DNA from: Sulfobacillus thermotolerans
Lineage (GTDB): Bacteria > Bacillota > Sulfobacillia > Sulfobacillales > Sulfobacillaceae
Assembly (NCBI GenBank): GCA_002951815.1
Contig: CP019454.1
Location: 2,108,001-2,172,000, forward strand
DNA length: 64,000 nucleotides
Direction of reading: 5' to 3'
A model generated the notes under the pieces. That model was given only the letters and a program-made list of their open reading frames with translations, was not told the DNA's origin and did no database searches. Within the stretch, counting starts at the first letter, position 1. Each line of letters opens with the position of its first letter. Position numbers and translations under genes: made by a program. Shown one piece after another: positions 1 to 64,000 of the stretch.

Positions 1-936
1 GCGTTGCCTAACATGGGTCATGCGTGTGGCCATAATCTTATTGCGACTATGTCCGTAGGCGGTGCTGTCGCTCTGGCGACGTGGCTAGAAGACCACGAAT
101 ACTCCGCCCATATCCAGGTCATTGGAAGCCCTGGCGAAGAAGGCGGTGGCGGCAAAATCTTTTTGCTTGAGAAGGGGGTTTTTGAAAACGTCGACTTGGC
201 TCTGATGCTTCATCCAGCGGCAAACGACGAAGTGGCGCCGCAGTATCTGGCACGCGAAGGCATTGATGTGGAGTTCTTCGGTGTGGCAGCTCACGCCGCT
301 GCTGCACCCGAACAGGGAATTAATGCGCTTGACGCCGTCGTCGCATTCTATCAGTTGCTTCATGCGCTACGTCCTCGTTTAAGGCCTACTGACCGGATTC
401 ACGGCATTATTACTCATGGTGGAGATTCACCCAACGTTATCCCTGAATACACTAGTGCCCGCATCCTGGTTCGATCCATTGATGCTGAGCGTGTGCATGA
501 GCTCTTAACATGGGTTGAAATGGCGGCGGATTCTGCAGCGAAAGGAACAGGTTGTCAATTTCGTTGGTCCCGGTTCGTGCCCTTTTATGAAAATGTTGTG
601 CACAATTCTAAACTCACGGGTCTCGCTGAACACGTGTTTCGTGAATTCGGTCGTGTTCCGGTAACGGGTACACAGTCTCATGGCTCAACCGATATGGGAA
701 ATGTCAGCCATCTGGTGCCATCTTTACATGCCAACATTGGGCTCGGTCAAGGTCTTGTTGCCCACACTCATGACTTTTGTACGGCAGCCGATTCGGTACA
801 AGCTAGGCAGACGATGATTGATGGGGCTGGCATTTTGGCGACGATGGGGGCGCGCTATGTGACTGACATGGGGTTGCAAAATAGCGTGCATTCCCAATTC
901 TTGCGACCCCAAGGGGTGTTTGTCGATAGAGATTGA
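1..936 (+). CDS. M20-family amidohydrolase, 5' end outside window
   Basis: This is the C-terminal part of a zinc-dependent M20 (M20D-like) amidohydrolase, related to aminobenzoyl-glutamate, indole-acyl and N-acyl amino acid hydrolases. The frame is open from the first base, so the true start lies upstream. Family members are usually about 390-400 residues, so roughly 80-90 N-terminal residues are missing. Visible metal-site motifs are MGHACGHN near the start and GSPGEEGGGG about 30 residues later. The AAHAAAAPEQGINALDA segment matches the dimerisation-domain part of the family. An MFS transporter follows 88 bp downstream, suggesting uptake and hydrolysis of one amide or peptide-like compound. 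The substrate cannot be named from sequence. Confidence 0.85.
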   Translation, partial: ALPNMGHACGHNLIATMSVGGAVALATWLEDHEYSAHIQVIGSPGEEGGGGKIFLLEKGVFENVDLALMLHPAANDEVAPQYLAREGIDVEFFGVAAHAAAAPEQGINALDAVVAFYQLLHALRPRLRPTDRIHGIITHGGDSPNVIPEYTSARILVRSIDAERVHELLTWVEMAADSAAKGTGCQFRWSRFVPFYENVVHNSKLTGLAEHVFREFGRVPVTGTQSHGSTDMGNVSHLVPSLHANIGLGQGLVAHTHDFCTAADSVQARQTMIDGAGILATMGARYVTDMGLQNSVHSQFLRPQGVFVDRD

Positions 937-1024
937 TTGATTTTCAAAACCCAAGGGAATGGCAAGAATTCAAGTTTAGGTAAACCGTAGCGTTCATGAC
1001 CATTATGAGGGGAGATAAAAGGAA

Positions 1025-2254
1025 ATGGGCCAAGAAGTTACCGTCAAAACCATGAAAGCGCCTGACACATTACGAGGACGGGCTAGACAAAGTCGCACCA
1101 TGTTTATTGTGATGGTTCTCGTTGCGGGCTTGCCGGCGTTAATTGAAGGGTTTGATACGAGCTTATATGCTTTTGGATCCCCGTATATTCTCAAGGACAT
1201 GCATGCGCATTCCTTGGCCTTGTTAGGCTTAATTGGTACAGCTTATGCTCTTGGTATTGCGGTGTTTAGCTTAATCGGTGGCTTGCTATTTGACTATTTT
1301 TCCGTAAAGTGGACAGTGATGATAGCTGTTTTAATTTTTGCCATTTTTACATTGCTAACAGGCTATGCCCCAAACGTTATGTCGTTATTTTGGATGCGTC
1401 TACTAGTAGGATTTGGCGAGGGGATGTTCCAGCCGGCTATTATCACTTTGCTCGGAGACATTTTCTTTGAAACACGAGGACGAGGGGTTTCTGTATTTGC
1501 CGTTTTCTTTGGCGCTGGTGTTTTTTTTAGCCCCTATGTCATTGCGCCTTTTCTTCCCCATGTGCAAATTCCTTTTGCTATATCCGCCCTTTTAAGCGTT
1601 ATTGTGTTAGGACTTTTTGCTTGGATAATACCCCCCGTTTACAAAACGGTGACGGCGAGACGACTTCAATTGGGAAATATCTTCAACCGCAACGTGTTAG
1701 CCTTATCTACATCCATTTTCTTATTTGGTATTAGTTTGTTTGGCTTTCGCAGTTATTTCTCAGATTACCTATTGTTTGGGTTACATTTAGTGAAAGCACA
1801 AGCTGCAACTATCGCATCCATGGAAGGATTAGGCGGCCTCTTATTGGCCTTTCCTCTAGGATCTTTAGCAGATAAATGGGGACGCAAACCGGTGGTGAGT
1901 GTTGCTTCGGTTCTGGTCATGTTGGGTAGTTTGTTAGTGTTTAGTGGTAGCGGACAAGTCGGTTTTTTGATCTTTTCTACATTCTTATTTGGTGCCGGAT
2001 GGGGCGTTTATGTAGACTTGGTATCGGCTCTCGGCCAGGACTCTGTATCTGATGTGATTGCTGGGACCGTGACTGGTTGGCTTTTGCTAATCTTTAATGT
2101 GGGAGCACTTTTGGGTGGACCGTTGTTTGGCCTTTTGCTCCATCAAGGGTATCAAAAAGCGGGGCTCTTTGGTATTGGAATCCCAGCCGTCTTAGCCTTT
2201 GTAATGACCTTAGCGACAAAGCCTGTTCGAACTAGCAACATCTTGACTGATTAA
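1025..2254 (+). CDS. MFS transporter
   Basis: A 409-residue major facilitator superfamily permease of the inner membrane with about twelve hydrophobic segments. The GRARQSR basic N-terminus precedes the first membrane span. The loop motif DKWGRKP near residue 287 is the classic MFS motif between spans 8 and 9 (second half), and the region after span 2 (GLLFDYFSVKWT) is its weaker first-half copy. The ATG is preceded by AGGGGAG. It follows the M20 hydrolase on the same strand, so it may import that enzyme's substrate. The substrate is unknown; family membership is secure. Confidence 0.85.
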   Translation: MGQEVTVKTMKAPDTLRGRARQSRTMFIVMVLVAGLPALIEGFDTSLYAFGSPYILKDMHAHSLALLGLIGTAYALGIAVFSLIGGLLFDYFSVKWTVMIAVLIFAIFTLLTGYAPNVMSLFWMRLLVGFGEGMFQPAIITLLGDIFFETRGRGVSVFAVFFGAGVFFSPYVIAPFLPHVQIPFAISALLSVIVLGLFAWIIPPVYKTVTARRLQLGNIFNRNVLALSTSIFLFGISLFGFRSYFSDYLLFGLHLVKAQAATIASMEGLGGLLLAFPLGSLADKWGRKPVVSVASVLVMLGSLLVFSGSGQVGFLIFSTFLFGAGWGVYVDLVSALGQDSVSDVIAGTVTGWLLLIFNVGALLGGPLFGLLLHQGYQKAGLFGIGIPAVLAFVMTLATKPVRTSNILTD

Positions 2255-2708
2255 CTGCTACATTGTCACAACGCGTTGCGAGTGGGCGCGACGTCAAGAT
2301 GCCAAGACTGCGATTAGTATCTGCCTTGTCACAGGTAAAGTTGTCTGTCAATCGCTGTCAAGGCTTGGACACACCGGGCTTTCGGGCTTTTAACCAGGAC
2401 GATGATGAAGTAGACACTGCAAGTCAATTGTCTGCAAAGATGGCGAATTACGCCAGAGTCAGATTCAGGCTTTCCGTCGGCAGGCCGGGTGGTTGCGTTT
2501 AAAAGGTTTATAATTGCTTCTTGCCCGAGACCGCCTTTTGCGGTCTCGGTGTCTCGGCCGTCACTTAGTGGACTTTTTGAGGACGTGGCGGGTTGTTTGC
2601 ATTTATTTTACATCGTTGTGATAGCAACTCTTTTGATTCCTGATTCACCTTTGGAGACCTAGGTATTAAAGGTTATTAATACCACGTTTGGCGATAGACT
2701 GAGTACTT
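2255..2708. other. Intergenic, no convincing gene
   Basis: This 454-bp gap between the MFS gene and the convergent glycosyltransferase holds the hairpin at 2525-2549. It also holds a weaker A+T-rich hairpin at 2662-2683 (GGTATTAA / TTAATACC) that may end the minus-strand gene. A 79-codon frame at 2263-2502 has no recognisable product or good ribosome binding site and is not called. Confidence 0.6.
2525..2549 (+). terminator. Strong hairpin after the MFS gene
   Basis: A 10-bp perfect GC-rich stem (CCGAGACCGC / GCGGTCTCGG) with a 5-base loop CTTTT. No long T-run follows, so it may be a weak or factor-assisted terminator. It lies 270 bp after the MFS stop. Confidence 0.55.
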
Positions 2709-4100
2709 TTAAAGGGGAGACAAAGCACGGATTTGATTTCTTAGTAAGCGTGACTCGCGTTGATTATTGACAATGCCGATTGCTACGGAACCAAATGTTA
2801 TGATAGCTGCAAACATATACTGGATGGCAATTGCTATTGAACTAAATCCATGATTACCACCGGGTAGTGCAAAATAGCCTGACAAAATCCTATGATGAGA
2901 AAAAATACTTGGTTCTATCCATTGGCGAATTAATGGGACGCCATTAACAGAAGGCAACACGGCCGGTATATTAGGAGCGATAAAGAAAAGCCATGCTAAA
3001 AAGATGAGAGATAGCGGAAATAATTGATTGAGTTTGGGAGACTCGCGAATCATATCTAACCAATAGCCAGTAGAAAGAAGTAATGGGGTTACGATCAGCA
3101 ACCAAGTATGAATTTCAATTAGAGGCGAGGAAAAAAGTATTAAAAATCCTAACAACGCTACCACTAGTCTCAAGTCATAGTGTTGTTCGGGTTTTTGTTT
3201 TTCAAAATAAACCAAAAAAGCAATGGGAACTCCGAAACCAAAAACCCACGCACTTATCGGCGCCAAGCTTTTGAAGCGTGTAGCCATTAGAATGCCTTTG
3301 AACGAACCGTTCCACGGAGCGCCGCCGTAGCGAAAGTCGACTGCATTGACTTGGGACAATGTATGGAAGATGTAGTAAGAATATAAATTCATGGGAACCA
3401 AGAGACTGGTAAGTATAATGCTACCAACAACCATTATTGAGGCGCCCTTAATAATCCTCCATTTTCTTTGAATAAGCCAGAAGACGATAAATATTGCTGG
3501 GGTGACTTTGATACAAGCTGCAAGGGCGATAAGCGCACCGCCAGTTGAGTTCTTTTCCTTTCCATAAATTAAATAGAAACCTAAGGCAACTAAAAAAGAG
3601 AGAAATATGTCGACTTGGCCCATATAGAAGTTTTCGAAAAGGGGATAAAAGAGCAGTCCTAAACTTATAAGGATGAGTTGGTTCATCTTAAGGCGGGTGG
3701 CCCACCTGCTTATGAGAACAACCATTGCAGTATATGCGGCGGCAGATAAAAGGTTCCATGTCCAAAAAGCCCATTTTAAGGGTAGCAATCCTAGCGGTGA
3801 AAAAATCACGGCAAATAATGGAGGGTATGCATAGATGTTCAAACCGATTTTGGTGATGTCATGGCGATGTAACCACGCATGTTGAGCGCCAGCATTATAA
3901 AGCGTTTGTCCACCGTGGAGTAAGATATCTCTAAAAGAGAAATAAAACCATAAAAAGTCAGGTTTAACATGTTGAACGTAACTGATTGAGAAATCGCTAA
4001 CTTGGTAAAATGCCCATATAAAATGGCAAAGAGCTCCCCAAAAGAAAAAATACGTAAGCCACAAGAAAATGTTGTTCAAAGGCGCACGCAATAGTATCAA
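2709..4100 (-). CDS. GT87-like membrane glycosyltransferase (DUF2029)
   Basis: A 463-residue polytopic membrane protein of the GT-C superfold, most like glycosyltransferase family 87 mannosyltransferases (DUF2029), which use polyprenyl-phosphate sugars. Around ten hydrophobic spans are visible. An acidic residue sits in the first extracytoplasmic loop (HVKPDFLWFYFSFRDIL), the position of the GT-C catalytic Asp. The segment YAYPPLFAVIFSPLGLLPL is typical of the family. It stands alone on the minus strand, is more A+T rich than its neighbours, and has no glycan operon around it. Acceptor and sugar are unknown. Confidence 0.75.
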   Translation of the reverse strand: MILLRAPLNNIFLWLTYFFFWGALCHFIWAFYQVSDFSISYVQHVKPDFLWFYFSFRDILLHGGQTLYNAGAQHAWLHRHDITKIGLNIYAYPPLFAVIFSPLGLLPLKWAFWTWNLLSAAAYTAMVVLISRWATRLKMNQLILISLGLLFYPLFENFYMGQVDIFLSFLVALGFYLIYGKEKNSTGGALIALAACIKVTPAIFIVFWLIQRKWRIIKGASIMVVGSIILTSLLVPMNLYSYYIFHTLSQVNAVDFRYGGAPWNGSFKGILMATRFKSLAPISAWVFGFGVPIAFLVYFEKQKPEQHYDLRLVVALLGFLILFSSPLIEIHTWLLIVTPLLLSTGYWLDMIRESPKLNQLFPLSLIFLAWLFFIAPNIPAVLPSVNGVPLIRQWIEPSIFSHHRILSGYFALPGGNHGFSSIAIAIQYMFAAIITFGSVAIGIVNNQRESRLLRNQIRALSPL

Positions 4101-4274
4101 GCCCCTTATATTATAAAATTGTTCATTTCCCTGCTAGATTCGACTTTTTCGTGAAAAATCCTCTTTCATAAAACGCGCTGAAGCAAATTTTCTTAATGAA
4201 ATGGCCAAAGCCATATCAAATAGTTATCTTTTTCACAATATAAAATACATCGATTTTTGATGTATCATGTATTT

Positions 4275-4309
4275 AATCGGTTACGGTAAACGATTACGAG
4301 TAACCGATT
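4275..4309 (+). promoter_or_regulatory. Probable LacI-family operator (nested palindromes)
   Basis: An outer perfect inverted repeat AATCGGTTAC (4275-4284) and GTAACCGATT (4300-4309) encloses a near palindrome GTAAACGATTAC (4286-4297, 10 of 12 symmetric). The inner element carries the central CG typical of LacI-family operators. It ends 12 bp before the lacI start codon, so autoregulation is expected. Confidence 0.6.
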
Positions 4310-4321
4310 GCGGAGGGAACA

Positions 4322-5326
4322 ATGGCGACTATTAAAGATGTGGCTCGCAAAGCTGGGGTGTCTACGGCAACGGTATCGCACGTTATAAATGGAACCCGAG
4401 TTGTCGCTGCGGCGACCATTGAAGCGGTACGACAGGCCATGGCGGAATTGGATTATAGCCCATCGGCTTATGGCCGAGCTTTGCGGACGCGGACATTAAA
4501 GCAGATTGGGTTTGTTGTTGCAGATTTGACAAATCCATTTTTTGCTGCAGTCTTTTCAGGCGTTGAGAAGTTGGCATTGCAGAATGGTTACAGTGTCGTG
4601 GTTAGCCATTCCGGCGAGAATGCGTCTCTTGAAGAACAAGCTGTGAATAGCCTGATTGCCCGTGGCGTCGATGGTTTAATTGTGGCGCCGGTGGCCCAAA
4701 GTCGTTTGTGTCAGTCACTGGATAACATCGCTGTTCCTGTGGTTTTTATTGACCGTGATTGCGGGAATAGCGGTATTCCTGCCGTAACGACACAAATGGA
4801 GCAAGCCATTTACGAGGCGGTGGCGGCGCTGCATGAAGCCGGATTTAAAGATATCGGGTTTATGGCTGGCCGCGCAGGACTGTCGACGACTCTACATCGG
4901 CGGCAAGCCTATGACCATGCGATGCGCAAATTAGGATTGGAGCCCCGTGTATTTGAGGGAGACTCGCGGATGGACAGTGGGCGCGAGGCAGTAGAGTGGG
5001 CTAATAGTCTCGTTCCTCCCTTTGGTATGATTTGTGGCAATAACTTGATGGCGATGGGGTTTGTACAGGAATTGCTTCAACGGGGCCTCATGGCGCGATG
5101 GGGAAATGGGATTGTGGTGATCGATGATGAGGTATGGACGACTTTTACTACGCCAAAAGTATCGGTTATTGCTCAGCCTACGGTTGCTATGGGCGAACAA
5201 AGCATGCGGTTGCTGTTGTCGGTCATCGCTCATGACGAAGACAAATCGTCGGTCTGTTTGCCCTGCGTGTTCGAGCCACGCGGAATTCTTGGGGCCACGA
5301 TGATGGAAGAGGGGACGAACGGATGA
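4322..5326 (+). CDS. LacI-family transcriptional regulator
   Basis: A 334-residue DNA-binding repressor. The N-terminal helix-turn-helix and hinge are complete: TIKDVARKAGVSTATVSHVI, then RQAMAELDYSPSAYGRALRT. A periplasmic-binding-like sugar-sensing domain follows, starting at IGFVVADLTNPFFAAVFSGVE. The ATG is preceded by GGAGGG. The gene overlaps the downstream kinase by 4 bp (ATGA), placing it at the head of a sugar uptake operon and suggesting that it senses that sugar or its phosphate. The nested palindrome just upstream is its likely own operator. Confidence 0.93.
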   Translation: MATIKDVARKAGVSTATVSHVINGTRVVAAATIEAVRQAMAELDYSPSAYGRALRTRTLKQIGFVVADLTNPFFAAVFSGVEKLALQNGYSVVVSHSGENASLEEQAVNSLIARGVDGLIVAPVAQSRLCQSLDNIAVPVVFIDRDCGNSGIPAVTTQMEQAIYEAVAALHEAGFKDIGFMAGRAGLSTTLHRRQAYDHAMRKLGLEPRVFEGDSRMDSGREAVEWANSLVPPFGMICGNNLMAMGFVQELLQRGLMARWGNGIVVIDDEVWTTFTTPKVSVIAQPTVAMGEQSMRLLLSVIAHDEDKSSVCLPCVFEPRGILGATMMEEGTNG

Positions 5327-6231
5327 GTATGGTTGTGTTGGGGAGTGCGGTAGTCGACATGCCATTGGCCTATGACCACATGCCGGTGGATGGAGAAACA
5401 GCGCGCGTGACCAAGAGCGATATGATGGTTGGCGGTAAAGGCGTCAATCAAGCATTACAACTTGCGCATTTGGGAGAAGATGTGACGCTGATTACCGCCC
5501 TTGGGAAGGATCCCTTAGGGCAATGGATGAAAGACCGCCTCTCCGACGCTCATTTAACGCTACGAGTTATTACAGGATCCCGAAATACGGCCTATGCCGT
5601 ACCGATTCAGTTGCCTGACCGTCATTTTATTTTTCATGTGCCCGGTGTCAATGAAGAGGTATCGGTTTCTGACTTACAGGCATTGGCATACGACTGGTTG
5701 TCGGTTGATACGTTGATCTTGCAAGGCGAGTTACCGTGGGATGTGTCCTTGTGGGCGGCGTCGCAGGTCGTCAGTGCCGGCGGTCGTGTTGTGCTGAATC
5801 CAGCTCCCGCCAATAACTTGCCTCCTGCATTGCTGGCCTTGGCGAGCGTTGTGACGCCCAATGAGTCGGAATTTTCCATGATGATTCAAGCGCCAGAGGA
5901 TGAATGGGATGATGCGGCGGTCGCCTTATTTGCCCAAAACCCGCGACTCGAGGCGTGTTTGGTGACGTTAGGTGCTAGGGGCCTCTGGTTGTTTCGAAGG
6001 CAGCAAGCACGGATAGAATTTCCGGCAGTTCCCGTGGAAGTGGTTGACCCAACCGGTGCGGGGGACGCTGTTACGGCAGTATGGACGTGGGCAGTATTTC
6101 GCCAGCACATGTCCTATGAAGCGGCATGTAAGCTGGCATTGAAGGCGGGCGCCTTAGTTGTAAGTCGTTGGGGGGCAGGGACAGCATTGCCAGTCAAAGA
6201 CGAGCTATTAAGTGGGTGGGCAACGCAATAG
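5323..6231 (+). CDS. PfkB-family sugar kinase, ribokinase-like
   Basis: A 302-residue cytoplasmic kinase of the ribokinase family. It has the N-terminal PfkB signature GGKGVNQALQLAHLG and, near the C-terminus, DPTGAGDAVTAV with the anion-hole glycines and catalytic Asp. It probably phosphorylates the sugar imported by the adjacent ribose-type ABC transporter, at O5 if that sugar is ribose. No rbsD mutarotase lies nearby, and the presence of a polyol dehydrogenase means that a substrate other than ribose is possible. The start overlaps the lacI stop. Confidence 0.85.
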   Translation: MSMVVLGSAVVDMPLAYDHMPVDGETARVTKSDMMVGGKGVNQALQLAHLGEDVTLITALGKDPLGQWMKDRLSDAHLTLRVITGSRNTAYAVPIQLPDRHFIFHVPGVNEEVSVSDLQALAYDWLSVDTLILQGELPWDVSLWAASQVVSAGGRVVLNPAPANNLPPALLALASVVTPNESEFSMMIQAPEDEWDDAAVALFAQNPRLEACLVTLGARGLWLFRRQQARIEFPAVPVEVVDPTGAGDAVTAVWTWAVFRQHMSYEAACKLALKAGALVVSRWGAGTALPVKDELLSGWATQ

Positions 6232-6317
6232 AGACTGAGGGTCTTAAAGCGAGGACGTTGCTAATCTAAGCGGCAGAAAATAGAGGAACAACTCTTAACA
6301 TTTGGGAGGTTTATATA

Positions 6318-7307
6318 ATGACCAAGAAAGTTATCGGGTTAGCATTGGGAACGGTATTGGCAAGCATGGCCATTGCAGGATGTGGCACGACCCAAACCGC
6401 GGCAGGGACTACATCTCACAGCAAAGTCATTGGGGTATCAATGTATTCGCTTACTAATCCGTACTTTGCTGCGATGAAGAAGAGTTTTATTGAGAATGGC
6501 AAGAAAGATGGTTTGCAGGTAGAAGTCGAAGCGTCTAACGGAGACCAGTCTACGCAGTTGGCGCAAATTGAGACATTTATTCAGCAACATGTGGCGGCAG
6601 TGGCTATTGTCCCCCAAGACTCGAATTCGATTGTGACGGCTATTAAGGAACTCAATCAGGCTCATATTCCCGTCTTCTTTGTCGATTCGAATGCTAATAC
6701 GAAGCTTATGGCCCAAGACGGTGCCCATGAAGTTGAAGTCGTGGAATCCAACAACTACACAGGGGGCCAAACGGTCGGACAAGAAATGGTTGATCACTAC
6801 GGCAAAAATGCGCATGTGGAAATTGGGATTGTCAACTTTCCGACGGCATCTTCGACCCAAGAACGGGATGCGGGATTTTTGAGCGTGATTCACCAATATC
6901 CTGGTTACCACGTGGTCAGCACCTTGGATGGCAATGTGTCTCCGGTTACGGGTCTGCAAGTCGCTACGGATATGATGGAGGCCCATCCTCATTTACAGGC
7001 GATTTTTTCTGACACTGGGCCTGCGGCGTTAGGGGTCGACCAAGCGATTACCTCAATGCATAAACAAGGGCAAGTCGACTTGTTTGCATTTTCCAGTGCA
7101 AGGCAAAACATTGCTGAGATCGAAAACAACTCGGTATACAAAGCAGGTGCCATGCAGCAGCCAAAGGTCGAGGCACAGGTAGAGGTCGCGAATATCGCAA
7201 AATATCTCGATCATAAATCAGTTCCGAGTCGAGTGCTCATTCCTGTATTGGGAGTGACGAAGGCAAATGCGGCGTCGAGGCTCCCACTGAGTTTCGGAAA
7301 GGTTTAA
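6318..7307 (+). CDS. Sugar ABC transporter substrate-binding lipoprotein (RbsB-like)
   Basis: A 329-residue lipoprotein with signal peptide and lipobox (AIAGC, cysteine about residue 22). It is followed by a periplasmic-binding-protein type 1 domain beginning GVSMYSLTNPYFAAMKKSFIE. The segment IVPQDSNSIVTAIKELNQAHIPVFFVDS matches the ribose/galactose-binding family. It would capture sugar outside the membrane for the next two gene products. A good ribosome binding site (GGGAGGT) precedes the ATG. Confidence 0.9.
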   Translation: MTKKVIGLALGTVLASMAIAGCGTTQTAAGTTSHSKVIGVSMYSLTNPYFAAMKKSFIENGKKDGLQVEVEASNGDQSTQLAQIETFIQQHVAAVAIVPQDSNSIVTAIKELNQAHIPVFFVDSNANTKLMAQDGAHEVEVVESNNYTGGQTVGQEMVDHYGKNAHVEIGIVNFPTASSTQERDAGFLSVIHQYPGYHVVSTLDGNVSPVTGLQVATDMMEAHPHLQAIFSDTGPAALGVDQAITSMHKQGQVDLFAFSSARQNIAEIENNSVYKAGAMQQPKVEAQVEVANIAKYLDHKSVPSRVLIPVLGVTKANAASRLPLSFGKV

Positions 7308-7318
7308 GGTGAGTACAC

Positions 7319-8863
7319 ATGACTTCCATTCCTGTGCTCCAAGTCTCAGGCATTTCGAAGTCGTACAATCGGGTAGAAGTGCTACATCACGTGGACTTAA
7401 CCGTTTATCCTGGTGAAGTTCGAGCATTAATTGGCCATAATGGAGCGGGAAAATCGACGCTGCTTCGAATTTTATCCGGCGCGGAAGCACCGGATCAGGG
7501 AAGCATTATGGTCGGAGGCGAGAAACGATTCTTTGCCAGTCCACGGGATGCTCAAGAATTCGGCGTGGCCGCTGTATATCAAGAGCTCCGCTTACTACCG
7601 CAGTTAAGTGTAGGAGAAAATATCTACTTAGGACACGAGCCGCGCTCGCGCTACGGGATTGACCGCAAGAAGATGTTTCGTGCAGCAGAGCAACTTCTAC
7701 AGCGCCACAATATCCATATCGACCCACGAGAGCAAGTCGGTCGTCTGTCGCATGCTCAGCGTCAGTTGGTCGAAGTTGTTGCGGCATTGGAACGGCAAGC
7801 GCGGGTCATCCTACTCGATGAGCCGACGACGGCTTTGCAGGCAGACCAAGTGGACGATTTAATTCGCACCGTGCGCGGGATTGTCGCGGATGGTACAGTG
7901 GGTGTTATTTTTGTGAGTCATAAACTGGATGAGGTATGGAGTGTTGCGGATCGTCTGACGGTTCTCCGGAATGGTGATGTCGTTCTCGACAAAGCGACGC
8001 GTGAAGCCGACAAACAAGAAGTCATACGGTTTATTGTCGGAGATACCCATGTTGTTGAGTCGTCCCATGGGTTGCTCTCTAGCCAAAAAGGGTCTTCTGG
8101 ATCCCAGCGGACTGAATCTCGCAAAATGGGGCCTGAAATTTTACGAGTAGACAATCTTAGCAGTCGTTCTCTACGCTCTATTTCTTTGAATGTTAACGTA
8201 GGTGAGGTGGTCGGGCTCTATGGGTTGGAAGGATCAGGGCGGACCGATTTCTTTCGCTTGCTCTACGGGCTAGATAGCATGATAGGGGGGCGCATTGACC
8301 TCGCCGGCCGCCCCTACCATCCACATTCTCCGAAACGTGCTATGGCTCTTGGAATTGCGTTTGTGACAGAAGAAAGGAAGAAAGACGGTTTTGTTCCGAT
8401 GCTGTCGACCATTCAGAATGTTGCGCTTCCCGTTCTGTCGCGATATCAATCTTTTGGATTTATTCATCGTTCTACCGTTGAACGTGCCGTGCTTGACACA
8501 CTCAAGCCCTTACAGTTGCGCGGGGACCCTAGTTTGCCTGCGACTCATTTAAGTGGGGGGAATCAGCAGAAAATGCTGTTTGCTCGTACGCTCATGCAAA
8601 ACCCGCGTCTCATTTTATTGGATGAACCCACCAAAGGGGTCGATATCGGGGCTAAAGCCGAAATACATCGTTTGATTCGGGATTTGGTTCAAGGAGGCGA
8701 CGTCGGGGTGATGGTGATTTCTTCGGAAGAAGAAGAGCTTCTGGAAGTGAGTGACCGAATCATTGTCTTTCGCGACCGCACAACCGATGGCACGTCCTAT
8801 CAAACTAAAGCTTTAACAGACATTGACTTGCGAAACTTAGCATTAAGCGAGGTGGTCTCATGA
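7319..8863 (+). CDS. Sugar ABC transporter ATPase, double domain (RbsA-like)
   Basis: A 514-residue fused ATPase with two nucleotide-binding halves. The first has Walker A GHNGAGKST, signature LSHAQRQ and Walker B VILLDEPTTAL. The second has the degenerate Walker A GLEGSGRTD typical of RbsA/MglA proteins, signature LSGGNQQK and Walker B LILLDEPTKGVD. It energises uptake of the sugar bound by the upstream lipoprotein. It overlaps the permease gene by 4 bp. Confidence 0.93.
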   Translation: MTSIPVLQVSGISKSYNRVEVLHHVDLTVYPGEVRALIGHNGAGKSTLLRILSGAEAPDQGSIMVGGEKRFFASPRDAQEFGVAAVYQELRLLPQLSVGENIYLGHEPRSRYGIDRKKMFRAAEQLLQRHNIHIDPREQVGRLSHAQRQLVEVVAALERQARVILLDEPTTALQADQVDDLIRTVRGIVADGTVGVIFVSHKLDEVWSVADRLTVLRNGDVVLDKATREADKQEVIRFIVGDTHVVESSHGLLSSQKGSSGSQRTESRKMGPEILRVDNLSSRSLRSISLNVNVGEVVGLYGLEGSGRTDFFRLLYGLDSMIGGRIDLAGRPYHPHSPKRAMALGIAFVTEERKKDGFVPMLSTIQNVALPVLSRYQSFGFIHRSTVERAVLDTLKPLQLRGDPSLPATHLSGGNQQKMLFARTLMQNPRLILLDEPTKGVDIGAKAEIHRLIRDLVQGGDVGVMVISSEEEELLEVSDRIIVFRDRTTDGTSYQTKALTDIDLRNLALSEVVS

Positions 8864-9888
8864 AACGCACACGGCATATTCCAAAAGAAATGGGGATATT
8901 CTCGGTTCTTGTTGTCGTTTATCTGCTCTTTGGTTTGTTGGCTCCCACGTTTATGACGACCTCGAACACGTTTACTTTGTTACTGAACGGTAGTGTGGTT
9001 GCTTTATTAGCAATTGGTGAAACGTTTGTGCTGTTGACGGCAGGTATTGACTTGTCAGTCGGGGCTGGAATTGCATTGTCGGGTGTGGTGGCCGCGATTG
9101 CTATTCAACATGGATTGCCATGGTACGTAGGGGTTTTGTTGGCTTTAGCCTCCACCACACTAATTGGTTTGTTCAATGGCGTGGTCATTCATTACGTGAA
9201 GGTACCTCCGTTTATCGTGACCTTTGCAACCATGGGGGTCGCCTCAAGCATTCCCTTGATCTTGACAAATGCCACACCCATTCCGATTACCAGTAACACG
9301 TTTTCCTTTATTGGGCAGGGATTTATTGGACCTATTCCATTTGCCGTTCTACTGTTAGCGGTAGTCGCGATTATTGCTCATCTAATTCTTTCTAGGACCG
9401 TGTTTGGTTTGCACGTGTACTCAGTGGGAGGGAATAGAGAGTCTGCGCGATTGGCCGGAGTTAATACCGCCAAAGTGGATGTCGTGGTGTATATGGTCAG
9501 TGGGTTAATGGCAGGACTAGGGGGGCTCGTAGATGCATCGCGATTGATGTCTGGGTACCCAACGGCTGGATCTGGAACTTCTTTGTTCTTTTCCATCTCT
9601 GCGGCCGTGGTGGGTGGTGTCAGTTTATTTGGGGGCGTTGGAACCATTTTGGGCGCAATCATTGGAGCAGTGTTAATTGCTGTGGTCAGTGACGGGATGG
9701 ATATTATGAATGTCAGCAGTTACTGGCAGCCTTTGGTGATTGGGCTCATTATTCTGGTGGGAGTGACTATTGACACATTGCGCGTGGCGCAGTCCCAGCG
9801 TGTATCGTTTCGTGAGGTATTTGTGGCCCGGTTTACACGGCGAGCAGTCGACCACGCTGCGGGAGAGGCCAAATCAGCAAGTAAGTAA
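8860..9888 (+). CDS. Sugar ABC transporter permease (RbsC-like)
   Basis: A 342-residue permease of the BPD_transp_2 family with about ten membrane segments. Typical family stretches are LTAGIDLSVGAGIALSG and GLHVYSVGGNRESARLAGVN, the latter being the cytoplasmic loop that contacts the ATPase. It completes a ribose/xylose-type importer. The C-terminal tail is longer and more basic than usual. Confidence 0.93.
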   Translation: MKRTRHIPKEMGIFSVLVVVYLLFGLLAPTFMTTSNTFTLLLNGSVVALLAIGETFVLLTAGIDLSVGAGIALSGVVAAIAIQHGLPWYVGVLLALASTTLIGLFNGVVIHYVKVPPFIVTFATMGVASSIPLILTNATPIPITSNTFSFIGQGFIGPIPFAVLLLAVVAIIAHLILSRTVFGLHVYSVGGNRESARLAGVNTAKVDVVVYMVSGLMAGLGGLVDASRLMSGYPTAGSGTSLFFSISAAVVGGVSLFGGVGTILGAIIGAVLIAVVSDGMDIMNVSSYWQPLVIGLIILVGVTIDTLRVAQSQRVSFREVFVARFTRRAVDHAAGEAKSASK

Positions 9889-9920
9889 GAGAATTAAGTC
9901 ATGCCAGGAGGGACTATGCG

Positions 9921-10910
9921 ATGCTCGTCACCTTGTTGAATCGTCCACACGATGTGACAATTGTTTCACGCTCCGAACCAGAAGAAATTCCGCCAGGGTT
10001 TGTCCGGGTAGCCATTAAATCAGTTGGCATCTGTGGGTCAGACGTTCATTATTATGAAAAAGGTCGCATCGGAGACTTTGTGCTGCGGTCCCCGATGGTA
10101 CTGGGGCATGAATCGGCGGGAATTGTGGACCAGGTGGGAGAAGGAGTGTCTTTGGTACCGGGACAGGTAGTAGCCTTGGAACCGGGAATTCCTTGTAGAC
10201 GTTGCCGATATTGCTTGTCCGGCCACTATAATCTTTGCCCAGATGTGAAATTTTTTGCGACCCCACCCGTGGACGGAGCATTGCAGGAATATGTCGTGCA
10301 TCCAGCCCAATTTACGTTCCCTGCAGAGGGCTTAAGCCCTGATGAGGCGTGTTTGGCTGAGCCGCTATCTGTCGGTGTATATGCCGCACGGCGGGCGAGT
10401 GTGGGGTTGGGAGACAAGGTTCTCGTTATCGGCGCCGGACCTGTAGGCTTAGCGACAGCATTTGCGTCGGAAGCTCAAGGGGGGGAAGCGGCATTAACCG
10501 ATGTTGCGTCTAATCGGATTGCTACAGCTAGAGCGGCAGGATTTTCAGCCAGTTTCTTTAATAGCGAGATGACCGGAAAGTATGATGTGGTGTTTGAGTG
10601 CACAGGCACCCAGTCTGGAATAAGTGATGCTCAACGAGCACTTCGGCCAGGAGGGGTGTTAGCTTTGATTGGGATGGGTCAACCTGAGACAATGCAACTG
10701 AATGGGCTTGACCTCAATGTGCGGGGAATTACCGTCATCGGTATTTTTCGTTATGCCAATACTTATCCCAGTGCCTTGGCGTTAATTCGGCGCTACCGTG
10801 ACCGTATGAAAGTATTCCAAGGGTCCTATGTGGATATGACCGATTTGCCTCAATTTCTAGCGGATCGTGGATATCAGCATTACGTAAAAACTATTGTGCA
10901 TGTGAAGTAG
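9921..10910 (+). CDS. Zinc-dependent polyol/alcohol dehydrogenase
   Basis: A 329-residue medium-chain dehydrogenase most like sorbitol/xylitol dehydrogenases. Catalytic zinc region: GICGSDVHYYEKGRIGDF and GHESAGIV. The structural zinc site has four cysteines in PCRRCRYCLSGHYNLC. The NAD-binding Rossmann motif is VLVIGAGPVGLA. It lies last in the lacI-kinase-ABC operon, so it probably oxidises an imported polyol or interconverts polyol and ketose before phosphorylation. Confidence 0.85.
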   Translation: MLVTLLNRPHDVTIVSRSEPEEIPPGFVRVAIKSVGICGSDVHYYEKGRIGDFVLRSPMVLGHESAGIVDQVGEGVSLVPGQVVALEPGIPCRRCRYCLSGHYNLCPDVKFFATPPVDGALQEYVVHPAQFTFPAEGLSPDEACLAEPLSVGVYAARRASVGLGDKVLVIGAGPVGLATAFASEAQGGEAALTDVASNRIATARAAGFSASFFNSEMTGKYDVVFECTGTQSGISDAQRALRPGGVLALIGMGQPETMQLNGLDLNVRGITVIGIFRYANTYPSALALIRRYRDRMKVFQGSYVDMTDLPQFLADRGYQHYVKTIVHVK

Positions 10911-10933
10911 AGTAAGAACGACACCCTATAATT

Positions 10934-10964
10934 CCCTCCGAATGTGCGAGCGACATTCGGAGGG
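10934..10964 (+). terminator. Hairpin ending the sugar operon
   Basis: A perfect 12-bp stem CCCTCCGAATGT / ACATTCGGAGGG with a 7-base loop, 24 bp after the dehydrogenase stop. There is no downstream T-run, so the mode of termination is uncertain. Confidence 0.6.
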
Positions 10965-11396
10965 ATACATGGTTGTTGGACCTTAGCCAAACAGGCTCAG
11001 AAGCAGAGTCTCAATGCGAGCCTTTCCCCTATCTTTATCTGACTCATCTATACCACCTGAGGTCGACCACCGTCCTGACAGTAATGTGGAATTGTCGTGG
11101 CAGGTTTTTGGAGGAGAACCTCCATAATTGTATGCGGCGTTAACCTTTCATTGCTGCCTTTTAGATGAACTTGGCGGCAGCCATAAGACAATTCACCAAC
11201 ATTTTTGGTTGCATCTTCAGCGGCATAGTTTTTGTATGCAACTTGAATTTTTCTCACACATTAAATTTGGCCTAACAAAGTGTTACGCAGCATACGGGCT
11301 GGCGAAGTGTTTCTCGGTGGGAGTGTAGTTCTAACACTTGTGGGGCCTCTAGAGGTCTGTCATGCTAGACGTCAGGAAATGGCTAGGAGGTTGGAT
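10965..11396. other. Intergenic before the FGGY kinase
   Basis: About 430 bp with no supported gene. It contains a small hairpin GGAGG-AGAA-CCTCC near 11108-11125 and an inverted repeat AAGTGTTA / TAACACTT around 11278 and 11332 that could be a regulator site. The kinase frame is open back to 11280, but the residues before 11397 do not look like kinase sequence. Confidence 0.5.
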
Positions 11397-12770
11397 ATGG
11401 AGCGCGCTCTTATCGCCTTTGACCTTGGCACAACCCATTTGAAGTGGGTTGTTACCGACTTATCTGGCCAAATTATTCTGGCACAAAATCAAATGCCATC
11501 GGGAGTCAGAACGGATGGGTGTCATTCCGAACAAAATCCCCTTTGGGTATATGACCGGATTGTCGAAGTCTTAAAAGATGCCAGGGTTCAGTGGAACATT
11601 CAACGTCTGAGCTTTTCTTGCGCAATGCACACGTTGCTGGCAGTGGACAGCGAGGGCAATCCTGTGACCCAGAGTCTGACCTGGATGGACTCATGCGCGT
11701 TTTCTGCGGCAGAACATCTGCGCAAGCAAGATGTGGCGGGGGATTTAAAGCGGCAAACAGGCGTTCCCCTACATGCCATGTCACCACTGGTCAAGTGGAT
11801 TCATCTGCGCTCCACGCTGCCGAAGTCCGCACGACCCGTATCGCTCAAAGATTACCTCGTATTTCGCCTCACCAACCAATGGCAAACCGACTACTCTACG
11901 GCTGCGGCCAGTGGTTTTCTAGGACTTAACGGGGATTGGTGTCCTCTTGCATTGCACTATGCGGATGTGTCTGCGCGTGACCTTCCTGAATTGCATCCTG
12001 TGACGTTTGCCATTCCTGATACCACCGGTCAATTCGAAGTTGTGCTTGGCGGCAATGATGCTGCGACTGCTCATATTCATTTGGGTATTGCCCCAGATGG
12101 AGGGGTGGGGGTATTAGCGATGGGGACCAGTGGAGCGCTACGCACGACGTCAGCACATACAGTGGATTCGCCCGAGCTCTTCTGCTATACCATGGGACCA
12201 ACCCGAGGGTATCTCGTCGGTTCTGCCTTTTCCAATATCGGCAATTACTTATCGTGGGTGGCGAACCTATTTGCGCTTTCGGTCGATGAGGTCCTTCACA
12301 GGGGGATTGATACCGTCCGTCGTGGGGAGCCCTTGCCGGTGGCGATCCCTTATTTATACGGTGAAAGATCGCCGTGGTGGCGTGAAGATCTCCACGCCGA
12401 ATGGCGTGGTCTAACCTCATTACATGGAAGGGATCACCTATTAGGATCGGCGCTCTTGTCCATAGCCGCTATGTACTTAAGAGGGCTTCAAACTCTCGAA
12501 CACCAAGGAGTGCCGCTAGAAGATCTCCGCATTGGTTCTGGTCTTCTTGACAGGCCATTTTTAGCGCAATTTCTTTCGGATTCGCTGAGTCGTCCGTTGT
12601 CGCTCGTCGATGCTCAAGACGCATCACTTATGGGGGCAATCGACCTTGCTCGTTCAGAAAAGGGTCCTACAACTCCGTTGATACAACGCTACTACCATCC
12701 ATCCCATTCGTCACTGTATGAACGAACCCTTGAGAGGGTGTCTATTCTTGCTGCGTATCAAAAATCCTAG
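11397..12770 (+). CDS. FGGY-family carbohydrate kinase
   Basis: A 457-residue kinase of the FGGY family (gluconokinase/xylulokinase group). The N-terminus is ALIAFDLGTTHLKWVVTDLSG, the phosphate-binding loop. LTWMDSCA is the substrate-contact region, and the second ATP-binding motif GVLAMGTSGALRT lies near residue 240. I place the start at 11397 because AGGAGG lies 7 bp upstream and the family begins directly at this motif. The 39 codons before it lack similarity. It presumably phosphorylates a keto-sugar or sugar acid produced by the preceding locus. Confidence 0.85.
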   Translation: MERALIAFDLGTTHLKWVVTDLSGQIILAQNQMPSGVRTDGCHSEQNPLWVYDRIVEVLKDARVQWNIQRLSFSCAMHTLLAVDSEGNPVTQSLTWMDSCAFSAAEHLRKQDVAGDLKRQTGVPLHAMSPLVKWIHLRSTLPKSARPVSLKDYLVFRLTNQWQTDYSTAAASGFLGLNGDWCPLALHYADVSARDLPELHPVTFAIPDTTGQFEVVLGGNDAATAHIHLGIAPDGGVGVLAMGTSGALRTTSAHTVDSPELFCYTMGPTRGYLVGSAFSNIGNYLSWVANLFALSVDEVLHRGIDTVRRGEPLPVAIPYLYGERSPWWREDLHAEWRGLTSLHGRDHLLGSALLSIAAMYLRGLQTLEHQGVPLEDLRIGSGLLDRPFLAQFLSDSLSRPLSLVDAQDASLMGAIDLARSEKGPTTPLIQRYYHPSHSSLYERTLERVSILAAYQKS

Positions 12771-12935
12771 CATCGAAAGACAGTTCATAGCCCCCGCTCG
12801 CTTGGCTGTGCGAAATATTCCGGCATGGCCACCGCAAAAAATCGAACCTTTTAGGAGTGGATGAATTTCAGGGTGTGATAAATTACTTCATTTGTCGCGA
12901 AGGCCAATTGCGCTTCCTGCCGAGGATAGTGACCT

Positions 12936-13133
12936 GTGCTCGCAATCAACACACTCAGCCCGACGTCGCTCATTGTAGTTTCCACATACGGCACAAGCTA
13001 TGACTATATCGATGTCGCATCGGCCCCGGACCTGGGCATTCTTGTCACGCATACACCGCAGGCGGTAGTCGCAGCAACGGCAGAGCTCGGTCTCACATTG
13101 ATTATGGCTTTGATGCGCCACATCGTTCCGCAT
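12936..13133 (+). pseudogene. Relic of a D-2-hydroxyacid dehydrogenase
   Basis: About 65 codons read as the internal part of a glyoxylate/gluconate-type 2-hydroxyacid dehydrogenase: LIVVSTYGTSYDYIDV, then GILVTHTPQAVVAATAELG. These match the conserved block before the Rossmann fold. No start, no nucleotide-binding domain and no in-frame continuation are present, and a stop lies just upstream. It is a decayed fragment in a gene-poor stretch. Confidence 0.6.
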
Positions 13134-13657
13134 GACTGCCGCTGCGGGGCTATCAAAAACGCTTCATATTACCGCAGGATCCACGGCGCTTTTAGGAGCG
13201 ATGTTCTTTCTGGGCTATTTTTTCTTTCAAATTCCAGGCGCGCATTATGCGGAAACGAAAAGTGCCAAAAAGGAGCAGAATGCGTTTGCGCATCCGGTGA
13301 ATTACTGGAATGCTTGTCACTTCCGATAAGGGACCACGTGCGTTAGGAGGGGTCTGCGCGGCACCGGTTCTCTTTACCCGCACCAACATCGTAAGAATTG
13401 CGACACAGCGCCATAAACAAAAATCCATCGTTAGGCGAGCCGGTCGCTACGGACAAATAACCTACATAACATGCCGGGAAGAAACGGCTGGGGTCTAGGT
13501 TCCTCATGAGCCCATAATATTTCTGGATCAATAGTTGGTGTGTCCGTATAAGAAGGTGGCTACTGCTTAGCTGCCAACATTTTATGGTGGGGACACAGGC
13601 AAGATTGCATCATCTATCAATCTGTGGGTTTATCTTTAGGAAGTCATCATTTGAGTG
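13134..13657. other. Gene-poor stretch with degraded coding sequence
   Basis: Only short overlapping frames on both strands occur here. One (13132-13329) includes a hydrophobic run LLGAMFFLGYFFF but has no recognisable family. The region reads like debris following the dehydrogenase relic and separates two unrelated operons. Confidence 0.4.
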
Positions 13658-14320
13658 CTAGTCCCCGGCAACAAGAAGTGGTGAACGGGATATAGATAAA
13701 AGTTCGAGTGCGGTGGCAATATGATGTCTTGCCAAGGATTCGGCGCGAATTGCGTCATGTTCTGCTAGGGCATTCACAATTAGTCGATGCTCTTGTAGAG
13801 CATGTTGTGCTCTTTGCAACTGGATTTGGATAGTGGGAAAGAACAGGCGTGCAGAAATGTTAATGACTTCTTCTAAATGATGACGTAGCGGCATGTTATC
13901 TGCTATGACCGTGATGAGTTGATGAAAAGCGAGATTATGATTCAACCATTCGCTTGGAGACCAAGGCTCAATAGTGTTTTCCATGTGGTTTAATATTTCG
14001 TGAAGTTCTGCAATATGGCTAGCCGTACATTTTTGGGCGGCAAGCCGTGCAGCCGCCCCGTCGAGGACCTCGCGAACGACGTAATAATCTCGAACATTTT
14101 CATAGGTGATGGGTAGGACGGTCATGCCTTGGGTAGGGGACACTACGAGGAATCCTTCTTTTTCTAAAATTCGCAATGCCTCTCGCAACGGTGTTCTGCT
14201 AATCCCAAATCTTTCAGCAAGCTCTTCTTGGATAAGATGCACGCCTGGTTGAAGTTCGCCACTCAAAATCACTTCACGTAAATTTCGCACGGCCGTGTCA
14301 ACAAGATGGTTTTTTGTCAT
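13658..14320 (-). CDS. GntR-family regulator, FCD (FadR) subgroup
   Basis: A 220-residue repressor. The winged helix is at residues 10-75 (SGELQPGVHLIQEELAERFG, ISRTPLREALRILEKEGFL). It is followed by an all-helical FCD ligand domain with histidines suited to metal and organic acid binding (FHQLITVIADNMPLRHH; EHRLIVNALAEHDAIRA; ARHHI). It is divergent from the Ntn hydrolase/ABC operon and shares a 267-bp control region holding two copies of its likely operator. It probably responds to a small carboxylate or a related nitrogen compound. Confidence 0.9.
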   Translation of the reverse strand: MTKNHLVDTAVRNLREVILSGELQPGVHLIQEELAERFGISRTPLREALRILEKEGFLVVSPTQGMTVLPITYENVRDYYVVREVLDGAAARLAAQKCTASHIAELHEILNHMENTIEPWSPSEWLNHNLAFHQLITVIADNMPLRHHLEEVINISARLFFPTIQIQLQRAQHALQEHRLIVNALAEHDAIRAESLARHHIATALELLSISRSPLLVAGD

Positions 14321-14343
14321 TAAGAGCCTCCATCATCTTCAAT

Positions 14344-14355
14344 ATTGTATCCAAT
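14344..14355 (-). promoter_or_regulatory. Probable GntR/FCD operator, gntR side
   Basis: ATTGTATCCAAT lies 24 bp before the GntR start codon. FadR-subgroup regulators commonly bind near-palindromes of the TTGTATACAA type. Its reverse complement, ATTGGATACAAT, recurs before the divergent operon, which supports real regulatory use. Confidence 0.55.
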
Positions 14356-14553
14356 TAAGTCTGAATGAATTATAAGTAACGATTGCATACTGCGCAACGG
14401 GAAGATAGAACAAATCTTGTCGACACCCTTGAAAATAAAGGAAAAATGTCGTGTCGAAAAACTGTTAGATATTATTGTTAACTTTTACAAAAGCAATAAA
14501 TATGCTGACCAACCCATTACATTAGTGTAAATTTCATGATATATTCCCTCTAT

Positions 14554-14565
14554 ATTGGATACAAA
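14554..14565 (+). promoter_or_regulatory. Probable GntR/FCD operator, operon side
   Basis: ATTGGATACAAA matches the opposite-strand site at 14344-14355 in 11 of 12 positions. It ends 8 bp before the ribosome binding site of the Ntn hydrolase gene, a position where a bound repressor would block transcription. Confidence 0.55.
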
Positions 14566-14587
14566 ATATGTCAAGGGGGTGGCTCTG

Positions 14588-15415
14588 ATGTGTACGACAG
14601 GTATATTGAAAGGGACGGATAAAGAGTGGTTGTTGGGGTTTAAGACGTTGGATGCTGCTCCTACTGGCACATGGCATGCAGAAGTCTCTTTCCCTTCGGG
14701 CATGCGCGCTTTAGCCGTAGGGATTACTGTTCAGCTGGGAATTAATTCAGGATTAAATTCCCAAGGGTTATGTTCTGTCCTTTCATATCTGGATACATGC
14801 ATGCCCGATCCCAATGGCGGCCCGCAAGAATCGGGATGGGTGGGTGACAACCGAGGGTTGGCCAATGCATCAATGTTGGCGGAGTGTACGACTGTGCAGG
14901 AAGGGTATCAGTTTTTGTCAAAATACTTTCAACAATTTCCCAGTAACGTTGGAGGTAACTTCTTGTTAGCGGATCACCACGGCACAATAGGCGTGGTCGA
15001 ATATTATCAAGGACAAGTTCGATTTCAAGAGGGTACAGAAAATTATTTGGTGCGCGCGAATAACGGCGTCTTGTTGGCTCAGGAGGAACAAAAGCTTCTT
15101 TCACCCGAGATTCAATTCGATCGCTTTGGGCGTTATTCACTGGCCGAAACATTTGGAAGAACGAATCACCAACAGGCGAAATCTGACGCTATTAAAGCTA
15201 TCAAAGAATTTTTGAGTAGCCACGGCGATGCGCTAAATCCTCCCATTTGTGTTCATGATTATGATGTGCCAGGAGCTCGCTACTCTCGCAGTGAGCCGAT
15301 CTCTACGGTAACGGCTGCCATTTTTGATATGATGAACTACCGGATGCTGTTTACCCGTTCCAATCCATGTTCCTTGTCGTGGGAAGATATGGCGCCGCTG
15401 GAGATTAGCGTATGA
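14588..15415 (+). CDS. Ntn hydrolase with N-terminal cysteine (C45/C59-like)
   Basis: A 275-residue protein resembling linear amide C-N hydrolases of the acyl-CoA:6-aminopenicillanate acyltransferase (C45) or choloylglycine hydrolase group. The start at 14588 follows AAGGGGGT by 7 bp. It gives Met-Cys-Thr-Thr, so removing Met exposes Cys2 as the expected N-terminal nucleophile. An alternative start 11 codons upstream would bury it. Other family features are the internal NSQGLCSVLSYLDT block, FLLADHHGTIGVVEY and LVRANN. It heads an operon with an ABC importer, so it likely cleaves an amide taken up by that importer. The substrate is unknown. Confidence 0.7.
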   Translation: MCTTGILKGTDKEWLLGFKTLDAAPTGTWHAEVSFPSGMRALAVGITVQLGINSGLNSQGLCSVLSYLDTCMPDPNGGPQESGWVGDNRGLANASMLAECTTVQEGYQFLSKYFQQFPSNVGGNFLLADHHGTIGVVEYYQGQVRFQEGTENYLVRANNGVLLAQEEQKLLSPEIQFDRFGRYSLAETFGRTNHQQAKSDAIKAIKEFLSSHGDALNPPICVHDYDVPGARYSRSEPISTVTAAIFDMMNYRMLFTRSNPCSLSWEDMAPLEISV

Positions 15416-16263
15416 CAGCAGCGTTACAGGTAAGTGGTCTCCATCATGGCTATTTTAACCGCGGACAATACACGGAAATTCTGCAAGATATATCCTTTAG
15501 TGTTCCCAAAGGTTCATTTGTTTGCATAGTGGGACCGAGCGGTGCGGGCAAGACAACCCTGTTCAACCTCCTAGCGCGATTTATGCCGGTGCAACAAGGC
15601 ACCATCTTGCTCGACGGATCCGCAGACAATGCTCAACGAGACAAACTTGGCTATATGTTGCAAAAGGATCTCCTGTTTCCTTGGCGAACCATATTGGACA
15701 ACGTATTGCTGGGGCTGGATATACACCGTCGCCGGGACCGGCGGCACATCGAACGGGCGCACGAATACTTAAGGCGTTATGGACTAGAAGGCTACGCACA
15801 TGCTTATCCGAACCAGTTGTCTGGTGGCATGCGGCAGCGTGCCGCGCTGATTCGGACCTTGATGGTGGAGCCTTCACTCATTTTGCTCGACGAGCCATTT
15901 TCCGCACTTGATTATCAAACACGGTTATTACTCGAAAATGAGTTACTTGAGATTAATCGTCGTGAACACCGAACGATGATGTTGGTGACTCATGATATAG
16001 GGGAAGCTATTTCACTTGCAGATAGGGTCATTGTTTTGAGCCACCGTCCAGCGCATGTCAAAGCCATTCACGAGATTCGTCTGACAATCTCCGGGACTAG
16101 GACGCCATGGGAGGCGCGTAAGGCTCCCGAATATCACACGTATTTTGATATCTTGTGGCAGGAGTTAGGCCTTCAAATGGAGATGGCAGGGGGAATGAGC
16201 GCAAGTGGCCGTGAAACAGAAAATAGAGATCAACAGTCCCTCCAAGCCACAAATTTTCAATAG
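15412..16263 (+). CDS. ABC transporter ATPase (SsuB/TauB/ThiZ type)
   Basis: A 283-residue ATPase: Walker A GPSGAGKTTL, Q-loop MLQKDLLFPWRT, signature LSGGMRQR, Walker B LILLDEPFSALD and H-loop MLVTHDIGEA. This set is typical of nitrate, sulfonate, taurine and hydroxymethylpyrimidine importers. The gene overlaps the hydrolase by 4 bp and the permease by 59 bp, so it is translationally coupled. Confidence 0.9.
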   Translation: MTAALQVSGLHHGYFNRGQYTEILQDISFSVPKGSFVCIVGPSGAGKTTLFNLLARFMPVQQGTILLDGSADNAQRDKLGYMLQKDLLFPWRTILDNVLLGLDIHRRRDRRHIERAHEYLRRYGLEGYAHAYPNQLSGGMRQRAALIRTLMVEPSLILLDEPFSALDYQTRLLLENELLEINRREHRTMMLVTHDIGEAISLADRVIVLSHRPAHVKAIHEIRLTISGTRTPWEARKAPEYHTYFDILWQELGLQMEMAGGMSASGRETENRDQQSLQATNFQ

Positions 16264-17023
16264 ACACGTATCGACCGTTAAAAGCCTCGGATGGCAGACC
16301 CTCATAGTGGGGATCGTGGTAGCGCTGTGGCAAATTGCTGTATGGCGTCACTGGGTCAATGGATTTTTGACCGGCAGCCCGGTGTTGATTTGGCAAAGCG
16401 CCCGGTCAATGTGGAGTACGGGAAGTCTTCAAACCGATATTGAAATAACCGCGATTGAGACGCTCAGTGGTTTCGTCTTGGGGACGGTGGGAGGAACGGT
16501 CATTGGCTATTCATTTTGGTATTGGACAGGAACGTCGAAGGTATTTCAGCCATTTGCCGTGGTGTTCAATGGTATTCCGAAGATTGCTCTGGCGCCCTTG
16601 ATTATTATTTGGTTTGGAACGGGCATTCAATCGAAGATTCTGTTGGCCTTCGCGTCGACTGTAGTGGTTGCATTGCTCGCTGCCTACCAAGGAGCCATGG
16701 AACTTGATAGGGATTTTGAACGCCTATTATGGGCATTTGGTGCCAACAGGCGACAAGTGTTTCTTCATTTGATTCTTCCAGGAAGTATGCCGTGGGTCGT
16801 TAATGCGATGCGTATTAACGTAGGGCTGGCTTTGGTAGGAGCCGTTATCGGGGAGTTTATCGCGTCCCAGGCGGGATTAGGCCATGCTGTGTTTGTCGCC
16901 GGGAATTTGTTCGAATTAAATGTTGTCTGGGTGGGCGTCTTAGTCTTATCGCTGATGGCGTTGGTCTTGTACGGCGGGGTTGCGGTCGTCGAACGCCTCG
17001 TTATTCGAGGTCGCCCCTGGTAA
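16205..17023 (+). CDS. ABC transporter permease (SsuC/TauC type)
   Basis: A 272-residue BPD_transp_1 permease with about six membrane spans. The ATPase-contacting EAA-like loop is LLWAFGANRRQVFLHLILPGS. The GTG start at 16205 lies inside the ATPase gene behind AGGGGG. This long overlap is unusual, but the N-terminal residues match no better downstream start. It works with the adjacent ATPase and binding protein. Confidence 0.88.
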   Translation: MAVKQKIEINSPSKPQIFNRHVSTVKSLGWQTLIVGIVVALWQIAVWRHWVNGFLTGSPVLIWQSARSMWSTGSLQTDIEITAIETLSGFVLGTVGGTVIGYSFWYWTGTSKVFQPFAVVFNGIPKIALAPLIIIWFGTGIQSKILLAFASTVVVALLAAYQGAMELDRDFERLLWAFGANRRQVFLHLILPGSMPWVVNAMRINVGLALVGAVIGEFIASQAGLGHAVFVAGNLFELNVVWVGVLVLSLMALVLYGGVAVVERLVIRGRPW

Positions 17024-17056
17024 GTGCGCTTAACTAATTGAGGGGGATGATTCATT

Positions 17057-18034
17057 GTGATAAGACCTAAACGGCTGATGGGACTTCTAGGAGCCACGGT
17101 ACTATTATCCGGATGTGGTGCGTCGTCCGCCAAAGCAGGAGCCAGCGCTTCTGCAGGTACGAAAGTCGTTATTGCTCAAGCTTTTCAGTCCTTATTGTAT
17201 TTACCTTTGTATGTTGCGATGGACAAAGGGTACTTTGCTTCAGAAGGGTTACAGGTAAGTAAAGTTACGAGCAATAGCGGTGCCAACGCCGTAGCGTCCG
17301 TTATCTCGGGCTCAGCACAGTTTTCCTTGCAGGACCCCATGATCGCGACATTGTCAGATATTAAGGGAGCTTCCGTGGTGCCTGTTGCGGCGGTTGTTAA
17401 TGGAGTACCCGTATGGATTGTTGGTCATCAAAGGGGGGCATTTAGCAACTTAGCGGGACAAAATATTGCGACTGCGATTCCGCCTTCCACCAGTACCTAT
17501 TTGCTTCAACGCGCATTGAAGCAAAAACACATGAAAGCTAATTTGGAGTTTGTGGAGTTAGGGACCGAAGCTGCGCCAGTTTTAGCGGGTAAGGCGCAGT
17601 ATGGTGTAGTTTACGAACCTACCGTGGAAGAAGCTGTCGCTCAGGGATTAAAAGTCGTCTATTCCTTTGCGCATCAATATCAATCCGATTACGCGTTCTC
17701 GAGTATTGATACGAGTCGGGCCTTTATCGCGAAACACCCTCGGGTCGTACAAGAATTTGTCGACGGTATCGACAAAAGTCTTCAATACATTGCTCAGCAT
17801 CCCCAAGGAACGATACAAATTGCGATAAAAGAGTTCCCGACGCTTCCGCCGTCTGTTGTCAAGGCGGGAGTTCTGCGGATGATTCGGGATAAGGTTTACG
17901 CCACTAGTCCCGTCATTACGCCAAGCGAATTCCATAACGCTCTTCAGCTACAAGAATTTTTGGGAAATATCCGTCCCGGACAGGTGTCGTATGCAGACAT
18001 TGTGAATACAAAGTTTGCGCGCAATGCCAAATAA
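17057..18034 (+). CDS. ABC substrate-binding lipoprotein (NMT1/THI5-like)
   Basis: A 325-residue lipoprotein starting at GTG behind GAGGGGGA. The lipobox LLSGC has its cysteine at about residue 20. The mature part opens with the family pattern SLLYLPLYVAMDKGYFASEGL. Such proteins bind sulfonates, nitrate, pyrimidine precursors or riboflavin-like compounds. The shared operon with an amide hydrolase points to an organic nitrogen ligand, which I cannot identify further. Confidence 0.88.
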   Translation: MIRPKRLMGLLGATVLLSGCGASSAKAGASASAGTKVVIAQAFQSLLYLPLYVAMDKGYFASEGLQVSKVTSNSGANAVASVISGSAQFSLQDPMIATLSDIKGASVVPVAAVVNGVPVWIVGHQRGAFSNLAGQNIATAIPPSTSTYLLQRALKQKHMKANLEFVELGTEAAPVLAGKAQYGVVYEPTVEEAVAQGLKVVYSFAHQYQSDYAFSSIDTSRAFIAKHPRVVQEFVDGIDKSLQYIAQHPQGTIQIAIKEFPTLPPSVVKAGVLRMIRDKVYATSPVITPSEFHNALQLQEFLGNIRPGQVSYADIVNTKFARNAK

Positions 18035-18358
18035 ACGATGTTTTCGTGTTAGTTGGCAATTTTAACAAGAAATCGCCCAGAAAACTATGTACGGTATTAG
18101 TAGGCTGTGGTGAGCAATATTCTAACTCAGCTAAAACCAAGAAGAATTTCAGATTATCGTTCGTTGTTACCTTGCCCACGTTGTTAGGCCAGACCAGCAA
18201 ATTCGCACCCCGTTTTCTTGTTCCTGATGTTCACTTCTTAGGTGCAACACTCCGCGGTATTCCACGCTCAAAGGCAAAGGTTCTTTGACGATCTTTTTGA
18301 TAAATAATTCATCTGCCAATGCGGCTAACGAGATCACGAACTTTACAAGGAGGGCTAA
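18035..18358. other. Intergenic before the NCS1 permease
   Basis: About 320 bp with no supported gene. An 80-codon frame (18046-18288) shows no family features. The NCS1 ribosome binding site, AAGGAGGG, lies at its end. Confidence 0.5.
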
Positions 18359-20035
18359 ATGATGGCAACAAAGAGAACCTTTGGAAACTTGGTCAACAAT
18401 CCGATTATGGAAGACTATGCGTTACGATATGCGCCATCGTCCTTTCGCAAATGGTCTCCATGGGCTGTTCTTATTTCTGCCCTAGGCGGTCAGACCGCTA
18501 TGGCCAGTTATGCCATTGGTGGGTCCCTGATTTTGGTTTTTGGCTTCGCCAACGCCTTGTGGGCTGTCATTGGAGTTTCCTTGATTACCTTTTTAACGGC
18601 ATTACCCATTGCTTATTATATTGGCAAAAACCATATTGACATGGATCTTCTCACGCGTGGCGCGGGATTTGGGTATCTTGGCTCTACGGTGACGTCACTG
18701 ATTTATGCTTCGTTTACGTTTATTTATTTTTCACTTGAGGGCGCTATTATGGGTCAAGCGATCTCAGATTTCTTTCACATCAGTGTGGCGTGGAGTTATC
18801 TCATTGCGGTGCTCATTATCATTCCACTTGTGATGTTTGGAATGACACTGCTCTCGAAGTTTCAGGCGTGGACCCAACCCTTGTGGGTTATTCTCATTGC
18901 ATTTGCATTATGGGCTGTATTTGCTCATAACCCTGGGGCTATTAGTGCGTGGACTCATTTTGGAGGCCATTCTGCATCAGGGGCACATTTTTCATGGTTG
19001 CTTGCTGCTACGGCAGGAGGGGTGATGATGTCCCTTGTCGCTCAAATAGGGGAGCAAGCCGACTATCTCCGGTTTATGCCCGATCAAACTAAGTCGAATC
19101 GTACCGCTTGGCTTTGGGCTTTGGTTTTAGCTGGACCGGGGTGGATTCTCATTAGCACCCCACAGAATATCTTAGGCCAGTTTTTTACATCCTTTGTCGT
19201 TGGTAAGGGGTTGGCATCGCAAGCGGATGTGCCGGTGGTGATGTTCACGCAGGCTTTTCACAGTGTTATTCCTAACGTGGGCACAGCATTAACCATTGCC
19301 ACGATTTTGGTGGTTCTCTCGCAATTGAAAATTAACGTGACGAATGCCTATTCCGGATCTTTGTCATGGTCGAATTTCTTCTCGCGCACGTTACATCGTC
19401 ATCCCGGCCGGGTTGTCTGGCTAATGTTTCAACTGGGCATTGGGCTGTTGATTATGGAAATGGGGATTTTCGGAGCGATTGATAAGGTGTTAGGGTTTTA
19501 TTCCAATGTCGCCGTGGCATGGATTGGGGCGGTCGTGGCAGATTTAGTGATTAACAAAGGTCTTTTGAAAATTAGTCCACCGGTTGTGGAATTCAGGCGG
19601 GCCCATCTCTACAACTTTAATCCTGTAGGATTTGGCGCCATGATTATCGCTTCAGTCATCTCGTTAGCCGCTTATTTTGGTCTGTTTGGAACAGCTCTGG
19701 CAGCATTTTCCTCCTACCTGTCTTTGGTTGTGGCGATGATAGCCGCTCCGCTTATCGCCATTATGACGAAGGGTAAGTACTACATTGCCCGTGAAAGCGA
19801 CGCAGAAAAGGAGATTACTGAAGAATTAGAGCTGGCTAGAACGAAGAGTCAATCCACCTGTATCAGTTGCGGGTTTGATTTTGAACAACCCGACATGGCT
19901 AATTGCCCATTTCACGAAGGATCCATCTGCTCCCTGTGTTGCACTTTGGAGTCATCCTGTCACGACATGTGCAAATTACCCCAAGGAGCCGGCTTGCATA
20001 TCAAGTTTGGCGAAGAAGCGGTGGTCGACGAATAA
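18359..20035 (+). CDS. NCS1 permease with cysteine-rich C-terminal tail
   Basis: A 558-residue membrane protein. Residues about 35-475 form a twelve-span NCS1 (purine-cytosine permease/allantoin/hydantoin) transporter, with GGQTAMASYAIGG in span 1 and IDMDLLTRGAGFGYLGS after span 2. Residues about 500-540 form a cytoplasmic cysteine cluster: CISCGF, then DMANCPFHEGSICSLCC, then SCHDMC. This could bind zinc or an iron-sulfur cluster. I recall similar tails on transporter-like domains of sensor kinases, but no kinase domain is present here. Downstream amidases and a carbamoyl hydrolase suggest uptake of a ureide, hydantoin or nucleobase. Confidence 0.85.
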   Translation: MMATKRTFGNLVNNPIMEDYALRYAPSSFRKWSPWAVLISALGGQTAMASYAIGGSLILVFGFANALWAVIGVSLITFLTALPIAYYIGKNHIDMDLLTRGAGFGYLGSTVTSLIYASFTFIYFSLEGAIMGQAISDFFHISVAWSYLIAVLIIIPLVMFGMTLLSKFQAWTQPLWVILIAFALWAVFAHNPGAISAWTHFGGHSASGAHFSWLLAATAGGVMMSLVAQIGEQADYLRFMPDQTKSNRTAWLWALVLAGPGWILISTPQNILGQFFTSFVVGKGLASQADVPVVMFTQAFHSVIPNVGTALTIATILVVLSQLKINVTNAYSGSLSWSNFFSRTLHRHPGRVVWLMFQLGIGLLIMEMGIFGAIDKVLGFYSNVAVAWIGAVVADLVINKGLLKISPPVVEFRRAHLYNFNPVGFGAMIIASVISLAAYFGLFGTALAAFSSYLSLVVAMIAAPLIAIMTKGKYYIARESDAEKEITEELELARTKSQSTCISCGFDFEQPDMANCPFHEGSICSLCCTLESSCHDMCKLPQGAGLHIKFGEEAVVDE

Positions 20036-20079
20036 GGGGACAAGGACGTTATCAAAGAAAAGAGAGGAGCGAACGTTAG

Positions 20080-20244
20080 ATGGTGAAGAAGCAGGCCGTC
20101 TTAGACGCCGCAATTGCAGACCAAGCGACTATGGTATGGCAAAGTATCGTAGAAAATTTCGCTACCTTATCGATCCCGCATAATGTACTGCCTGCTGTGC
20201 ATGTTGTGTTGCCATCGACAACGCAGAAAGAGAGCCTTTTATGA
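20080..20244 (+). CDS. Small AtzG/GatC-like amidase partner
   Basis: A 54-residue ORF with a good ribosome binding site (AGAGGAG, 11 bp before the ATG), overlapping the next amidase start by 4 bp. Its layout (a helix followed by VENFATLSIPHNVLPAVHVVLP) resembles the DUF4089/AtzG small subunits that precede AtzE-type amidases and act like GatC. Similarity is judged by eye. Position, coupling and coding character are clear, but the family assignment is tentative. Confidence 0.5.
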   Translation: MVKKQAVLDAAIADQATMVWQSIVENFATLSIPHNVLPAVHVVLPSTTQKESLL

Positions 20245-21536
20245 TGAAGGCAGATATAACCAATTTATCTCTTCGTGAGATATTAGATGCTGTTGGCGAA
20301 AAAGAGTTGAGTGTCAATGAGATTTTTGCGGCCTATCATGAGCAAATCGTCGATCGCAATCCTGTACTGAATGCTTTTACGGCAATAGAACAGGTGCCAC
20401 CCGTTAAGGTCCCTATGGGTCCTCTTTCCGGAATCCCTTTGGCCATCAAAGACATTTTTGACGTAGGAGGTTATCCAACTACCGCTGGCAGTGCCTTTCT
20501 TGAGGAGATTCCAAAGGCGGATGCGGTGGTTGTGGCCCAGCTGCGAGAAGCCGGTTGCCTTGTCATGGGAAAGACCAACACCCACGAATTTGCTATGGGC
20601 GCGACTACCATCAATCCTCATTTCGGGGCGACCCGCAATCCGTGGGATACCGAACGGATTGCGGGAGGCTCGAGCGGTGGGTCGGCTGCGGCAGTGGCGG
20701 CTGGGATGGCGATAGTCGGATTGGGCAGTGATACGGCCGGCTCGATTCGTATTCCTGCCGCATTGTGTGGGGTGGTGGGATTGAAACCGACGTATGGACG
20801 ATTGTCTTGCGAAGGGGTTATTCCCCTCAGTTGGTCCTTGGACCATGTCGGTTTTTTAACCAAAACGGTGACGGACATGACCGAGGTATTCCGGGTTTGG
20901 GATCCCAACGTGTGGGATAGCAGCCGTCTATCGTCGTCGCGTGTGGGTGTCGTCCTGACGTCGATTGAGTCTTTGCTTGATGACGCGGTACGTCAAGGCA
21001 TGAATGAAGCTATTAGAATGATCGCACGTCTCGGCCACCCTACCGAGGAGACCGTCTTACCATTATGGGAGCAAGGATTGGGCGCGGCGTTTATTTTGTC
21101 CCGCGTAGAGGGAGCGAGTTATCACCACGAGTGGTTAGAAAAATATCCCGAACAATATGGATCCGACGTCCGCATCTTGTTGGAAGCGGGACGACGTTTT
21201 TCGGGCGTGGACTATGTGAATAGCCTGCGACTGCGTTCTATGGTCATGGCAGAGTACCAGGCTTTATTTGAGCGTTTTGACTTTTTGATGCTACCGACTG
21301 TCAGTATTGAGGCGCCGCTTATCGCGGAACCCTCAACGCGTAATGTCCTTACGCAGTTGACCTCACCCTTTAATTTCTCAGGTCTGCCCGCCATCTCAGT
21401 ACCTTTGATGCCCCAAGGGCGCGAGCTGCCTGTGGGAATCCAATTTGTAGCGCCTTGGGGACAAGAGCATCGTTTGTTGGCATTAGCACAGCAATGGGAA
21501 CAGGTTCGCGGGCCTTTTCTGAGTCCGGTTGCATAA
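20241..21536 (+). CDS. Amidase-signature hydrolase (AtzE/GatA-like)
   Basis: A 431-residue cytoplasmic amidase with the Ser-cisSer-Lys triad. The lysine is in [18 protein letters not shown] (about residue 70), the glycine-serine loop is [14 protein letters not shown], and the nucleophile serine is in [15 protein letters not shown]. Length and the small coupled upstream ORF recall AtzE, which hydrolyses carboxybiuret. Other amide substrates are possible. Confidence 0.85.
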
Positions 21537-21564
21537 CACGTGATAACAGGAGGAGCGATAGATT

Positions 21565-23118
21565 ATGAAGAGTCCGGAGTTCAAAGATTTTAAGGAGATT
21601 GCTCAGAGTCTGGGATTGCAGTTAAGCGACGAGGAACTAGGTCAATATTACAGCGCGCTTCAGCCATCTTTTGATGGCTACGTGCAACTGGAAACGTTAA
21701 GTCAGGAAAAAGAAACCCCATTTAACGAAGCACGAGAAGGGCATCTGGTGGATCCTCAAGATAATCCGCTGGGAGCGTGGTACTGGAAAGGAGAAATCGT
21801 TGGCGCTAAGACCGGACTACTCGTCGGGAAACGCGTCGTTATTAAGGACAATGTGGCTGTTGCAGGTATGCCGCTCAGTAATGGCACGTCCCTTATGGCA
21901 GACTTTCGTCCAAGTGAGGATGCAACGGTCGTCCAACGCATTCTTGGTGCAGGCGGCACAATCGTTGGCCAATCGGTCTGTGAGAATCTCTGCTTTTCGG
22001 GCAGTAGCTTTACCAGTGATACAGGGCCTGTACGTAACCCCTATGACCCATCGAGATCTTCAGGAGGCTCTTCAAGTGGCAGTGCCGTATTGCTTGCCAC
22101 GGGCGAAGTGGATATGGCAATTGGCGGCGATCAGGGGGGATCTATACGCATTCCAGCGGCATGGTGTGGAGTCTATGGGTTAAAACCGACATGGGGACTT
22201 GTACCGTATACCGGAGCATTTCCTATTGAACCCAGTTTGGACCATTTAGGGCCCATGGCCCGCACGGTTCCCGATGTCGCTCGTCTTCTTGAGGTGATAG
22301 CCGGACCTGATGGGAATGATCCACGTCAGAAAGGCCTGACCTTTGCTTCATCTGGTGACTATATGGCGGCGCTAGGCCAGGAATTAAGAGGATTTCGTCT
22401 TGGAGTCGTCAAAGAGGGATTTGGATGGCCGCAGTCTGATCCGCGTGTTGACGACATGGTATGGGGTGTCTCGGAAAGCCTGGAGTCAAAGGGCGTTAGC
22501 CTCGCATCTGTTTCGATTCCTTGGCATCGTCAGGCTATGCTCGTGTGGAATGCGATTGCTGTGGAAGGTACATGGGCCGTGATGATGAAGGGCAATGCAT
22601 CAGGGTACGGTTGGAAGGGGCGTTATTCCGCAGACCTCATGTCCTATTGGGCGAAAGCATGGCGCCAAAATGCAGCAGCATTGCCGGCGACGGTCAAGCA
22701 GTTGTTACTGGTAGCGTCGTACATGGAAGAACATACCTATGGGAAGTATTACGCTATGGCGCAGAATTTGGCAGGGGAACTGCGCCGGGCCTATGATAAC
22801 GCTTTAAAGGACGTCGACTTGCTTGTGATGCCTACTCTTCCGATGACGGCAACACGGCTTCCCGGTAAGGATGACCCCATAGCTGAACAATTAAACAAGG
22901 CGTTTGAAATGGTGGTGAATACCGCTCCTTTTGATGTGAGTGGGCATCCTGCCATGACATTGCCATGTGGTCTGATCGATGGATTGCCGGTGGGCATGAT
23001 GATTGTGGGCAAGTATGGGGATGAGGCGACGCTCTTGCGATTTGCGGACGCTTTTGCACGCCAAGTATCTAGCCCGCCCTCTCCTCCCGAGGCCGTGAAA
23101 TTAGGGCAAGAACAATGA
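21565..23118 (+). CDS. Amidase-signature hydrolase
   Basis: A 517-residue second amidase. Triad motifs: VVIKDNVAVAGMPLSNGTS (lysine about residue 92), SSGGSSSGSAVLLATGEV and [15 protein letters not shown]. The N-terminal extension of about 70 residues (LQLSDEELGQYYSAL) is typical of longer bacterial amidases. It overlaps the next hydrolase by 4 bp. It likely releases ammonia from an amide in the same pathway as its neighbours. Confidence 0.88.
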   Translation: MKSPEFKDFKEIAQSLGLQLSDEELGQYYSALQPSFDGYVQLETLSQEKETPFNEAREGHLVDPQDNPLGAWYWKGEIVGAKTGLLVGKRVVIKDNVAVAGMPLSNGTSLMADFRPSEDATVVQRILGAGGTIVGQSVCENLCFSGSSFTSDTGPVRNPYDPSRSSGGSSSGSAVLLATGEVDMAIGGDQGGSIRIPAAWCGVYGLKPTWGLVPYTGAFPIEPSLDHLGPMARTVPDVARLLEVIAGPDGNDPRQKGLTFASSGDYMAALGQELRGFRLGVVKEGFGWPQSDPRVDDMVWGVSESLESKGVSLASVSIPWHRQAMLVWNAIAVEGTWAVMMKGNASGYGWKGRYSADLMSYWAKAWRQNAAALPATVKQLLLVASYMEEHTYGKYYAMAQNLAGELRRAYDNALKDVDLLVMPTLPMTATRLPGKDDPIAEQLNKAFEMVVNTAPFDVSGHPAMTLPCGLIDGLPVGMMIVGKYGDEATLLRFADAFARQVSSPPSPPEAVKLGQEQ

Positions 23119-24395
23119 ACAGAATAATTTCCGGGGCCACGATTCTTCACGATTTGGAGAGCCTTGCCCGGTTTAGTGTGCCAACGTCTAAGGGAGGAGT
23201 CACGCGCCTGCCATGGACATATGAAGATGAACAAGTCGTGTTGTTGCTGACGGACACCCTGACCGCCTTAGGTCTTCAGGTCTCTAGAGACACAGCAAAT
23301 AATCTGTGGGCTGTGTGGGATGTCGATGCTGACCGCAGCATTGTTATCGGCTCACACCGCGACAGCGTTCCGAACGGTGGACGTTTTGACGGCGCACTTG
23401 GGGTCATCGGAGCGATGCGGGTTATCCAGCAACTCAAGGCCGACCAGTATCGTCCACGGCATAATATCGAACTAGTGGCGTGGAATGATGAAGAGGGTGC
23501 GCGCTTTGGGACTACCCTTTTCGGGAGCCGGATTTATTCGGGGGCCACGCAAGTGACGCAGTTCTCTGACAAAATTGATCGACAAGGTACCTCTTTGGCG
23601 GAGGCTGCTCTTCAAGCCGGTTACAGTGTGGAGAAGATGGAGGCAACAAATCATTTATCACGAATGGCAGCGTACCTCGAACTCCATATCGAGCAAGGTC
23701 CAATCCTGGAAAGAAATCACTGCCATATCGGGGTGGTGTCGGGCATTAATGTGCAGTTTCGCGAACGGTTTACCATGCGTGGAATACGGGTTCATGCGGC
23801 TTATAGTGGAGCCGACCGGGCGGATCCTATTTTTGCAACCGCTGAGGTATGGCATAATCTTATGACCACCATTCACCAAGCGAATCATGGATACCCGTAT
23901 CCGCGGATTGCGGCGACTGTAGGACAAGTCGATGTGCATTCCCATTTAATTAATGCCGTGCCACCGGACATTATCTGGACGTTGGACTTGCGATCGGACG
24001 ATGCGAGTCTTGCTCAAGAAATGCTGGAAATGGTTCATGGGAACGTGGAACGCATTGCCCAACGGGCAGGCTTTAATGCGGAAATCACTAGTGTGGATGA
24101 TCATACGGTGTTAGCCGGAACAACGGATTCCTCGCAACCGATTGCGTTTGATCCGGTGCTGCAATCTATAGTGTCGGACGCGGCGCGCGACGGTGGATAT
24201 TCATTTCAGCATATGGCCAGTTGGGCTGGACATGATGCCATGGCATTAGCGCCGCGGGTACCTACAGCAATGATTTTTGTGCCGAGTTACAAGGGTCTTA
24301 GTCATACGCCCGAGGAATGGACAGACCCCATGGACCTCGAACGGGGGGTGGATGTGCTGTTAAGGAGCGTGATCAAAGCCGATACACTGCCATAG
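23115..24395 (+). CDS. M20 N-carbamoyl-L-amino acid / allantoate amidohydrolase
   Basis: A 426-residue binuclear metal hydrolase of the AmaB/HyuC/AllC group. Metal ligands are visible in GSHRDSVPNGGRFDGALGV, WNDEEGARFGTTLFGSR, LELHIEQGP and SWAGHDAM. Enzymes of this group cleave N-carbamoyl amino acids, ureidoglycolate precursors or allantoate, releasing CO2 and ammonia. It is the last gene of the NCS1-amidase run, supporting a ureide or hydantoin salvage role. Confidence 0.88.
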   Translation: MNRIISGATILHDLESLARFSVPTSKGGVTRLPWTYEDEQVVLLLTDTLTALGLQVSRDTANNLWAVWDVDADRSIVIGSHRDSVPNGGRFDGALGVIGAMRVIQQLKADQYRPRHNIELVAWNDEEGARFGTTLFGSRIYSGATQVTQFSDKIDRQGTSLAEAALQAGYSVEKMEATNHLSRMAAYLELHIEQGPILERNHCHIGVVSGINVQFRERFTMRGIRVHAAYSGADRADPIFATAEVWHNLMTTIHQANHGYPYPRIAATVGQVDVHSHLINAVPPDIIWTLDLRSDDASLAQEMLEMVHGNVERIAQRAGFNAEITSVDDHTVLAGTTDSSQPIAFDPVLQSIVSDAARDGGYSFQHMASWAGHDAMALAPRVPTAMIFVPSYKGLSHTPEEWTDPMDLERGVDVLLRSVIKADTLP

Positions 24396-24494
24396 ATGTT
24401 AATATGACAGCTAAAAACACTCTGTAGTCTGACATAATTCGCCGTTTGATCGGCGTAAACTTCAAGTTGGAGGGTTGTTTACTCGTGAAGGATT

Positions 24495-24534
24495 GATGAA
24501 ACAGCCCGACTTGTCAGAGTCGAGCTGTTTCATC
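24495..24534 (+). terminator. Long hairpin after the nitrogen operon
   Basis: An almost perfect 16-bp stem, GATGAAACAGC-C-CGACT paired with AGTCG-A-GCTGTTTCATC, around a 6-base loop, 100 bp after the last stop. The downstream sequence is only weakly T-rich. Confidence 0.65.
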
Positions 24535-24961
24535 CTGTGTCCTTGTCGTCATGGCGTGGGGTTAACTTATGGGTCCACTCATTAAAAACAGCGGCTGGCC
24601 AAACGCAAAGTGGTTCGGTGGTTACTTACGAGTAGTTAATGCCGATTGTCGTGTTAATGGGTTGAGGTCGTTGCCAGATAAGGTCTTGGTAACGCCGCAT
24701 TCCATACGGGTCCCAAGAGATCATCCATATAACTAAGGAGGTCCGAATGATATTACGACTCCGACTGTGCTACGACGTAGTCCATCACGCGAGGCCGCGA
24801 TTAACGACGCCGATTTCCTGGGCGAGGTTGGGGGTCTTTTAACCTCTTCCCCTTGATTCGAGTCTCTCTGGCCGGCCATATTGGACTGAGTGTCTATCAC
24901 AGTCACTAAGTCGTCCATTAATGCTCGTGGATTCTCATGACGCATCACTTCTAGCCGTAAT
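24535..24961. other. Intergenic between nitrogen and CRISPR regions
   Basis: About 430 bp with no supported gene. A ribosome-binding-like AAGGAGG at 24735 precedes a 31-codon frame that ends quickly. On the minus strand, a frame continues past the end of the CARF gene without recognisable content. Confidence 0.4.
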
Positions 24962-26212
24962 TTACGTGAGTTCCGAGTAATTTCTTGGTAACTGTTTCGG
25001 GAACCGCTTGACGTATGATGCGGCTTCATCTTTAAGTGCGGGAATAAATACCTGTTCCAGCCACGTATTCCACTGATTCCATTCGTCTTGAGAAATGGGG
25101 GAAAATCCGTGAGCACACAGGGAGTGGTTACGAATGCTGAGGAGATTTTGCATGGCGCCTTTTTGTTCTTTGATGACCATGGACAAGGGGCCTTTATGGA
25201 TATGCGGAACTAACGTCCAGATTTGCATGAGGGCCAATTTGTAAGGTCCTTCTTTGCCCATGTTTATACCAAGGTCTTCTGCGTATGGCGCAATGGTTTC
25301 CATTTCCACTTTACTACTGTCAATATCGTACATGCCTAATATCCACTGTCCACTGGCTTCGATAAGGCGGTAACAGCGACCAATGGCGTCATCATAGCGC
25401 TGTTGAGCGGCTCGCCGTTGCGCGTTGAGCCATAAATCCCAGAGCTGAAGAAATCGCCCTATCAGAGGCTTGTTAGAATGTGTCAGTTCTTTCAAGTCAA
25501 TATAATAGGCGCGTAAGGCAGACGTCATCTTTTTTTCAAAAATAGCGAGTGTTGCAAGAGCGTCTTGGTGCTGAAAACGATCCCATAATTGAAAAGCTCG
25601 ACTTATGGCTCGAGCATAGGTGAGTTCGCTTCGCAGATGCATGTTGGCTAAACCATTGAGGAGATTGTCCAGACCTTGCGCGGCGGATTCATACGAATAA
25701 GATTGCCAGTGACTTAACATAAGGCTGGCATCGCGTTGGGTCTGTACTTCACTCATTTCAACCGGTTGCAGCGATTCCGTGCCGGCGGAGACTTTGATTA
25801 AATCATTACGAGCCCCCGCCATGACGCTTACCTTGACGTATTCTGCTTCACTGGCTGCCAACACTAATGCGGCAGACATGCTTTTCGTACCACCTGTGTA
25901 ATTGGCGTGAAGCGTGGCGTTAGGATAGGTGACATGAAATTGCTGCAACGTCTGTTTGATAAGGTGGTAGGCGGTGACTAAGTCATCGGTGGGCACTAAT
26001 TGAATGGTATAGGATTCGGGGGCTAAGGATAAGGTTTTAGAAATGGTTATCGCCCGAGGATTCTTGTCTGTGACATAACGGTATGACCCCGCTTCGCCTG
26101 TAGTCGTATTGTCCTCCGAACAAACAAAAATGGTGAATTCCGGCTGAAGACTCCTCCACGCGGACAATATCGGATCAGGGCTTCCGCCCACCGTGATGAT
26201 GAGAACATTCAT
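24962..26212 (-). CDS. CARF-HEPN CRISPR ancillary protein (TIGR02710-like)
   Basis: A 416-residue protein matching the TIGR02710 family of CRISPR-associated CARF proteins. The N-terminal CARF Rossmann fold begins NVLIITVGGSPDPIL, and the ligand loop NYTGGTKS lies at residues 104-111. A helical C-terminal HEPN domain carries R361-N-H-S-L-C-A-H368, the R-X4-6-H ribonuclease motif. It should be an RNase switched on by cyclic oligoadenylate made by Cas10. I start at 26212, not the upstream 26269, because GGAGGGT lies just before and the family begins at this motif. It is divergent from the cmr operon. Confidence 0.85.
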   Translation of the reverse strand: MNVLIITVGGSPDPILSAWRSLQPEFTIFVCSEDNTTTGEAGSYRYVTDKNPRAITISKTLSLAPESYTIQLVPTDDLVTAYHLIKQTLQQFHVTYPNATLHANYTGGTKSMSAALVLAASEAEYVKVSVMAGARNDLIKVSAGTESLQPVEMSEVQTQRDASLMLSHWQSYSYESAAQGLDNLLNGLANMHLRSELTYARAISRAFQLWDRFQHQDALATLAIFEKKMTSALRAYYIDLKELTHSNKPLIGRFLQLWDLWLNAQRRAAQQRYDDAIGRCYRLIEASGQWILGMYDIDSSKVEMETIAPYAEDLGINMGKEGPYKLALMQIWTLVPHIHKGPLSMVIKEQKGAMQNLLSIRNHSLCAHGFSPISQDEWNQWNTWLEQVFIPALKDEAASYVKRFPKQLPRNYSELT

Positions 26213-26352
26213 GACTACACCCTCCATTACATTGAGATCGACAAAGCTTGGTAATATTTTACTATCCATTGCAGGAGTTTAACAGAATTTGGCGAAATAT
26301 ACTGTCGTTGGAAATAGAAACCTTAGTGTTTGAGCGAAAAGAGGCTAGTGGT

Positions 26353-27492
26353 ATGCATAAAATCGTGGCCCGATTTGAGTTAACGACGCCCAGTTTCTTA
26401 GGAGGAATGGATCCTAACAATGCGACTGATCCCGTTTTACTTCGAGGAGCTTCCCTGAGGGGGGTTTTGAGATTTTGGTGGCGCGCGTACATGTTTTCGG
26501 TACTAGGACAAGATCTCAAGAAACTTCACGAATATGAAGATAAACTTTTTGGATCGAGTGAGAAGGGGACCGGTCGTGTTCAAATCGTGTCGGTCCAGAC
26601 TAGTTCGATCATGAAAAGAGAGCTAGGGAAACAGTTTATTGAGAAGAAGCCTGGCCTCAAGTACTTGTCTTATGGTGCGGCGAATCGCCAGGCAATTATG
26701 GCGCCGTTAGAGTTTGATCTGACCTTAGCTATACGGTCGGCGCCGGATGATAGTGTGAACAAAGCTTTGATGCTACTGGGAACTTTAGGGGGGATTGGCG
26801 CACGCAGTCGTCGGGGCTGGGGCTCACTGTCCTTGTTGTCTCTTCAAGAAAATGGCCGTGAGATATGGCGGGCTCCGGAAACTGTCGCAGATTTGGCTAC
26901 TTTTTGGAAAACAATCGCCGAGGAAAGTCTGATGTTGCAGACATCACTACCATCTTTTACGGCATTAAGTTCGCGTATGCGGATTTATGTGTTAGAGGAG
27001 GGCGAGGCAGTGGATTTGCTGAATCTTGTGGGCACAGAGTTTCAGCGATACCGAAGTTTTGGGCTAAAAGGTAAATTGGGAAATGAAGACGCCGAACAGA
27101 ATTTTAAAGATGATCATGATGCCATGCAACGAGCCGTTGTAGAGAAGGAACCTCCTCATAAAGCGCCTAAGCGGACAATTTTTGGATTGCCGCATAACTA
27201 TCAATTTAGTAGCGCAAAAGGGGCGAAACTTTCCATCACCAGTTCCGGGCAACGGCGAGCTAGCCCGCTGTTCTTTCACATTCAAAAGTTAGGAACCCAT
27301 TATGCCGCGGTCGCAGCCATAATTCCTGCGACATTCTTAAACGAACCCACGCTTACGATTATGATGAACCCGAGACAAACGGTGTCTGCACGTATCGAGT
27401 CCTACTATGACGTCATTGAGCAATTCATCACCGGGAAACACCGGCATTCGGGGACTGCGAGATTTCCCAAGGAGGTGTGCATATGGCCCTAA
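26353..27492 (+). CDS. cmr1: Cmr1, type III-B RAMP protein (Cas7 family)
   Basis: A 379-residue Cmr1, the subunit capping the 3' end of the crRNA in the type III-B complex. The family pattern is LLRGASLRGVLRFWWRAY near residue 30, and the glycine-rich GGIGARSRRGWGSL lies near residue 155. I choose the start at 26353 (MHKIVARFELTTPSFLGG) because AAAAGAGG precedes it. The frame is open 35 codons further up without homologous sequence. It is the first gene of a tightly packed operon and overlaps cas10 by 10 bp. Confidence 0.88.
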   Translation: MHKIVARFELTTPSFLGGMDPNNATDPVLLRGASLRGVLRFWWRAYMFSVLGQDLKKLHEYEDKLFGSSEKGTGRVQIVSVQTSSIMKRELGKQFIEKKPGLKYLSYGAANRQAIMAPLEFDLTLAIRSAPDDSVNKALMLLGTLGGIGARSRRGWGSLSLLSLQENGREIWRAPETVADLATFWKTIAEESLMLQTSLPSFTALSSRMRIYVLEEGEAVDLLNLVGTEFQRYRSFGLKGKLGNEDAEQNFKDDHDAMQRAVVEKEPPHKAPKRTIFGLPHNYQFSSAKGAKLSITSSGQRRASPLFFHIQKLGTHYAAVAAIIPATFLNEPTLTIMMNPRQTVSARIESYYDVIEQFITGKHRHSGTARFPKEVCIWP

Positions 27493-29210
27493 GGAAATTT
27501 CATTTTGCTCTGGGGCCTGTTCAATCCTTTGTGAGTCAATCACGCCGGACGCGAGACTTGTGGGCAGGGTCCTTTATCATCTCGCATTTGACAGCTCAGG
27601 CTATGGCCAACGTAATTCAACAAGGCGGCCGTATCGAATTTCCGGCCATAAGCAACCAATCGGGAAGGGTTACAGACGTTTTGGTCGCAGCAGCTATAAA
27701 TGGGACGCCTCCAGCCCACTTTTTGGGGACCATTCCCAATCGATTTGTCGCGGAAGTCCCGGAGGCATTTGATCCGGCCCAACCAGTGCAAGCGGTTAGC
27801 CGGGAATGGCAGAACATTGCACGCCATGTGTGGGACGCGTCAATCGCACCTTATGCCCACTATGGAAACCAAACCCAGCAGATCTGGGCGCGTCAAGTCG
27901 ATACGTTTTGGGAAATGACGTGGGCGCTTGGCGACGATATGGATTTACTGGATCGCCGGAAGAATTGGCGGACTCATACATGGCTTCCGGAAGAAGGCGT
28001 AAAGTGCGTCATGATGCCTCAATTTCAGGAAATTTCGGGGCAGTGGGCCTCTCAAAAGCGCCAAGCCTTTTGGCATGCGGTCAAAGCGGGGCTGGCATCG
28101 GATTTAGATTTAAAGGACGATGAACATCTCTGTGCGATTGCGCTGATAAAAAGACTGTATCCCGTCGTGGCTGAAAAATATGGATGGACTGGGGTGCCTG
28201 CCACCTATCCTTCGACGATCGAATTAGCGGTCTCGTCGTGGCGTGAGCGTCAGCGGCGTGAAAATCCCAAGTGGTATCAGGCTTATATCCATCTCGCTCG
28301 TCATGCTAAGTTCAAAGATATGAGTGAAGGCCGCCATGACGTTGATCCAGCCTTGTTTTATAAGGGAACTCTTACGAATCGGGAGTTGTGGGCTCCGGAA
28401 ATGGAAGAATTGCGTCGTCAAATGCAACAGGCCTTGGACGCTATGCCGTCACGTCCCACTCCTTATTATGCAGTGTTATTAATGGATGGAGACCACTTGG
28501 GAAGTCTTCTGCAAAGTCAAGGAGGGGCTCGCGTTAGTGAAGCGTTAGCCCAGTTTACCCACGAGGTGCCGCCAATTATAAAGGCCGCATCCGGTACCCT
28601 CGTCTACGCGGGGGGTGACGATGTGCTAGCACTACTTCCTCGAGAAAATGTCTTGCAAGCAGCATTTTCTTTGCGTCAGTCTTACCAGAAGGCGATGCAC
28701 CAACTTGGTGGTACCATCTCGGGAACCGCGCTCTTTGCTCATATGCATGCCCCATTGACCACTCTTATACCTACAGCCCATAAAATTTTAGATCAAACGG
28801 CCAAAGACGGTAACGGACGGGACTCCCTAGCATTAGCGATTTGGAATTCGGGGGGGTTAGATGTCTCTTGGGTGTCTAAGTGGGACCCTTTGATAGCCGA
28901 TATGCCGTTGCAGAGATTATCTCAGTACTTGGGCGATACGGTATCTTCCCAGTTTCTTTTCAAAGTTCAGGAATTAGAGCGGCGCTTAGGAAACGCCTTG
29001 CCACTTGAGGATTGGGTGCCGCTCTTAATGAGTGAACTGCGCAAGAGTTTTGATGACGAAGGGGTACCGAGCCTCGCGGCCTTACAAGATATTATCCATG
29101 CTCTCATCACCTTGTCACAGGGCCGTAATGAGATCACGCAGAACTTAGGTCTCAGCAGTGCCTTGAAGGTATTGCGGTTTATTGCAAAAGACCAGGAGGT
29201 GATTGTGTGA
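27483..29210 (+). CDS. cas10: Cas10/Cmr2, cyclic oligoadenylate synthase subunit
   Basis: A 575-residue Cas10 of type III-B. It opens directly with the Cmr2 motif LGPVQSFVSQSRRTRDLWAG. The first palm motif is VLLMDGDHLG (333-340), and the active palm is GTLVYAGGDDVLALLP with GGDD at 377-380, so cyclic oligoadenylate synthesis is expected. No HD-nuclease motif is visible at the N-terminus, and the protein is shorter than many Cmr2 proteins. The ATG at 27483 has AAGGAGG 7 bp upstream. It pairs with two CARF effectors in this locus. Confidence 0.93.
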   Translation: MALRKFHFALGPVQSFVSQSRRTRDLWAGSFIISHLTAQAMANVIQQGGRIEFPAISNQSGRVTDVLVAAAINGTPPAHFLGTIPNRFVAEVPEAFDPAQPVQAVSREWQNIARHVWDASIAPYAHYGNQTQQIWARQVDTFWEMTWALGDDMDLLDRRKNWRTHTWLPEEGVKCVMMPQFQEISGQWASQKRQAFWHAVKAGLASDLDLKDDEHLCAIALIKRLYPVVAEKYGWTGVPATYPSTIELAVSSWRERQRRENPKWYQAYIHLARHAKFKDMSEGRHDVDPALFYKGTLTNRELWAPEMEELRRQMQQALDAMPSRPTPYYAVLLMDGDHLGSLLQSQGGARVSEALAQFTHEVPPIIKAASGTLVYAGGDDVLALLPRENVLQAAFSLRQSYQKAMHQLGGTISGTALFAHMHAPLTTLIPTAHKILDQTAKDGNGRDSLALAIWNSGGLDVSWVSKWDPLIADMPLQRLSQYLGDTVSSQFLFKVQELERRLGNALPLEDWVPLLMSELRKSFDDEGVPSLAALQDIIHALITLSQGRNEITQNLGLSSALKVLRFIAKDQEVIV

Positions 29211-30277
29211 CAAGTGTCGTGTGGGATTTTCACGCCATGGATACATGGTTTTTCCGTAATGGGACGCCGTTTAATCTGGGCAATAACGTTGGGGATGGCG
29301 ATATGATGTTTCCGCCGTCCATGAGTACGGTCCAAGGTGCGATTCGTACGGCTATCGCACGCGGTCAAGGATGGACGCCGCAACATCCGGAACGGTGGCC
29401 GTCGCTTTTAGGAAGTGCTGACTCTTTAGGAGCGCTGTCATTAAAAGGACCATACCTTCTTCGCTGTGACGACTATTTATTTCCCTTGCCGCGGCATTTG
29501 TTGCGGGTGTCGGATACGTGGGTTCGCTTGCGGCCTGGCCCTTTTGTCGAGACGGATATAGGAGTGAGGCGATTACCTGTCGTCGAAAACCGTGTCAACG
29601 GGGTACAAACGGTTGACAACGCCTGGATCACATCGGCGGGGCTGTCCCGTGTTCTGCGTGGGGACGTTCCGCGCAGCGACGATGTCGTATTGTCCTCAAA
29701 ATTGTGGAAAGCAGAGCCTCATACAGGGCTCACCATTAACCCTTCTACGGGGGCGGCGGCCTCTAGTCTTTTGTACCATACGGTTCACACCCGCGTCGTC
29801 TCCACCACCCATCTAGTCGTGACGGTAGAGGGCATTCCTTCGGAATGGCAAGCGCGCTCTCTCCTCATTCCCTTTGGCGGAGAAGGACGTTACGCTTACG
29901 TGACTACGCGCTCGTCAACGGTACCTATTCCCACTCTGCCTGAGGTGAAGCCCGTTCATTCCTCTAATGAATACCGGGTGTGGGTGTTGCTTCTGACGGC
30001 CGGTTCGTTTGACGATGTGAGCAAGGTGATGCAAGAGGGGCCATTGCCGTGGCCTTGTCTATCCGCCGTTACCGGGAGGGTGCACATGCAAGGTGGATGG
30101 GATCTCCAAAGACAACGGCCCAGACCCTTGAAACCATTTATTCCGAGTGGCAGCATGTGGTTTTATCAATTAACTCCGTCCCAATGGGAGCAAGTCCAGG
30201 GATGGCATGGCCAGCAGGTGGGGCTAGACCAAGAATATGGATATGGTCAATTCGTATTTGGACTATGGGAGGAATGA
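29207..30277 (+). CDS. cmr3: Cmr3, type III-B RAMP protein (Cas5 family)
   Basis: A 356-residue Cmr3, which holds the crRNA 5' handle and contacts Cas10. The N-terminus DTWFFRNGTPFNLG followed by MMFPPSMSTVQGAIRTAIA is diagnostic. The C-terminus has RAMP-type glycine-rich stretches. The GTG start overlaps the cas10 stop and has AGGAGGT 6 bp upstream. Confidence 0.9.
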   Translation: MTSVVWDFHAMDTWFFRNGTPFNLGNNVGDGDMMFPPSMSTVQGAIRTAIARGQGWTPQHPERWPSLLGSADSLGALSLKGPYLLRCDDYLFPLPRHLLRVSDTWVRLRPGPFVETDIGVRRLPVVENRVNGVQTVDNAWITSAGLSRVLRGDVPRSDDVVLSSKLWKAEPHTGLTINPSTGAAASSLLYHTVHTRVVSTTHLVVTVEGIPSEWQARSLLIPFGGEGRYAYVTTRSSTVPIPTLPEVKPVHSSNEYRVWVLLLTAGSFDDVSKVMQEGPLPWPCLSAVTGRVHMQGGWDLQRQRPRPLKPFIPSGSMWFYQLTPSQWEQVQGWHGQQVGLDQEYGYGQFVFGLWEE

Positions 30278-30282
30278 TGATG

Positions 30283-31116
30283 ATGGAAGCAATGATGGTG
30301 GGAATGCTCGCGGAGACTCCTGTTCATTCGGGGTCAGGTCAAAGTATGGGGGCGATTGACCTTCCCGTACAACGAGAAGCGACGACAAGTTATCCTATCA
30401 TAGTGGGGTCTAGCGTTAAAGGCTCTATGCGTGATGCGGTAGAAAAGACGGAATTAAAAACACGAGTGGACGAACTTTTTGGGATCGCGGAAACAGCAGG
30501 ACAGGTCGGAGTCACTGACGCGAGACTACTATTGTTACCGGTACGCACGCTTCATCAAGCCTACTTATGGGTGACCTGTCCCTATGCTTTGGAGAAATTT
30601 TACCGGGATTTATTGCTACTAGGGCTCCATGAACAATCTTACTGGCAAGGCTTACAGATTGCCGATCATGAGGTAATGACGGAGGCAGGCGAAACGGGCC
30701 AAGCGATCTACTTAGAAGAATACGTTTATACGCAAGTGAATCCCAATGCCGACTGGGACAGGATATTGGAGACTCTTAAGCCGTTAATGCATCACGAACA
30801 AGCTCGCCTAAGGTTGCCTCAACAACTGGCGATTATCTCTGATGCGGAATTTCGCCATTTTGCCGAATATGGTCTCACGGTACGAGCCCGAAATCAATTA
30901 AACGACGATAAGAAGAGTCAGAATTTATGGTATGAAGAAAGTTTGCCACCGGATACTCTTCTTTATTTCATGGTGATAAGTCGCTTTCATGATGATAAGG
31001 CAGTGGCGGATATTGGCGAATGGTTAGTACGGCATCCGTATCTTCAAGTCGGTGGGAACGAGAGTGTCGGACAAGGGTGGTGCATTTTGCAGCAATATTC
31101 GGGAGGGGTAGCGTAA
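30283..31116 (+). CDS. cmr4: Cmr4, type III-B backbone ribonuclease (Cas7 family)
   Basis: About 277 residues. Cmr4 forms the helical backbone and cuts target RNA at 6-nt steps. Family signature: LAETPVHSGSGQSMGAIDLP, then QREATTSYPIIVGSSVKGSM; QVGGNESVGQGWC is the C-terminal glycine loop. There is a run of ATG codons (30274, 30277, 30280, 30283) after GGGAGG. I take 30283 by spacing, but 30274, which overlaps the cmr3 stop as ATGA, is also possible. The upstream frame inside cmr3 is not coding for Cmr4. Confidence 0.9.
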   Translation: MEAMMVGMLAETPVHSGSGQSMGAIDLPVQREATTSYPIIVGSSVKGSMRDAVEKTELKTRVDELFGIAETAGQVGVTDARLLLLPVRTLHQAYLWVTCPYALEKFYRDLLLLGLHEQSYWQGLQIADHEVMTEAGETGQAIYLEEYVYTQVNPNADWDRILETLKPLMHHEQARLRLPQQLAIISDAEFRHFAEYGLTVRARNQLNDDKKSQNLWYEESLPPDTLLYFMVISRFHDDKAVADIGEWLVRHPYLQVGGNESVGQGWCILQQYSGGVA

Positions 31117-31117
31117 A

Positions 31118-31525
31118 ATGGCTCTTCAAATACAAACGATGGAACAAATGCGGGCAACCCATGCGATGAAGCGGATTAAGGACGTTGCAGACACGGAAAA
31201 AGCTTGGCAAAGCCGGTGCAAAAGCTACGTGAAAGCTCTCCCAGCAGAAATTCTTACAGAAGGCCTTGGGCAAGCATTGGCTACGCATTTAGCGGCTGCC
31301 GAGAACGGCCGAGATCCCCATAGGTTTTTATATGATGCGGTGAGTGATTGGTTATGCCGTTCGAGTCCGTATGCTCCATATCAGGGAGAATCGGACATCT
31401 TATTAGCCATCACTCGTCATGGTGCATCGGCCTACCGCGCAGCGCAAAGAGAAGCCATGAGCTATTTAGTCTGGTTAAAGAAGTTTGCCGTCGCATTTCT
31501 TGCTGATGTGGAGGGAGCGGAATGA
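31118..31525 (+). CDS. cmr5: Cmr5, type III-B small subunit (Cas11)
   Basis: A 135-residue, mostly helical protein. The opening QTMEQMRATHAMKRIKDVADTEK matches Cmr5, and the C-terminal SAYRAAQREAMSYLVWLKKFA is the conserved final helix. Cmr5 lines the target RNA along the Cmr4 backbone. GGGAGGGG precedes the ATG, and the gene overlaps cmr6 by 4 bp. Confidence 0.9.
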   Translation: MALQIQTMEQMRATHAMKRIKDVADTEKAWQSRCKSYVKALPAEILTEGLGQALATHLAAAENGRDPHRFLYDAVSDWLCRSSPYAPYQGESDILLAITRHGASAYRAAQREAMSYLVWLKKFAVAFLADVEGAE

Positions 31526-32577
31526 GACCGTTATATCAAGTTCCTTCAACGCATGTTGCACAATACAAGCCGTCGGGCAATCTGGGGTTGTGGCATGAGA
31601 AATTTTACGACGAATGGAAGCAAGATTCGTCTGGGATCAAGCACGATGCACTTTCTAAGGTGAAATGGATTCACGAGATTGTTCAAAAAAAGGATGAGAG
31701 TGCGAACACAAGGCAACTGGCCAAAGAATGGCACGAACGGCTCATCAGTTTAGTGAATTCAGCCCAAGGAACTTTTTGGATCTTCGAGAGCACTGCGCCC
31801 TTTGTAACGGGTCTTGGTCAAGGGCACCCTATTGAGAATGGCTTTGCTTGGCATCCACTGCTTGGGATGCCGTACATTCCCGGAAGTTCATTAAAAGGCA
31901 TGCTCAAAGCGTGGCCAACATGGAGCGGGGATGCGGCAGAAGAACTAGAGCAGGCGCTGCAGCACGTGATTATTTTTGATGCATTGCCGATCTTACCCGT
32001 GCGTTTACAAGGCGAGGTCATGACGCCGCATTATGGTCCGTACTACCAAGGAAATAAGGTGCCGGGCGATTATCATAATCCTATCCCCATTCCATTTCTG
32101 GCGGTGGCTCCGGGACAAAAATTTGTTATAGCCGCTATCGGTGGTGCCGAACAGTTAAAGGTAATAGAAGGCTATTTAGAACAGAGCTTAGAAATAATGG
32201 GGATTGGTGCGAAGACGTCTAACGGATTTGGACGGTTCAAACGCCATAAGGCCTTAGAAACTGACTGGCGTCAAGCGCAGGAACTAAAACGCATGGAGGC
32301 TCAAAAGGCACAGCGCTTGGCAGCTTTGGCACCGTGGGAGCGAGAAATGGTTGAGGATGGCTATGATACCGACCCGGAGATCTTTATGAACGCAATTACG
32401 ACGAAATGGCTTGACCGTTTGGATGAACCGACGCTGTCCGCTGAAGAGCGAAGTCAAGTGGCTGAACGCTTAGAACGATGGTATTTGGCGTATCGGGCTG
32501 ATCAATGGAAGAAGCCTAACAAGAAAAACGCAGCTAAGATTGCGCGCATCAAGCAGCACTTGACAAAGGGGTCATAG
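31522..32577 (+). CDS. cmr6: Cmr6, type III-B RAMP protein (Cas7 family)
   Basis: A 351-residue Cmr6. Family features are PFVTGLGQGHPIENGF, PYIPGSSLKGMLKAW around residues 110-135, and IGAKTSNGFGRFKRH. The C-terminal 110 residues are a highly charged helical extension (QAQELKRMEAQKAQRLAAL onward) longer than in many Cmr6 proteins. It sits next to Cmr1 at the head of the complex. It is 2 bp from the Card1-like gene. Confidence 0.9.
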   Translation: MRPLYQVPSTHVAQYKPSGNLGLWHEKFYDEWKQDSSGIKHDALSKVKWIHEIVQKKDESANTRQLAKEWHERLISLVNSAQGTFWIFESTAPFVTGLGQGHPIENGFAWHPLLGMPYIPGSSLKGMLKAWPTWSGDAAEELEQALQHVIIFDALPILPVRLQGEVMTPHYGPYYQGNKVPGDYHNPIPIPFLAVAPGQKFVIAAIGGAEQLKVIEGYLEQSLEIMGIGAKTSNGFGRFKRHKALETDWRQAQELKRMEAQKAQRLAALAPWEREMVEDGYDTDPEIFMNAITTKWLDRLDEPTLSAEERSQVAERLERWYLAYRADQWKKPNKKNAAKIARIKQHLTKGS

Positions 32578-32579
32578 CC

Positions 32580-33683
32580 ATGGAGCCCAATGCCGCGTAT
32601 GTCTGCTTCGTATCTGATAACGTGTTGCCGAACATTATTCCGCTTGTGGATCCGGCCACGCGTCCTCGCAACGTGGTATTAATCGTGACTCAGGGCTATG
32701 AGCGACAGGCAAAATGGTTCATGAAAGCGACAGAAGGTTGGGGGATGGCAATCCAGAAGCATCCAGGGTTTCCTTATTCTTATGAGAAAATGCACAGCGC
32801 TTTGGAACAGATTGCGCGCGAATACAAGTCTATCGTGATTAATGTCACCGGCGGAACAAAACTAATGGCTTTAGCGGGATTTGCGATTGGTCAAGGACGG
32901 TATCCCGTCATGTACGTCGATTCAAGAAATCAACGGATTCAATATCTGGGGGGCCAATGGCATGATATGGAGTGGCCTCCCAACATGAGAGTAAAGCAAT
33001 ATCTCGCGAGTTACGGGTATACCTTAGAGTCCAAGGCAGAAAGTCATTATCTTGCCTCGTGGCGTGGGGTGGGAGATGTATTAGTCACTAAGAGCTCCGG
33101 ATGGCAGAAGGGCCTTCACGCCTTGAATTGGGAAGCGAGTCAACGCACTACCGATTTGCGTAAGCCCTTCTCGATATCACTCCAGGAATTAGCTCAGACG
33201 TTAGTTCAGGGAGGTCTAATTGAAGCGGCCGGCCCTAATCAGTGGAGATTTGTGTCGGAAGAGGCTAGGGCGTTTCTTAATGGAGGTTGGTTTGAAGGGT
33301 ACGTCATGTCACAACTCAGAGCCATCCAAAAACAACTCAGGCTGACCGACCTCTTATCTAATGTCGTAATCAGCAAAGAAAACGTGCGAAATGAACTAGA
33401 CATTGTGTTTATGTTCCAAAACCGGTTGCATATTATTGAATGTAAAACGAAGAATTTCGACCGTGATGGTGAATTAATACAATCACAACCGGTTTATAAA
33501 CTTGATTCGTTGTCGCGCAATATTGCCGGTATTATGGGAAAAGCTCTATTAGTGTCCTATTTGCCGTTACCAATCCATGCAAGGAACCGATGCGACAATT
33601 TGAATAACTTGAGCTATGTGGATTCCCGTGATATCCAAGGCATGAAAGATAAGTTACTTAATTGGATCGTCGACCGTCAGTAG
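32580..33683 (+). CDS. Card1/Can2-like CARF nuclease (DUF1887)
   Basis: A 367-residue CRISPR ancillary nuclease. It has an N-terminal CARF domain with ligand loop VINVTGGTKLMALAG (TGGTK at 90-94), a winged-helix linker around residues 195-235, and a C-terminal PD-(D/E)XK domain: E239, NELDIVFMF (D274) and HIIECKT (E287, K289). Known Card1/Can2 proteins are activated by cyclic tetra-adenylate and cut single-stranded or supercoiled DNA, and in some cases RNA. All motif residues are present, so activity is expected. It is co-operonic with the cmr genes, and its stop codon lies inside the leader of array 1. Confidence 0.88.
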   Translation: MEPNAAYVCFVSDNVLPNIIPLVDPATRPRNVVLIVTQGYERQAKWFMKATEGWGMAIQKHPGFPYSYEKMHSALEQIAREYKSIVINVTGGTKLMALAGFAIGQGRYPVMYVDSRNQRIQYLGGQWHDMEWPPNMRVKQYLASYGYTLESKAESHYLASWRGVGDVLVTKSSGWQKGLHALNWEASQRTTDLRKPFSISLQELAQTLVQGGLIEAAGPNQWRFVSEEARAFLNGGWFEGYVMSQLRAIQKQLRLTDLLSNVVISKENVRNELDIVFMFQNRLHIIECKTKNFDRDGELIQSQPVYKLDSLSRNIAGIMGKALLVSYLPLPIHARNRCDNLNNLSYVDSRDIQGMKDKLLNWIVDRQ

Positions 33684-33828
33684 CGCAAAAAAACCCGGAG
33701 ATCGACGACACCTCTAAACTCGTCAAATCTGTTGATCGATAACGGGTTTGGCTGATTTTGTGACTCTTCAATTTGCAACAAGAAGTTTTTACAGAGTTGA
33801 CAACCCTTGATGCAACAAGGCAAAATGG
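33678..33828 (+). promoter_or_regulatory. Leader of CRISPR array 1
   Basis: A 151-bp leader sharing blocks at equal spacing with the leader of array 2: CAGTAGCGCAAAAA at offset 0, ATCGACGACAC at offset 23, GTTGACAA near offset 118, and CAAAATGG directly before the first repeat. A promoter-like TTGACA (33797-33802), 18-bp spacer and CAAAAT (33821-33826) occurs in both. The leader begins 6 bp before the end of the Card1-like gene. Confidence 0.75.
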
Positions 33829-35711
33829 GTTCGTAGCCTACCTATGAGGAATTGAAACACCCACGACGATCGCATCATCATGGACAAGCTGGCCAGTTCG
33901 TAGCCTACCTATGAGGAATTGAAACTGCGATTTCGCGCAGTCCCTCATGGTAAGTCTGCGGAGTTCGTAGCCTACCTATGAGGAATTGAAACTTCGAAAC
34001 AAAGGCCACTGGATGCCTTTGTGCTCGCGTTCGTAGCCTACCTATGAGGAATTGAAACACAGCCGCTCTCACACTCTGCTCGTCTGCCTTAGTGGTTCGT
34101 AGCCTACCTATGAGGAATTGAAACACAGGTACCCCCATCACCAATAAACCGGGGGATTTGGTTCGTAGCCTACCTATGAGGAATTGAAACCGGTCGCCGG
34201 GACGGTCAGCGCCACGATTACGGGGTTCGTAGCCTACCTATGAGGAATTGAAACATTTTTTCAGCATACCACAACTTTTGAATGTTGTCAGTTCGTAGCC
34301 TACCTATGAGGAATTGAAACCCAAAAGGTCTCCTACCACAGCGAAGAATTTTCCTTGTTCGTAGCCTACCTATGAGGAATTGAAACTAGTGATAGGGTTT
34401 GTTGGGCCCCGGGGAGAATTTCGTTCGTAGCCTACCTATGAGGAATTGAAACTCCAGTATACCGTTACTCTCATTTCATCTTGGTAGATAGTTCGTAGCC
34501 TACCTATGAGGAATTGAAACCTTTCAAGGTACTTGAATGCCCATTCAACATCCTCAGTTCGTAGCCTACCTATGAGGAATTGAAACTAGGTAAAGTCTCC
34601 CACAACAACAGGGTCCCATAGCGGTTCGTAGCCTACCTATGAGGAATTGAAACCGTTCGTAATGCGAACGTGATACACTTAGACCATCAAGTTCGTAGCC
34701 TACCTATGAGGAATTGAAACTCGTTCTTCGGCAGCACCGCTAAGACGGCGGCGGGGTTCGTAGCCTACCTATGAGGAATTGAAACAAGCCACGGGATATC
34801 ACACGGAAGAAGAACTATTTGGTTCGTAGCCTACCTATGAGGAATTGAAACACCTCCATGTTCAGCATGTTCAATGAGAAGGCGTGTTCGTAGCCTACCT
34901 ATGAGGAATTGAAACACCATAAAGCAGCTACACAGCCTGCTAATAACGTGTTCGTAGCCTACCTATGAGGAATTGAAACCGGGCAAGATCCGCAAACGTA
35001 TCATGAGGGACTTCGTGTTCGTAGCCTACCTATGAGGAATTGAAACACGGCATTTTTCACACCTTGTTCGTCCGTCTTAGTGGTTCGTAGCCTACCTATG
35101 AGGAATTGAAACGGGCATGTGTTGGTGCTGGCAGTTCCGGCGGCTCTAGTTCGTAGCCTACCTATGAGGAATTGAAACAGTGGTGCTGGTCTAGATGTGT
35201 CGGGGGAAATTGCCGTTCGTAGCCTACCTATGAGGAATTGAAACTCTACTAAAAAGCAATATGCTTCCGCCTCCCTGCCCTGTTCGTAGCCTACCTATGA
35301 GGAATTGAAACATACGGAAATCAAGAAAAATGTGCGCGAATTATCCCTTCGTTCGTAGCCTACCTATGAGGAATTGAAACTTCCAGATATGGAGAGTCCT
35401 CAATTCATACTTTTCTGAGTTCGTAGCCTACCTATGAGGAATTGAAACTCGGGAAGGTCACGAAAAAAGAGGTTAGCGTGCCAGTTCGTAGCCTACCTAT
35501 GAGGAATTGAAACTCGTACACCCAGTGAGGGTCCACTCCCTCACACGGTTCGTAGCCTACCTATGAGGAATTGAAACTCAAGACTGATACCTTGTTGTTC
35601 TTCAAACTCCTCTGTTCGTAGCCTACCTATGAGGAATTGAAACATCGTCTCATCATCCCCCAACTCCGCCATCAGGCAATCGTTCGTAGCCTACCTATGA
35701 GGAATCGAATC
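33829..35711 (+). CRISPR. CRISPR array 1: 29 repeats, 28 spacers
   Basis: The 30-bp repeat begins GTTCGTAGCC and ends GAATTGAAAC, so the crRNA 5' handle would be ATTGAAAC. There are 29 copies from 33829 to 35711 with spacers of 34-39 nt. All copies are identical except the last (35682-35711), which has two changes near its 3' end (GAATCGAATC), marking the leader-distal end. Direction is set by the leader on the left and the degenerate repeat on the right. Two spacer pairs (spacers 2 and 18; 4 and 19) hit homologous viral sequences. It lies between the III-B and I-B operons and probably serves both. Confidence 0.98.
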
Positions 35712-35872
35712 GTAACTGTTCGGCCTCTTGCCATGCTGTCCACGGTTCAGTTTGGTATGGAACTTGGAGGATAGTGTAAAAATTAACAAATAAAAGCAAA
35801 ATAGTGCAGGAATTATTAGATTCATGACGAAACTATTATTGAAGAACGTATTAGAGTGTGGGGGTGTCTCTA

Positions 35873-36616
35873 TTGCGCGTTCTAATGGAGTTGACATCAA
35901 AAAAAGCAGAACTTATTGTACCATTTCATTACACTGAATGGTTACAAGCTGCCATTTATAGCGCAATGGGGCAGCCCGTGGCGCAGGCAGTTCACGATGT
36001 GGGATTTCCCGTCGATAATCGAGCTCTAAAATTGTTTACGTTTTCTCGTCTTTTGGGCAAGTATCGCGTCGGTCGCGAAACCCTGTCATTTTCTTCTCCA
36101 GTGAAACTAGTCGTTGCATCTCCGCTCAAGATAATGATCCAAGAATTTGTGAATGCTATTGTGTTTCGCAACGAGTTTCGGTTAGGCCCTGAAGTTTTAA
36201 CACTGTCCCAAATCACAGTGGATAACAGTCAGGTAGACAAGCCATATGTGAGAGTAAAAACATTATCTCCAATCTCGACGCATAGTACCTTGTCGAAAGG
36301 TGACGGTTCGAAATATACGGTGTATTATCATCCCCGCGAGCAAGAATTCTCTCAATTCCTCCATCAGAATCTTGTAAGGAAATACTTGGCTATTCATGGT
36401 CAACCATGGCGTGCCTCCGATGTTCGTGTTCATATTACTGGGAAAACAGAATCGAAAATGAATATCGTCTATTACAAGGACACGATTATCAAAGGGTATA
36501 GCGGCGTGTTTGATATCAGCGGTCCTGTAGAACTTCTACAAACCGGAATGGATGCGGGGTTTGGCGACCGGAGTTCACTTGGATTCGGGCTCGTCGAGTT
36601 GATGGGAAGGAGGTAA
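35873..36616 (+). CDS. cas6: Cas6 crRNA-processing endoribonuclease
   Basis: About 247 residues. Cas6 cuts within the repeat to give crRNAs with an 8-nt handle. It has two ferredoxin-like halves. The N-terminus RVLMELTSKKAELIVPFHYT followed by YTEWLQAAIYSAM and the C-terminal glycine-rich loop GFGDRSSLGFGLVEL are diagnostic. I place the start at TTG 35873, giving MRVLMELTSKK, because GGGGGTG lies 6-7 bp upstream. ATG 35885 would remove the first beta strand, and GTG 35858 has no ribosome binding site. It is the only Cas6 in the window. Confidence 0.88.
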   Translation: MRVLMELTSKKAELIVPFHYTEWLQAAIYSAMGQPVAQAVHDVGFPVDNRALKLFTFSRLLGKYRVGRETLSFSSPVKLVVASPLKIMIQEFVNAIVFRNEFRLGPEVLTLSQITVDNSQVDKPYVRVKTLSPISTHSTLSKGDGSKYTVYYHPREQEFSQFLHQNLVRKYLAIHGQPWRASDVRVHITGKTESKMNIVYYKDTIIKGYSGVFDISGPVELLQTGMDAGFGDRSSLGFGLVELMGRR

Positions 36617-36652
36617 GAGGCTATTCTTGCGGAAAATCTCATTCGTTTAGGA

Positions 36653-38569
36653 ATGCCTTTTATTGACGATGGCGGATCGCCAGCGGACTTAATTGGTCGG
36701 TTAACGACAATCAGGGAAAGGTCCCGTGATTTTTACGTACAGGTATTCCTTGTTGAAATCGACAACGACATCATTGCCGTTCATGACTTTCAACAATGGG
36801 GGGACTTTGAGGATAATTCAAAGACACCTCGTTTTATTCCAAGCGGCCTTGCTCTGGCGGCTCCGGTGGTAACGTCTTCTGGAGGCAATCCGCGTGTCGC
36901 TCAGGGGCGTTATGCGGTACCCGCGTATCCTATTTATGGGCTCGAACAAATTGATAGCGAGGACAAGATCAGGGACTTTCTTTCGAGTCGAATGACGAAG
37001 ACCTTTGATGGCGAGAAACTTCTTAGAAGTTTAGACAAAATTGTGGGTGCTGTAGCTCCTCGGCTAAAATCTCAACTTGCAGGCAAGGGCTTGGTGGTTC
37101 TATGTGATATGGGCGACGGTGCACCGTATCATAGAACCAGCAGGCCGCTGAGCAAGAATTTTGTTCGCGTCACAGAAAGTGCTCTAGGCGGCGATATTTA
37201 TGCGGACCTTGATGAAGTTCTCAAACGCTTGTGGTGGGCAAAACTGGAAGAGGGAGCAGAATGGGGCCACCGTCTCGAAAGTACTTGCTCGATATGCGGC
37301 GCGGTGGGGGAGACGGTATCACTTTACTCGAAGTCGTGGCCGTTGTTTCGTGTGACATGGTCCGCCCCTTTTTCCACCGAACTAGATGTTCATGAACTAA
37401 ACGAAGCCATTGGGCTTTGCCAGCGATGCTCTGCAGCGTTATCCTATGGCGGCAAACTGTTTACGGATCTTTCTCGTCCCATCCCTCCACAAATTTTACA
37501 GGCGGCTTTTCAAGCTGGAGTGGATACGAAGTCTAAAGCGGGTCAGAGTACCGTCATTCGCGGGGTAGCTCTCCCGTTTCCGGTTTTGGATAACGGACTG
37601 GCTGATGAGGATTATCGGGATGACTATCGGCATGCGGTTACGCATATGCGCGATGAACCACGAGATGGGAATGGGACGGCGAAACACGTTGCTCAAATCG
37701 TGGGATTTGAGAGCATTTTACCAGAAGAAGTGATTGATGATGCATTTCGCCTCTCGATCTATTATTACACGGAGGCTAATGCCGACATTCAACTCATTGC
37801 AACGGTAGAAGATGTTTCTCCTGCTCATATACAAGCGTTGATGGAAGTGATGGAAGGCACGATGCATCAGCAGTTTGATTTGTTGCACATGCGAGATGCT
37901 TCGATTCCGCGACTACTTGCGCGGGCATACGGTGCCGGTTATCTTTGGCAGTCGCTCGCTCATGTTTTAAGGGGGAGACCTCTTGCCCGTCAACGCTTTC
38001 TGCAACGGATGGCCCGGGCATTAAATGATATAGGAAAGTTAACAGGTGGGCCACAAGGACTATCCGAACTGCAAGCAGAGGCTAAATTTTACGCGGTGTT
38101 TAACGTGTTTTGGCAAGCTTATAGCCAATTAATTCATAATGGGGGAGAAGGTATGCGCACATGGCAAGTGTTGCAAGAAATGGCCGAGGGTCCTTCCTCA
38201 GACTTCGTCTTTAGTGATGTGGAAGATTTAGGTTTTATCATTGGCCACTTGGTGAGAAGATTTGCGGCCCAGTTTTATTCTGCACAGCACAAAGATTTTA
38301 TGAGAACGCGGGTGATGACCTTTGGTTCAGCGCTGACGCCCGATGTTGTTGGGTATAAGGCACTGGGGCGTTTACAAGAATTTGCATTGAAGTTAGATAT
38401 CCATCTTGATCAAGAGTTTCGCAAAAAGATCTCAGCGGCTTTGGCAGAATTTATTCATCATGAAGATGTTGTGCAAAAGAACCGCGATGGCTTCTTAGCG
38501 GCCTTTTGGGCGGGATATGGTTTATACGGTGTGTCAGCCCCAACACAGATTGAGGAGGCGTTATCTTAA
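36653..38569 (+). CDS. cas8b: Cas8b (Csh1/TM1802-like), type I-B large subunit
   Basis: A 638-residue large subunit of the type I-B Cascade, expected to recognise the PAM. A zinc-binding site is formed by CSICG (C212, C215) and CQRCS (C256, C259), as in the TM1802 family. Subtype is inferred mainly from neighbours and this domain. The N-terminus is uncertain. The only ribosome binding site (AAGGAGG, 36607-36613) lies 40 bp before ATG 36653. The frame between reads I-L-A-E-N-L-I-R-L-G with an in-frame ATT at 36623, a possible rare start. Confidence 0.82.
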   Translation: MPFIDDGGSPADLIGRLTTIRERSRDFYVQVFLVEIDNDIIAVHDFQQWGDFEDNSKTPRFIPSGLALAAPVVTSSGGNPRVAQGRYAVPAYPIYGLEQIDSEDKIRDFLSSRMTKTFDGEKLLRSLDKIVGAVAPRLKSQLAGKGLVVLCDMGDGAPYHRTSRPLSKNFVRVTESALGGDIYADLDEVLKRLWWAKLEEGAEWGHRLESTCSICGAVGETVSLYSKSWPLFRVTWSAPFSTELDVHELNEAIGLCQRCSAALSYGGKLFTDLSRPIPPQILQAAFQAGVDTKSKAGQSTVIRGVALPFPVLDNGLADEDYRDDYRHAVTHMRDEPRDGNGTAKHVAQIVGFESILPEEVIDDAFRLSIYYYTEANADIQLIATVEDVSPAHIQALMEVMEGTMHQQFDLLHMRDASIPRLLARAYGAGYLWQSLAHVLRGRPLARQRFLQRMARALNDIGKLTGGPQGLSELQAEAKFYAVFNVFWQAYSQLIHNGGEGMRTWQVLQEMAEGPSSDFVFSDVEDLGFIIGHLVRRFAAQFYSAQHKDFMRTRVMTFGSALTPDVVGYKALGRLQEFALKLDIHLDQEFRKKISAALAEFIHHEDVVQKNRDGFLAAFWAGYGLYGVSAPTQIEEALS

Positions 38570-39523
38570 ATGGCAATACGGAGTAGTGAGTTATTGTTTA
38601 TAAAATCCGCCAAAGACGGTATTCCCAATCGTGATCCCCTTGCAGACAGCGATGCCCGGCGAATCTTTGGGGAAGAAGACGGAAGAATTTCATTATCAGA
38701 TGTGAGTATTAAGCGAGATGTACGCGATTATATCCAAGCTCGCTATCCGGATGGAGGAGAAGACCGGGACCGATATATTTTTGTTCGAGAGGAGCGTACC
38801 CCTGAAGGAAAATTGATGGGGCGTAGTAGTTTAGTGCAAAAAATCTTTGCCAATGCCGGCGTCGACATCAAGTCTTTGAAGTCGACGGAGGACAAGCGGC
38901 AAGCATTGTGTAGCCATTCGTTTGATGCTCGGGCTTTTGGTGCCGTGTATTCTGTTTCCAAGGAAAACTTTCACATAACAGGACCGGTCCAATTTGGATG
39001 GGCCCATTCGCTACACCCCGTCGAAACGCGTTATGTTCAAGGGACTGTTGTGATGCCCTCAGCGGATTCTGTCATTAAAGACGGCGCGGAAGAAGGGAAA
39101 ACCCAGGGCACTATTTGGACCACATGGATTGCGCCATTTGCGGTGTTTGCGATGCCTGGGGTGATTAACGCCACTATTGCGCAACAAACGGGTCTTACCG
39201 AACCAGACATTGATCTCCTGTTAGAAGCGTTATGGCGGGGCACGTTGTTTCGCCAGGCGCGTGGTCGTGGCATTCAGTTGCCGCTGTTATTGGTTCATGT
39301 GGAGTACCGCGACCCATTTTTCCGGCTCGGGTATCTTGAAGAGAACGTGCGCATGGAGACGAAGACCTCGCAACCGACTCAATTAACCGATGTCTCTCTT
39401 AATATGAATGACTTAGTCGACCGGTTAGATGCACACAGGAGCCAGATTGCTCGTGTGCGGTGGTGGAAAAATCCCCAGGTTCACGTGATAGGTGACATGG
39501 AGGGGCAGCAAGAGGAGATGTGA
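38570..39523 (+). CDS. cas7: Cas7 (Csh2-like), type I-B backbone
   Basis: A 317-residue Cas7, several copies of which coat the crRNA. Family features are SELLFIKSAKDGIPNRDPL at the N-terminus, DVSIKRDVRDYIQARYP, DARAFGAVYSV, and HITGPVQFGWAHSLHPVE. It starts one base after the cas8b stop behind GGAGG and overlaps the cas5 GTG. Confidence 0.92.
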   Translation: MAIRSSELLFIKSAKDGIPNRDPLADSDARRIFGEEDGRISLSDVSIKRDVRDYIQARYPDGGEDRDRYIFVREERTPEGKLMGRSSLVQKIFANAGVDIKSLKSTEDKRQALCSHSFDARAFGAVYSVSKENFHITGPVQFGWAHSLHPVETRYVQGTVVMPSADSVIKDGAEEGKTQGTIWTTWIAPFAVFAMPGVINATIAQQTGLTEPDIDLLLEALWRGTLFRQARGRGIQLPLLLVHVEYRDPFFRLGYLEENVRMETKTSQPTQLTDVSLNMNDLVDRLDAHRSQIARVRWWKNPQVHVIGDMEGQQEEM

Positions 39524-40239
39524 TAACGGTGGGCGACTTACCAGTCTTAGTCTTTGATCTTCGAGCCCCTCTTGCTCATTTTCGTCGACCCGATACGACG
39601 TTAACGCATGCGACGTATCCTTTTATTACCCGTACCGCATTGCGGGGGTTACTTGGGGCCGTTATGGGTTTCGAACAATGGCCGGAAGAGGATGGTGGCT
39701 GGACAGGGATTCAAATCTTGCGCCCCGTAACCACGCGGGTACAGCAATTGTCCATGCTAGGGAAAGGCTTTCTCGAATCGGGTCCGACATTTAATCGTCC
39801 GACGACAGTCGAACTCGTTATTCAACCTTATTACCGAATTTTTTATACGGGGAAATTTATATCGGAACTAACAGATCATATTCGAAATCATCGAGCGGTA
39901 TATCATACCTATTTGGGATCGGCGTTTGCTCTGGTTGTGCCAGAGTTTGTCGGCCTGTATCCTGGTAGCCCCTTACGCCCTCAAGAAGAGGAGGTGCTGG
40001 TGGCTTCGGTAATTCCTGCCGATGCGGTGAAAAGTATTGTGCCAGAGCCAGGGCTTATTTTTAATAGGGTCGGCGGACTATTGTATCAAGCGTTGCCACA
40101 TCGCCGCTTCACCGGCACAATCAACGTGATTTATGAAGAAAATAATCGTCCCTACCGTGTTCAATTGATGCCGTCCCCGGTGCACCCGGTTTCCCTCGTC
40201 GGGGTGCCGGACATTAAAGGGTATGTCGCGCTATGGTGA
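39520..40239 (+). CDS. cas5: Cas5, type I-B
   Basis: A 239-residue Cas5 that caps the crRNA 5' handle. It shows the N-terminal RAMP strand LVFDLRAPLAHFRRPDT and TALRGLLGAVMGFEQW, the conserved first helix. The GTG at 39520 overlaps the cas7 stop, and GTG 39529 is a second candidate start. A 90-bp gap follows before cas3, the longest in this operon up to cas2. Confidence 0.88.
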   Translation: MITVGDLPVLVFDLRAPLAHFRRPDTTLTHATYPFITRTALRGLLGAVMGFEQWPEEDGGWTGIQILRPVTTRVQQLSMLGKGFLESGPTFNRPTTVELVIQPYYRIFYTGKFISELTDHIRNHRAVYHTYLGSAFALVVPEFVGLYPGSPLRPQEEEVLVASVIPADAVKSIVPEPGLIFNRVGGLLYQALPHRRFTGTINVIYEENNRPYRVQLMPSPVHPVSLVGVPDIKGYVALW

Positions 40240-40329
40240 GATAAAGGCGTTGACTTTTTCCATGCGACTAGCGGCTTGGGCCCTGGGGGCCGGTTACGAG
40301 CGTTCCACGCAATGTAAGGAGGAGGGGGC

Positions 40330-42720
40330 ATGGAAAGTCCGGAGCATATCCCCGAGTGGGCGTCGTGTATTGCGCGTCCGCCTCGTATTAACAAAATTTA
40401 TGGGTTAGAAGCGCACCTGTGCAATGTGGCTGACAATGCCAGTATGCAAGATCGCGGGTTATTGCGTGATTGGATGTACTTGGCTGGGTTATTGCATGAC
40501 CTCGGCAAAGCGCGTGCTAGTTGGCAGCGGTATATTCGTGGGCACGGCGCTGGTGTCAACCATGCCTTTTTAGGATCGGTGCTGTTCTTTTTTCTCATCC
40601 AAGCGTCTCGTCCTCCGCGTGAATATCGTCGTTATCTTTTGTTGTTGTGCCGAGACATTGCAGACCATCACGGCGCTCTGGGTGATCTTGAGGAACAGCC
40701 ACCGTGGATAGGCGGATGGCAGCCACAGACCTTAACGGAAATTGATTGGATCGGGGTGAAGGCGTTTCTCCAGCGATATGCGCCAGCCTATGCTAAATTT
40801 TTTCCGGAAAATTACCAAACCTTGCAAGATGAATTGGCGCGCATGCCCAGACTTTGGAGAAAATGGGTGGTGACACTACCGGTTGTTGAGGATGTGAATA
40901 AAGCCGCCTACGATGCCCTACGGATCCCAACCAGCCGATTGATTGCCGCTGACCGCTTTGATGCCGCGTCCATTGAACGCGATGAGGGAATCTCTATGAG
41001 GGATATCTTGCCCGCACAAAAGCGGTTGTCCGACTATGTTTCCGGCCGCCATGACGTTACGCTTCAGGTGGGGGGAACCGTCATGGCCAACTACCGGGAT
41101 TATGCGCAAAGAGAAGTTCTTGCTCAACTACAACAATCGCACTCCGTTGTCACCACATTGCAAATGCCGACAGGATCCGGTAAAACCGTGGTGGCTATGC
41201 AATACAGCCTAGAATTAATGAAAACCTACGGATTGAAAAGAATCATTTATGCGGCGCCCTACTTGTCGATTGTTTCGCAAGTCGCGCAGAGTATTCGCGA
41301 GGCTACCCCGTTCGAGGTGCTAGAGCAACATCATTTGGCATTGCCGGATATTGATAGTGCTAGCGCCTACATCTCGGCGGATATCGGGGAGGGGCCTTTG
41401 CTGACGCTTGAGTCATGGCAAGCGCCGGTCGTGGTTACGACATTCAACCAATTGTTTCGGGCCTTATTTCCGTATTCTGCCCAACAAAGTCTTCGGCTGG
41501 TTGCTCTTGAACAGGCGATACTCATTATTGACGAGCCCCAGATTATCAATCCCACCACCTGGAATGCTTTTCTTCTTATGCTTGAAACGGCGTGCCAGTC
41601 GCTCAATGCGCGGAGTCTTTTAATGTCAGCGACCGTACCGCCCCATCACTATGCAATGCTTTCGGAGCCCATCACGCAGGTCGCAGCCCCCTTATTATCG
41701 GCCGAAGCCAGTCGCTATCGTCTGCGGGTCGAGGAATTGCCGCTGGATTCGGTGGCGGTGTTGGAGTCTGTACAACATCGTTTACGGCAGCAGCAATCTG
41801 TTGCAGTCATTGTCAACACCATCGGCGACGTGGCAAGGCTTTATCAGGTGTGGAAGGACATGAAACAGGATTTCTTGGTGCTCACGCTACATGGGGCGAT
41901 GCATGCTCTTCATAAGCGTTATCAGATTCAACGCATTACCCAAGCCCTTGAGAAACACGAGCCGCTGGTGGTGATTGCCACTCAGACGTTAGAAGCGGGA
42001 ATTGACTTGAGTTTTGATCATATCTTGCGGGCTCGGCCCGTGTTTCCCTCCGTGGTACAGGCCGCTGGTCGGGCTAATCGGCATGGGCAGGGATCTCAAG
42101 CCGAGGTGGTGGTATTCGATTATCTTCGTCCAGATGGGCGCGACTCGCGGGCAATGGTTTACCGCGATGTGGTCGCGCGAGATGAAACTGACCGTATATT
42201 AACGCCCGGACGGTCGTTGTTGGAGCATGAAGTGGACGCTGCTTTAAGGGCATATTATCACAACGTATTTGAGCGGAATAACTACACGGTGGCACTCGAG
42301 AAAATTACGCAAGCCGCATCGGGTCGGTGGAGTGCGTTGGCAGGGTTAGAACCGTTTGGGTCGTCTCATGTGCGTGAATCAGTGTTCGTTCCGGTGTCTG
42401 GATCACAAGAGTGTCCAGACGCGTGGGTTGATGATGAGACCCAGCAGTTGCTCACGCACTTTGATGTCACTGTCGGTAGTCTCTATCAAAAGTTTCTTGA
42501 TCCCCGGACGTATGCAGGGTCTTTTACGGAACGCAAAAGATTTTTAAATCTTTTTGGTCGGTTTGTGACGGGCGTACCGTTTCATGCTCTACAGACCTTA
42601 ACAGACGCCGATCCCAATCGCCGCGTGCAATTACTGGTTAATCCGTCCGACTACTCCACAGACTTAGGATTCGCTGCATGGTTCTTAAATGAAAAACTCG
42701 AAGAGATGGTGCTGCTATGA
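40330..42720 (+). CDS. cas3: Cas3 nuclease-helicase, type I-B
   Basis: A 796-residue fusion. The N-terminal HD nuclease has H29, LLHDLGK (H56, D57), H78 and ADHHG (D112-H114). The superfamily 2 helicase has Walker A MPTGSGKT near residue 280, DEPQ at 401-404, LLMSATVPP and motif VI QAAGRANRHG near 577. Cascade recruits it to unwind and degrade target DNA. AAGGAGGAGGGG precedes the ATG. It overlaps cas4 by 4 bp. All catalytic motifs appear intact. Confidence 0.95.
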   Translation: MESPEHIPEWASCIARPPRINKIYGLEAHLCNVADNASMQDRGLLRDWMYLAGLLHDLGKARASWQRYIRGHGAGVNHAFLGSVLFFFLIQASRPPREYRRYLLLLCRDIADHHGALGDLEEQPPWIGGWQPQTLTEIDWIGVKAFLQRYAPAYAKFFPENYQTLQDELARMPRLWRKWVVTLPVVEDVNKAAYDALRIPTSRLIAADRFDAASIERDEGISMRDILPAQKRLSDYVSGRHDVTLQVGGTVMANYRDYAQREVLAQLQQSHSVVTTLQMPTGSGKTVVAMQYSLELMKTYGLKRIIYAAPYLSIVSQVAQSIREATPFEVLEQHHLALPDIDSASAYISADIGEGPLLTLESWQAPVVVTTFNQLFRALFPYSAQQSLRLVALEQAILIIDEPQIINPTTWNAFLLMLETACQSLNARSLLMSATVPPHHYAMLSEPITQVAAPLLSAEASRYRLRVEELPLDSVAVLESVQHRLRQQQSVAVIVNTIGDVARLYQVWKDMKQDFLVLTLHGAMHALHKRYQIQRITQALEKHEPLVVIATQTLEAGIDLSFDHILRARPVFPSVVQAAGRANRHGQGSQAEVVVFDYLRPDGRDSRAMVYRDVVARDETDRILTPGRSLLEHEVDAALRAYYHNVFERNNYTVALEKITQAASGRWSALAGLEPFGSSHVRESVFVPVSGSQECPDAWVDDETQQLLTHFDVTVGSLYQKFLDPRTYAGSFTERKRFLNLFGRFVTGVPFHALQTLTDADPNRRVQLLVNPSDYSTDLGFAAWFLNEKLEEMVLL

Positions 42721-43247
42721 ACACGGATGAAGAGCGCGTGGAAGAACCGCAACCCTTAGCGATAGGGGGAACATGGGTTTGGTATTATGCTATTTGCCAC
42801 CGAGAACTTTGGCTCATGGCCCACGCCATTACGCCGGATGAAGATGATGAAAATCTTCAATATGGCCGGTTCATGCATGACCGAGCATACCAACGCGAAG
42901 GGGAAGAGGTCAGCGTTGGAGCGAGTAAAATGGACCGCGTCATAGAGGTCCAAGGAAAAGTGGTTGTGGTCGAGATAAAGAAATCTAGTCGTGCGATTGA
43001 GAGCGCCCGCTTACAATTGGCGAATTACCTTGTTGAACTCGAAAATCGCGGCATTGTGGCCCAAGGAGAGTTGCGATTTCCTGATGAACGGCGGCGGGAG
43101 TCGTTGGTTCTCGATGACTCGTGGCGGCACAGAGTTGAGGAAGCCCATCATCACATCGCACAAATTGTGGCAGCCCATACACCTCCGCCCGTGAAACATG
43201 TTGCCTGGTGTGGTCATTGTGCCTACCGCGACCTCTGTTGGGCCTAA
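42717..43247 (+). CDS. cas4: Cas4 exonuclease of the adaptation module
   Basis: A 176-residue RecB-like nuclease with an iron-sulfur cluster. Cluster cysteines are C27 (YYAICHRELW) and C165, C168, C174 in AWCGHCAYRDLCWA. Nuclease residues are D73, E86 and K88 (VVEIKK) and Q100 in LQLANY. It helps Cas1-Cas2 trim prespacers and select the PAM. It lies between cas3 and cas1. Confidence 0.93.
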   Translation: MNTDEERVEEPQPLAIGGTWVWYYAICHRELWLMAHAITPDEDDENLQYGRFMHDRAYQREGEEVSVGASKMDRVIEVQGKVVVVEIKKSSRAIESARLQLANYLVELENRGIVAQGELRFPDERRRESLVLDDSWRHRVEEAHHHIAQIVAAHTPPPVKHVAWCGHCAYRDLCWA

Positions 43248-43274
43248 CACATTACGCGAAAGGTGAGAGATACC

Positions 43275-44267
43275 ATGGACAGGACGCTGCATGTTTTTTC
43301 AAGTGGTAGTTTTCACCGCAAGGGCAATACGATTTATTTTGAAGGAGAAAAAGGCCATCGGTATCTCCCTGTGGAATCAGTCCGTGAGATTGTAGTGCAC
43401 GGGGAGGTGGATTTTAATAAGAGGGTTTTGGAGTTTCTCTCGGAAAAGGAGATCCTCTTGCATTATTTTAATCACTATGGCTATTATATGGGTTCTTTTT
43501 ATCCCCGCGAACACTACAATTCGGGCTATATGACGTTGCGGCAAGCAGAATTTTATTTAGATGAAATAAAGCGCTTCACGCTTGCCCGTGCTTTTGTGCA
43601 AGGTGCCGCGGCGAATATACTGCGCGTGCTTCGATATTATGGCAATCGAGGTAAAGAGATGGCTCATCCGATTGACGAAATTGTCAAATTGGAACAGCGA
43701 ACGGACCTGGTAGCAACGATTCCGGAGTTGATGGCCATTGAAGGAAATATTCGCGAGCATTATTATCAGGCCTTTGACGCAATTTTGGAGGGATCTGGGT
43801 TTGTGTTTGGCACGCGGACGCGCAGGCCTCCGGCCAATCAACTCAATGCTCTAATCAGCTTTGGGAATTCGCTAATGTATACATCTGTTATGGGAGAAAT
43901 TTATAAAACGCATCTTGATCCTCGCTTAGGTTATTTGCACACCAGCAATCAGCGCCGATTTTCTCTGAATCTCGATGTGGCAGAAATTTTTAAACCGATA
44001 GTGGTAGATCGATTAATTTTTACATTAGTCGGTAAGAAAGTTATCACCTTGAAGGACTTCAATAAGAATCAAGGCGGCATTCTGATGTCAGATCGTGCTC
44101 GTAAAGAATTTGTAGAAGCTTATGACGAAAGGCTCCGAGCCGTCATTCGCCATCGCCAATCCAAACGGCTGGTGTCATATCGGCGGCTCATTCGTATGGA
44201 GTTATATAAGCTGGAAAAGCATTTCATGGGAGACCACGATTACGAGCCATTTGTGGCTCAATGGTAG
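43275..44267 (+). CDS. cas1: Cas1 integrase, type I-B
   Basis: A 330-residue Cas1, the integrase that inserts spacers at the leader-repeat junction. The N-terminus RTLHVFSSGSFHRKGNTIYF is typical of I-B Cas1. Active-site residues are E156 (MAIEGNIRE), H222 (LGYLHTSNQ) and the D234/E237 cluster (LNLDVAEIFKP). I choose ATG 43275 over GTG 43263, as the family begins here and AAAGGTG lies about 9 bp upstream. It is the only cas1 in the window, so it probably feeds both arrays. Confidence 0.95.
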   Translation: MDRTLHVFSSGSFHRKGNTIYFEGEKGHRYLPVESVREIVVHGEVDFNKRVLEFLSEKEILLHYFNHYGYYMGSFYPREHYNSGYMTLRQAEFYLDEIKRFTLARAFVQGAAANILRVLRYYGNRGKEMAHPIDEIVKLEQRTDLVATIPELMAIEGNIREHYYQAFDAILEGSGFVFGTRTRRPPANQLNALISFGNSLMYTSVMGEIYKTHLDPRLGYLHTSNQRRFSLNLDVAEIFKPIVVDRLIFTLVGKKVITLKDFNKNQGGILMSDRARKEFVEAYDERLRAVIRHRQSKRLVSYRRLIRMELYKLEKHFMGDHDYEPFVAQW

Positions 44268-44277
44268 GTGAACGGCG

Positions 44278-44541
44278 ATGTTTGTGATTCTGGTCTATGA
44301 TGCGGGGGTAAAACGCGATCCAAAGATCCTAAAAATCTGTCGTAAGTACCTCAATTGGGTGCAAAACTCGGTTTTTGAAGGCGAACTGACAGAAGGTAAA
44401 TTTAAAGCTTTGCAGAAAGAATTGGGTCGGATAATTAATAAAAAGGAAGACTATATCATTATGTACACATGGGCCACCTTGCGTTATTCAGAACGGATTA
44501 CACTCGGGAGCCCTAAGGTCGAGGAAGGATTTATTTTTTAA
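44278..44541 (+). CDS. cas2: Cas2 adaptation protein
   Basis: An 87-residue Cas2 with a ferredoxin fold, starting MFVILVYDAGVKRDPKILK, with the conserved aspartate D8. NSVFEGELTEGKFKALQKEL is the family core. It forms the Cas1-Cas2 integration complex. It begins 10 bp after cas1 and ends 26 bp before the leader of array 2. Confidence 0.95.
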   Translation: MFVILVYDAGVKRDPKILKICRKYLNWVQNSVFEGELTEGKFKALQKELGRIINKKEDYIIMYTWATLRYSERITLGSPKVEEGFIF

Positions 44542-44567
44542 TTGCTGGGTTTTTTGTCGTCGCTCTC

Positions 44568-44717
44568 CAGTAGCGCAAAAAGTGCCGTCGATCGACGACA
44601 CATCATGATTGCTTCTCAGCCTTTGCTGACAAGGGTTAGCGTCTCAGCACTAAAATATTGGATCCCTTGCTGGAGAAACCTTTCGTTGACAAATCAAGCT
44701 ATATCAGCGCAAAATGG
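44568..44717 (+). promoter_or_regulatory. Leader of CRISPR array 2
   Basis: A 150-bp leader colinear with that of array 1: CAGTAGCGCAAAAA at 44568, ATCGACGACAC at 44591, GTTGACAA at 44685, and CAAAATGG abutting the first repeat. The promoter-like pair TTGACA (44686-44691) and CAAAAT (44710-44715) keeps the same 18-bp spacing. A T-run (44550-44555) just upstream could end the cas operon transcript. Confidence 0.75.
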
Positions 44718-45670
44718 GTTCGTAGCCTACCTATGAGGAATTGAAACTCTCATATGACGAGCACTTCGCTTGGTGCATTTGGGAGTTCGTAGCCTACCTA
44801 TGAGGAATTGAAACTCGCAATCATATGAAGCCGCCAAAATTCTTCTTTCAGTTCGTAGCCTACCTATGAGGAATTGAAACTCATGCGACCAACAAGGGAC
44901 GGGCAGGCACTTATTAGGTTCGTAGCCTACCTATGAGGAATTGAAACACAGGCTATGTGCGCCACATCACCCATGATGGCCAAGTTCGTAGCCTACCTAT
45001 GAGGAATTGAAACCTGCGAAACACATGGATGGTCAGGCAATACGGGGGTTCGTAGCCTACCTATGAGGAATTGAAACGAGCACCTTGATAGCGGCCATCG
45101 ACGCTTGGCAGGCGTTCGTAGCCTACCTATGAGGAATTGAAACGTGAGACTGCGAGCTACCATCTTATGAACCTCATCGGTTCGTAGCCTACCTATGAGG
45201 AATTGAAACGCCACAGACCTTAAAACCTTGCTCAAGGCTAATGCGTTCGTAGCCTACCTATGAGGAATTGAAACCATAGAATCGGTGAACAGTTTCAATG
45301 TGAGCATCAGTTCGTAGCCTACCTATGAGGAATTGAAACGCATTTTCGACGAGGAAGGCTTTTCCTTCCTGTACGTTCGTAGCCTACCTATGAGGAATTG
45401 AAACCCGCTACGGCATCCTGCCACGAGGGCGCCGTCATGGGGTTCGTAGCCTACCTATGAGGAATTGAAACCGGAAATCTAGCGTTTACCACGGCGCGTA
45501 ATACCCGTTCGTAGCCTACCTATGAGGAATTGAAACGACGCTCAGCCGTTCTTGCCCTTTTTCCTCTAATCGGTTCGTAGCCTACCTATGAGGAATTGAA
45601 ACCAACATTGTTGGGTACACATCTCCCTCCTCCTTCTTGGGTTCGTAGCCTACCTATGAGGAATCACTCA
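44718..45670 (+). CRISPR. CRISPR array 2: 15 repeats, 14 spacers
   Basis: The repeat is the same 30-bp repeat as array 1, with 15 copies from 44718. Spacers are 34-37 nt. The fifteenth copy (45641) keeps the first 24 bases and then diverges (GAATCACTCA), marking the leader-distal end. A further decayed copy lies at 45705-45734. Transcription should run rightward from the leader at 44568-44717. It follows cas2 directly, the usual place for the array used by the I-B adaptation genes. Confidence 0.98.
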
Positions 45671-45704
45671 GCATTCTCGGAGGAGTAAAACACCGCTCCT
45701 TCCC

Positions 45705-45734
45705 GGTCGTTGGCTACCTATAGTGGAAAAAGTT
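45705..45734 (+). repeat. Decayed sixteenth repeat of array 2
   Basis: The first 17 positions match the repeat at 14 sites (GGTCGTTGGCTACCTAT), and the 3' half is lost. It starts exactly 64 bp after the previous repeat, the array's normal period, leaving a 34-nt relic spacer between. Confidence 0.6.
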
Positions 45735-46162
45735 CTATGTTTAAAAACAAAAAAAAGAAAGCTGCTAAGCATGTTCCTTTATCCATGTTGTCCTCATGGC
45801 AGCCAACAAGATATGAGGAGGTAATGGTCATGTCAGCGGCTACGTCTCATTTTTGCTCTATAACTTCCGCACACATTTGATTTTGCGAGGTATAAGCCGT
45901 TAATTGGCCTTGCAACATCGGTCGAGCTGTTGTTTTGGCTGGTAGGGCCTTCTAAGACTGTGCCCTTTGATATACTGCTGAGTCATTTGGGAAACTTTCA
46001 CGCGAGTAGCAAAAAAGTTTTTGAAGCCTAAAGTGAGATATCGGGCTAATGGCATGGGTGGGGAACACGGTCTTTGAGAAAAGATGGCATGTGATAGGCG
46101 ACAGAAAACGAGGAAAGGACGTCTCATATTTTGTTATAGTAAGGATATGGATATTTTGGTAA
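45735..46162. other. Intergenic after array 2
   Basis: About 430 bp with no supported gene. An A-rich stretch follows the decayed repeat. A good ribosome-binding-like GAGGAGG near 45817 precedes only a 16-codon frame. A TATAGT at 46133-46138 may be the -10 element for the next gene. Confidence 0.4.
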
Positions 46163-47140
46163 ATGTGTCTCGTGGGATCAAGTTCAAGAGCAGGGGAATT
46201 TTTTGTAGGAATACGCGAATGCATGGGGTTTGTGAAAGTGCCTGTTCTTACCCCCAAGGGAGCTAAGACGCGATTGAAGTTTTCTGATATGAATGCGAAA
46301 CACATAGACGATCGTTTGTTAAGACGTGTTAAGCGCCATCCATCCCCAAAGACGCCATGGGCCCACGTGGATTTGATAGGGAGCGTGGCGGCAGCTCTTG
46401 GATTATGGGGCACATACGCCGTTCCTTTCCTAGAACCCATCCGCGTTGTGCTGGGCCTCGTATTGGGGTTGTTCGTGCCAGGCTATTTAATTATGGAGCT
46501 CTTAATCCCGCCGCAGAAAATCTCTCAGCTTGAACGAATCGGATTGTCGTTGGCCATGAATATTGTCTTGCTCATTGTGATGGGGTTACTCATGGCACTC
46601 GCTCAGTTTCCTTTTACTGCTTCTCACGTGATGCTATTGCTGCTCATCGTAACTATGGTATTGGCGGTGAGTAATTACTGGGTTCGGCAACATGGGCATG
46701 GGATCCGTTTGGAGCGTGGGGGATGGAACTGGAAGGACTGGCGTGTGCTTGGGGTTGTGGGTGGAGTGGCCGCACTGGTTCTGATGACGGGGATCGTCGT
46801 GAGCCGGACCTTAGCCGACCGCACCGTGGCCTTTTCGATTACCTCGCCCCAAGGACAACTGGCTGGCTTTCCCTATGAGATACCTGTTGGCCAAAAGTAC
46901 CCTATGCGACTCAATGTCTCCAATCCTCATGCCCGCGTCGAAGTGTTTCAGCTACAAGAGATTGCTAATGCGTCCGTTATTCGCAAAGAAACGGTGAAGG
47001 TGTCTGCTCATGGGCATTGGAGCCAGTTAATTATCTTGCCATCACGCGAACCAGGACGCATGCATGTGGAATTTCGCCTTCTGCAGGAGAAGGGAGGGCT
47101 TTTTCGCCAGCTATGGATCACATACCGAATTACGCCTTAA
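46163..47140 (+). CDS. DUF1616-family membrane protein
   Basis: A 325-residue membrane protein. Four spans are visible between about residues 72 and 215, with the DUF1616 core VLGLVLGLFVPGYLIMELLIPP followed by LERIGLSLAMNIVLL. A soluble extracytoplasmic C-terminal half of about 110 residues follows, predicted beta-rich. DUF1616 proteins are often found near exopolysaccharide genes; their function is unknown. The start is uncertain: 46163, 46223 and 46289 are all in frame and none has a strong ribosome binding site. It overlaps the protease gene. Confidence 0.7.
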   Translation: MCLVGSSSRAGEFFVGIRECMGFVKVPVLTPKGAKTRLKFSDMNAKHIDDRLLRRVKRHPSPKTPWAHVDLIGSVAAALGLWGTYAVPFLEPIRVVLGLVLGLFVPGYLIMELLIPPQKISQLERIGLSLAMNIVLLIVMGLLMALAQFPFTASHVMLLLLIVTMVLAVSNYWVRQHGHGIRLERGGWNWKDWRVLGVVGGVAALVLMTGIVVSRTLADRTVAFSITSPQGQLAGFPYEIPVGQKYPMRLNVSNPHARVEVFQLQEIANASVIRKETVKVSAHGHWSQLIILPSREPGRMHVEFRLLQEKGGLFRQLWITYRITP

Positions 47141-47925
47141 GGCGTACGCGTAGCAAGCGCGGTTTTACGATGGGGCCAGTCGCCGAACTCTGGGGTTACG
47201 TCATAGCGCTGGGGCTTGCAGAGATTGTTTCGGATATCATCGCTCCGCTGGTGGGCATATGGCTTCATGCTATTTTAGCAGCCGTTATTGTTTACCGCGC
47301 GACAACAGAACAAAACGCTCTTAAGCGCCAATTCTTTTGGGTGTTAGCCATCTTGCCGTTGGTTCGGATTGTCAGTTTTGCGATTTCTTCCAAGACGTTG
47401 CCGGGCGTTTGGTACTACGTGTTGGCGGAAACGCCTTTATTGGGAGCGGCTCTTACGGCCAAGCGGGTGTTTCAATTGTCGTGGCAAGACGTGGGCATGG
47501 TGTGGCCAAAGCACTGGAGCCTCGTCATTATCACTGTGGTCACGTCGCCCTTTCTAGGGTTGCTGGAAAGCCGTCTCATTCATCCCGCGGCCCTGATTAC
47601 CCATTTGACGTGGGGTCAGGCGCTATTACCATCCATATTGCTGATTGTCTTTACGGGATTATCTGAGGAGCTTCTCTTCCGCGGCCTATTGCAGCACTAT
47701 AGCCTGCCTCTTTTACATTATTGGCAGGGGATTATCTATGTGGCATTGGCTTGGGGCTTGTTACACATTGGTTGGCATTCGGGCCCAGATGTCCTCTTCG
47801 TCTTTATCGTCGGGCTTGCATGGGGCTGGATGCGGGAAAAAACCGGATCCATTTACCCCACCATTTTGGGGCACGGATTGGCCAATATTGTCTTGTTCTT
47901 AATTGTGCCGTTTGTGATGAAATAA
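47113..47925 (+). CDS. CPBP-family intramembrane protease
   Basis: A 270-residue polytopic membrane protein of the CPBP (CAAX protease and bacteriocin-processing, Abi) family. Motif 1 is SEELLFRG (EExxxR), motif 2 is WGLLHIGWH, and motif 3 is ILGHGLANI. These form the glutamate/histidine catalytic site. Family members cleave prenylated or membrane proteins and some give bacteriocin immunity. The start could be 47113, overlapping the upstream gene by 28 bp, or 47170. It is probably co-transcribed with the DUF1616 gene. It may or may not belong with the neighbouring defence genes. Confidence 0.8.
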   Translation: MDHIPNYALRRTRSKRGFTMGPVAELWGYVIALGLAEIVSDIIAPLVGIWLHAILAAVIVYRATTEQNALKRQFFWVLAILPLVRIVSFAISSKTLPGVWYYVLAETPLLGAALTAKRVFQLSWQDVGMVWPKHWSLVIITVVTSPFLGLLESRLIHPAALITHLTWGQALLPSILLIVFTGLSEELLFRGLLQHYSLPLLHYWQGIIYVALAWGLLHIGWHSGPDVLFVFIVGLAWGWMREKTGSIYPTILGHGLANIVLFLIVPFVMK

Positions 47926-48657
47926 GTGGTTCAGCTACTGCTTTTATGACAAGTCGTCCTGACGCACTGAAAGCCGCGCCCTTATATGCGGTCTCGCAAA
48001 TTCCCCAAAAATCGCAGGAGGAAGCTTCTGTGGCGCCGAGCCTGTTTCATGATGTTTGTGTAAACTTTGGTGAGAACATTGCCCCAGGGCTACCTCAAGG
48101 CGGGTCTGGGACCGAGGAGGTCTCTTGCGGCCTTGAACCATGAGGGCCAACCGCTGATGCATTGAAAGACGCAAGCCCGTCCTATGACGGGTGGTCGGAA
48201 GGTTATCCGTAGGGAACTGCAGGTAGAAAATCTGTCGTGACCGATGGTGACTTTAGGGACTCCTGATAAAAATTGCGGGCTATGTCATGCTTAAGCAATA
48301 ACGTCCTTCTATGGTCAAGAGAACGATCTCGTACTTGGGAATATATGGGCACTGTAGGCAACAAGGGGTCAACGGGATACGAATAGTGCTTAAGGTTATG
48401 ACAACTTCTCAGTAGCATTTTCCGGCAGGCCTCTTTCGAGAACAGCTGTTGTGATAGGCCATACTTGCCAAATTGCACAATTTCGACACAGGGCAGACTT
48501 TTCAGCAAAAATGAGGCCAGGAATCTGTACTGAACAGAACTATGCCTCGAATGACGGCAGGTTCGGAATATATCCTCAGTAATTTACGGAAATATCGACG
48601 AATATTGCCAACGCAGGGGAATAAAATGTAAAATTATAAAAAACATTTGGTGATTAG
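47926..48657. other. Intergenic before the three-gene operon, possible gene debris
   Basis: About 730 bp. A minus-strand frame at 48203-48508 (TTG start, about 101 codons, including SLDHRRTLLLKHDIARNFY) reads like coding sequence, but I do not recognise it and it has no clear ribosome binding site. A second minus frame (47944-48174) is weaker. An A+T-rich stretch at 48625-48657 may carry the promoter of the next operon. Confidence 0.4.
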
Positions 48658-50982
48658 ATGAGCAATCAAGACTATCTTAAAATGCTTCCGCCAAATATCA
48701 TTCACATATTAGTTGATTTGTTTGGGAATGCTAGTGAAGATTTTTCTTTCGCTTCACGGATAGCATACTATCTATACGTGGAAAGTCGATTGTCTCCTGA
48801 GGAGTGGACCCGCGATAAATTTTTTGAGATGGCGTCGCGTAGAGGATGGTCGAATTCGGAAACCAGACGAAGGTGGGCGCAATTTCAGAGAGTAGTGACG
48901 CGTCTTGGAGAAAGCCACGAACAAGCCGTTTGTCTTATCGATTCAAATGGAAACGGAAAAATTCGTGTACTGAGCGGAAGAACGCCGTGGACCTTAAAGC
49001 TTTATTGTTCTGGGTACACCAACACAATAGATTTTATGCGACGCATTGAAGCTATAAAGGACCAAGGATGGGTCATTATGGACCCTGTATTGAATGGCAA
49101 CGCTACAGACTTTGAGGTCAGTGTGAAAAAAACCTCTTCGGCTACCACAGTTCATGTTTCTGACCTTGTACTTCAGCTAACTCGCTTAGGGATGACTCAA
49201 AATGTAAAAGAGGCCGTACAGTCTAAGCCCGAAATAGCATTAATTGGTTATAAGACTGACCTTAGTTATCTTCAAAGACAACTACGCCTTATTGTTGAGG
49301 GATGGCAGCGTATTCGGAACTGGTTAGAGCTATATCGTCAAAGCTGTGATTCCAATCAAGTTCCTTCTCCGCAGAGCTTAGAACGTATATATCAACTCGT
49401 AACGGAAGCGCCTCATACGGGCGGGTTTAACACCATAATTTTGGATTTGGATAGGATAATGAAGAAGTATGATAGATTGTGTCGAGAATTTGATGACGAA
49501 GTAGTACATATCGAAGAGTTTCTGTTGATTGCTCAGCGACAACCTCTAATTCAACCTCTATGGAAAAATTTAGAATTAGAATTGATTGGTTTTATGTCAA
49601 AGCAGCTTCAGAATATTGGAAATCCCATAAGTTCAGTACATTCATTGGACAAAAGCTCCCGTGAACAATGGGCCAATCAAATTGCCATTAGATTTAATGC
49701 TCTCAAGCTGGCAGGAGAAGTTTTGGAGGAAAGAGCAAAGATTGTACACCAAATCGATGCTGAGCTTCGATGGGTTGAATGGCAGACTGCTAGGCAACTA
49801 GTCTTTTTAGATGACGAAAGTGCAATAGATCGGCTTCTTAATCCTGATTTTCGAGAAATGATGGCAGTTGATTTGGATGCATGCACAAAAGGATTAGAGC
49901 TTGCAGCTCGACGGTTGCGATACGATGCGGTTATCGCTTTTCGCGATATTCTACCTTTTAAAGCATCCCCAAGTATACATCAGTGGACCGCTCACGCCTA
50001 TGTGGCTCAAGGGAATGATGTAAAGGCCTTACAAGAGTTGGAAGCTGTAAAAAATATAGAGTGGTTGCCGTGCACGTATGGTGTTGCAGCTACCGCCTTA
50101 ATACGCTTAGGACATCATGAAGAAGCTGTCCCAATTGCCAAAATTGCTATCTCCCATGGGTGGCTAGAGAGGCCTGAAGCTCCCGAAATGGTTGATGAAC
50201 TTGTATTAACCGGAAGTTTGGTGCGTGACGAGCTTTTAGATTTTTGTAACTTAGTTGTAGACCATTGTACGAGTTATTCTCAAGCTAAATTATTTGAGTC
50301 GGCCTATGAGCAACGGATTGCTTGTCTATTGGATATCCAAGGCGTGGATCCGCGGGAGGTATTGGATGCATGCGCGAGCTTTACCGAAATGCTTACAGGT
50401 AAAGGGGAAACGTCGGATGCATGGCGGATCTACTGTAGCTTTAAGCCGCAAATAAAGGACGTGATAAAACTTCAGTGGCTGGATAGTTTGGCGGCTGACA
50501 TCCCTGAGGCACTTAATGAAGTCAAGAACATTGCATGGAAGTCTTTAAGTAATTCTTTAATTCATGAACAGGCTGTTGAGATACTAAAAGCGTATAAGTC
50601 TGTACCTAAGGAATTTCGCCATGATGATGCTCTTTCATCTCCCGATCACATTAAAATTCAGCCGTTATCACTTCTTTTGGCAGGCGCAACTAAGAGCATT
50701 CGTACTCAAGTGAGAAAGCGTTTGGTAGAGGAGTATGGATTTCCTGCGCATTCCATAGCCGAGGTAGCTTCACCATGGGAAGGTCATACAAGCACTTCAG
50801 AAATTCGGTCCCTTGTAAACAGGCACGATCTTGTTGTTGCTTATACATCCATGATGAAACATTCGTTGTGGGAGCAACTGGACGTACCCTCTGAGAAATT
50901 GGTCTATCCGCCGTCGGGAGGAGTATCTGGCTCGCTTGCGGTCATTCTTGAAAGATGTCGACAGTCAATGGAGGCTTCTTAA
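48658..50982 (+). CDS. Unrecognised 774-residue protein with DUF2325-like C-terminus
   Basis: First gene of a three-gene operon. The N-terminal 120 residues look like a helical and winged-helix domain (LSPEEWTRDKFFEMASRRGW). The middle is mostly alpha-helical, with HQWTAHAYVAQGNDVKALQELEA suggesting TPR-like repeats around residues 435-500. The last 110 residues resemble DUF2325: SLLLAGATKSIRTQVRKRL, then HDLVVAYTSMMKHSLWEQL, then VYPPSGGVSGSLAVIL, a small Rossmann-like fold. No signal peptide or membrane span. Base composition is visibly more A+T rich than the CRISPR region. Function unknown; a sensor or regulator role is a guess. Confidence 0.65.
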   Translation: MSNQDYLKMLPPNIIHILVDLFGNASEDFSFASRIAYYLYVESRLSPEEWTRDKFFEMASRRGWSNSETRRRWAQFQRVVTRLGESHEQAVCLIDSNGNGKIRVLSGRTPWTLKLYCSGYTNTIDFMRRIEAIKDQGWVIMDPVLNGNATDFEVSVKKTSSATTVHVSDLVLQLTRLGMTQNVKEAVQSKPEIALIGYKTDLSYLQRQLRLIVEGWQRIRNWLELYRQSCDSNQVPSPQSLERIYQLVTEAPHTGGFNTIILDLDRIMKKYDRLCREFDDEVVHIEEFLLIAQRQPLIQPLWKNLELELIGFMSKQLQNIGNPISSVHSLDKSSREQWANQIAIRFNALKLAGEVLEERAKIVHQIDAELRWVEWQTARQLVFLDDESAIDRLLNPDFREMMAVDLDACTKGLELAARRLRYDAVIAFRDILPFKASPSIHQWTAHAYVAQGNDVKALQELEAVKNIEWLPCTYGVAATALIRLGHHEEAVPIAKIAISHGWLERPEAPEMVDELVLTGSLVRDELLDFCNLVVDHCTSYSQAKLFESAYEQRIACLLDIQGVDPREVLDACASFTEMLTGKGETSDAWRIYCSFKPQIKDVIKLQWLDSLAADIPEALNEVKNIAWKSLSNSLIHEQAVEILKAYKSVPKEFRHDDALSSPDHIKIQPLSLLLAGATKSIRTQVRKRLVEEYGFPAHSIAEVASPWEGHTSTSEIRSLVNRHDLVVAYTSMMKHSLWEQLDVPSEKLVYPPSGGVSGSLAVILERCRQSMEAS

Positions 50983-50984
50983 GT

Positions 50985-53900
50985 ATGGAGACGTTAATTG
51001 GATTGCTTGAAATGGAACAAGAGCTTGAACAATGGCTTCAAGAAACAAGTGCTCCAGTCCTACTCATTGAATTGCCATTTCGAAACAAAGGGCTAGTACT
51101 TGAGTCGCTTAGAAGCCTTATAGACGAATTAGGAAAAAATGCTTTCGAAGAATTCGCTAGATTGTATCCGCTGACTTTTTCACGGTGGCTTGTAGACGAG
51201 GCAGTAGATGTTTACGAGGATGGTGCACTGTGGCCACGAATCGCTGCACTTTTGTATATACCAGAGACATGGACAAATGAATGTGGTCGTGCTTTTTATA
51301 ATGCTGTTCAAAATTTGGGACTACAAACCCATCACGGAGGAAAGCAATTTGTCGCTACCATACTAGCCCATGGGGCGATTCCCACACAAGAGTTACCAGC
51401 TTTATTCCGCTTGTTACAAAACGTCTTAAGCCACTTGCCTCGTTCATCGTCAGGGGATGTAATTCTGCGGAAACTGCGGGAACTCCCAGCATTAACTTAT
51501 CAATCCAAACCAATTCGGCGTTTTCTGTTCAACGCTCCTTCAAATTTTGTAAAGGGATATTTGCAAGAGATGGCCACCATGTTGATGAATGGGCCAAATT
51601 CGGACTGTCGGAGGAGCTTGCAACAAGGATATCGCCTTTTCCAGCTTGGGGACCAACACCCCGTGAAGTTGAGCGTGCGTAAGAAGCGCCCATATCTGAG
51701 GTTAGGGCTAGAGCCACAAGATACACACCCAATGGTCCTTGTTTTCCCAGAATGTGAAACCTCTTCAGAAAAATCACCGTGGCGAATTTATACTTCGTTG
51801 GGTGACATGGTTGTAAATTGGCCACCACCATCCTCGCTTCAAATCGACCGTTATCGCCATTCGTTATGGGAGGTTGAATTAGACAAACCGAGATTATGGC
51901 TAGACATATGGTATCAGGATACCTTTGTTGAAGAAATTTCGATTCGTCAACCGGTCCTCATTTTTTCTGATGATGGAACTCTCTATAAACATCCTTGGCT
52001 GTTAAAGGGACGGTTTTACTTCATTTTGATGGCCCCGGGATGGCGTATCATCAATAAGGATCTGATTCGTGGAGAGTCACCTGCCTATTTTGGGGACTGG
52101 TCTGGATACCATATATTATCTATTGAAGCGTTAGGACCCGCTCTTGAGTGGACAGGCCCGCAAGGGAATGGAAAGATGCTTATTTTGGTTCAACCGTCAG
52201 TAGATAAATACATTCGGGTTTTATCAGATCAAATACCGATTATTCGTGTCATTGGGTTGCCAGTCGACGCTGATTTTGCACCAATGGACTTTACTATTCG
52301 TAATTTGGCGTCTGAGACTACGGTTACATTATCTGAGGGAGAAGTCTTGATAGACGATAATAGAATCAGTCTTGATGTCTCTAGAGCTATACCGTCGTTT
52401 GGCCAATATTCTCTTCATATCCATGGACCATATGGCATTAACGACAGTGTTGATGTTGACTATGGTCCATTCATTCAGTGGCAAGTGCCAGAAACTGTAA
52501 GATGGCCTCACGTCGAAACAGGGCAGTACCCATTAGGATGCATCAGTGCAACCTATAATCCTGAAACGACCGTGACTGTATCTGATTCTTGGCGTGTAAA
52601 GTCGACGCGGTCGGGATACACAGAGTATTGGGTTGGGGGGTACGAGTTCCATTTAGGTCTGAATGTTTACTATCAAAGCCAAACATATTCGCCTTCCGTA
52701 GTGCTGCGAGAAATAACATGGGAATGGACTTCTAAACAATATGCGAAAATTGAGAACGCTCCCCTGCGTATCACATGGGAGCAATTTCTTCATGATGAAT
52801 GGACCTTAGAATGGCATTGTCGAACCGGAAATGAAATGGAGTTATCTCTTTGGGACAAAACAAGGATCTTAAAGACTTTGGGTTTACGTCAGACAGGTAA
52901 ATCGTACGTTATTAATGATCTTATCCGTGATGAAATTCAACGAGAGTCATCTACCGAGTTTCGGCTTATGGCTCAAATTCGCGATAATCATGAGGTTAGA
53001 AGTTTTCCAATACTGTTTCTTCAACGTGCTGCACCTCGAGACATAGTTCTCCACGAGAACGACGCAATCATTCGACTTTCATGGCGAGGACACTATGTTT
53101 CGAATGTTTCTGGCTTTATCACGTCTCTATTAGGTTTGTATGATCCAGTACAATTTTCTTTTAAACAAGTCTTGCGGCATGGCGAACACTTTGAAATAAT
53201 TGTTGACCATCCTAAATACAAAGGACCAACCATTGTAAAAATTAAGGGCGATAAAGGGGGCATCCTTCAGTGGCATGGTCTTCTTAATAGGGGAGGTACG
53301 GGAAATTTAACGCCTTTTATGAAGCGAGTACAACGATGGATAAGCGACCGTGAAGACGCGCCTTTCCCTGAAAGCTCTCATGATTATGTTTTATGGGTAG
53401 AAGGTCTGGTTTTCTTATCGAGCGGGCAGACATCCCGGGCTGTAAATTACATCATTTTATCACATTTGCGCAAGGCAGCAAGTCGTTGGATAACCGCTGC
53501 TTTAATGAGCACTCGGCCGCGACATAATCTATTTATTTTAGGACTGCCACAATGGAAGATTTTTGACACTGTAGGTTCTTTGGATATGTCTGCTTTAATT
53601 AAACAGTTGGATGCTGTTGGCAAAAAATCAAAAGTTCTTGCGTGGTTACTAGGAAATTCTTGTTATAAATTTGATGAGTATTTGGCTATAGCCGTATTTG
53701 GTGAGCAAGGAACTGAGATATCGAGGACATTATCTAACGGAGAATTCTCTACAGAAACACGCCGAATGTTCATGAGCATTATTAAATCTCAAATTTATCC
53801 AGTGTCGTTTGGTGAGAGTTTGGAACCGCCTATATTGGACGTTGACCGTCAGTGGTTGTCACAAATGGTAAACATTTTGGGAAAAGGTAGGCATTTAGTA

Positions 53901-54140
53901 CACGATTACATTTCGTGGGCAGTCCATGCGCTTTATACAGAAGAAGTGTCAATTGGATATTTGGCGCTATTACAACGAGCTGTAGCTAGAGGAATGCTGG
54001 AGATTAATGAGGGTCGTCTACTGCATATCCAGCAAAAGTTGTCGACAAATTGGTGGCTTGTTTATGAAAGGGAATTGGCTCGCAGTGAGCTTCTTTGTAG
54101 CATTTTAGAAGATATTGATCAGAGGAGGGAATATAGATGA
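50985..54140 (+). CDS. Unrecognised 1051-residue protein of the helicase operon
   Basis: Second gene. I place the start at 50985 because GGAGG lies 10 bp upstream; 50955 is also in frame. Residues 1-230 are helical (METLIGLLEMEQELEQWLQE onward). Residues about 230-760 are rich in Trp, Tyr and alternating hydrophobics (TWEWTSKQYAKI-type stretches), suggesting several beta-sandwich domains. The last 250 residues are helical again. There are no nucleotide-binding or nuclease motifs that I can recognise. It overlaps the helicase by 4 bp, so the two are probably made in fixed ratio and may form a complex. Cytoplasmic; function unknown. Confidence 0.6.
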   Translation: METLIGLLEMEQELEQWLQETSAPVLLIELPFRNKGLVLESLRSLIDELGKNAFEEFARLYPLTFSRWLVDEAVDVYEDGALWPRIAALLYIPETWTNECGRAFYNAVQNLGLQTHHGGKQFVATILAHGAIPTQELPALFRLLQNVLSHLPRSSSGDVILRKLRELPALTYQSKPIRRFLFNAPSNFVKGYLQEMATMLMNGPNSDCRRSLQQGYRLFQLGDQHPVKLSVRKKRPYLRLGLEPQDTHPMVLVFPECETSSEKSPWRIYTSLGDMVVNWPPPSSLQIDRYRHSLWEVELDKPRLWLDIWYQDTFVEEISIRQPVLIFSDDGTLYKHPWLLKGRFYFILMAPGWRIINKDLIRGESPAYFGDWSGYHILSIEALGPALEWTGPQGNGKMLILVQPSVDKYIRVLSDQIPIIRVIGLPVDADFAPMDFTIRNLASETTVTLSEGEVLIDDNRISLDVSRAIPSFGQYSLHIHGPYGINDSVDVDYGPFIQWQVPETVRWPHVETGQYPLGCISATYNPETTVTVSDSWRVKSTRSGYTEYWVGGYEFHLGLNVYYQSQTYSPSVVLREITWEWTSKQYAKIENAPLRITWEQFLHDEWTLEWHCRTGNEMELSLWDKTRILKTLGLRQTGKSYVINDLIRDEIQRESSTEFRLMAQIRDNHEVRSFPILFLQRAAPRDIVLHENDAIIRLSWRGHYVSNVSGFITSLLGLYDPVQFSFKQVLRHGEHFEIIVDHPKYKGPTIVKIKGDKGGILQWHGLLNRGGTGNLTPFMKRVQRWISDREDAPFPESSHDYVLWVEGLVFLSSGQTSRAVNYIILSHLRKAASRWITAALMSTRPRHNLFILGLPQWKIFDTVGSLDMSALIKQLDAVGKKSKVLAWLLGNSCYKFDEYLAIAVFGEQGTEISRTLSNGEFSTETRRMFMSIIKSQIYPVSFGESLEPPILDVDRQWLSQMVNILGKGRHLVHDYISWAVHALYTEEVSIGYLALLQRAVARGMLEINEGRLLHIQQKLSTNWWLVYERELARSELLCSILEDIDQRREYR

Positions 54141-57100
54141 TTAATCCTATCAAGCTTACTAGAGAGGTACAAGAATCTTATCTTCGTTATTTAATGACAA
54201 CATTCGAGATTGCTGATGAGCGCATTCGTGAAGCATTCAGGAGAGAGCTTTATAGGGATGAAGGATATATCAATGGTCCATTCCTTGAAGCAACGCCTCC
54301 TTTTCGGCTCGGCCGATCGCTACGGGAATTAATCGTGGCAGGAAACTTATCTTCTGCATGGTTGGATGTGCCTTCAGTGGACGTCGACCGGAGACTCTAT
54401 TCTCATCAAGACCGAGCTCTTGAAAAAATCCAAGACAATCGAAACGTAATTGTTTCCACGGGTACTGGGAGCGGGAAAACAGAATCTTTTTTGTATCCTA
54501 TCATTGACAGTTTAATGCGAGAGCATATAGAAGGGAAGTTATCTCCAGGAATCCGGGCGCTTCTTTTGTATCCTATGAATGCGCTTGTCAATGATCAACT
54601 TAAACGATTGCGAGGGTTGCTTCGGGACATACCTTACATAACTTTTGGTAGATTCACCGGAGAAACACGCGATACCGATGCGCAGGCCATGGCAGAGTTT
54701 CGGTTCGCTCCACCTCCAAATGAAATCATTAGCCGCGCGCAGTTGCGAAGGACGCCTCCCCACATTTTAGTTACCAACTACGCAATGCTAGAATATCTCT
54801 TACAGAGACCCGATGATACTCCGTTATTTGATGGTCAATTCGCAGGAAATTGGCGGTTCCTAGTTTTGGATGAGGTCCATACGTATAGCGGTGCAAGCGG
54901 CGCAGAAGTAGGAATGTTGATTCGGCGGCTAAAAGACCAGCTCAATCAACCGAAGTTGCAAGCTATTGGCACAAGCGCAACGATAGGGTCAGGAGAAAAA
55001 GATTATGTAAAGGTGGCACAATTTGCCTCAAATTTATTTGCTGAGTCCTTTGAATGGGTTGTTGGGGACTCCCGACGCCAAGATATTGTTGGAGCCGCCA
55101 GATTGTCATTGGAGGAGGTGAGTCCGACATGGGGACGCTTATCTCCACAAGGCTATGAGGTTCTATATGAGTGGGCGTTAGAGGGAAAAAATCCCGAAAG
55201 AATTGACTTCATGGAAATTGGGATAGCTACCCATGTTTCACAACGATTTTGTGTTGAATGGCACACTAAAGGGAGTAAATATGCTATTTATAATCTTTTA
55301 GTCGGTGATGAGAATATCCGTGATTTGTCAAGATATTTGGAAGAAAGCCAACCATTAGGTCATCTTATTGAAATGTTTTCGAGTGTGCAAAGCTTTACGG
55401 ATAGAGATTTTCTGTCTATGGTTAACCTTGCAGTGTGGGCCAAACCAACCGATCAAGATCAGTCATTGATACCAGCACGTTATCATCTCTTTGTTCGGGC
55501 AACTGAAGGAGTATTTTTGGCCCTCTATCCTGAATGGAAGGTCTTTTTACAAAGGCACGAATCCTATACATTGGGGGATGAAACCTATCCTGTTTGCGAG
55601 TTAGGATATTGTCGACGGTGTGGTGCGCCCTATTTAGTGGGTAACATTAATGAATCGGAGTCTCGGTTAGTCCCATATGCCCCATATCGATTGCAAAATG
55701 ACGTTCATGCCCAACAGTTTCCGGACTATTTTGCCGTGACCGTAAATGATGAAGAAGTGGAAGATGACACGGATGGAATACTTACTCCGGAGAATTTAGA
55801 AACGTTCCAGTTTTGTCGTCGTTGCGGTTGGATTGCATCATCAAAGGTCAAGGTATTTGGTGGGTGCAAGGATGATGGCACACATGAACTTATAAGCCTA
55901 ATAAAATCTCCCCTCTCACAACAAGGGTATCATCGGTGTGTTCAATGTGGTGCTGGTTCAGGACGAGGTCCGTCGCGATTTGTCACCGGCCAAGACGCAG
56001 CGGCCGCGGTAGTTGCTACTGCTGTGTATTCAGCCTTGCAACCTGATCGGCCAGCGGATAGTATTCAATTAGAAGACCTAGGGAAACTTCTTGTTTTTTC
56101 AGACAGCAGACAAGATGCCGCCTTTTTTGCTCCTTATCTTGAAACATCCTATCAGCGCATCGTCTGGCGTCGACTTATATGGGAAGCTTTGACACGGGAA
56201 GACATGGTAGGTCAGGATAATCCTTGGATTGCTGATGTACATGAACGTCTTCTGACATTGGCAGAAGAATATGGCATGCTAGCCCTTCTTTCAGGCCTCA
56301 GCGTGAATCAAAAATCAGCGATGGTTTGGGAAGTTCTGCTACGGGAGTTAGTGAGTGACAGTGATATTGGATTAGAACGCGTCGGAATGATTGCAATTGA
56401 CCCGATTATCGATTCGAAGTGGCGTGTTCCCTCGCTTGCTCATTGGTCGGATACAGAACATACTTGGGATTTAATATCAGTATTGTGGAACGAGTTTCGT
56501 ACCGTTGGAGCATTGTCGTTGCCCAAGCAAGTTTCTGCTTCCAAAGTTCTCCCGTATGAAAGTTCTCAAATGCCAGGGTTTAGCCGCGTTACACGTGCTG
56601 GGGGTATTTTACCTTGGCTTCCGGAAAAGACTGGCTACCGAAATAGTCGACTTGATTATGTGGCTCGCATTGGCATTAAACTTGGATGGCCGGAAGAAGC
56701 GGCCTTAGAGTGGGCTCGCGATTTACTGAATGAGGCATTTACATATTTTACGGATGAATCGCAACCGTGGGCTCATGTAAATACAGTGTTCAGTAGTGGA
56801 AAAACTGGCATGAAAGTCCAAGCGACCCATCTACGCTGGGTTCTACGACCTCTTGCTATGCATGAAGTTTTTCGTTGCAATACATGTGGTCGAATTACTG
56901 TGCATAATTTACTGGGAGTGTGCCCGGCGTGGAAATGTGCGGGAACATTAGAACCAGCTGATCCAGCTCGCCTGAGTGAAAACCACTATTATCAAATGTA
57001 TAGAGGTATCAATCCGGTACCGATGGTGGCTCGTGAGCATACAGCGCAAATAAACAGTCAAGATGCGCAACGGTTACAAGAAGACTTTTCTCAAGGACGG

Positions 57101-58873
57101 GTAAGCGTGCTGAGTTGTTCTACTACATTTGAGCTTGGGGTAGATGCGGGCGACTTAGAAGCTGTTTTCATGAGAAATGTGCCGCCTGAACCGGCTAACT
57201 ATGTCCAACGTGTCGGCCGGGCTGGGCGTCGCACATCTTCGGCGGCAATTGCGGTTACGTTTGCACAGAGACGTTCGCATGATATCGCCCAGTTTAACAA
57301 TCCCAAACGATATGTTGATGGACGTGTATCGCCGCCACGAATTATCCTTAATAACGAGAAAATTGCTCGACGTCATCTTCATGCTGTCGTAACATCGTGG
57401 TATTTTCATCACCATCCTGAATCATTTGGGTCAATGAAGGAGTTTCTTTCCGGAGCCAATGAGCAGTGGGAATACCATTTACAGCAACTCAGGCAAGAGC
57501 TTCACCCGGTTCCTTCTGAGCTCAAGAGAAGTATAGAAAGAGTTATCCCTCCCGACTTGCACGAAGTTATGGAAATTGAGACTGATGGGTGGGTGGACAA
57601 GCTTGTTGGTCCAAATGGAGTAATGACTCAAAGTATTGATACCCTTCACGATACCCTACTTCAAATTCAACAAGTTCGTAATCAAATGTTTCAGGCTGGT
57701 AAGCATATCGATGCATTCACCCGAATCCTAGATACCTTGTTGTCGCAGCATTGTCTGCAGTTTTTTCCATCTCATAATGTGCTACCGAAATATGGATTTC
57801 CTGTCGATTTGGTAGAGCTACGGATTATGGATACAAGCCCAGAAGCATTGCGGGTGGACTTGACCCGCGACCTTGGGCTAGCAATTCTTGAATATGCTCC
57901 TGGAAATACGGTGGTTGCAGGAGGTCTCTTGTGGAAGAGCCATGGTTTACTTCGGCGTCCTGGACTTGAGTGGAGACGTCATACCTATTCCCAATGTCGT
58001 GAGTGCGGATACTTTGCTATTAGTAAACCATTTCTCGGACTTGAGACAGAAGTCTGTCCAGGGTGTGGAAGTCCGTTATCGAGGCCGCTAACCATGGTTA
58101 TTCCACAGTTTGGATTTACGACTTCCTTGGAGGATAAGCCATCGAAACCAGGAAATCAACGTCCAGAACGTGTGGGAGCTCGTAGAGTATTTTTTTCAGC
58201 TTTCGGTGAACACGGCGAACCAGAAATTCGTTCAGAACATCTCCTAGATGGAACGTTCATCCAATGGTCATACTCAAGGTGGGGACAATTTACTGTTTTG
58301 AATCATGGCCAATACGGGCGAGGTTATCACATCTGTAATACATGTGGATGGGCCGCGCCAGTTAAAGAGATATCGAAAAGGCGACAAAACAAGCAAAATC
58401 TAGATCACAGAAATTCTATGGGGACACCATGTCCGGGTAGTTATTTCTATACGGCATCCCTTGGCCACCAATTTGGTACCGATGTGGTACTTTTGACATT
58501 TTCACAACTTCAAAATGCCAATCTGTCATTTTGGTACTCACTCTTATATGCTTTATTAGAAGGCGCAATTGAAGGACTTTCAATCAATCGTAGAGATTTA
58601 GGTGCAACACTATATTGGACTGGGACAAAGATGACTCCAACGTTAGTCTTCTATGACGACGTTCCTGGTGGGGCTGGGCATGTCCAACATATAACAGAAA
58701 ATTGGATGACGGTGTTTAGGGAAGCTCGTATGCGCGTTGCAGGAGGATGTGGTTGTGGTCCCGAAACAAGTTGTTATGGCTGTTTAAGAAGCTATGAGAA
58801 TCAGTTATTTCACGATTTGCTAACACGTGGGAGTGTAAAGGACTTTTTGGATGGAGTGTTGGGGTATAGGTGA
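54137..58873 (+). CDS. Large DEAD/DEAH helicase with DUF1998 domain
   Basis: A 1578-residue superfamily 2 helicase. Walker A is TGTGSGKT at 108-115, motif Ib TNYAMLEY near 213, DEVH at 245-248, SAT near 275, and motif VI QRVGRAGR near 1024. Cysteine pairs that could bind zinc occur near 492, 560, 601, 914-935 (CNTCG, CPAWKC), 1287-1310 (CRECG, CPGCG) and 1398. The C-terminal DUF1998 cluster GGCGCGPETSCYGC is near 1535. The layout recalls DruE of Druantia, the DrmA-DrmB pair of DISARM, and the shorter repair helicase MrfA, but is far longer than MrfA. All helicase motifs look intact. The ATG overlaps the previous stop and has GAGGAGGG upstream. Confidence 0.85.
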   Translation: MINPIKLTREVQESYLRYLMTTFEIADERIREAFRRELYRDEGYINGPFLEATPPFRLGRSLRELIVAGNLSSAWLDVPSVDVDRRLYSHQDRALEKIQDNRNVIVSTGTGSGKTESFLYPIIDSLMREHIEGKLSPGIRALLLYPMNALVNDQLKRLRGLLRDIPYITFGRFTGETRDTDAQAMAEFRFAPPPNEIISRAQLRRTPPHILVTNYAMLEYLLQRPDDTPLFDGQFAGNWRFLVLDEVHTYSGASGAEVGMLIRRLKDQLNQPKLQAIGTSATIGSGEKDYVKVAQFASNLFAESFEWVVGDSRRQDIVGAARLSLEEVSPTWGRLSPQGYEVLYEWALEGKNPERIDFMEIGIATHVSQRFCVEWHTKGSKYAIYNLLVGDENIRDLSRYLEESQPLGHLIEMFSSVQSFTDRDFLSMVNLAVWAKPTDQDQSLIPARYHLFVRATEGVFLALYPEWKVFLQRHESYTLGDETYPVCELGYCRRCGAPYLVGNINESESRLVPYAPYRLQNDVHAQQFPDYFAVTVNDEEVEDDTDGILTPENLETFQFCRRCGWIASSKVKVFGGCKDDGTHELISLIKSPLSQQGYHRCVQCGAGSGRGPSRFVTGQDAAAAVVATAVYSALQPDRPADSIQLEDLGKLLVFSDSRQDAAFFAPYLETSYQRIVWRRLIWEALTREDMVGQDNPWIADVHERLLTLAEEYGMLALLSGLSVNQKSAMVWEVLLRELVSDSDIGLERVGMIAIDPIIDSKWRVPSLAHWSDTEHTWDLISVLWNEFRTVGALSLPKQVSASKVLPYESSQMPGFSRVTRAGGILPWLPEKTGYRNSRLDYVARIGIKLGWPEEAALEWARDLLNEAFTYFTDESQPWAHVNTVFSSGKTGMKVQATHLRWVLRPLAMHEVFRCNTCGRITVHNLLGVCPAWKCAGTLEPADPARLSENHYYQMYRGINPVPMVAREHTAQINSQDAQRLQEDFSQGRVSVLSCSTTFELGVDAGDLEAVFMRNVPPEPANYVQRVGRAGRRTSSAAIAVTFAQRRSHDIAQFNNPKRYVDGRVSPPRIILNNEKIARRHLHAVVTSWYFHHHPESFGSMKEFLSGANEQWEYHLQQLRQELHPVPSELKRSIERVIPPDLHEVMEIETDGWVDKLVGPNGVMTQSIDTLHDTLLQIQQVRNQMFQAGKHIDAFTRILDTLLSQHCLQFFPSHNVLPKYGFPVDLVELRIMDTSPEALRVDLTRDLGLAILEYAPGNTVVAGGLLWKSHGLLRRPGLEWRRHTYSQCRECGYFAISKPFLGLETEVCPGCGSPLSRPLTMVIPQFGFTTSLEDKPSKPGNQRPERVGARRVFFSAFGEHGEPEIRSEHLLDGTFIQWSYSRWGQFTVLNHGQYGRGYHICNTCGWAAPVKEISKRRQNKQNLDHRNSMGTPCPGSYFYTASLGHQFGTDVVLLTFSQLQNANLSFWYSLLYALLEGAIEGLSINRRDLGATLYWTGTKMTPTLVFYDDVPGGAGHVQHITENWMTVFREARMRVAGGCGCGPETSCYGCLRSYENQLFHDLLTRGSVKDFLDGVLGYR

Positions 58874-59455
58874 AATTAAACGCGATTGATTTAATCGACA
58901 CAAAGGTGCTCCTTAAAAGGAAGTCAACTTGGTTTTCTCTTGTATGTGGAGACTTAATTCCACGGCATACGGCGGAGAACGAGTAGTTATTACACGTTTG
59001 TCTTCTCTAGTGACCAACGTCCTAACAACTGTTGTTTACAAGCCTTCAGTTTTCTGATTTGATAGTGGCTTTGCCGCAATGGTCCCGTTGTAGCTGCGTC
59101 GAATGTAAGTTTTCTGATAGAGGGTAGCCTAAATATCTGCTGAGCGAGACGGTATGTTTCTTTCGGGTACTCAATCTACCAGCCGCGTTGTTCGAAAATC
59201 GACTCATATGTTCGGTATGAGGGGATTTCGCGACGCCGTGGAAGTGTGAGTCGGTGGTCGGACATAAAACCAATCTCACTACCGAATCGTCCAGGGTTTT
59301 CCAAAGAGACGGTTTTCGTGGACTTATCCTGACATGGTTGGGCGAAGGTGGTGAGTAACAAGTGCGGATACCATTTTCTTTAACCGTCCTCATGCATTCG
59401 TTCATTCTTCACATGCAGACGAGGCGTGCATAGAATACGGTGAGGTGAAATCCCA
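58874..59455. other. Intergenic after the helicase operon
   Basis: About 580 bp. A small hairpin TCCTT-AA-AAGGA near 58912 may end the operon. A minus-strand frame (59176-59361) has protein-like composition but no recognisable family or start signal. I see no RNA gene. Confidence 0.4.
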
Positions 59456-60487
59456 ATGGTCCCGTGGCGCCATATTGTCGTTCTGACGCAGGAGAATCAT
59501 TCGTTTGATCAAATGTTCGGGCATTATCCTGGCGCCGATGGAACTCCAAGGGGCGTCTTAATGCCTAATCCTCGGGGACGTCCCATAGCTCCGTTTCCTT
59601 ATTCGCATGATGATTGCGCGCTATACTGGACCAATCCCCCGCATTCATGGGATGCGATCCATGCCGAATGGAATGACGGAAAAATGAACGGTTTTGTACA
59701 GGTCGGTGGCCCCATGACCATGGGCTATTTTCCGGAAGGGTGGATCACAGGATATCTTGGGTTGGCGCGACAAGGGATCCTCTTAGACCAATATCATGCA
59801 TCCGTCTTAGGTCCGACATTGCCCAATCGACTCTATCTAATTTCCGGAACCAGCGCCGGATGCCGCAATGACCCCCCACTTGGCAGCCGCCTAACCTTTA
59901 ATCAAGTCACTGTTTTTGATCAGCTCAATGACAAGGGGATTACTTGGGCGTATTATGTGAACGGATATCGGCCAAACCTGCTGTCGCGTGCTTTGGCGAA
60001 AGCGTTGTATTTCTGTCCATTACTGTGGTTTCCCCGTTTTATAGATGATCCGGTATTATCCTCCCATATTTTGCCGTTGTCCCGCTTCTATGAAGCCGTT
60101 GCAAAGCGCTGTTTGCCCGACGTGGTGTTTATTGCGCCGGGCTTATGGACTAGTGGTCATCCGCCTACTCCTATTTCTGTGAGTATGCAACAAGCTGTGT
60201 CGATTGTTCGACATTTGGCGAAGTCCCCGGACTGGAAGAATACCCTCATGGTGCTTAATTTTGATGAAGCCGGTGGCTATTATGACCACGTCGCACCGAA
60301 ACTGGTCGATGACTTTGGGCCAGGCATTCGAGTGCCGGCTATCTTATTGTCGGGCCGTTTGAGGTCACGAATTGACCATACCGTCTTCGATCATACCTCG
60401 GTGCTTCGCATGATCGAAGAGCAATATGATTTGCCGTTGTTGGGCGAGCGCACGAATCATATGACCAGCTTGGCGGCCGCTTGGTGA
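59456..60487 (+). CDS. Phospholipase C / acid phosphatase-type phosphoesterase
   Basis: A 343-residue member of the PF04185 phosphoesterase family. The metal-binding N-terminus IVVLTQENHSFDQMFGHYPG contains the catalytic region, YLISGTSAGC lies mid-protein, and LNFDEAGGYYDHVAP and DHTSVLRMIEEQYDLP supply C-terminal ligands. Relatives are secreted, but this one starts at the first motif. A stop codon lies 18 bp upstream in frame, so no signal peptide can be encoded and it may be cytoplasmic. It stands alone, convergent with hmp. Confidence 0.82.
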   Translation: MVPWRHIVVLTQENHSFDQMFGHYPGADGTPRGVLMPNPRGRPIAPFPYSHDDCALYWTNPPHSWDAIHAEWNDGKMNGFVQVGGPMTMGYFPEGWITGYLGLARQGILLDQYHASVLGPTLPNRLYLISGTSAGCRNDPPLGSRLTFNQVTVFDQLNDKGITWAYYVNGYRPNLLSRALAKALYFCPLLWFPRFIDDPVLSSHILPLSRFYEAVAKRCLPDVVFIAPGLWTSGHPPTPISVSMQQAVSIVRHLAKSPDWKNTLMVLNFDEAGGYYDHVAPKLVDDFGPGIRVPAILLSGRLRSRIDHTVFDHTSVLRMIEEQYDLPLLGERTNHMTSLAAAW

Positions 60488-60845
60488 TCAAAACAAGTGG
60501 TTGAAGCTCGAAGAGGGTGGCGGCCTCGTGGGTATGTAGTGCTCGGTTCGCGTTATGAGTGCATGTTGAATAGAGAAGTTAAGGGGGACTCCTTAGTCGA
60601 ACAAAATGGTCGTCATAGACAGTGCAGGATCCTTATTGTGTTTTCTGTCCTGTTGTTTCGCTGGCTAACATTTGCTCTAAAACTTTATGCTCACAACAGT
60701 GGGTCGTGGACGCACTGACAAACACAGCTCGTGGACAAACGAAAGCCGCCCGTCGTTTTTGCATTAACGGGCGGCGAACTTGGTCACAAGGAAGACAAGT
60801 AAGCTGAGCGGTTAGGTGCGAGACAGGGCGTTTCTCGCGGTCTAC
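60488..60845. other. Intergenic between phosphoesterase and hmp
   Basis: About 360 bp with the hairpin at 60745-60775. A 73-codon plus frame (60497-60718) follows the phosphoesterase but has no recognisable family. Confidence 0.45.
60745..60775. terminator. Shared hairpin between convergent genes
   Basis: A perfect 9-bp stem GCCGCCCGT / ACGGGCGGC with a 13-base loop. It is placed to end the phosphoesterase transcript on plus and hmp on minus. Confidence 0.6.
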
Positions 60846-62063
60846 CTAGGCGGTTAGGCTTCTTTGCGGGCCGAAGAACTCATAGTGAATCTGATCTGGG
60901 GAGACGTTCAACTGACTTAGGGCGGCGACCATGGCTTGCATAAAGGGTTGGGGACCGCAGATGTAGAACTCGGCTTCGGGGGCAATCAGGGTCGATAATA
61001 AGGGGGCGTCAATACGTCCGGCTCTCAGAAAGTGCGCCCGCTCCGTATCGTCTTTCTCGGGGTTTTCATACACAATGGCGTAGCGAAGTGACGGATGTGT
61101 TGATGCTAGGGACTCCATTTCTGTTTGAAAGGCATGCACCCGGCCATGCAATGCTGCATGCACATAGGTCACCTCGTGCTCGGGGTCATACGCTAGTAAG
61201 GAATGAAGCATACTCAGCAATGGAGTCATGCCGACACCACCACTTAAGAAGACAATAGGCCGAGGAGTGGTGACATCGAGCGTGAAGTCACCAGCTGGAG
61301 CCGCCACTTCTAAGATATCGCCCACATGTACTTGCCGATGCAGGTAGGTTGAGACCAAACCGTCGGGCCATCCGTCATGGGCCTCTTCGCGTTTCACGCT
61401 AATGCGGTAGTGAGATTGACCCGGTTGGCCCGAGAGGCTGTAATGGCGACGTTGGGTATGGGCTAAGCCTGGAATGTTAACTTTGAGGGTGAGGTATTGT
61501 CCGGGTTCATACGTGGCGATGGCACCCCCATCTTGGGGCTCAAGATAAAAGGACGTGATGACGTCGCTTTCTTGTACTTTTTTCTTGACGACAAAGGGCC
61601 GAAATCCGTCCCATCCCCCATGTTGGGATGCCGCTTGAGTGTACATTGCTTGTTCCACATCAATAAAGGCGCCTGCGATCATCTCATAGGCTTGGGCCCA
61701 CGCTCCAATGATGTCGTCGGTCGCGGCATCCCCTAACACTTCTTTCATGGCGGCTAGGAGGTTCTCGCCGATAATTGGGTAATGCTCAGGCTTGACCCCG
61801 AGCCCACGGTGTTTGTGTCCAACCTGTCGGACAACTGGTAAAATGTCTTCAATGTGGTCAATATGCAAGGCGGCGGCATATAAGGCATTGGCCAACGCGG
61901 TTTGTTGTTGACCCCTGCGTTGGTTGGTTTGATTAAAGATATCTAGCATAGATGGTTCATTGTCAAATAAACGCTCATAAAACCGCGTGGTAATGTGTTC
62001 GCCATGCATTTCGAGGACAGGGACGGTTGATTTAATTATGTCTTTAGTGGTTTGCGAAAGCAT
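60846..62063 (-). CDS. hmp: Flavohemoglobin, nitric oxide dioxygenase
   Basis: A 405-residue flavohemoprotein. The globin domain covers residues 1-140, with the proximal histidine in VGHKHRGLGV (about residue 83). An FAD domain follows with RRHYSLSG, then an NAD domain with SGGVGMTPLLSML and a C-terminal CGPQPFMQAM. It converts nitric oxide and oxygen to nitrate in the cytoplasm. It is divergent from an NsrR-type regulator, with a matching operator between them, so induction by nitric oxide is expected. Confidence 0.95.
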   Translation of the reverse strand: MLSQTTKDIIKSTVPVLEMHGEHITTRFYERLFDNEPSMLDIFNQTNQRRGQQQTALANALYAAALHIDHIEDILPVVRQVGHKHRGLGVKPEHYPIIGENLLAAMKEVLGDAATDDIIGAWAQAYEMIAGAFIDVEQAMYTQAASQHGGWDGFRPFVVKKKVQESDVITSFYLEPQDGGAIATYEPGQYLTLKVNIPGLAHTQRRHYSLSGQPGQSHYRISVKREEAHDGWPDGLVSTYLHRQVHVGDILEVAAPAGDFTLDVTTPRPIVFLSGGVGMTPLLSMLHSLLAYDPEHEVTYVHAALHGRVHAFQTEMESLASTHPSLRYAIVYENPEKDDTERAHFLRAGRIDAPLLSTLIAPEAEFYICGPQPFMQAMVAALSQLNVSPDQIHYEFFGPQRSLTA

Positions 62064-62132
62064 AGAGGAACCTCCTAATAACTAGTCTAAAATAACCTCG
62101 TCGATGATTATAGTTCATTTGAACCGGAAAAG

Positions 62133-62149
62133 ATATATATAAAATACAT
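62133..62149 (-). promoter_or_regulatory. Probable NsrR operator
   Basis: Read on the minus strand this is ATGTATTTTATATATAT. It fits the Bacillus NsrR consensus as I recall it (ATRTATYTTAAATATAT) at 16 of 17 positions. It lies 70 bp before hmp and 45 bp before nsrR, suited to control both. Confidence 0.55.
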
Positions 62150-62193
62150 GTTTAAAAACGATATATAGGTGTTACTAGAAGGGAAGACATTTT

Positions 62194-62643
62194 GTGAATC
62201 TGACGCTGTTTACCGATTATTCCTTAAGAGTGCTCATCTATGTGGCGACGCAACCCGAAAATCGATTGACGAATGTTCAAGAGGTGGCCACAGCGTATCA
62301 CATCTCTAATAATCATCTCGTGAAAGTCGTTCATAAACTGGGTAACTTGGGGTTATTAGAAACAGTACGTGGCCGCCATGGGGGCATACGGTTAGCACTA
62401 CCGCCCGAAGCAATCAATCTGGGATGGTTGGTACGGCAAACTGAAGAAAATTGGAATATTGTTGAATGCTTTGATGCAGAACAGGGATTTTGTGTGTTAA
62501 GTCCCGTGTGCCGCTTAAAAGCTATTCTCAACCAAGCTTTGCAGTCCTATCTGGGTGTGCTGGATACCTACACTCTGGCGGATCTCGTCGTTAATCGGGA
62601 TGCACTGCAAGGCTTATTTCGGCTGGAGATCAAAAGTCCTTAA
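62194..62643 (+). CDS. nsrR: Rrf2-family regulator, NsrR-like
   Basis: A 149-residue Rrf2 repressor. The winged helix starts MNLTLFTDYSLRVLIYVATQ, and recognition helix sequence is YHISNNHLVKVVHKLGNLG. Three cysteines in VECFDAEQGFCVLSPVCRL fit the NsrR iron-sulfur site that senses nitric oxide. The GTG start follows AAGGGAAG. Its position divergent from hmp supports the NsrR assignment over IscR. Confidence 0.88.
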   Translation: MNLTLFTDYSLRVLIYVATQPENRLTNVQEVATAYHISNNHLVKVVHKLGNLGLLETVRGRHGGIRLALPPEAINLGWLVRQTEENWNIVECFDAEQGFCVLSPVCRLKAILNQALQSYLGVLDTYTLADLVVNRDALQGLFRLEIKSP

Positions 62644-62823
62644 AAATTCAAAGAACGGTGGGGTATGCGCGAAGTGCTTATCCCCAAGTCAAACGGATTA
62701 CTATTGGGGAGTTGACGACGACGAAGTGAGATTTGAGAAGAGTCCGTAGGAAATAATGACCTTAGGGAGCGAAACGCATATCAGATGCCCAAGAGGGAGA
62801 GTGACTTTTTACGAAATAAAAAA

Positions 62824-62854
62824 GCCTCATGAGTAGCACGACATCTCATGAGGC
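62824..62854 (-). terminator. Intrinsic terminator for the minus-strand membrane gene
   Basis: A perfect 10-bp stem GCCTCATGAG / CTCATGAGGC with an 11-base loop. It is followed on the minus strand by TTTTTTATTT, a textbook intrinsic terminator 15 bp after the small gene. Confidence 0.85.
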
Positions 62855-62868
62855 CGACTATCTTAATT

Positions 62869-63099
62869 TTAATGAAAGAACACGCTGATTTGTTGAAAGA
62901 GCACGACCGCGACGGCCAGACTTAATGGAGCGATAAGAATGGTCAGACCCCGGCGTAGTTCCATCGCAGACGCCATGGTTGACGAAGACAGAATTTCCCG
63001 GGAGACAATAGCCAATAACAGAAAGACAAGAGCGAGCTCGCCGAGCACGCGAATATTGGAGCCTGCCGCAGCCGTTGTGGCTGCTACCACCACCATCAT
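62869..63099 (-). CDS. Small two-span membrane protein
   Basis: A 76-residue hydrophobic protein with two probable membrane helices (LALVFLLLAIV and LAVAVVLFQQI) separated by a short polar loop. I do not recognise the family. Reality is supported by AGGGAG 12-17 bp before the ATG and by the intrinsic terminator placed right after its stop. Function unknown. Confidence 0.6.
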   Translation of the reverse strand: MMVVVAATTAAAGSNIRVLGELALVFLLLAIVSREILSSSTMASAMELRRGLTILIAPLSLAVAVVLFQQISVFFH

Positions 63100-63223
63100 G
63101 GGAAACCCACTCCCTCAACACTTAATAGGTTCATTATACACAGATGGCATCCAAAGACCAAGGGTTTAGGGTATAATTAACCAAATTCTACTAAAAAATG
63201 ACTGGGAACTATTGGAGATCATT

Positions 63224-64000
63224 ATGAAAGTCGGGCTCTTTACGTACGGTATGAAAGATCAGCTCACGGGCATTGGGCAGTATGCGATGCAGTTGAGTTA
63301 CGCCTTAAAAGCGCAATATCCTGATATCCAGATTATCTTGCTAAACCCTTATCCCCATTCATCTTTGGAATGGTATCGCGATTTTCCCGTAATCCCCATG
63401 CCTCGCTTAGGTCTGTTGCCAGGGGTGATCATCGCAGGGTCTATGGCGCTAGCAACGACCGCTAGGCGGTATCATTTGGATATCATTCATGATCCTTGCG
63501 GTATCGCCCCTTTTGCATTTCCCGGCCGATATAGACGCGTGGTCACGATTCACGATGCGATTCCCTATATTTACCCCCAGTACTATCCATTGTTGGGTAA
63601 GGTGGTATACCGGACGACCGTGCCTTTGGCACGGTGGACCGCTGATGCCGTATTAACCGTGAGCGAGAGCGCTAAGGACGATTTGATTCGGTATACACAA
63701 ATTTCTCGTAGTCACATTGTGGTCACGCCTCTGGGCACGCGAGTGCCCACGCCAAAGGCTCTTCAGATATGGCGGCAAGACCTGCCGAATATCCAAAAGG
63801 CCTTCGGTGTGTCAGGGCCTTACTTTCTGGTTGTTGGTGCGAATCACCCGCGAAAGAATGTGACCCGCGTCATCGAAGCCTTGCGGTTAATGAGACAAAG
63901 CGGTGAGCCAGTAGAGTTAATCGTGACAGGGCAGCCGCCGCAGGGGACGGGGAGGACTGCAGAGCCAGGTTTGCAGTTCGTCGGCCACGTCAATGATGAG
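63224..64000 (+). CDS. GT4-family glycosyltransferase, 3' end outside window
   Basis: The first 259 residues of a GT-B glycosyltransferase. The N-terminal acceptor domain begins MKVGLFTYGMKDQLTGIGQYA. HDAIPYIYPQYYPLL and AVLTVSESAKDDL are typical GT4 stretches, and VVGANHPRKNVTRVIEAL begins the nucleotide-sugar domain. The ATG follows GGAGAT, and a TATAAT (63171-63176) is a likely -10 box. It probably transfers a hexose during polysaccharide synthesis. Confidence 0.85.
   Translation, partial: MKVGLFTYGMKDQLTGIGQYAMQLSYALKAQYPDIQIILLNPYPHSSLEWYRDFPVIPMPRLGLLPGVIIAGSMALATTARRYHLDIIHDPCGIAPFAFPGRYRRVVTIHDAIPYIYPQYYPLLGKVVYRTTVPLARWTADAVLTVSESAKDDLIRYTQISRSHIVVTPLGTRVPTPKALQIWRQDLPNIQKAFGVSGPYFLVVGANHPRKNVTRVIEALRLMRQSGEPVELIVTGQPPQGTGRTAEPGLQFVGHVNDE

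Follow-up and report, generated by a model that had tools for sequence, protein, structure and literature searches.

The three genes at positions 48658 to 58873 of the 64,000-nucleotide stretch of Sulfobacillus thermotolerans DNA analysed here (hereafter the window) are best explained as a divergent Druantia-type anti-phage operon, in which a nuclease-less DruH-like/DruE-like core that fits the Druantia III-like (III-B) description is joined by a lineage-specific first gene; we put the probability of this reading at roughly 0.78. The original prediction had presented the operon as a candidate new defence system. A helicase operon of defence type is indeed what we find, but its core fits an already recognised kind, namely Druantia III-like.

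Operon organization and genomic context

All three open reading frames lie on the forward strand and have the predicted lengths of 774, 1051 and 1578 residues. Gene 1 (48658..50982, 774 aa) has no detectable relatives, gene 2 (50985..54140, 1051 aa) is a probable remote relative of DruH and gene 3 (54137..58873, 1578 aa) is a predicted SF2 helicase of the DruE/YprA family. The gene 2 frame has two candidate starts, at 50955 and 50985, and the latter, which gives the 1051-residue product, is preferred because a GGAGG ribosome-binding site, read directly within the 3′ end of gene 1 (50970..50974, forward strand), precedes it and its ATG follows the gene 1 stop by two bases. Gene 3 starts in an ATGA overlap with gene 2 that is preceded by GAGGAGG. 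Just 5′ of gene 1 there is a promoter-like site (TTGCCA-18-TAAAAT, 48605..48634, forward strand), which is a consensus match only; it is the best such site near any start, and the region's total of these sites is not above that of shuffled sequences. The three-gene stretch has a GC content of 44.2% (43.3% in gene 1 and 42.9% in gene 2) as against 49.0% in the remaining window, as had been predicted, and comes near the window's lowest 10.2-kb stretch. The three co-directional genes are a tight A+T-rich operon.

The CRISPR-Cas locus said to lie 3 kb away is also present, with cas8-like TM1802, cas7, cas5, cas3, cas4 and cas1 genes at 36.6-44.3 kb of the window. Two CRISPR arrays (33811-35709 and 44697-45670) flank the cas genes on both sides and have one 30-base repeat in common, GTTCGTAGCCTACCTATGAGGAATTGAAAC, in about 29 and 15 copies respectively. 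The second array ends at 45.7 kb and thus about 3 kb from gene 1, and the interval holds a DUF1616 gene and a gene for a CPBP-type protease. The host genome is a single contig of 3.3 Mb. Neither gene 1 nor gene 2 occurs in any of seven further genomes from this genus.

Gene 2 is a remote relative of DruH, most likely by common ancestry

Neither gene 2 nor those of its relatives that we tested matched a PADLOC DruH, NCBIfam or Pfam model, and by the curated definitions gene 2 does not belong to the DruH family. Its predicted fold consists of helices (residues 2-214), tandem Ig-like beta-sandwich domains (about 239-781) and a second set of helices (about 824-1048), in a structure model of moderate confidence (pLDDT 61) whose C-terminal third is poor. 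Structure searches for gene 2 returned generic tandem Ig/Fn arrays with middling Z scores; the matches listed did not include the DruH structure, which has no bearing either way.

When a profile of 73 gene 2 family sequences was compared with a profile of seven DruH proteins, the two aligned collinearly over 620 columns (E 3.8e-8, probability 95%), from the N-terminal helical part through the Ig-like region, while the helices at the C-terminus of gene 2 fell outside. The canonical DruH-DruE pairs used here were drawn from plasmids, and PADLOC confirmed the identity of DruH in both of those submitted to it. Half-profiles behaved in the same manner, the gene 2 N-part matching only the DruH N-part (2.7e-4) and the Ig-part only the Ig-part (1.6e-5), with values of 0.5-0.9 for the cross pairs. 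In the controls, five column shuffles and a reversed DruH profile all failed (0.6-0.99). Since DruH itself was shown by cryo-EM to be made of helices, Ig-like domains and helices (PMC13192584), the profile match and the helical/Ig-like/helical model together indicate that gene 2 is built like DruH, most likely because of common ancestry. Thus the earlier statement that the helicase has no recognised Druantia partner is not supported, and of the two proteins described as unfamiliar only that of gene 1 remains so, the product of gene 2 being recognisable as a DruH relative through purpose-built profiles. The relationship is nevertheless a distant one: among the best loci listed in the survey described below, the canonical DruH profile matched none of the 76 upstream partners of gene 3-type helicases. 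Cyanobacteria hold a closer relative of gene 2, namely the first of the three proteins in a Druantia-like triad (E 3e-26, profile-profile).

In many Bacillota (L007:4621-9348, L031, L033 and others), the relatives of gene 2 have a long coiled coil inserted after the N-terminal domain and before the Ig-like part; the gene 2 of the window lacks this insert.

The gene 2-gene 3 pair across genomes

A collection of 84,980 species was scanned with gene 3 relatives alone, and the 80 best matching loci were listed. At least 80 helicase loci therefore occur, in Bacillota, Actinomycetota, Chloroflexota, Bacteroidota, Aquificota, Latescibacterota, Cyanobacteriota, archaea and other groups. Enough upstream sequence to judge the neighbour was available for 76 of the best 80. 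An earlier, independent profile placed this neighbour in the gene 2 family at 58 of the 76 loci (E<1e-3) and a larger profile at 69 of 76; because the larger profile contains some of these very sequences, 58 of 76 is the unbiased figure. In the close genomes, a gene 2 query retrieved a clear relative in G040 and another in G053, the latter directly upstream of a gene 3 relative, and a profile made from three gene 2 sequences had matches in 29 of the 398 phylum genomes searched, where a gene 3 relative nearly always came next wherever the contig allowed. The two genes thus form a unit across Bacillota, Actinomycetota, Chloroflexota, Bacteroidota and Aquificota as well as in archaea. The distribution is patchy, at 3 of 61 among the close genomes and 29 of 398 in the phylum. 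None of the three genes had a match in viral contigs, and no relatives of gene 1 or gene 2 were found on plasmids. The neighbours of the pair loci, in a plain listing that has no control set, include restriction-modification, MADS and Lamassu-like genes.

Co-occurrence of all three genes, which would have marked the trio as a system, was borne out for genes 2 and 3, which travel together, but not for gene 1, which we found nowhere else. As genes 2 and 3 occur without gene 1 in every one of these dozens of loci, gene 1 does not belong to the conserved unit.

Some of the loci depart from the simple pair. In several Clostridia (L095, L087, L112, L116, L124, L133 and L135), a homologous gene of 570-625 aa that PADLOC scores as RTasNERD-Hel / NERD+UvrD lies within a few bases downstream of the helicase, possibly making up a nuclease-bearing variant of the pair; its presence indicates that accessory genes around a fixed core do occur in this branch. 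Two actinomycete helicase frames, L096:7763-14650 (2295 aa) and L120:8525-14683 (2052 aa), run far upstream of the usual start and represent either a fusion with the partner or an artefact of start calling. Finally, in Streptosporangium carneum the gene 2 relative (L146:1995-5312) is several genes upstream of the helicase, so that the pair can be interrupted.

Gene 1, a lineage-specific component

We found no relatives of gene 1 in 60 close genomes, no genuine ones in 398 genomes of the phylum, none in plasmids, phages, viral contigs or the PDB, and none next to any of the best 80 helicase loci listed. Three weak matches in the phylum set (G131, G223 and G352) are spurious: two are ClpB-like proteins, judging from their sequences, the third is an unrelated protein of 557 aa, and none adjoins a DruE. 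Gene 1 is thus a lineage-specific third component or add-on, restricted to this genome among those searched. Its product is predicted to be mostly helical, with weak TPR-like matches at about residues 436-491 and, near the C-terminus (about 678-740), a weak DUF2325-like stretch whose E-value of 0.012 is below the cut-off and which is the only one in the genome. A single-sequence structure model was too poor to be used (pLDDT 43).

The operon layout and the common low GC suggest that gene 1 is functionally linked to genes 2 and 3. Conversely, the gene could be a passenger, co-transcribed by chance and without a part in defence, which would be compatible with our reading of genes 2 and 3 and would suit a gene that is found nowhere else and accompanies none of the other gene 2-gene 3 pairs. 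We regard this as possible, with the odds against it, given that gene 1 is the first gene of the operon, that only two bases separate it from gene 2, whose ribosome-binding site it contains, and that its GC content is as low as that of gene 2.

A wholly new three-gene defence system, with gene 1 as an essential part and the tie to Druantia reduced to a borrowed helicase, appears improbable to us. Indeed, although no curated model names gene 1 or gene 2 and gene 1 is tightly coupled within the operon, such a system is difficult to reconcile with the collinearity of gene 2 with DruH and with dozens of loci that have genes 2 and 3, all without gene 1. If the operon is instead a divergent Druantia-type one, as we propose, gene 1 might still be indispensable as a third component and alter the way in which the nuclease-less DruH/DruE pair works, for example by adding a new trigger or effector step. 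We consider this unlikely; if true, the operon would represent a new Druantia subtype with a previously undescribed protein family.

Gene 3 is a predicted DruE-type helicase

Pfam identifies DEAD, Helicase_C and MZB (equivalent to DUF1998, at residues 1471-1550) domains in gene 3, and the Walker A motif GTGSGKT (109-115), the DEVH box (245-248) and motif VI QRVGRAGR (1024-1031) can all be recognised. An alignment with relatives shows little variation in Walker A, motif VI, the DEAH-type box or the cysteine pairs, all of which are intact in gene 3. The protein ends 28 residues past MZB and hence has no PLD or other nuclease domain; as had been noted from the outset, the operon as a whole holds neither a methyltransferase nor a PLD nuclease. 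PADLOC, which was expected to tell a known system from a new one, scored gene 3 as DruE (DruE1 7.5e-176, DruE3 2.3e-163) and left gene 2 unmatched. Judged by these sequence matches, gene 3 is a DruE-type YprA-family SF2 helicase, in agreement with the predicted DUF1998 helicase close to DruE.

The helicase core and the MZB domain are also common to MrfA/YprA, and the operon is chromosomal with ordinary genes around it, so that a housekeeping DNA-repair helicase operon with two passenger genes has to be weighed. However, the closest solved sequence to gene 3 is the Druantia III DruE (9tu7, 7e-81), a far stronger match than YprA (6znp, only 2e-17), which led us to reject MrfA/YprA as its identity, and the sporadic distribution, the recurrent DruH-type partner and the A+T-rich stretch next to CRISPR-Cas all make a repair operon very improbable.

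Proposed mechanism and implications

In characterised Druantia III, sensing is probably the task of DruH, which is associated with proteins of the phage baseplate or tail and nicks DNA as a dimer; DruE loads on 3′ single-stranded DNA (PMC13192584). The mycobacterial DruH-DruE, which has no recognisable nuclease, is reported to block the circularisation and replication of phage DNA, with a minor tail protein as its activator and with a DruH that is toxic unless accompanied by DruE (PMC13316683). By analogy with characterised Druantia III, the gene 2 product would sense infection via its Ig-like domains and may itself act on DNA, and gene 3 would load on replicating phage DNA at 3′ single-stranded regions, translocate and block replication. 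Much more tentatively, the gene 1 product might bind that of gene 2 or gene 3 as an adaptor, a regulator or an additional sensor.

What is new here is a partner family missed by annotation, its breadth, its ties to DruH and to the cyanobacterial partners, and gene 1. Since annotation tools score the helicase yet miss the partner, complete DruH/DruE-like systems have probably been overlooked in many phyla, archaea included. The gene 2 family also links DruH with the coiled-coil partner of the cyanobacterial loci, which suggests that one ancestral Ig-domain protein lies behind several Druantia types. As both core proteins are without a recognisable nuclease, this branch raises the question of how Druantia stops phage DNA without one, and gene 1 offers a defined accessory that is open to experiment.

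Relationship to known systems

Gene 3 has what characterises Druantia of any type, a DruE-type YprA-family SF2 helicase with DUF1998/MZB and intact motifs. In helicase trees (two, built by a quick method with SH-aLRT support only), the gene 2-paired helicases, including those of the window and of mycobacteria, are on one branch (SH-aLRT 97), canonical DruE III is on a separate one (SH-aLRT 100), and the type I-like and cyanobacterial helicases stand apart. In the second tree, L149 groups with ARMADA and L147 with the cyanobacterial helicases, and therefore not all of the 80 listed loci belong to the gene 2-paired branch. An E. coli plasmid helicase (L050) that had at first been labelled as ARMADA clusters with canonical DruE III in the first tree, and the second tree was built without it.

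With canonical Druantia III (STY4851 family/YjiT DruH-DruE; PMC13192584; PDB 9tud and 9tu7), the operon has in common the gene order, the helicase core and, in DruH and gene 2, the helices/Ig-like/helices architecture. In contrast, canonical DruE has two PLD domains where gene 3 has none, no DruH model (PADLOC DruH3, NCBIfam) matches gene 2, and the helicase is on a separate branch. A canonical type III system merely unscored by the databases is thus very improbable, since the like gene order, the relationship to DruE and the remote homology to DruH are outweighed by a well-supported separate helicase branch and by the absence of two defining features, namely a C-terminal PLD-like nuclease past DUF1998 and a curated DruH match. 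By sequence and gene layout the operon does fit Druantia III in a wide sense, having a DruH-homologous partner of like architecture (its C-terminal part uncovered by the alignment) in an abutting two-gene unit.

Also related is the cyanobacterial triad (L049:4161-14357, L062:4328-14204, L063:3477-14315 and L147), composed of a coiled-coil protein, a protein of about 310 aa and a DruE-like helicase of about 2100 aa. Neither of the first two proteins of L049 matches a PADLOC model. The first protein of L049, L062 and L063 is akin to gene 2, but these loci have an extra middle gene and a helicase on another branch. DISARM and ARMADA likewise have a YprA-family helicase in common with the operon, which however lacks their methyltransferase, BrxHII-like helicase, separate DrmB and PLD gene; in DISARM, DrmA and DrmB are separate proteins, whereas gene 3 has helicase and DUF1998 in one chain. 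We also considered Azaca as a matching three-gene system and rejected it: in the literature text available it appears in mentions only, with a PLD-type domain, and it is absent from the best 25 PADLOC models for gene 3.

Two further published systems are close to the operon. Bell and colleagues, in the main text of their article, describe a distinct Druantia III-like helicase branch, most often without nuclease, and name GIH50614.1 as an example of Druantia III-B (PMC12458937). The gene 2-gene 3 branch fits this description in the features compared: in both, the DruE-type helicases stand apart from the canonical III branch and mostly have no nuclease. A BrxA-like helical insert in the helicase is a further feature of the published branch; in gene 3 and its relatives, what the alignment shows is invariant cysteine pairs. 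The partner protein of the branch is not described in that main text, and relative to it the window differs by the extra upstream gene 1. Thus the assertion that no described system has this gene set is not supported for the core, as genes 2 and 3 make up a widespread unit agreeing with the branch as that text presents it.

The second is the DruH-DruE of Mycolicibacterium smegmatis, in which a gene of 1132 aa abuts one of 1667 aa, with no canonical nuclease and no gene 1 reported (PMC13316683). The window helicase is about 35-37% identical to the mycobacterial members of the branch, and gene 2 about 15%. In one of these mycobacterial helicases (L183, 1668 aa), K119, A292, A1016 and C1516 are in exact register with four of the six residues published as mutated in the M. 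smegmatis DruE, while the other two, D225 and P800, do not agree with it; the register of the four was seen in no canonical DruE. Judging from the protein lengths and this residue register, the experimentally tested M. smegmatis DruH-DruE probably belongs in the same branch as the operon of the window.
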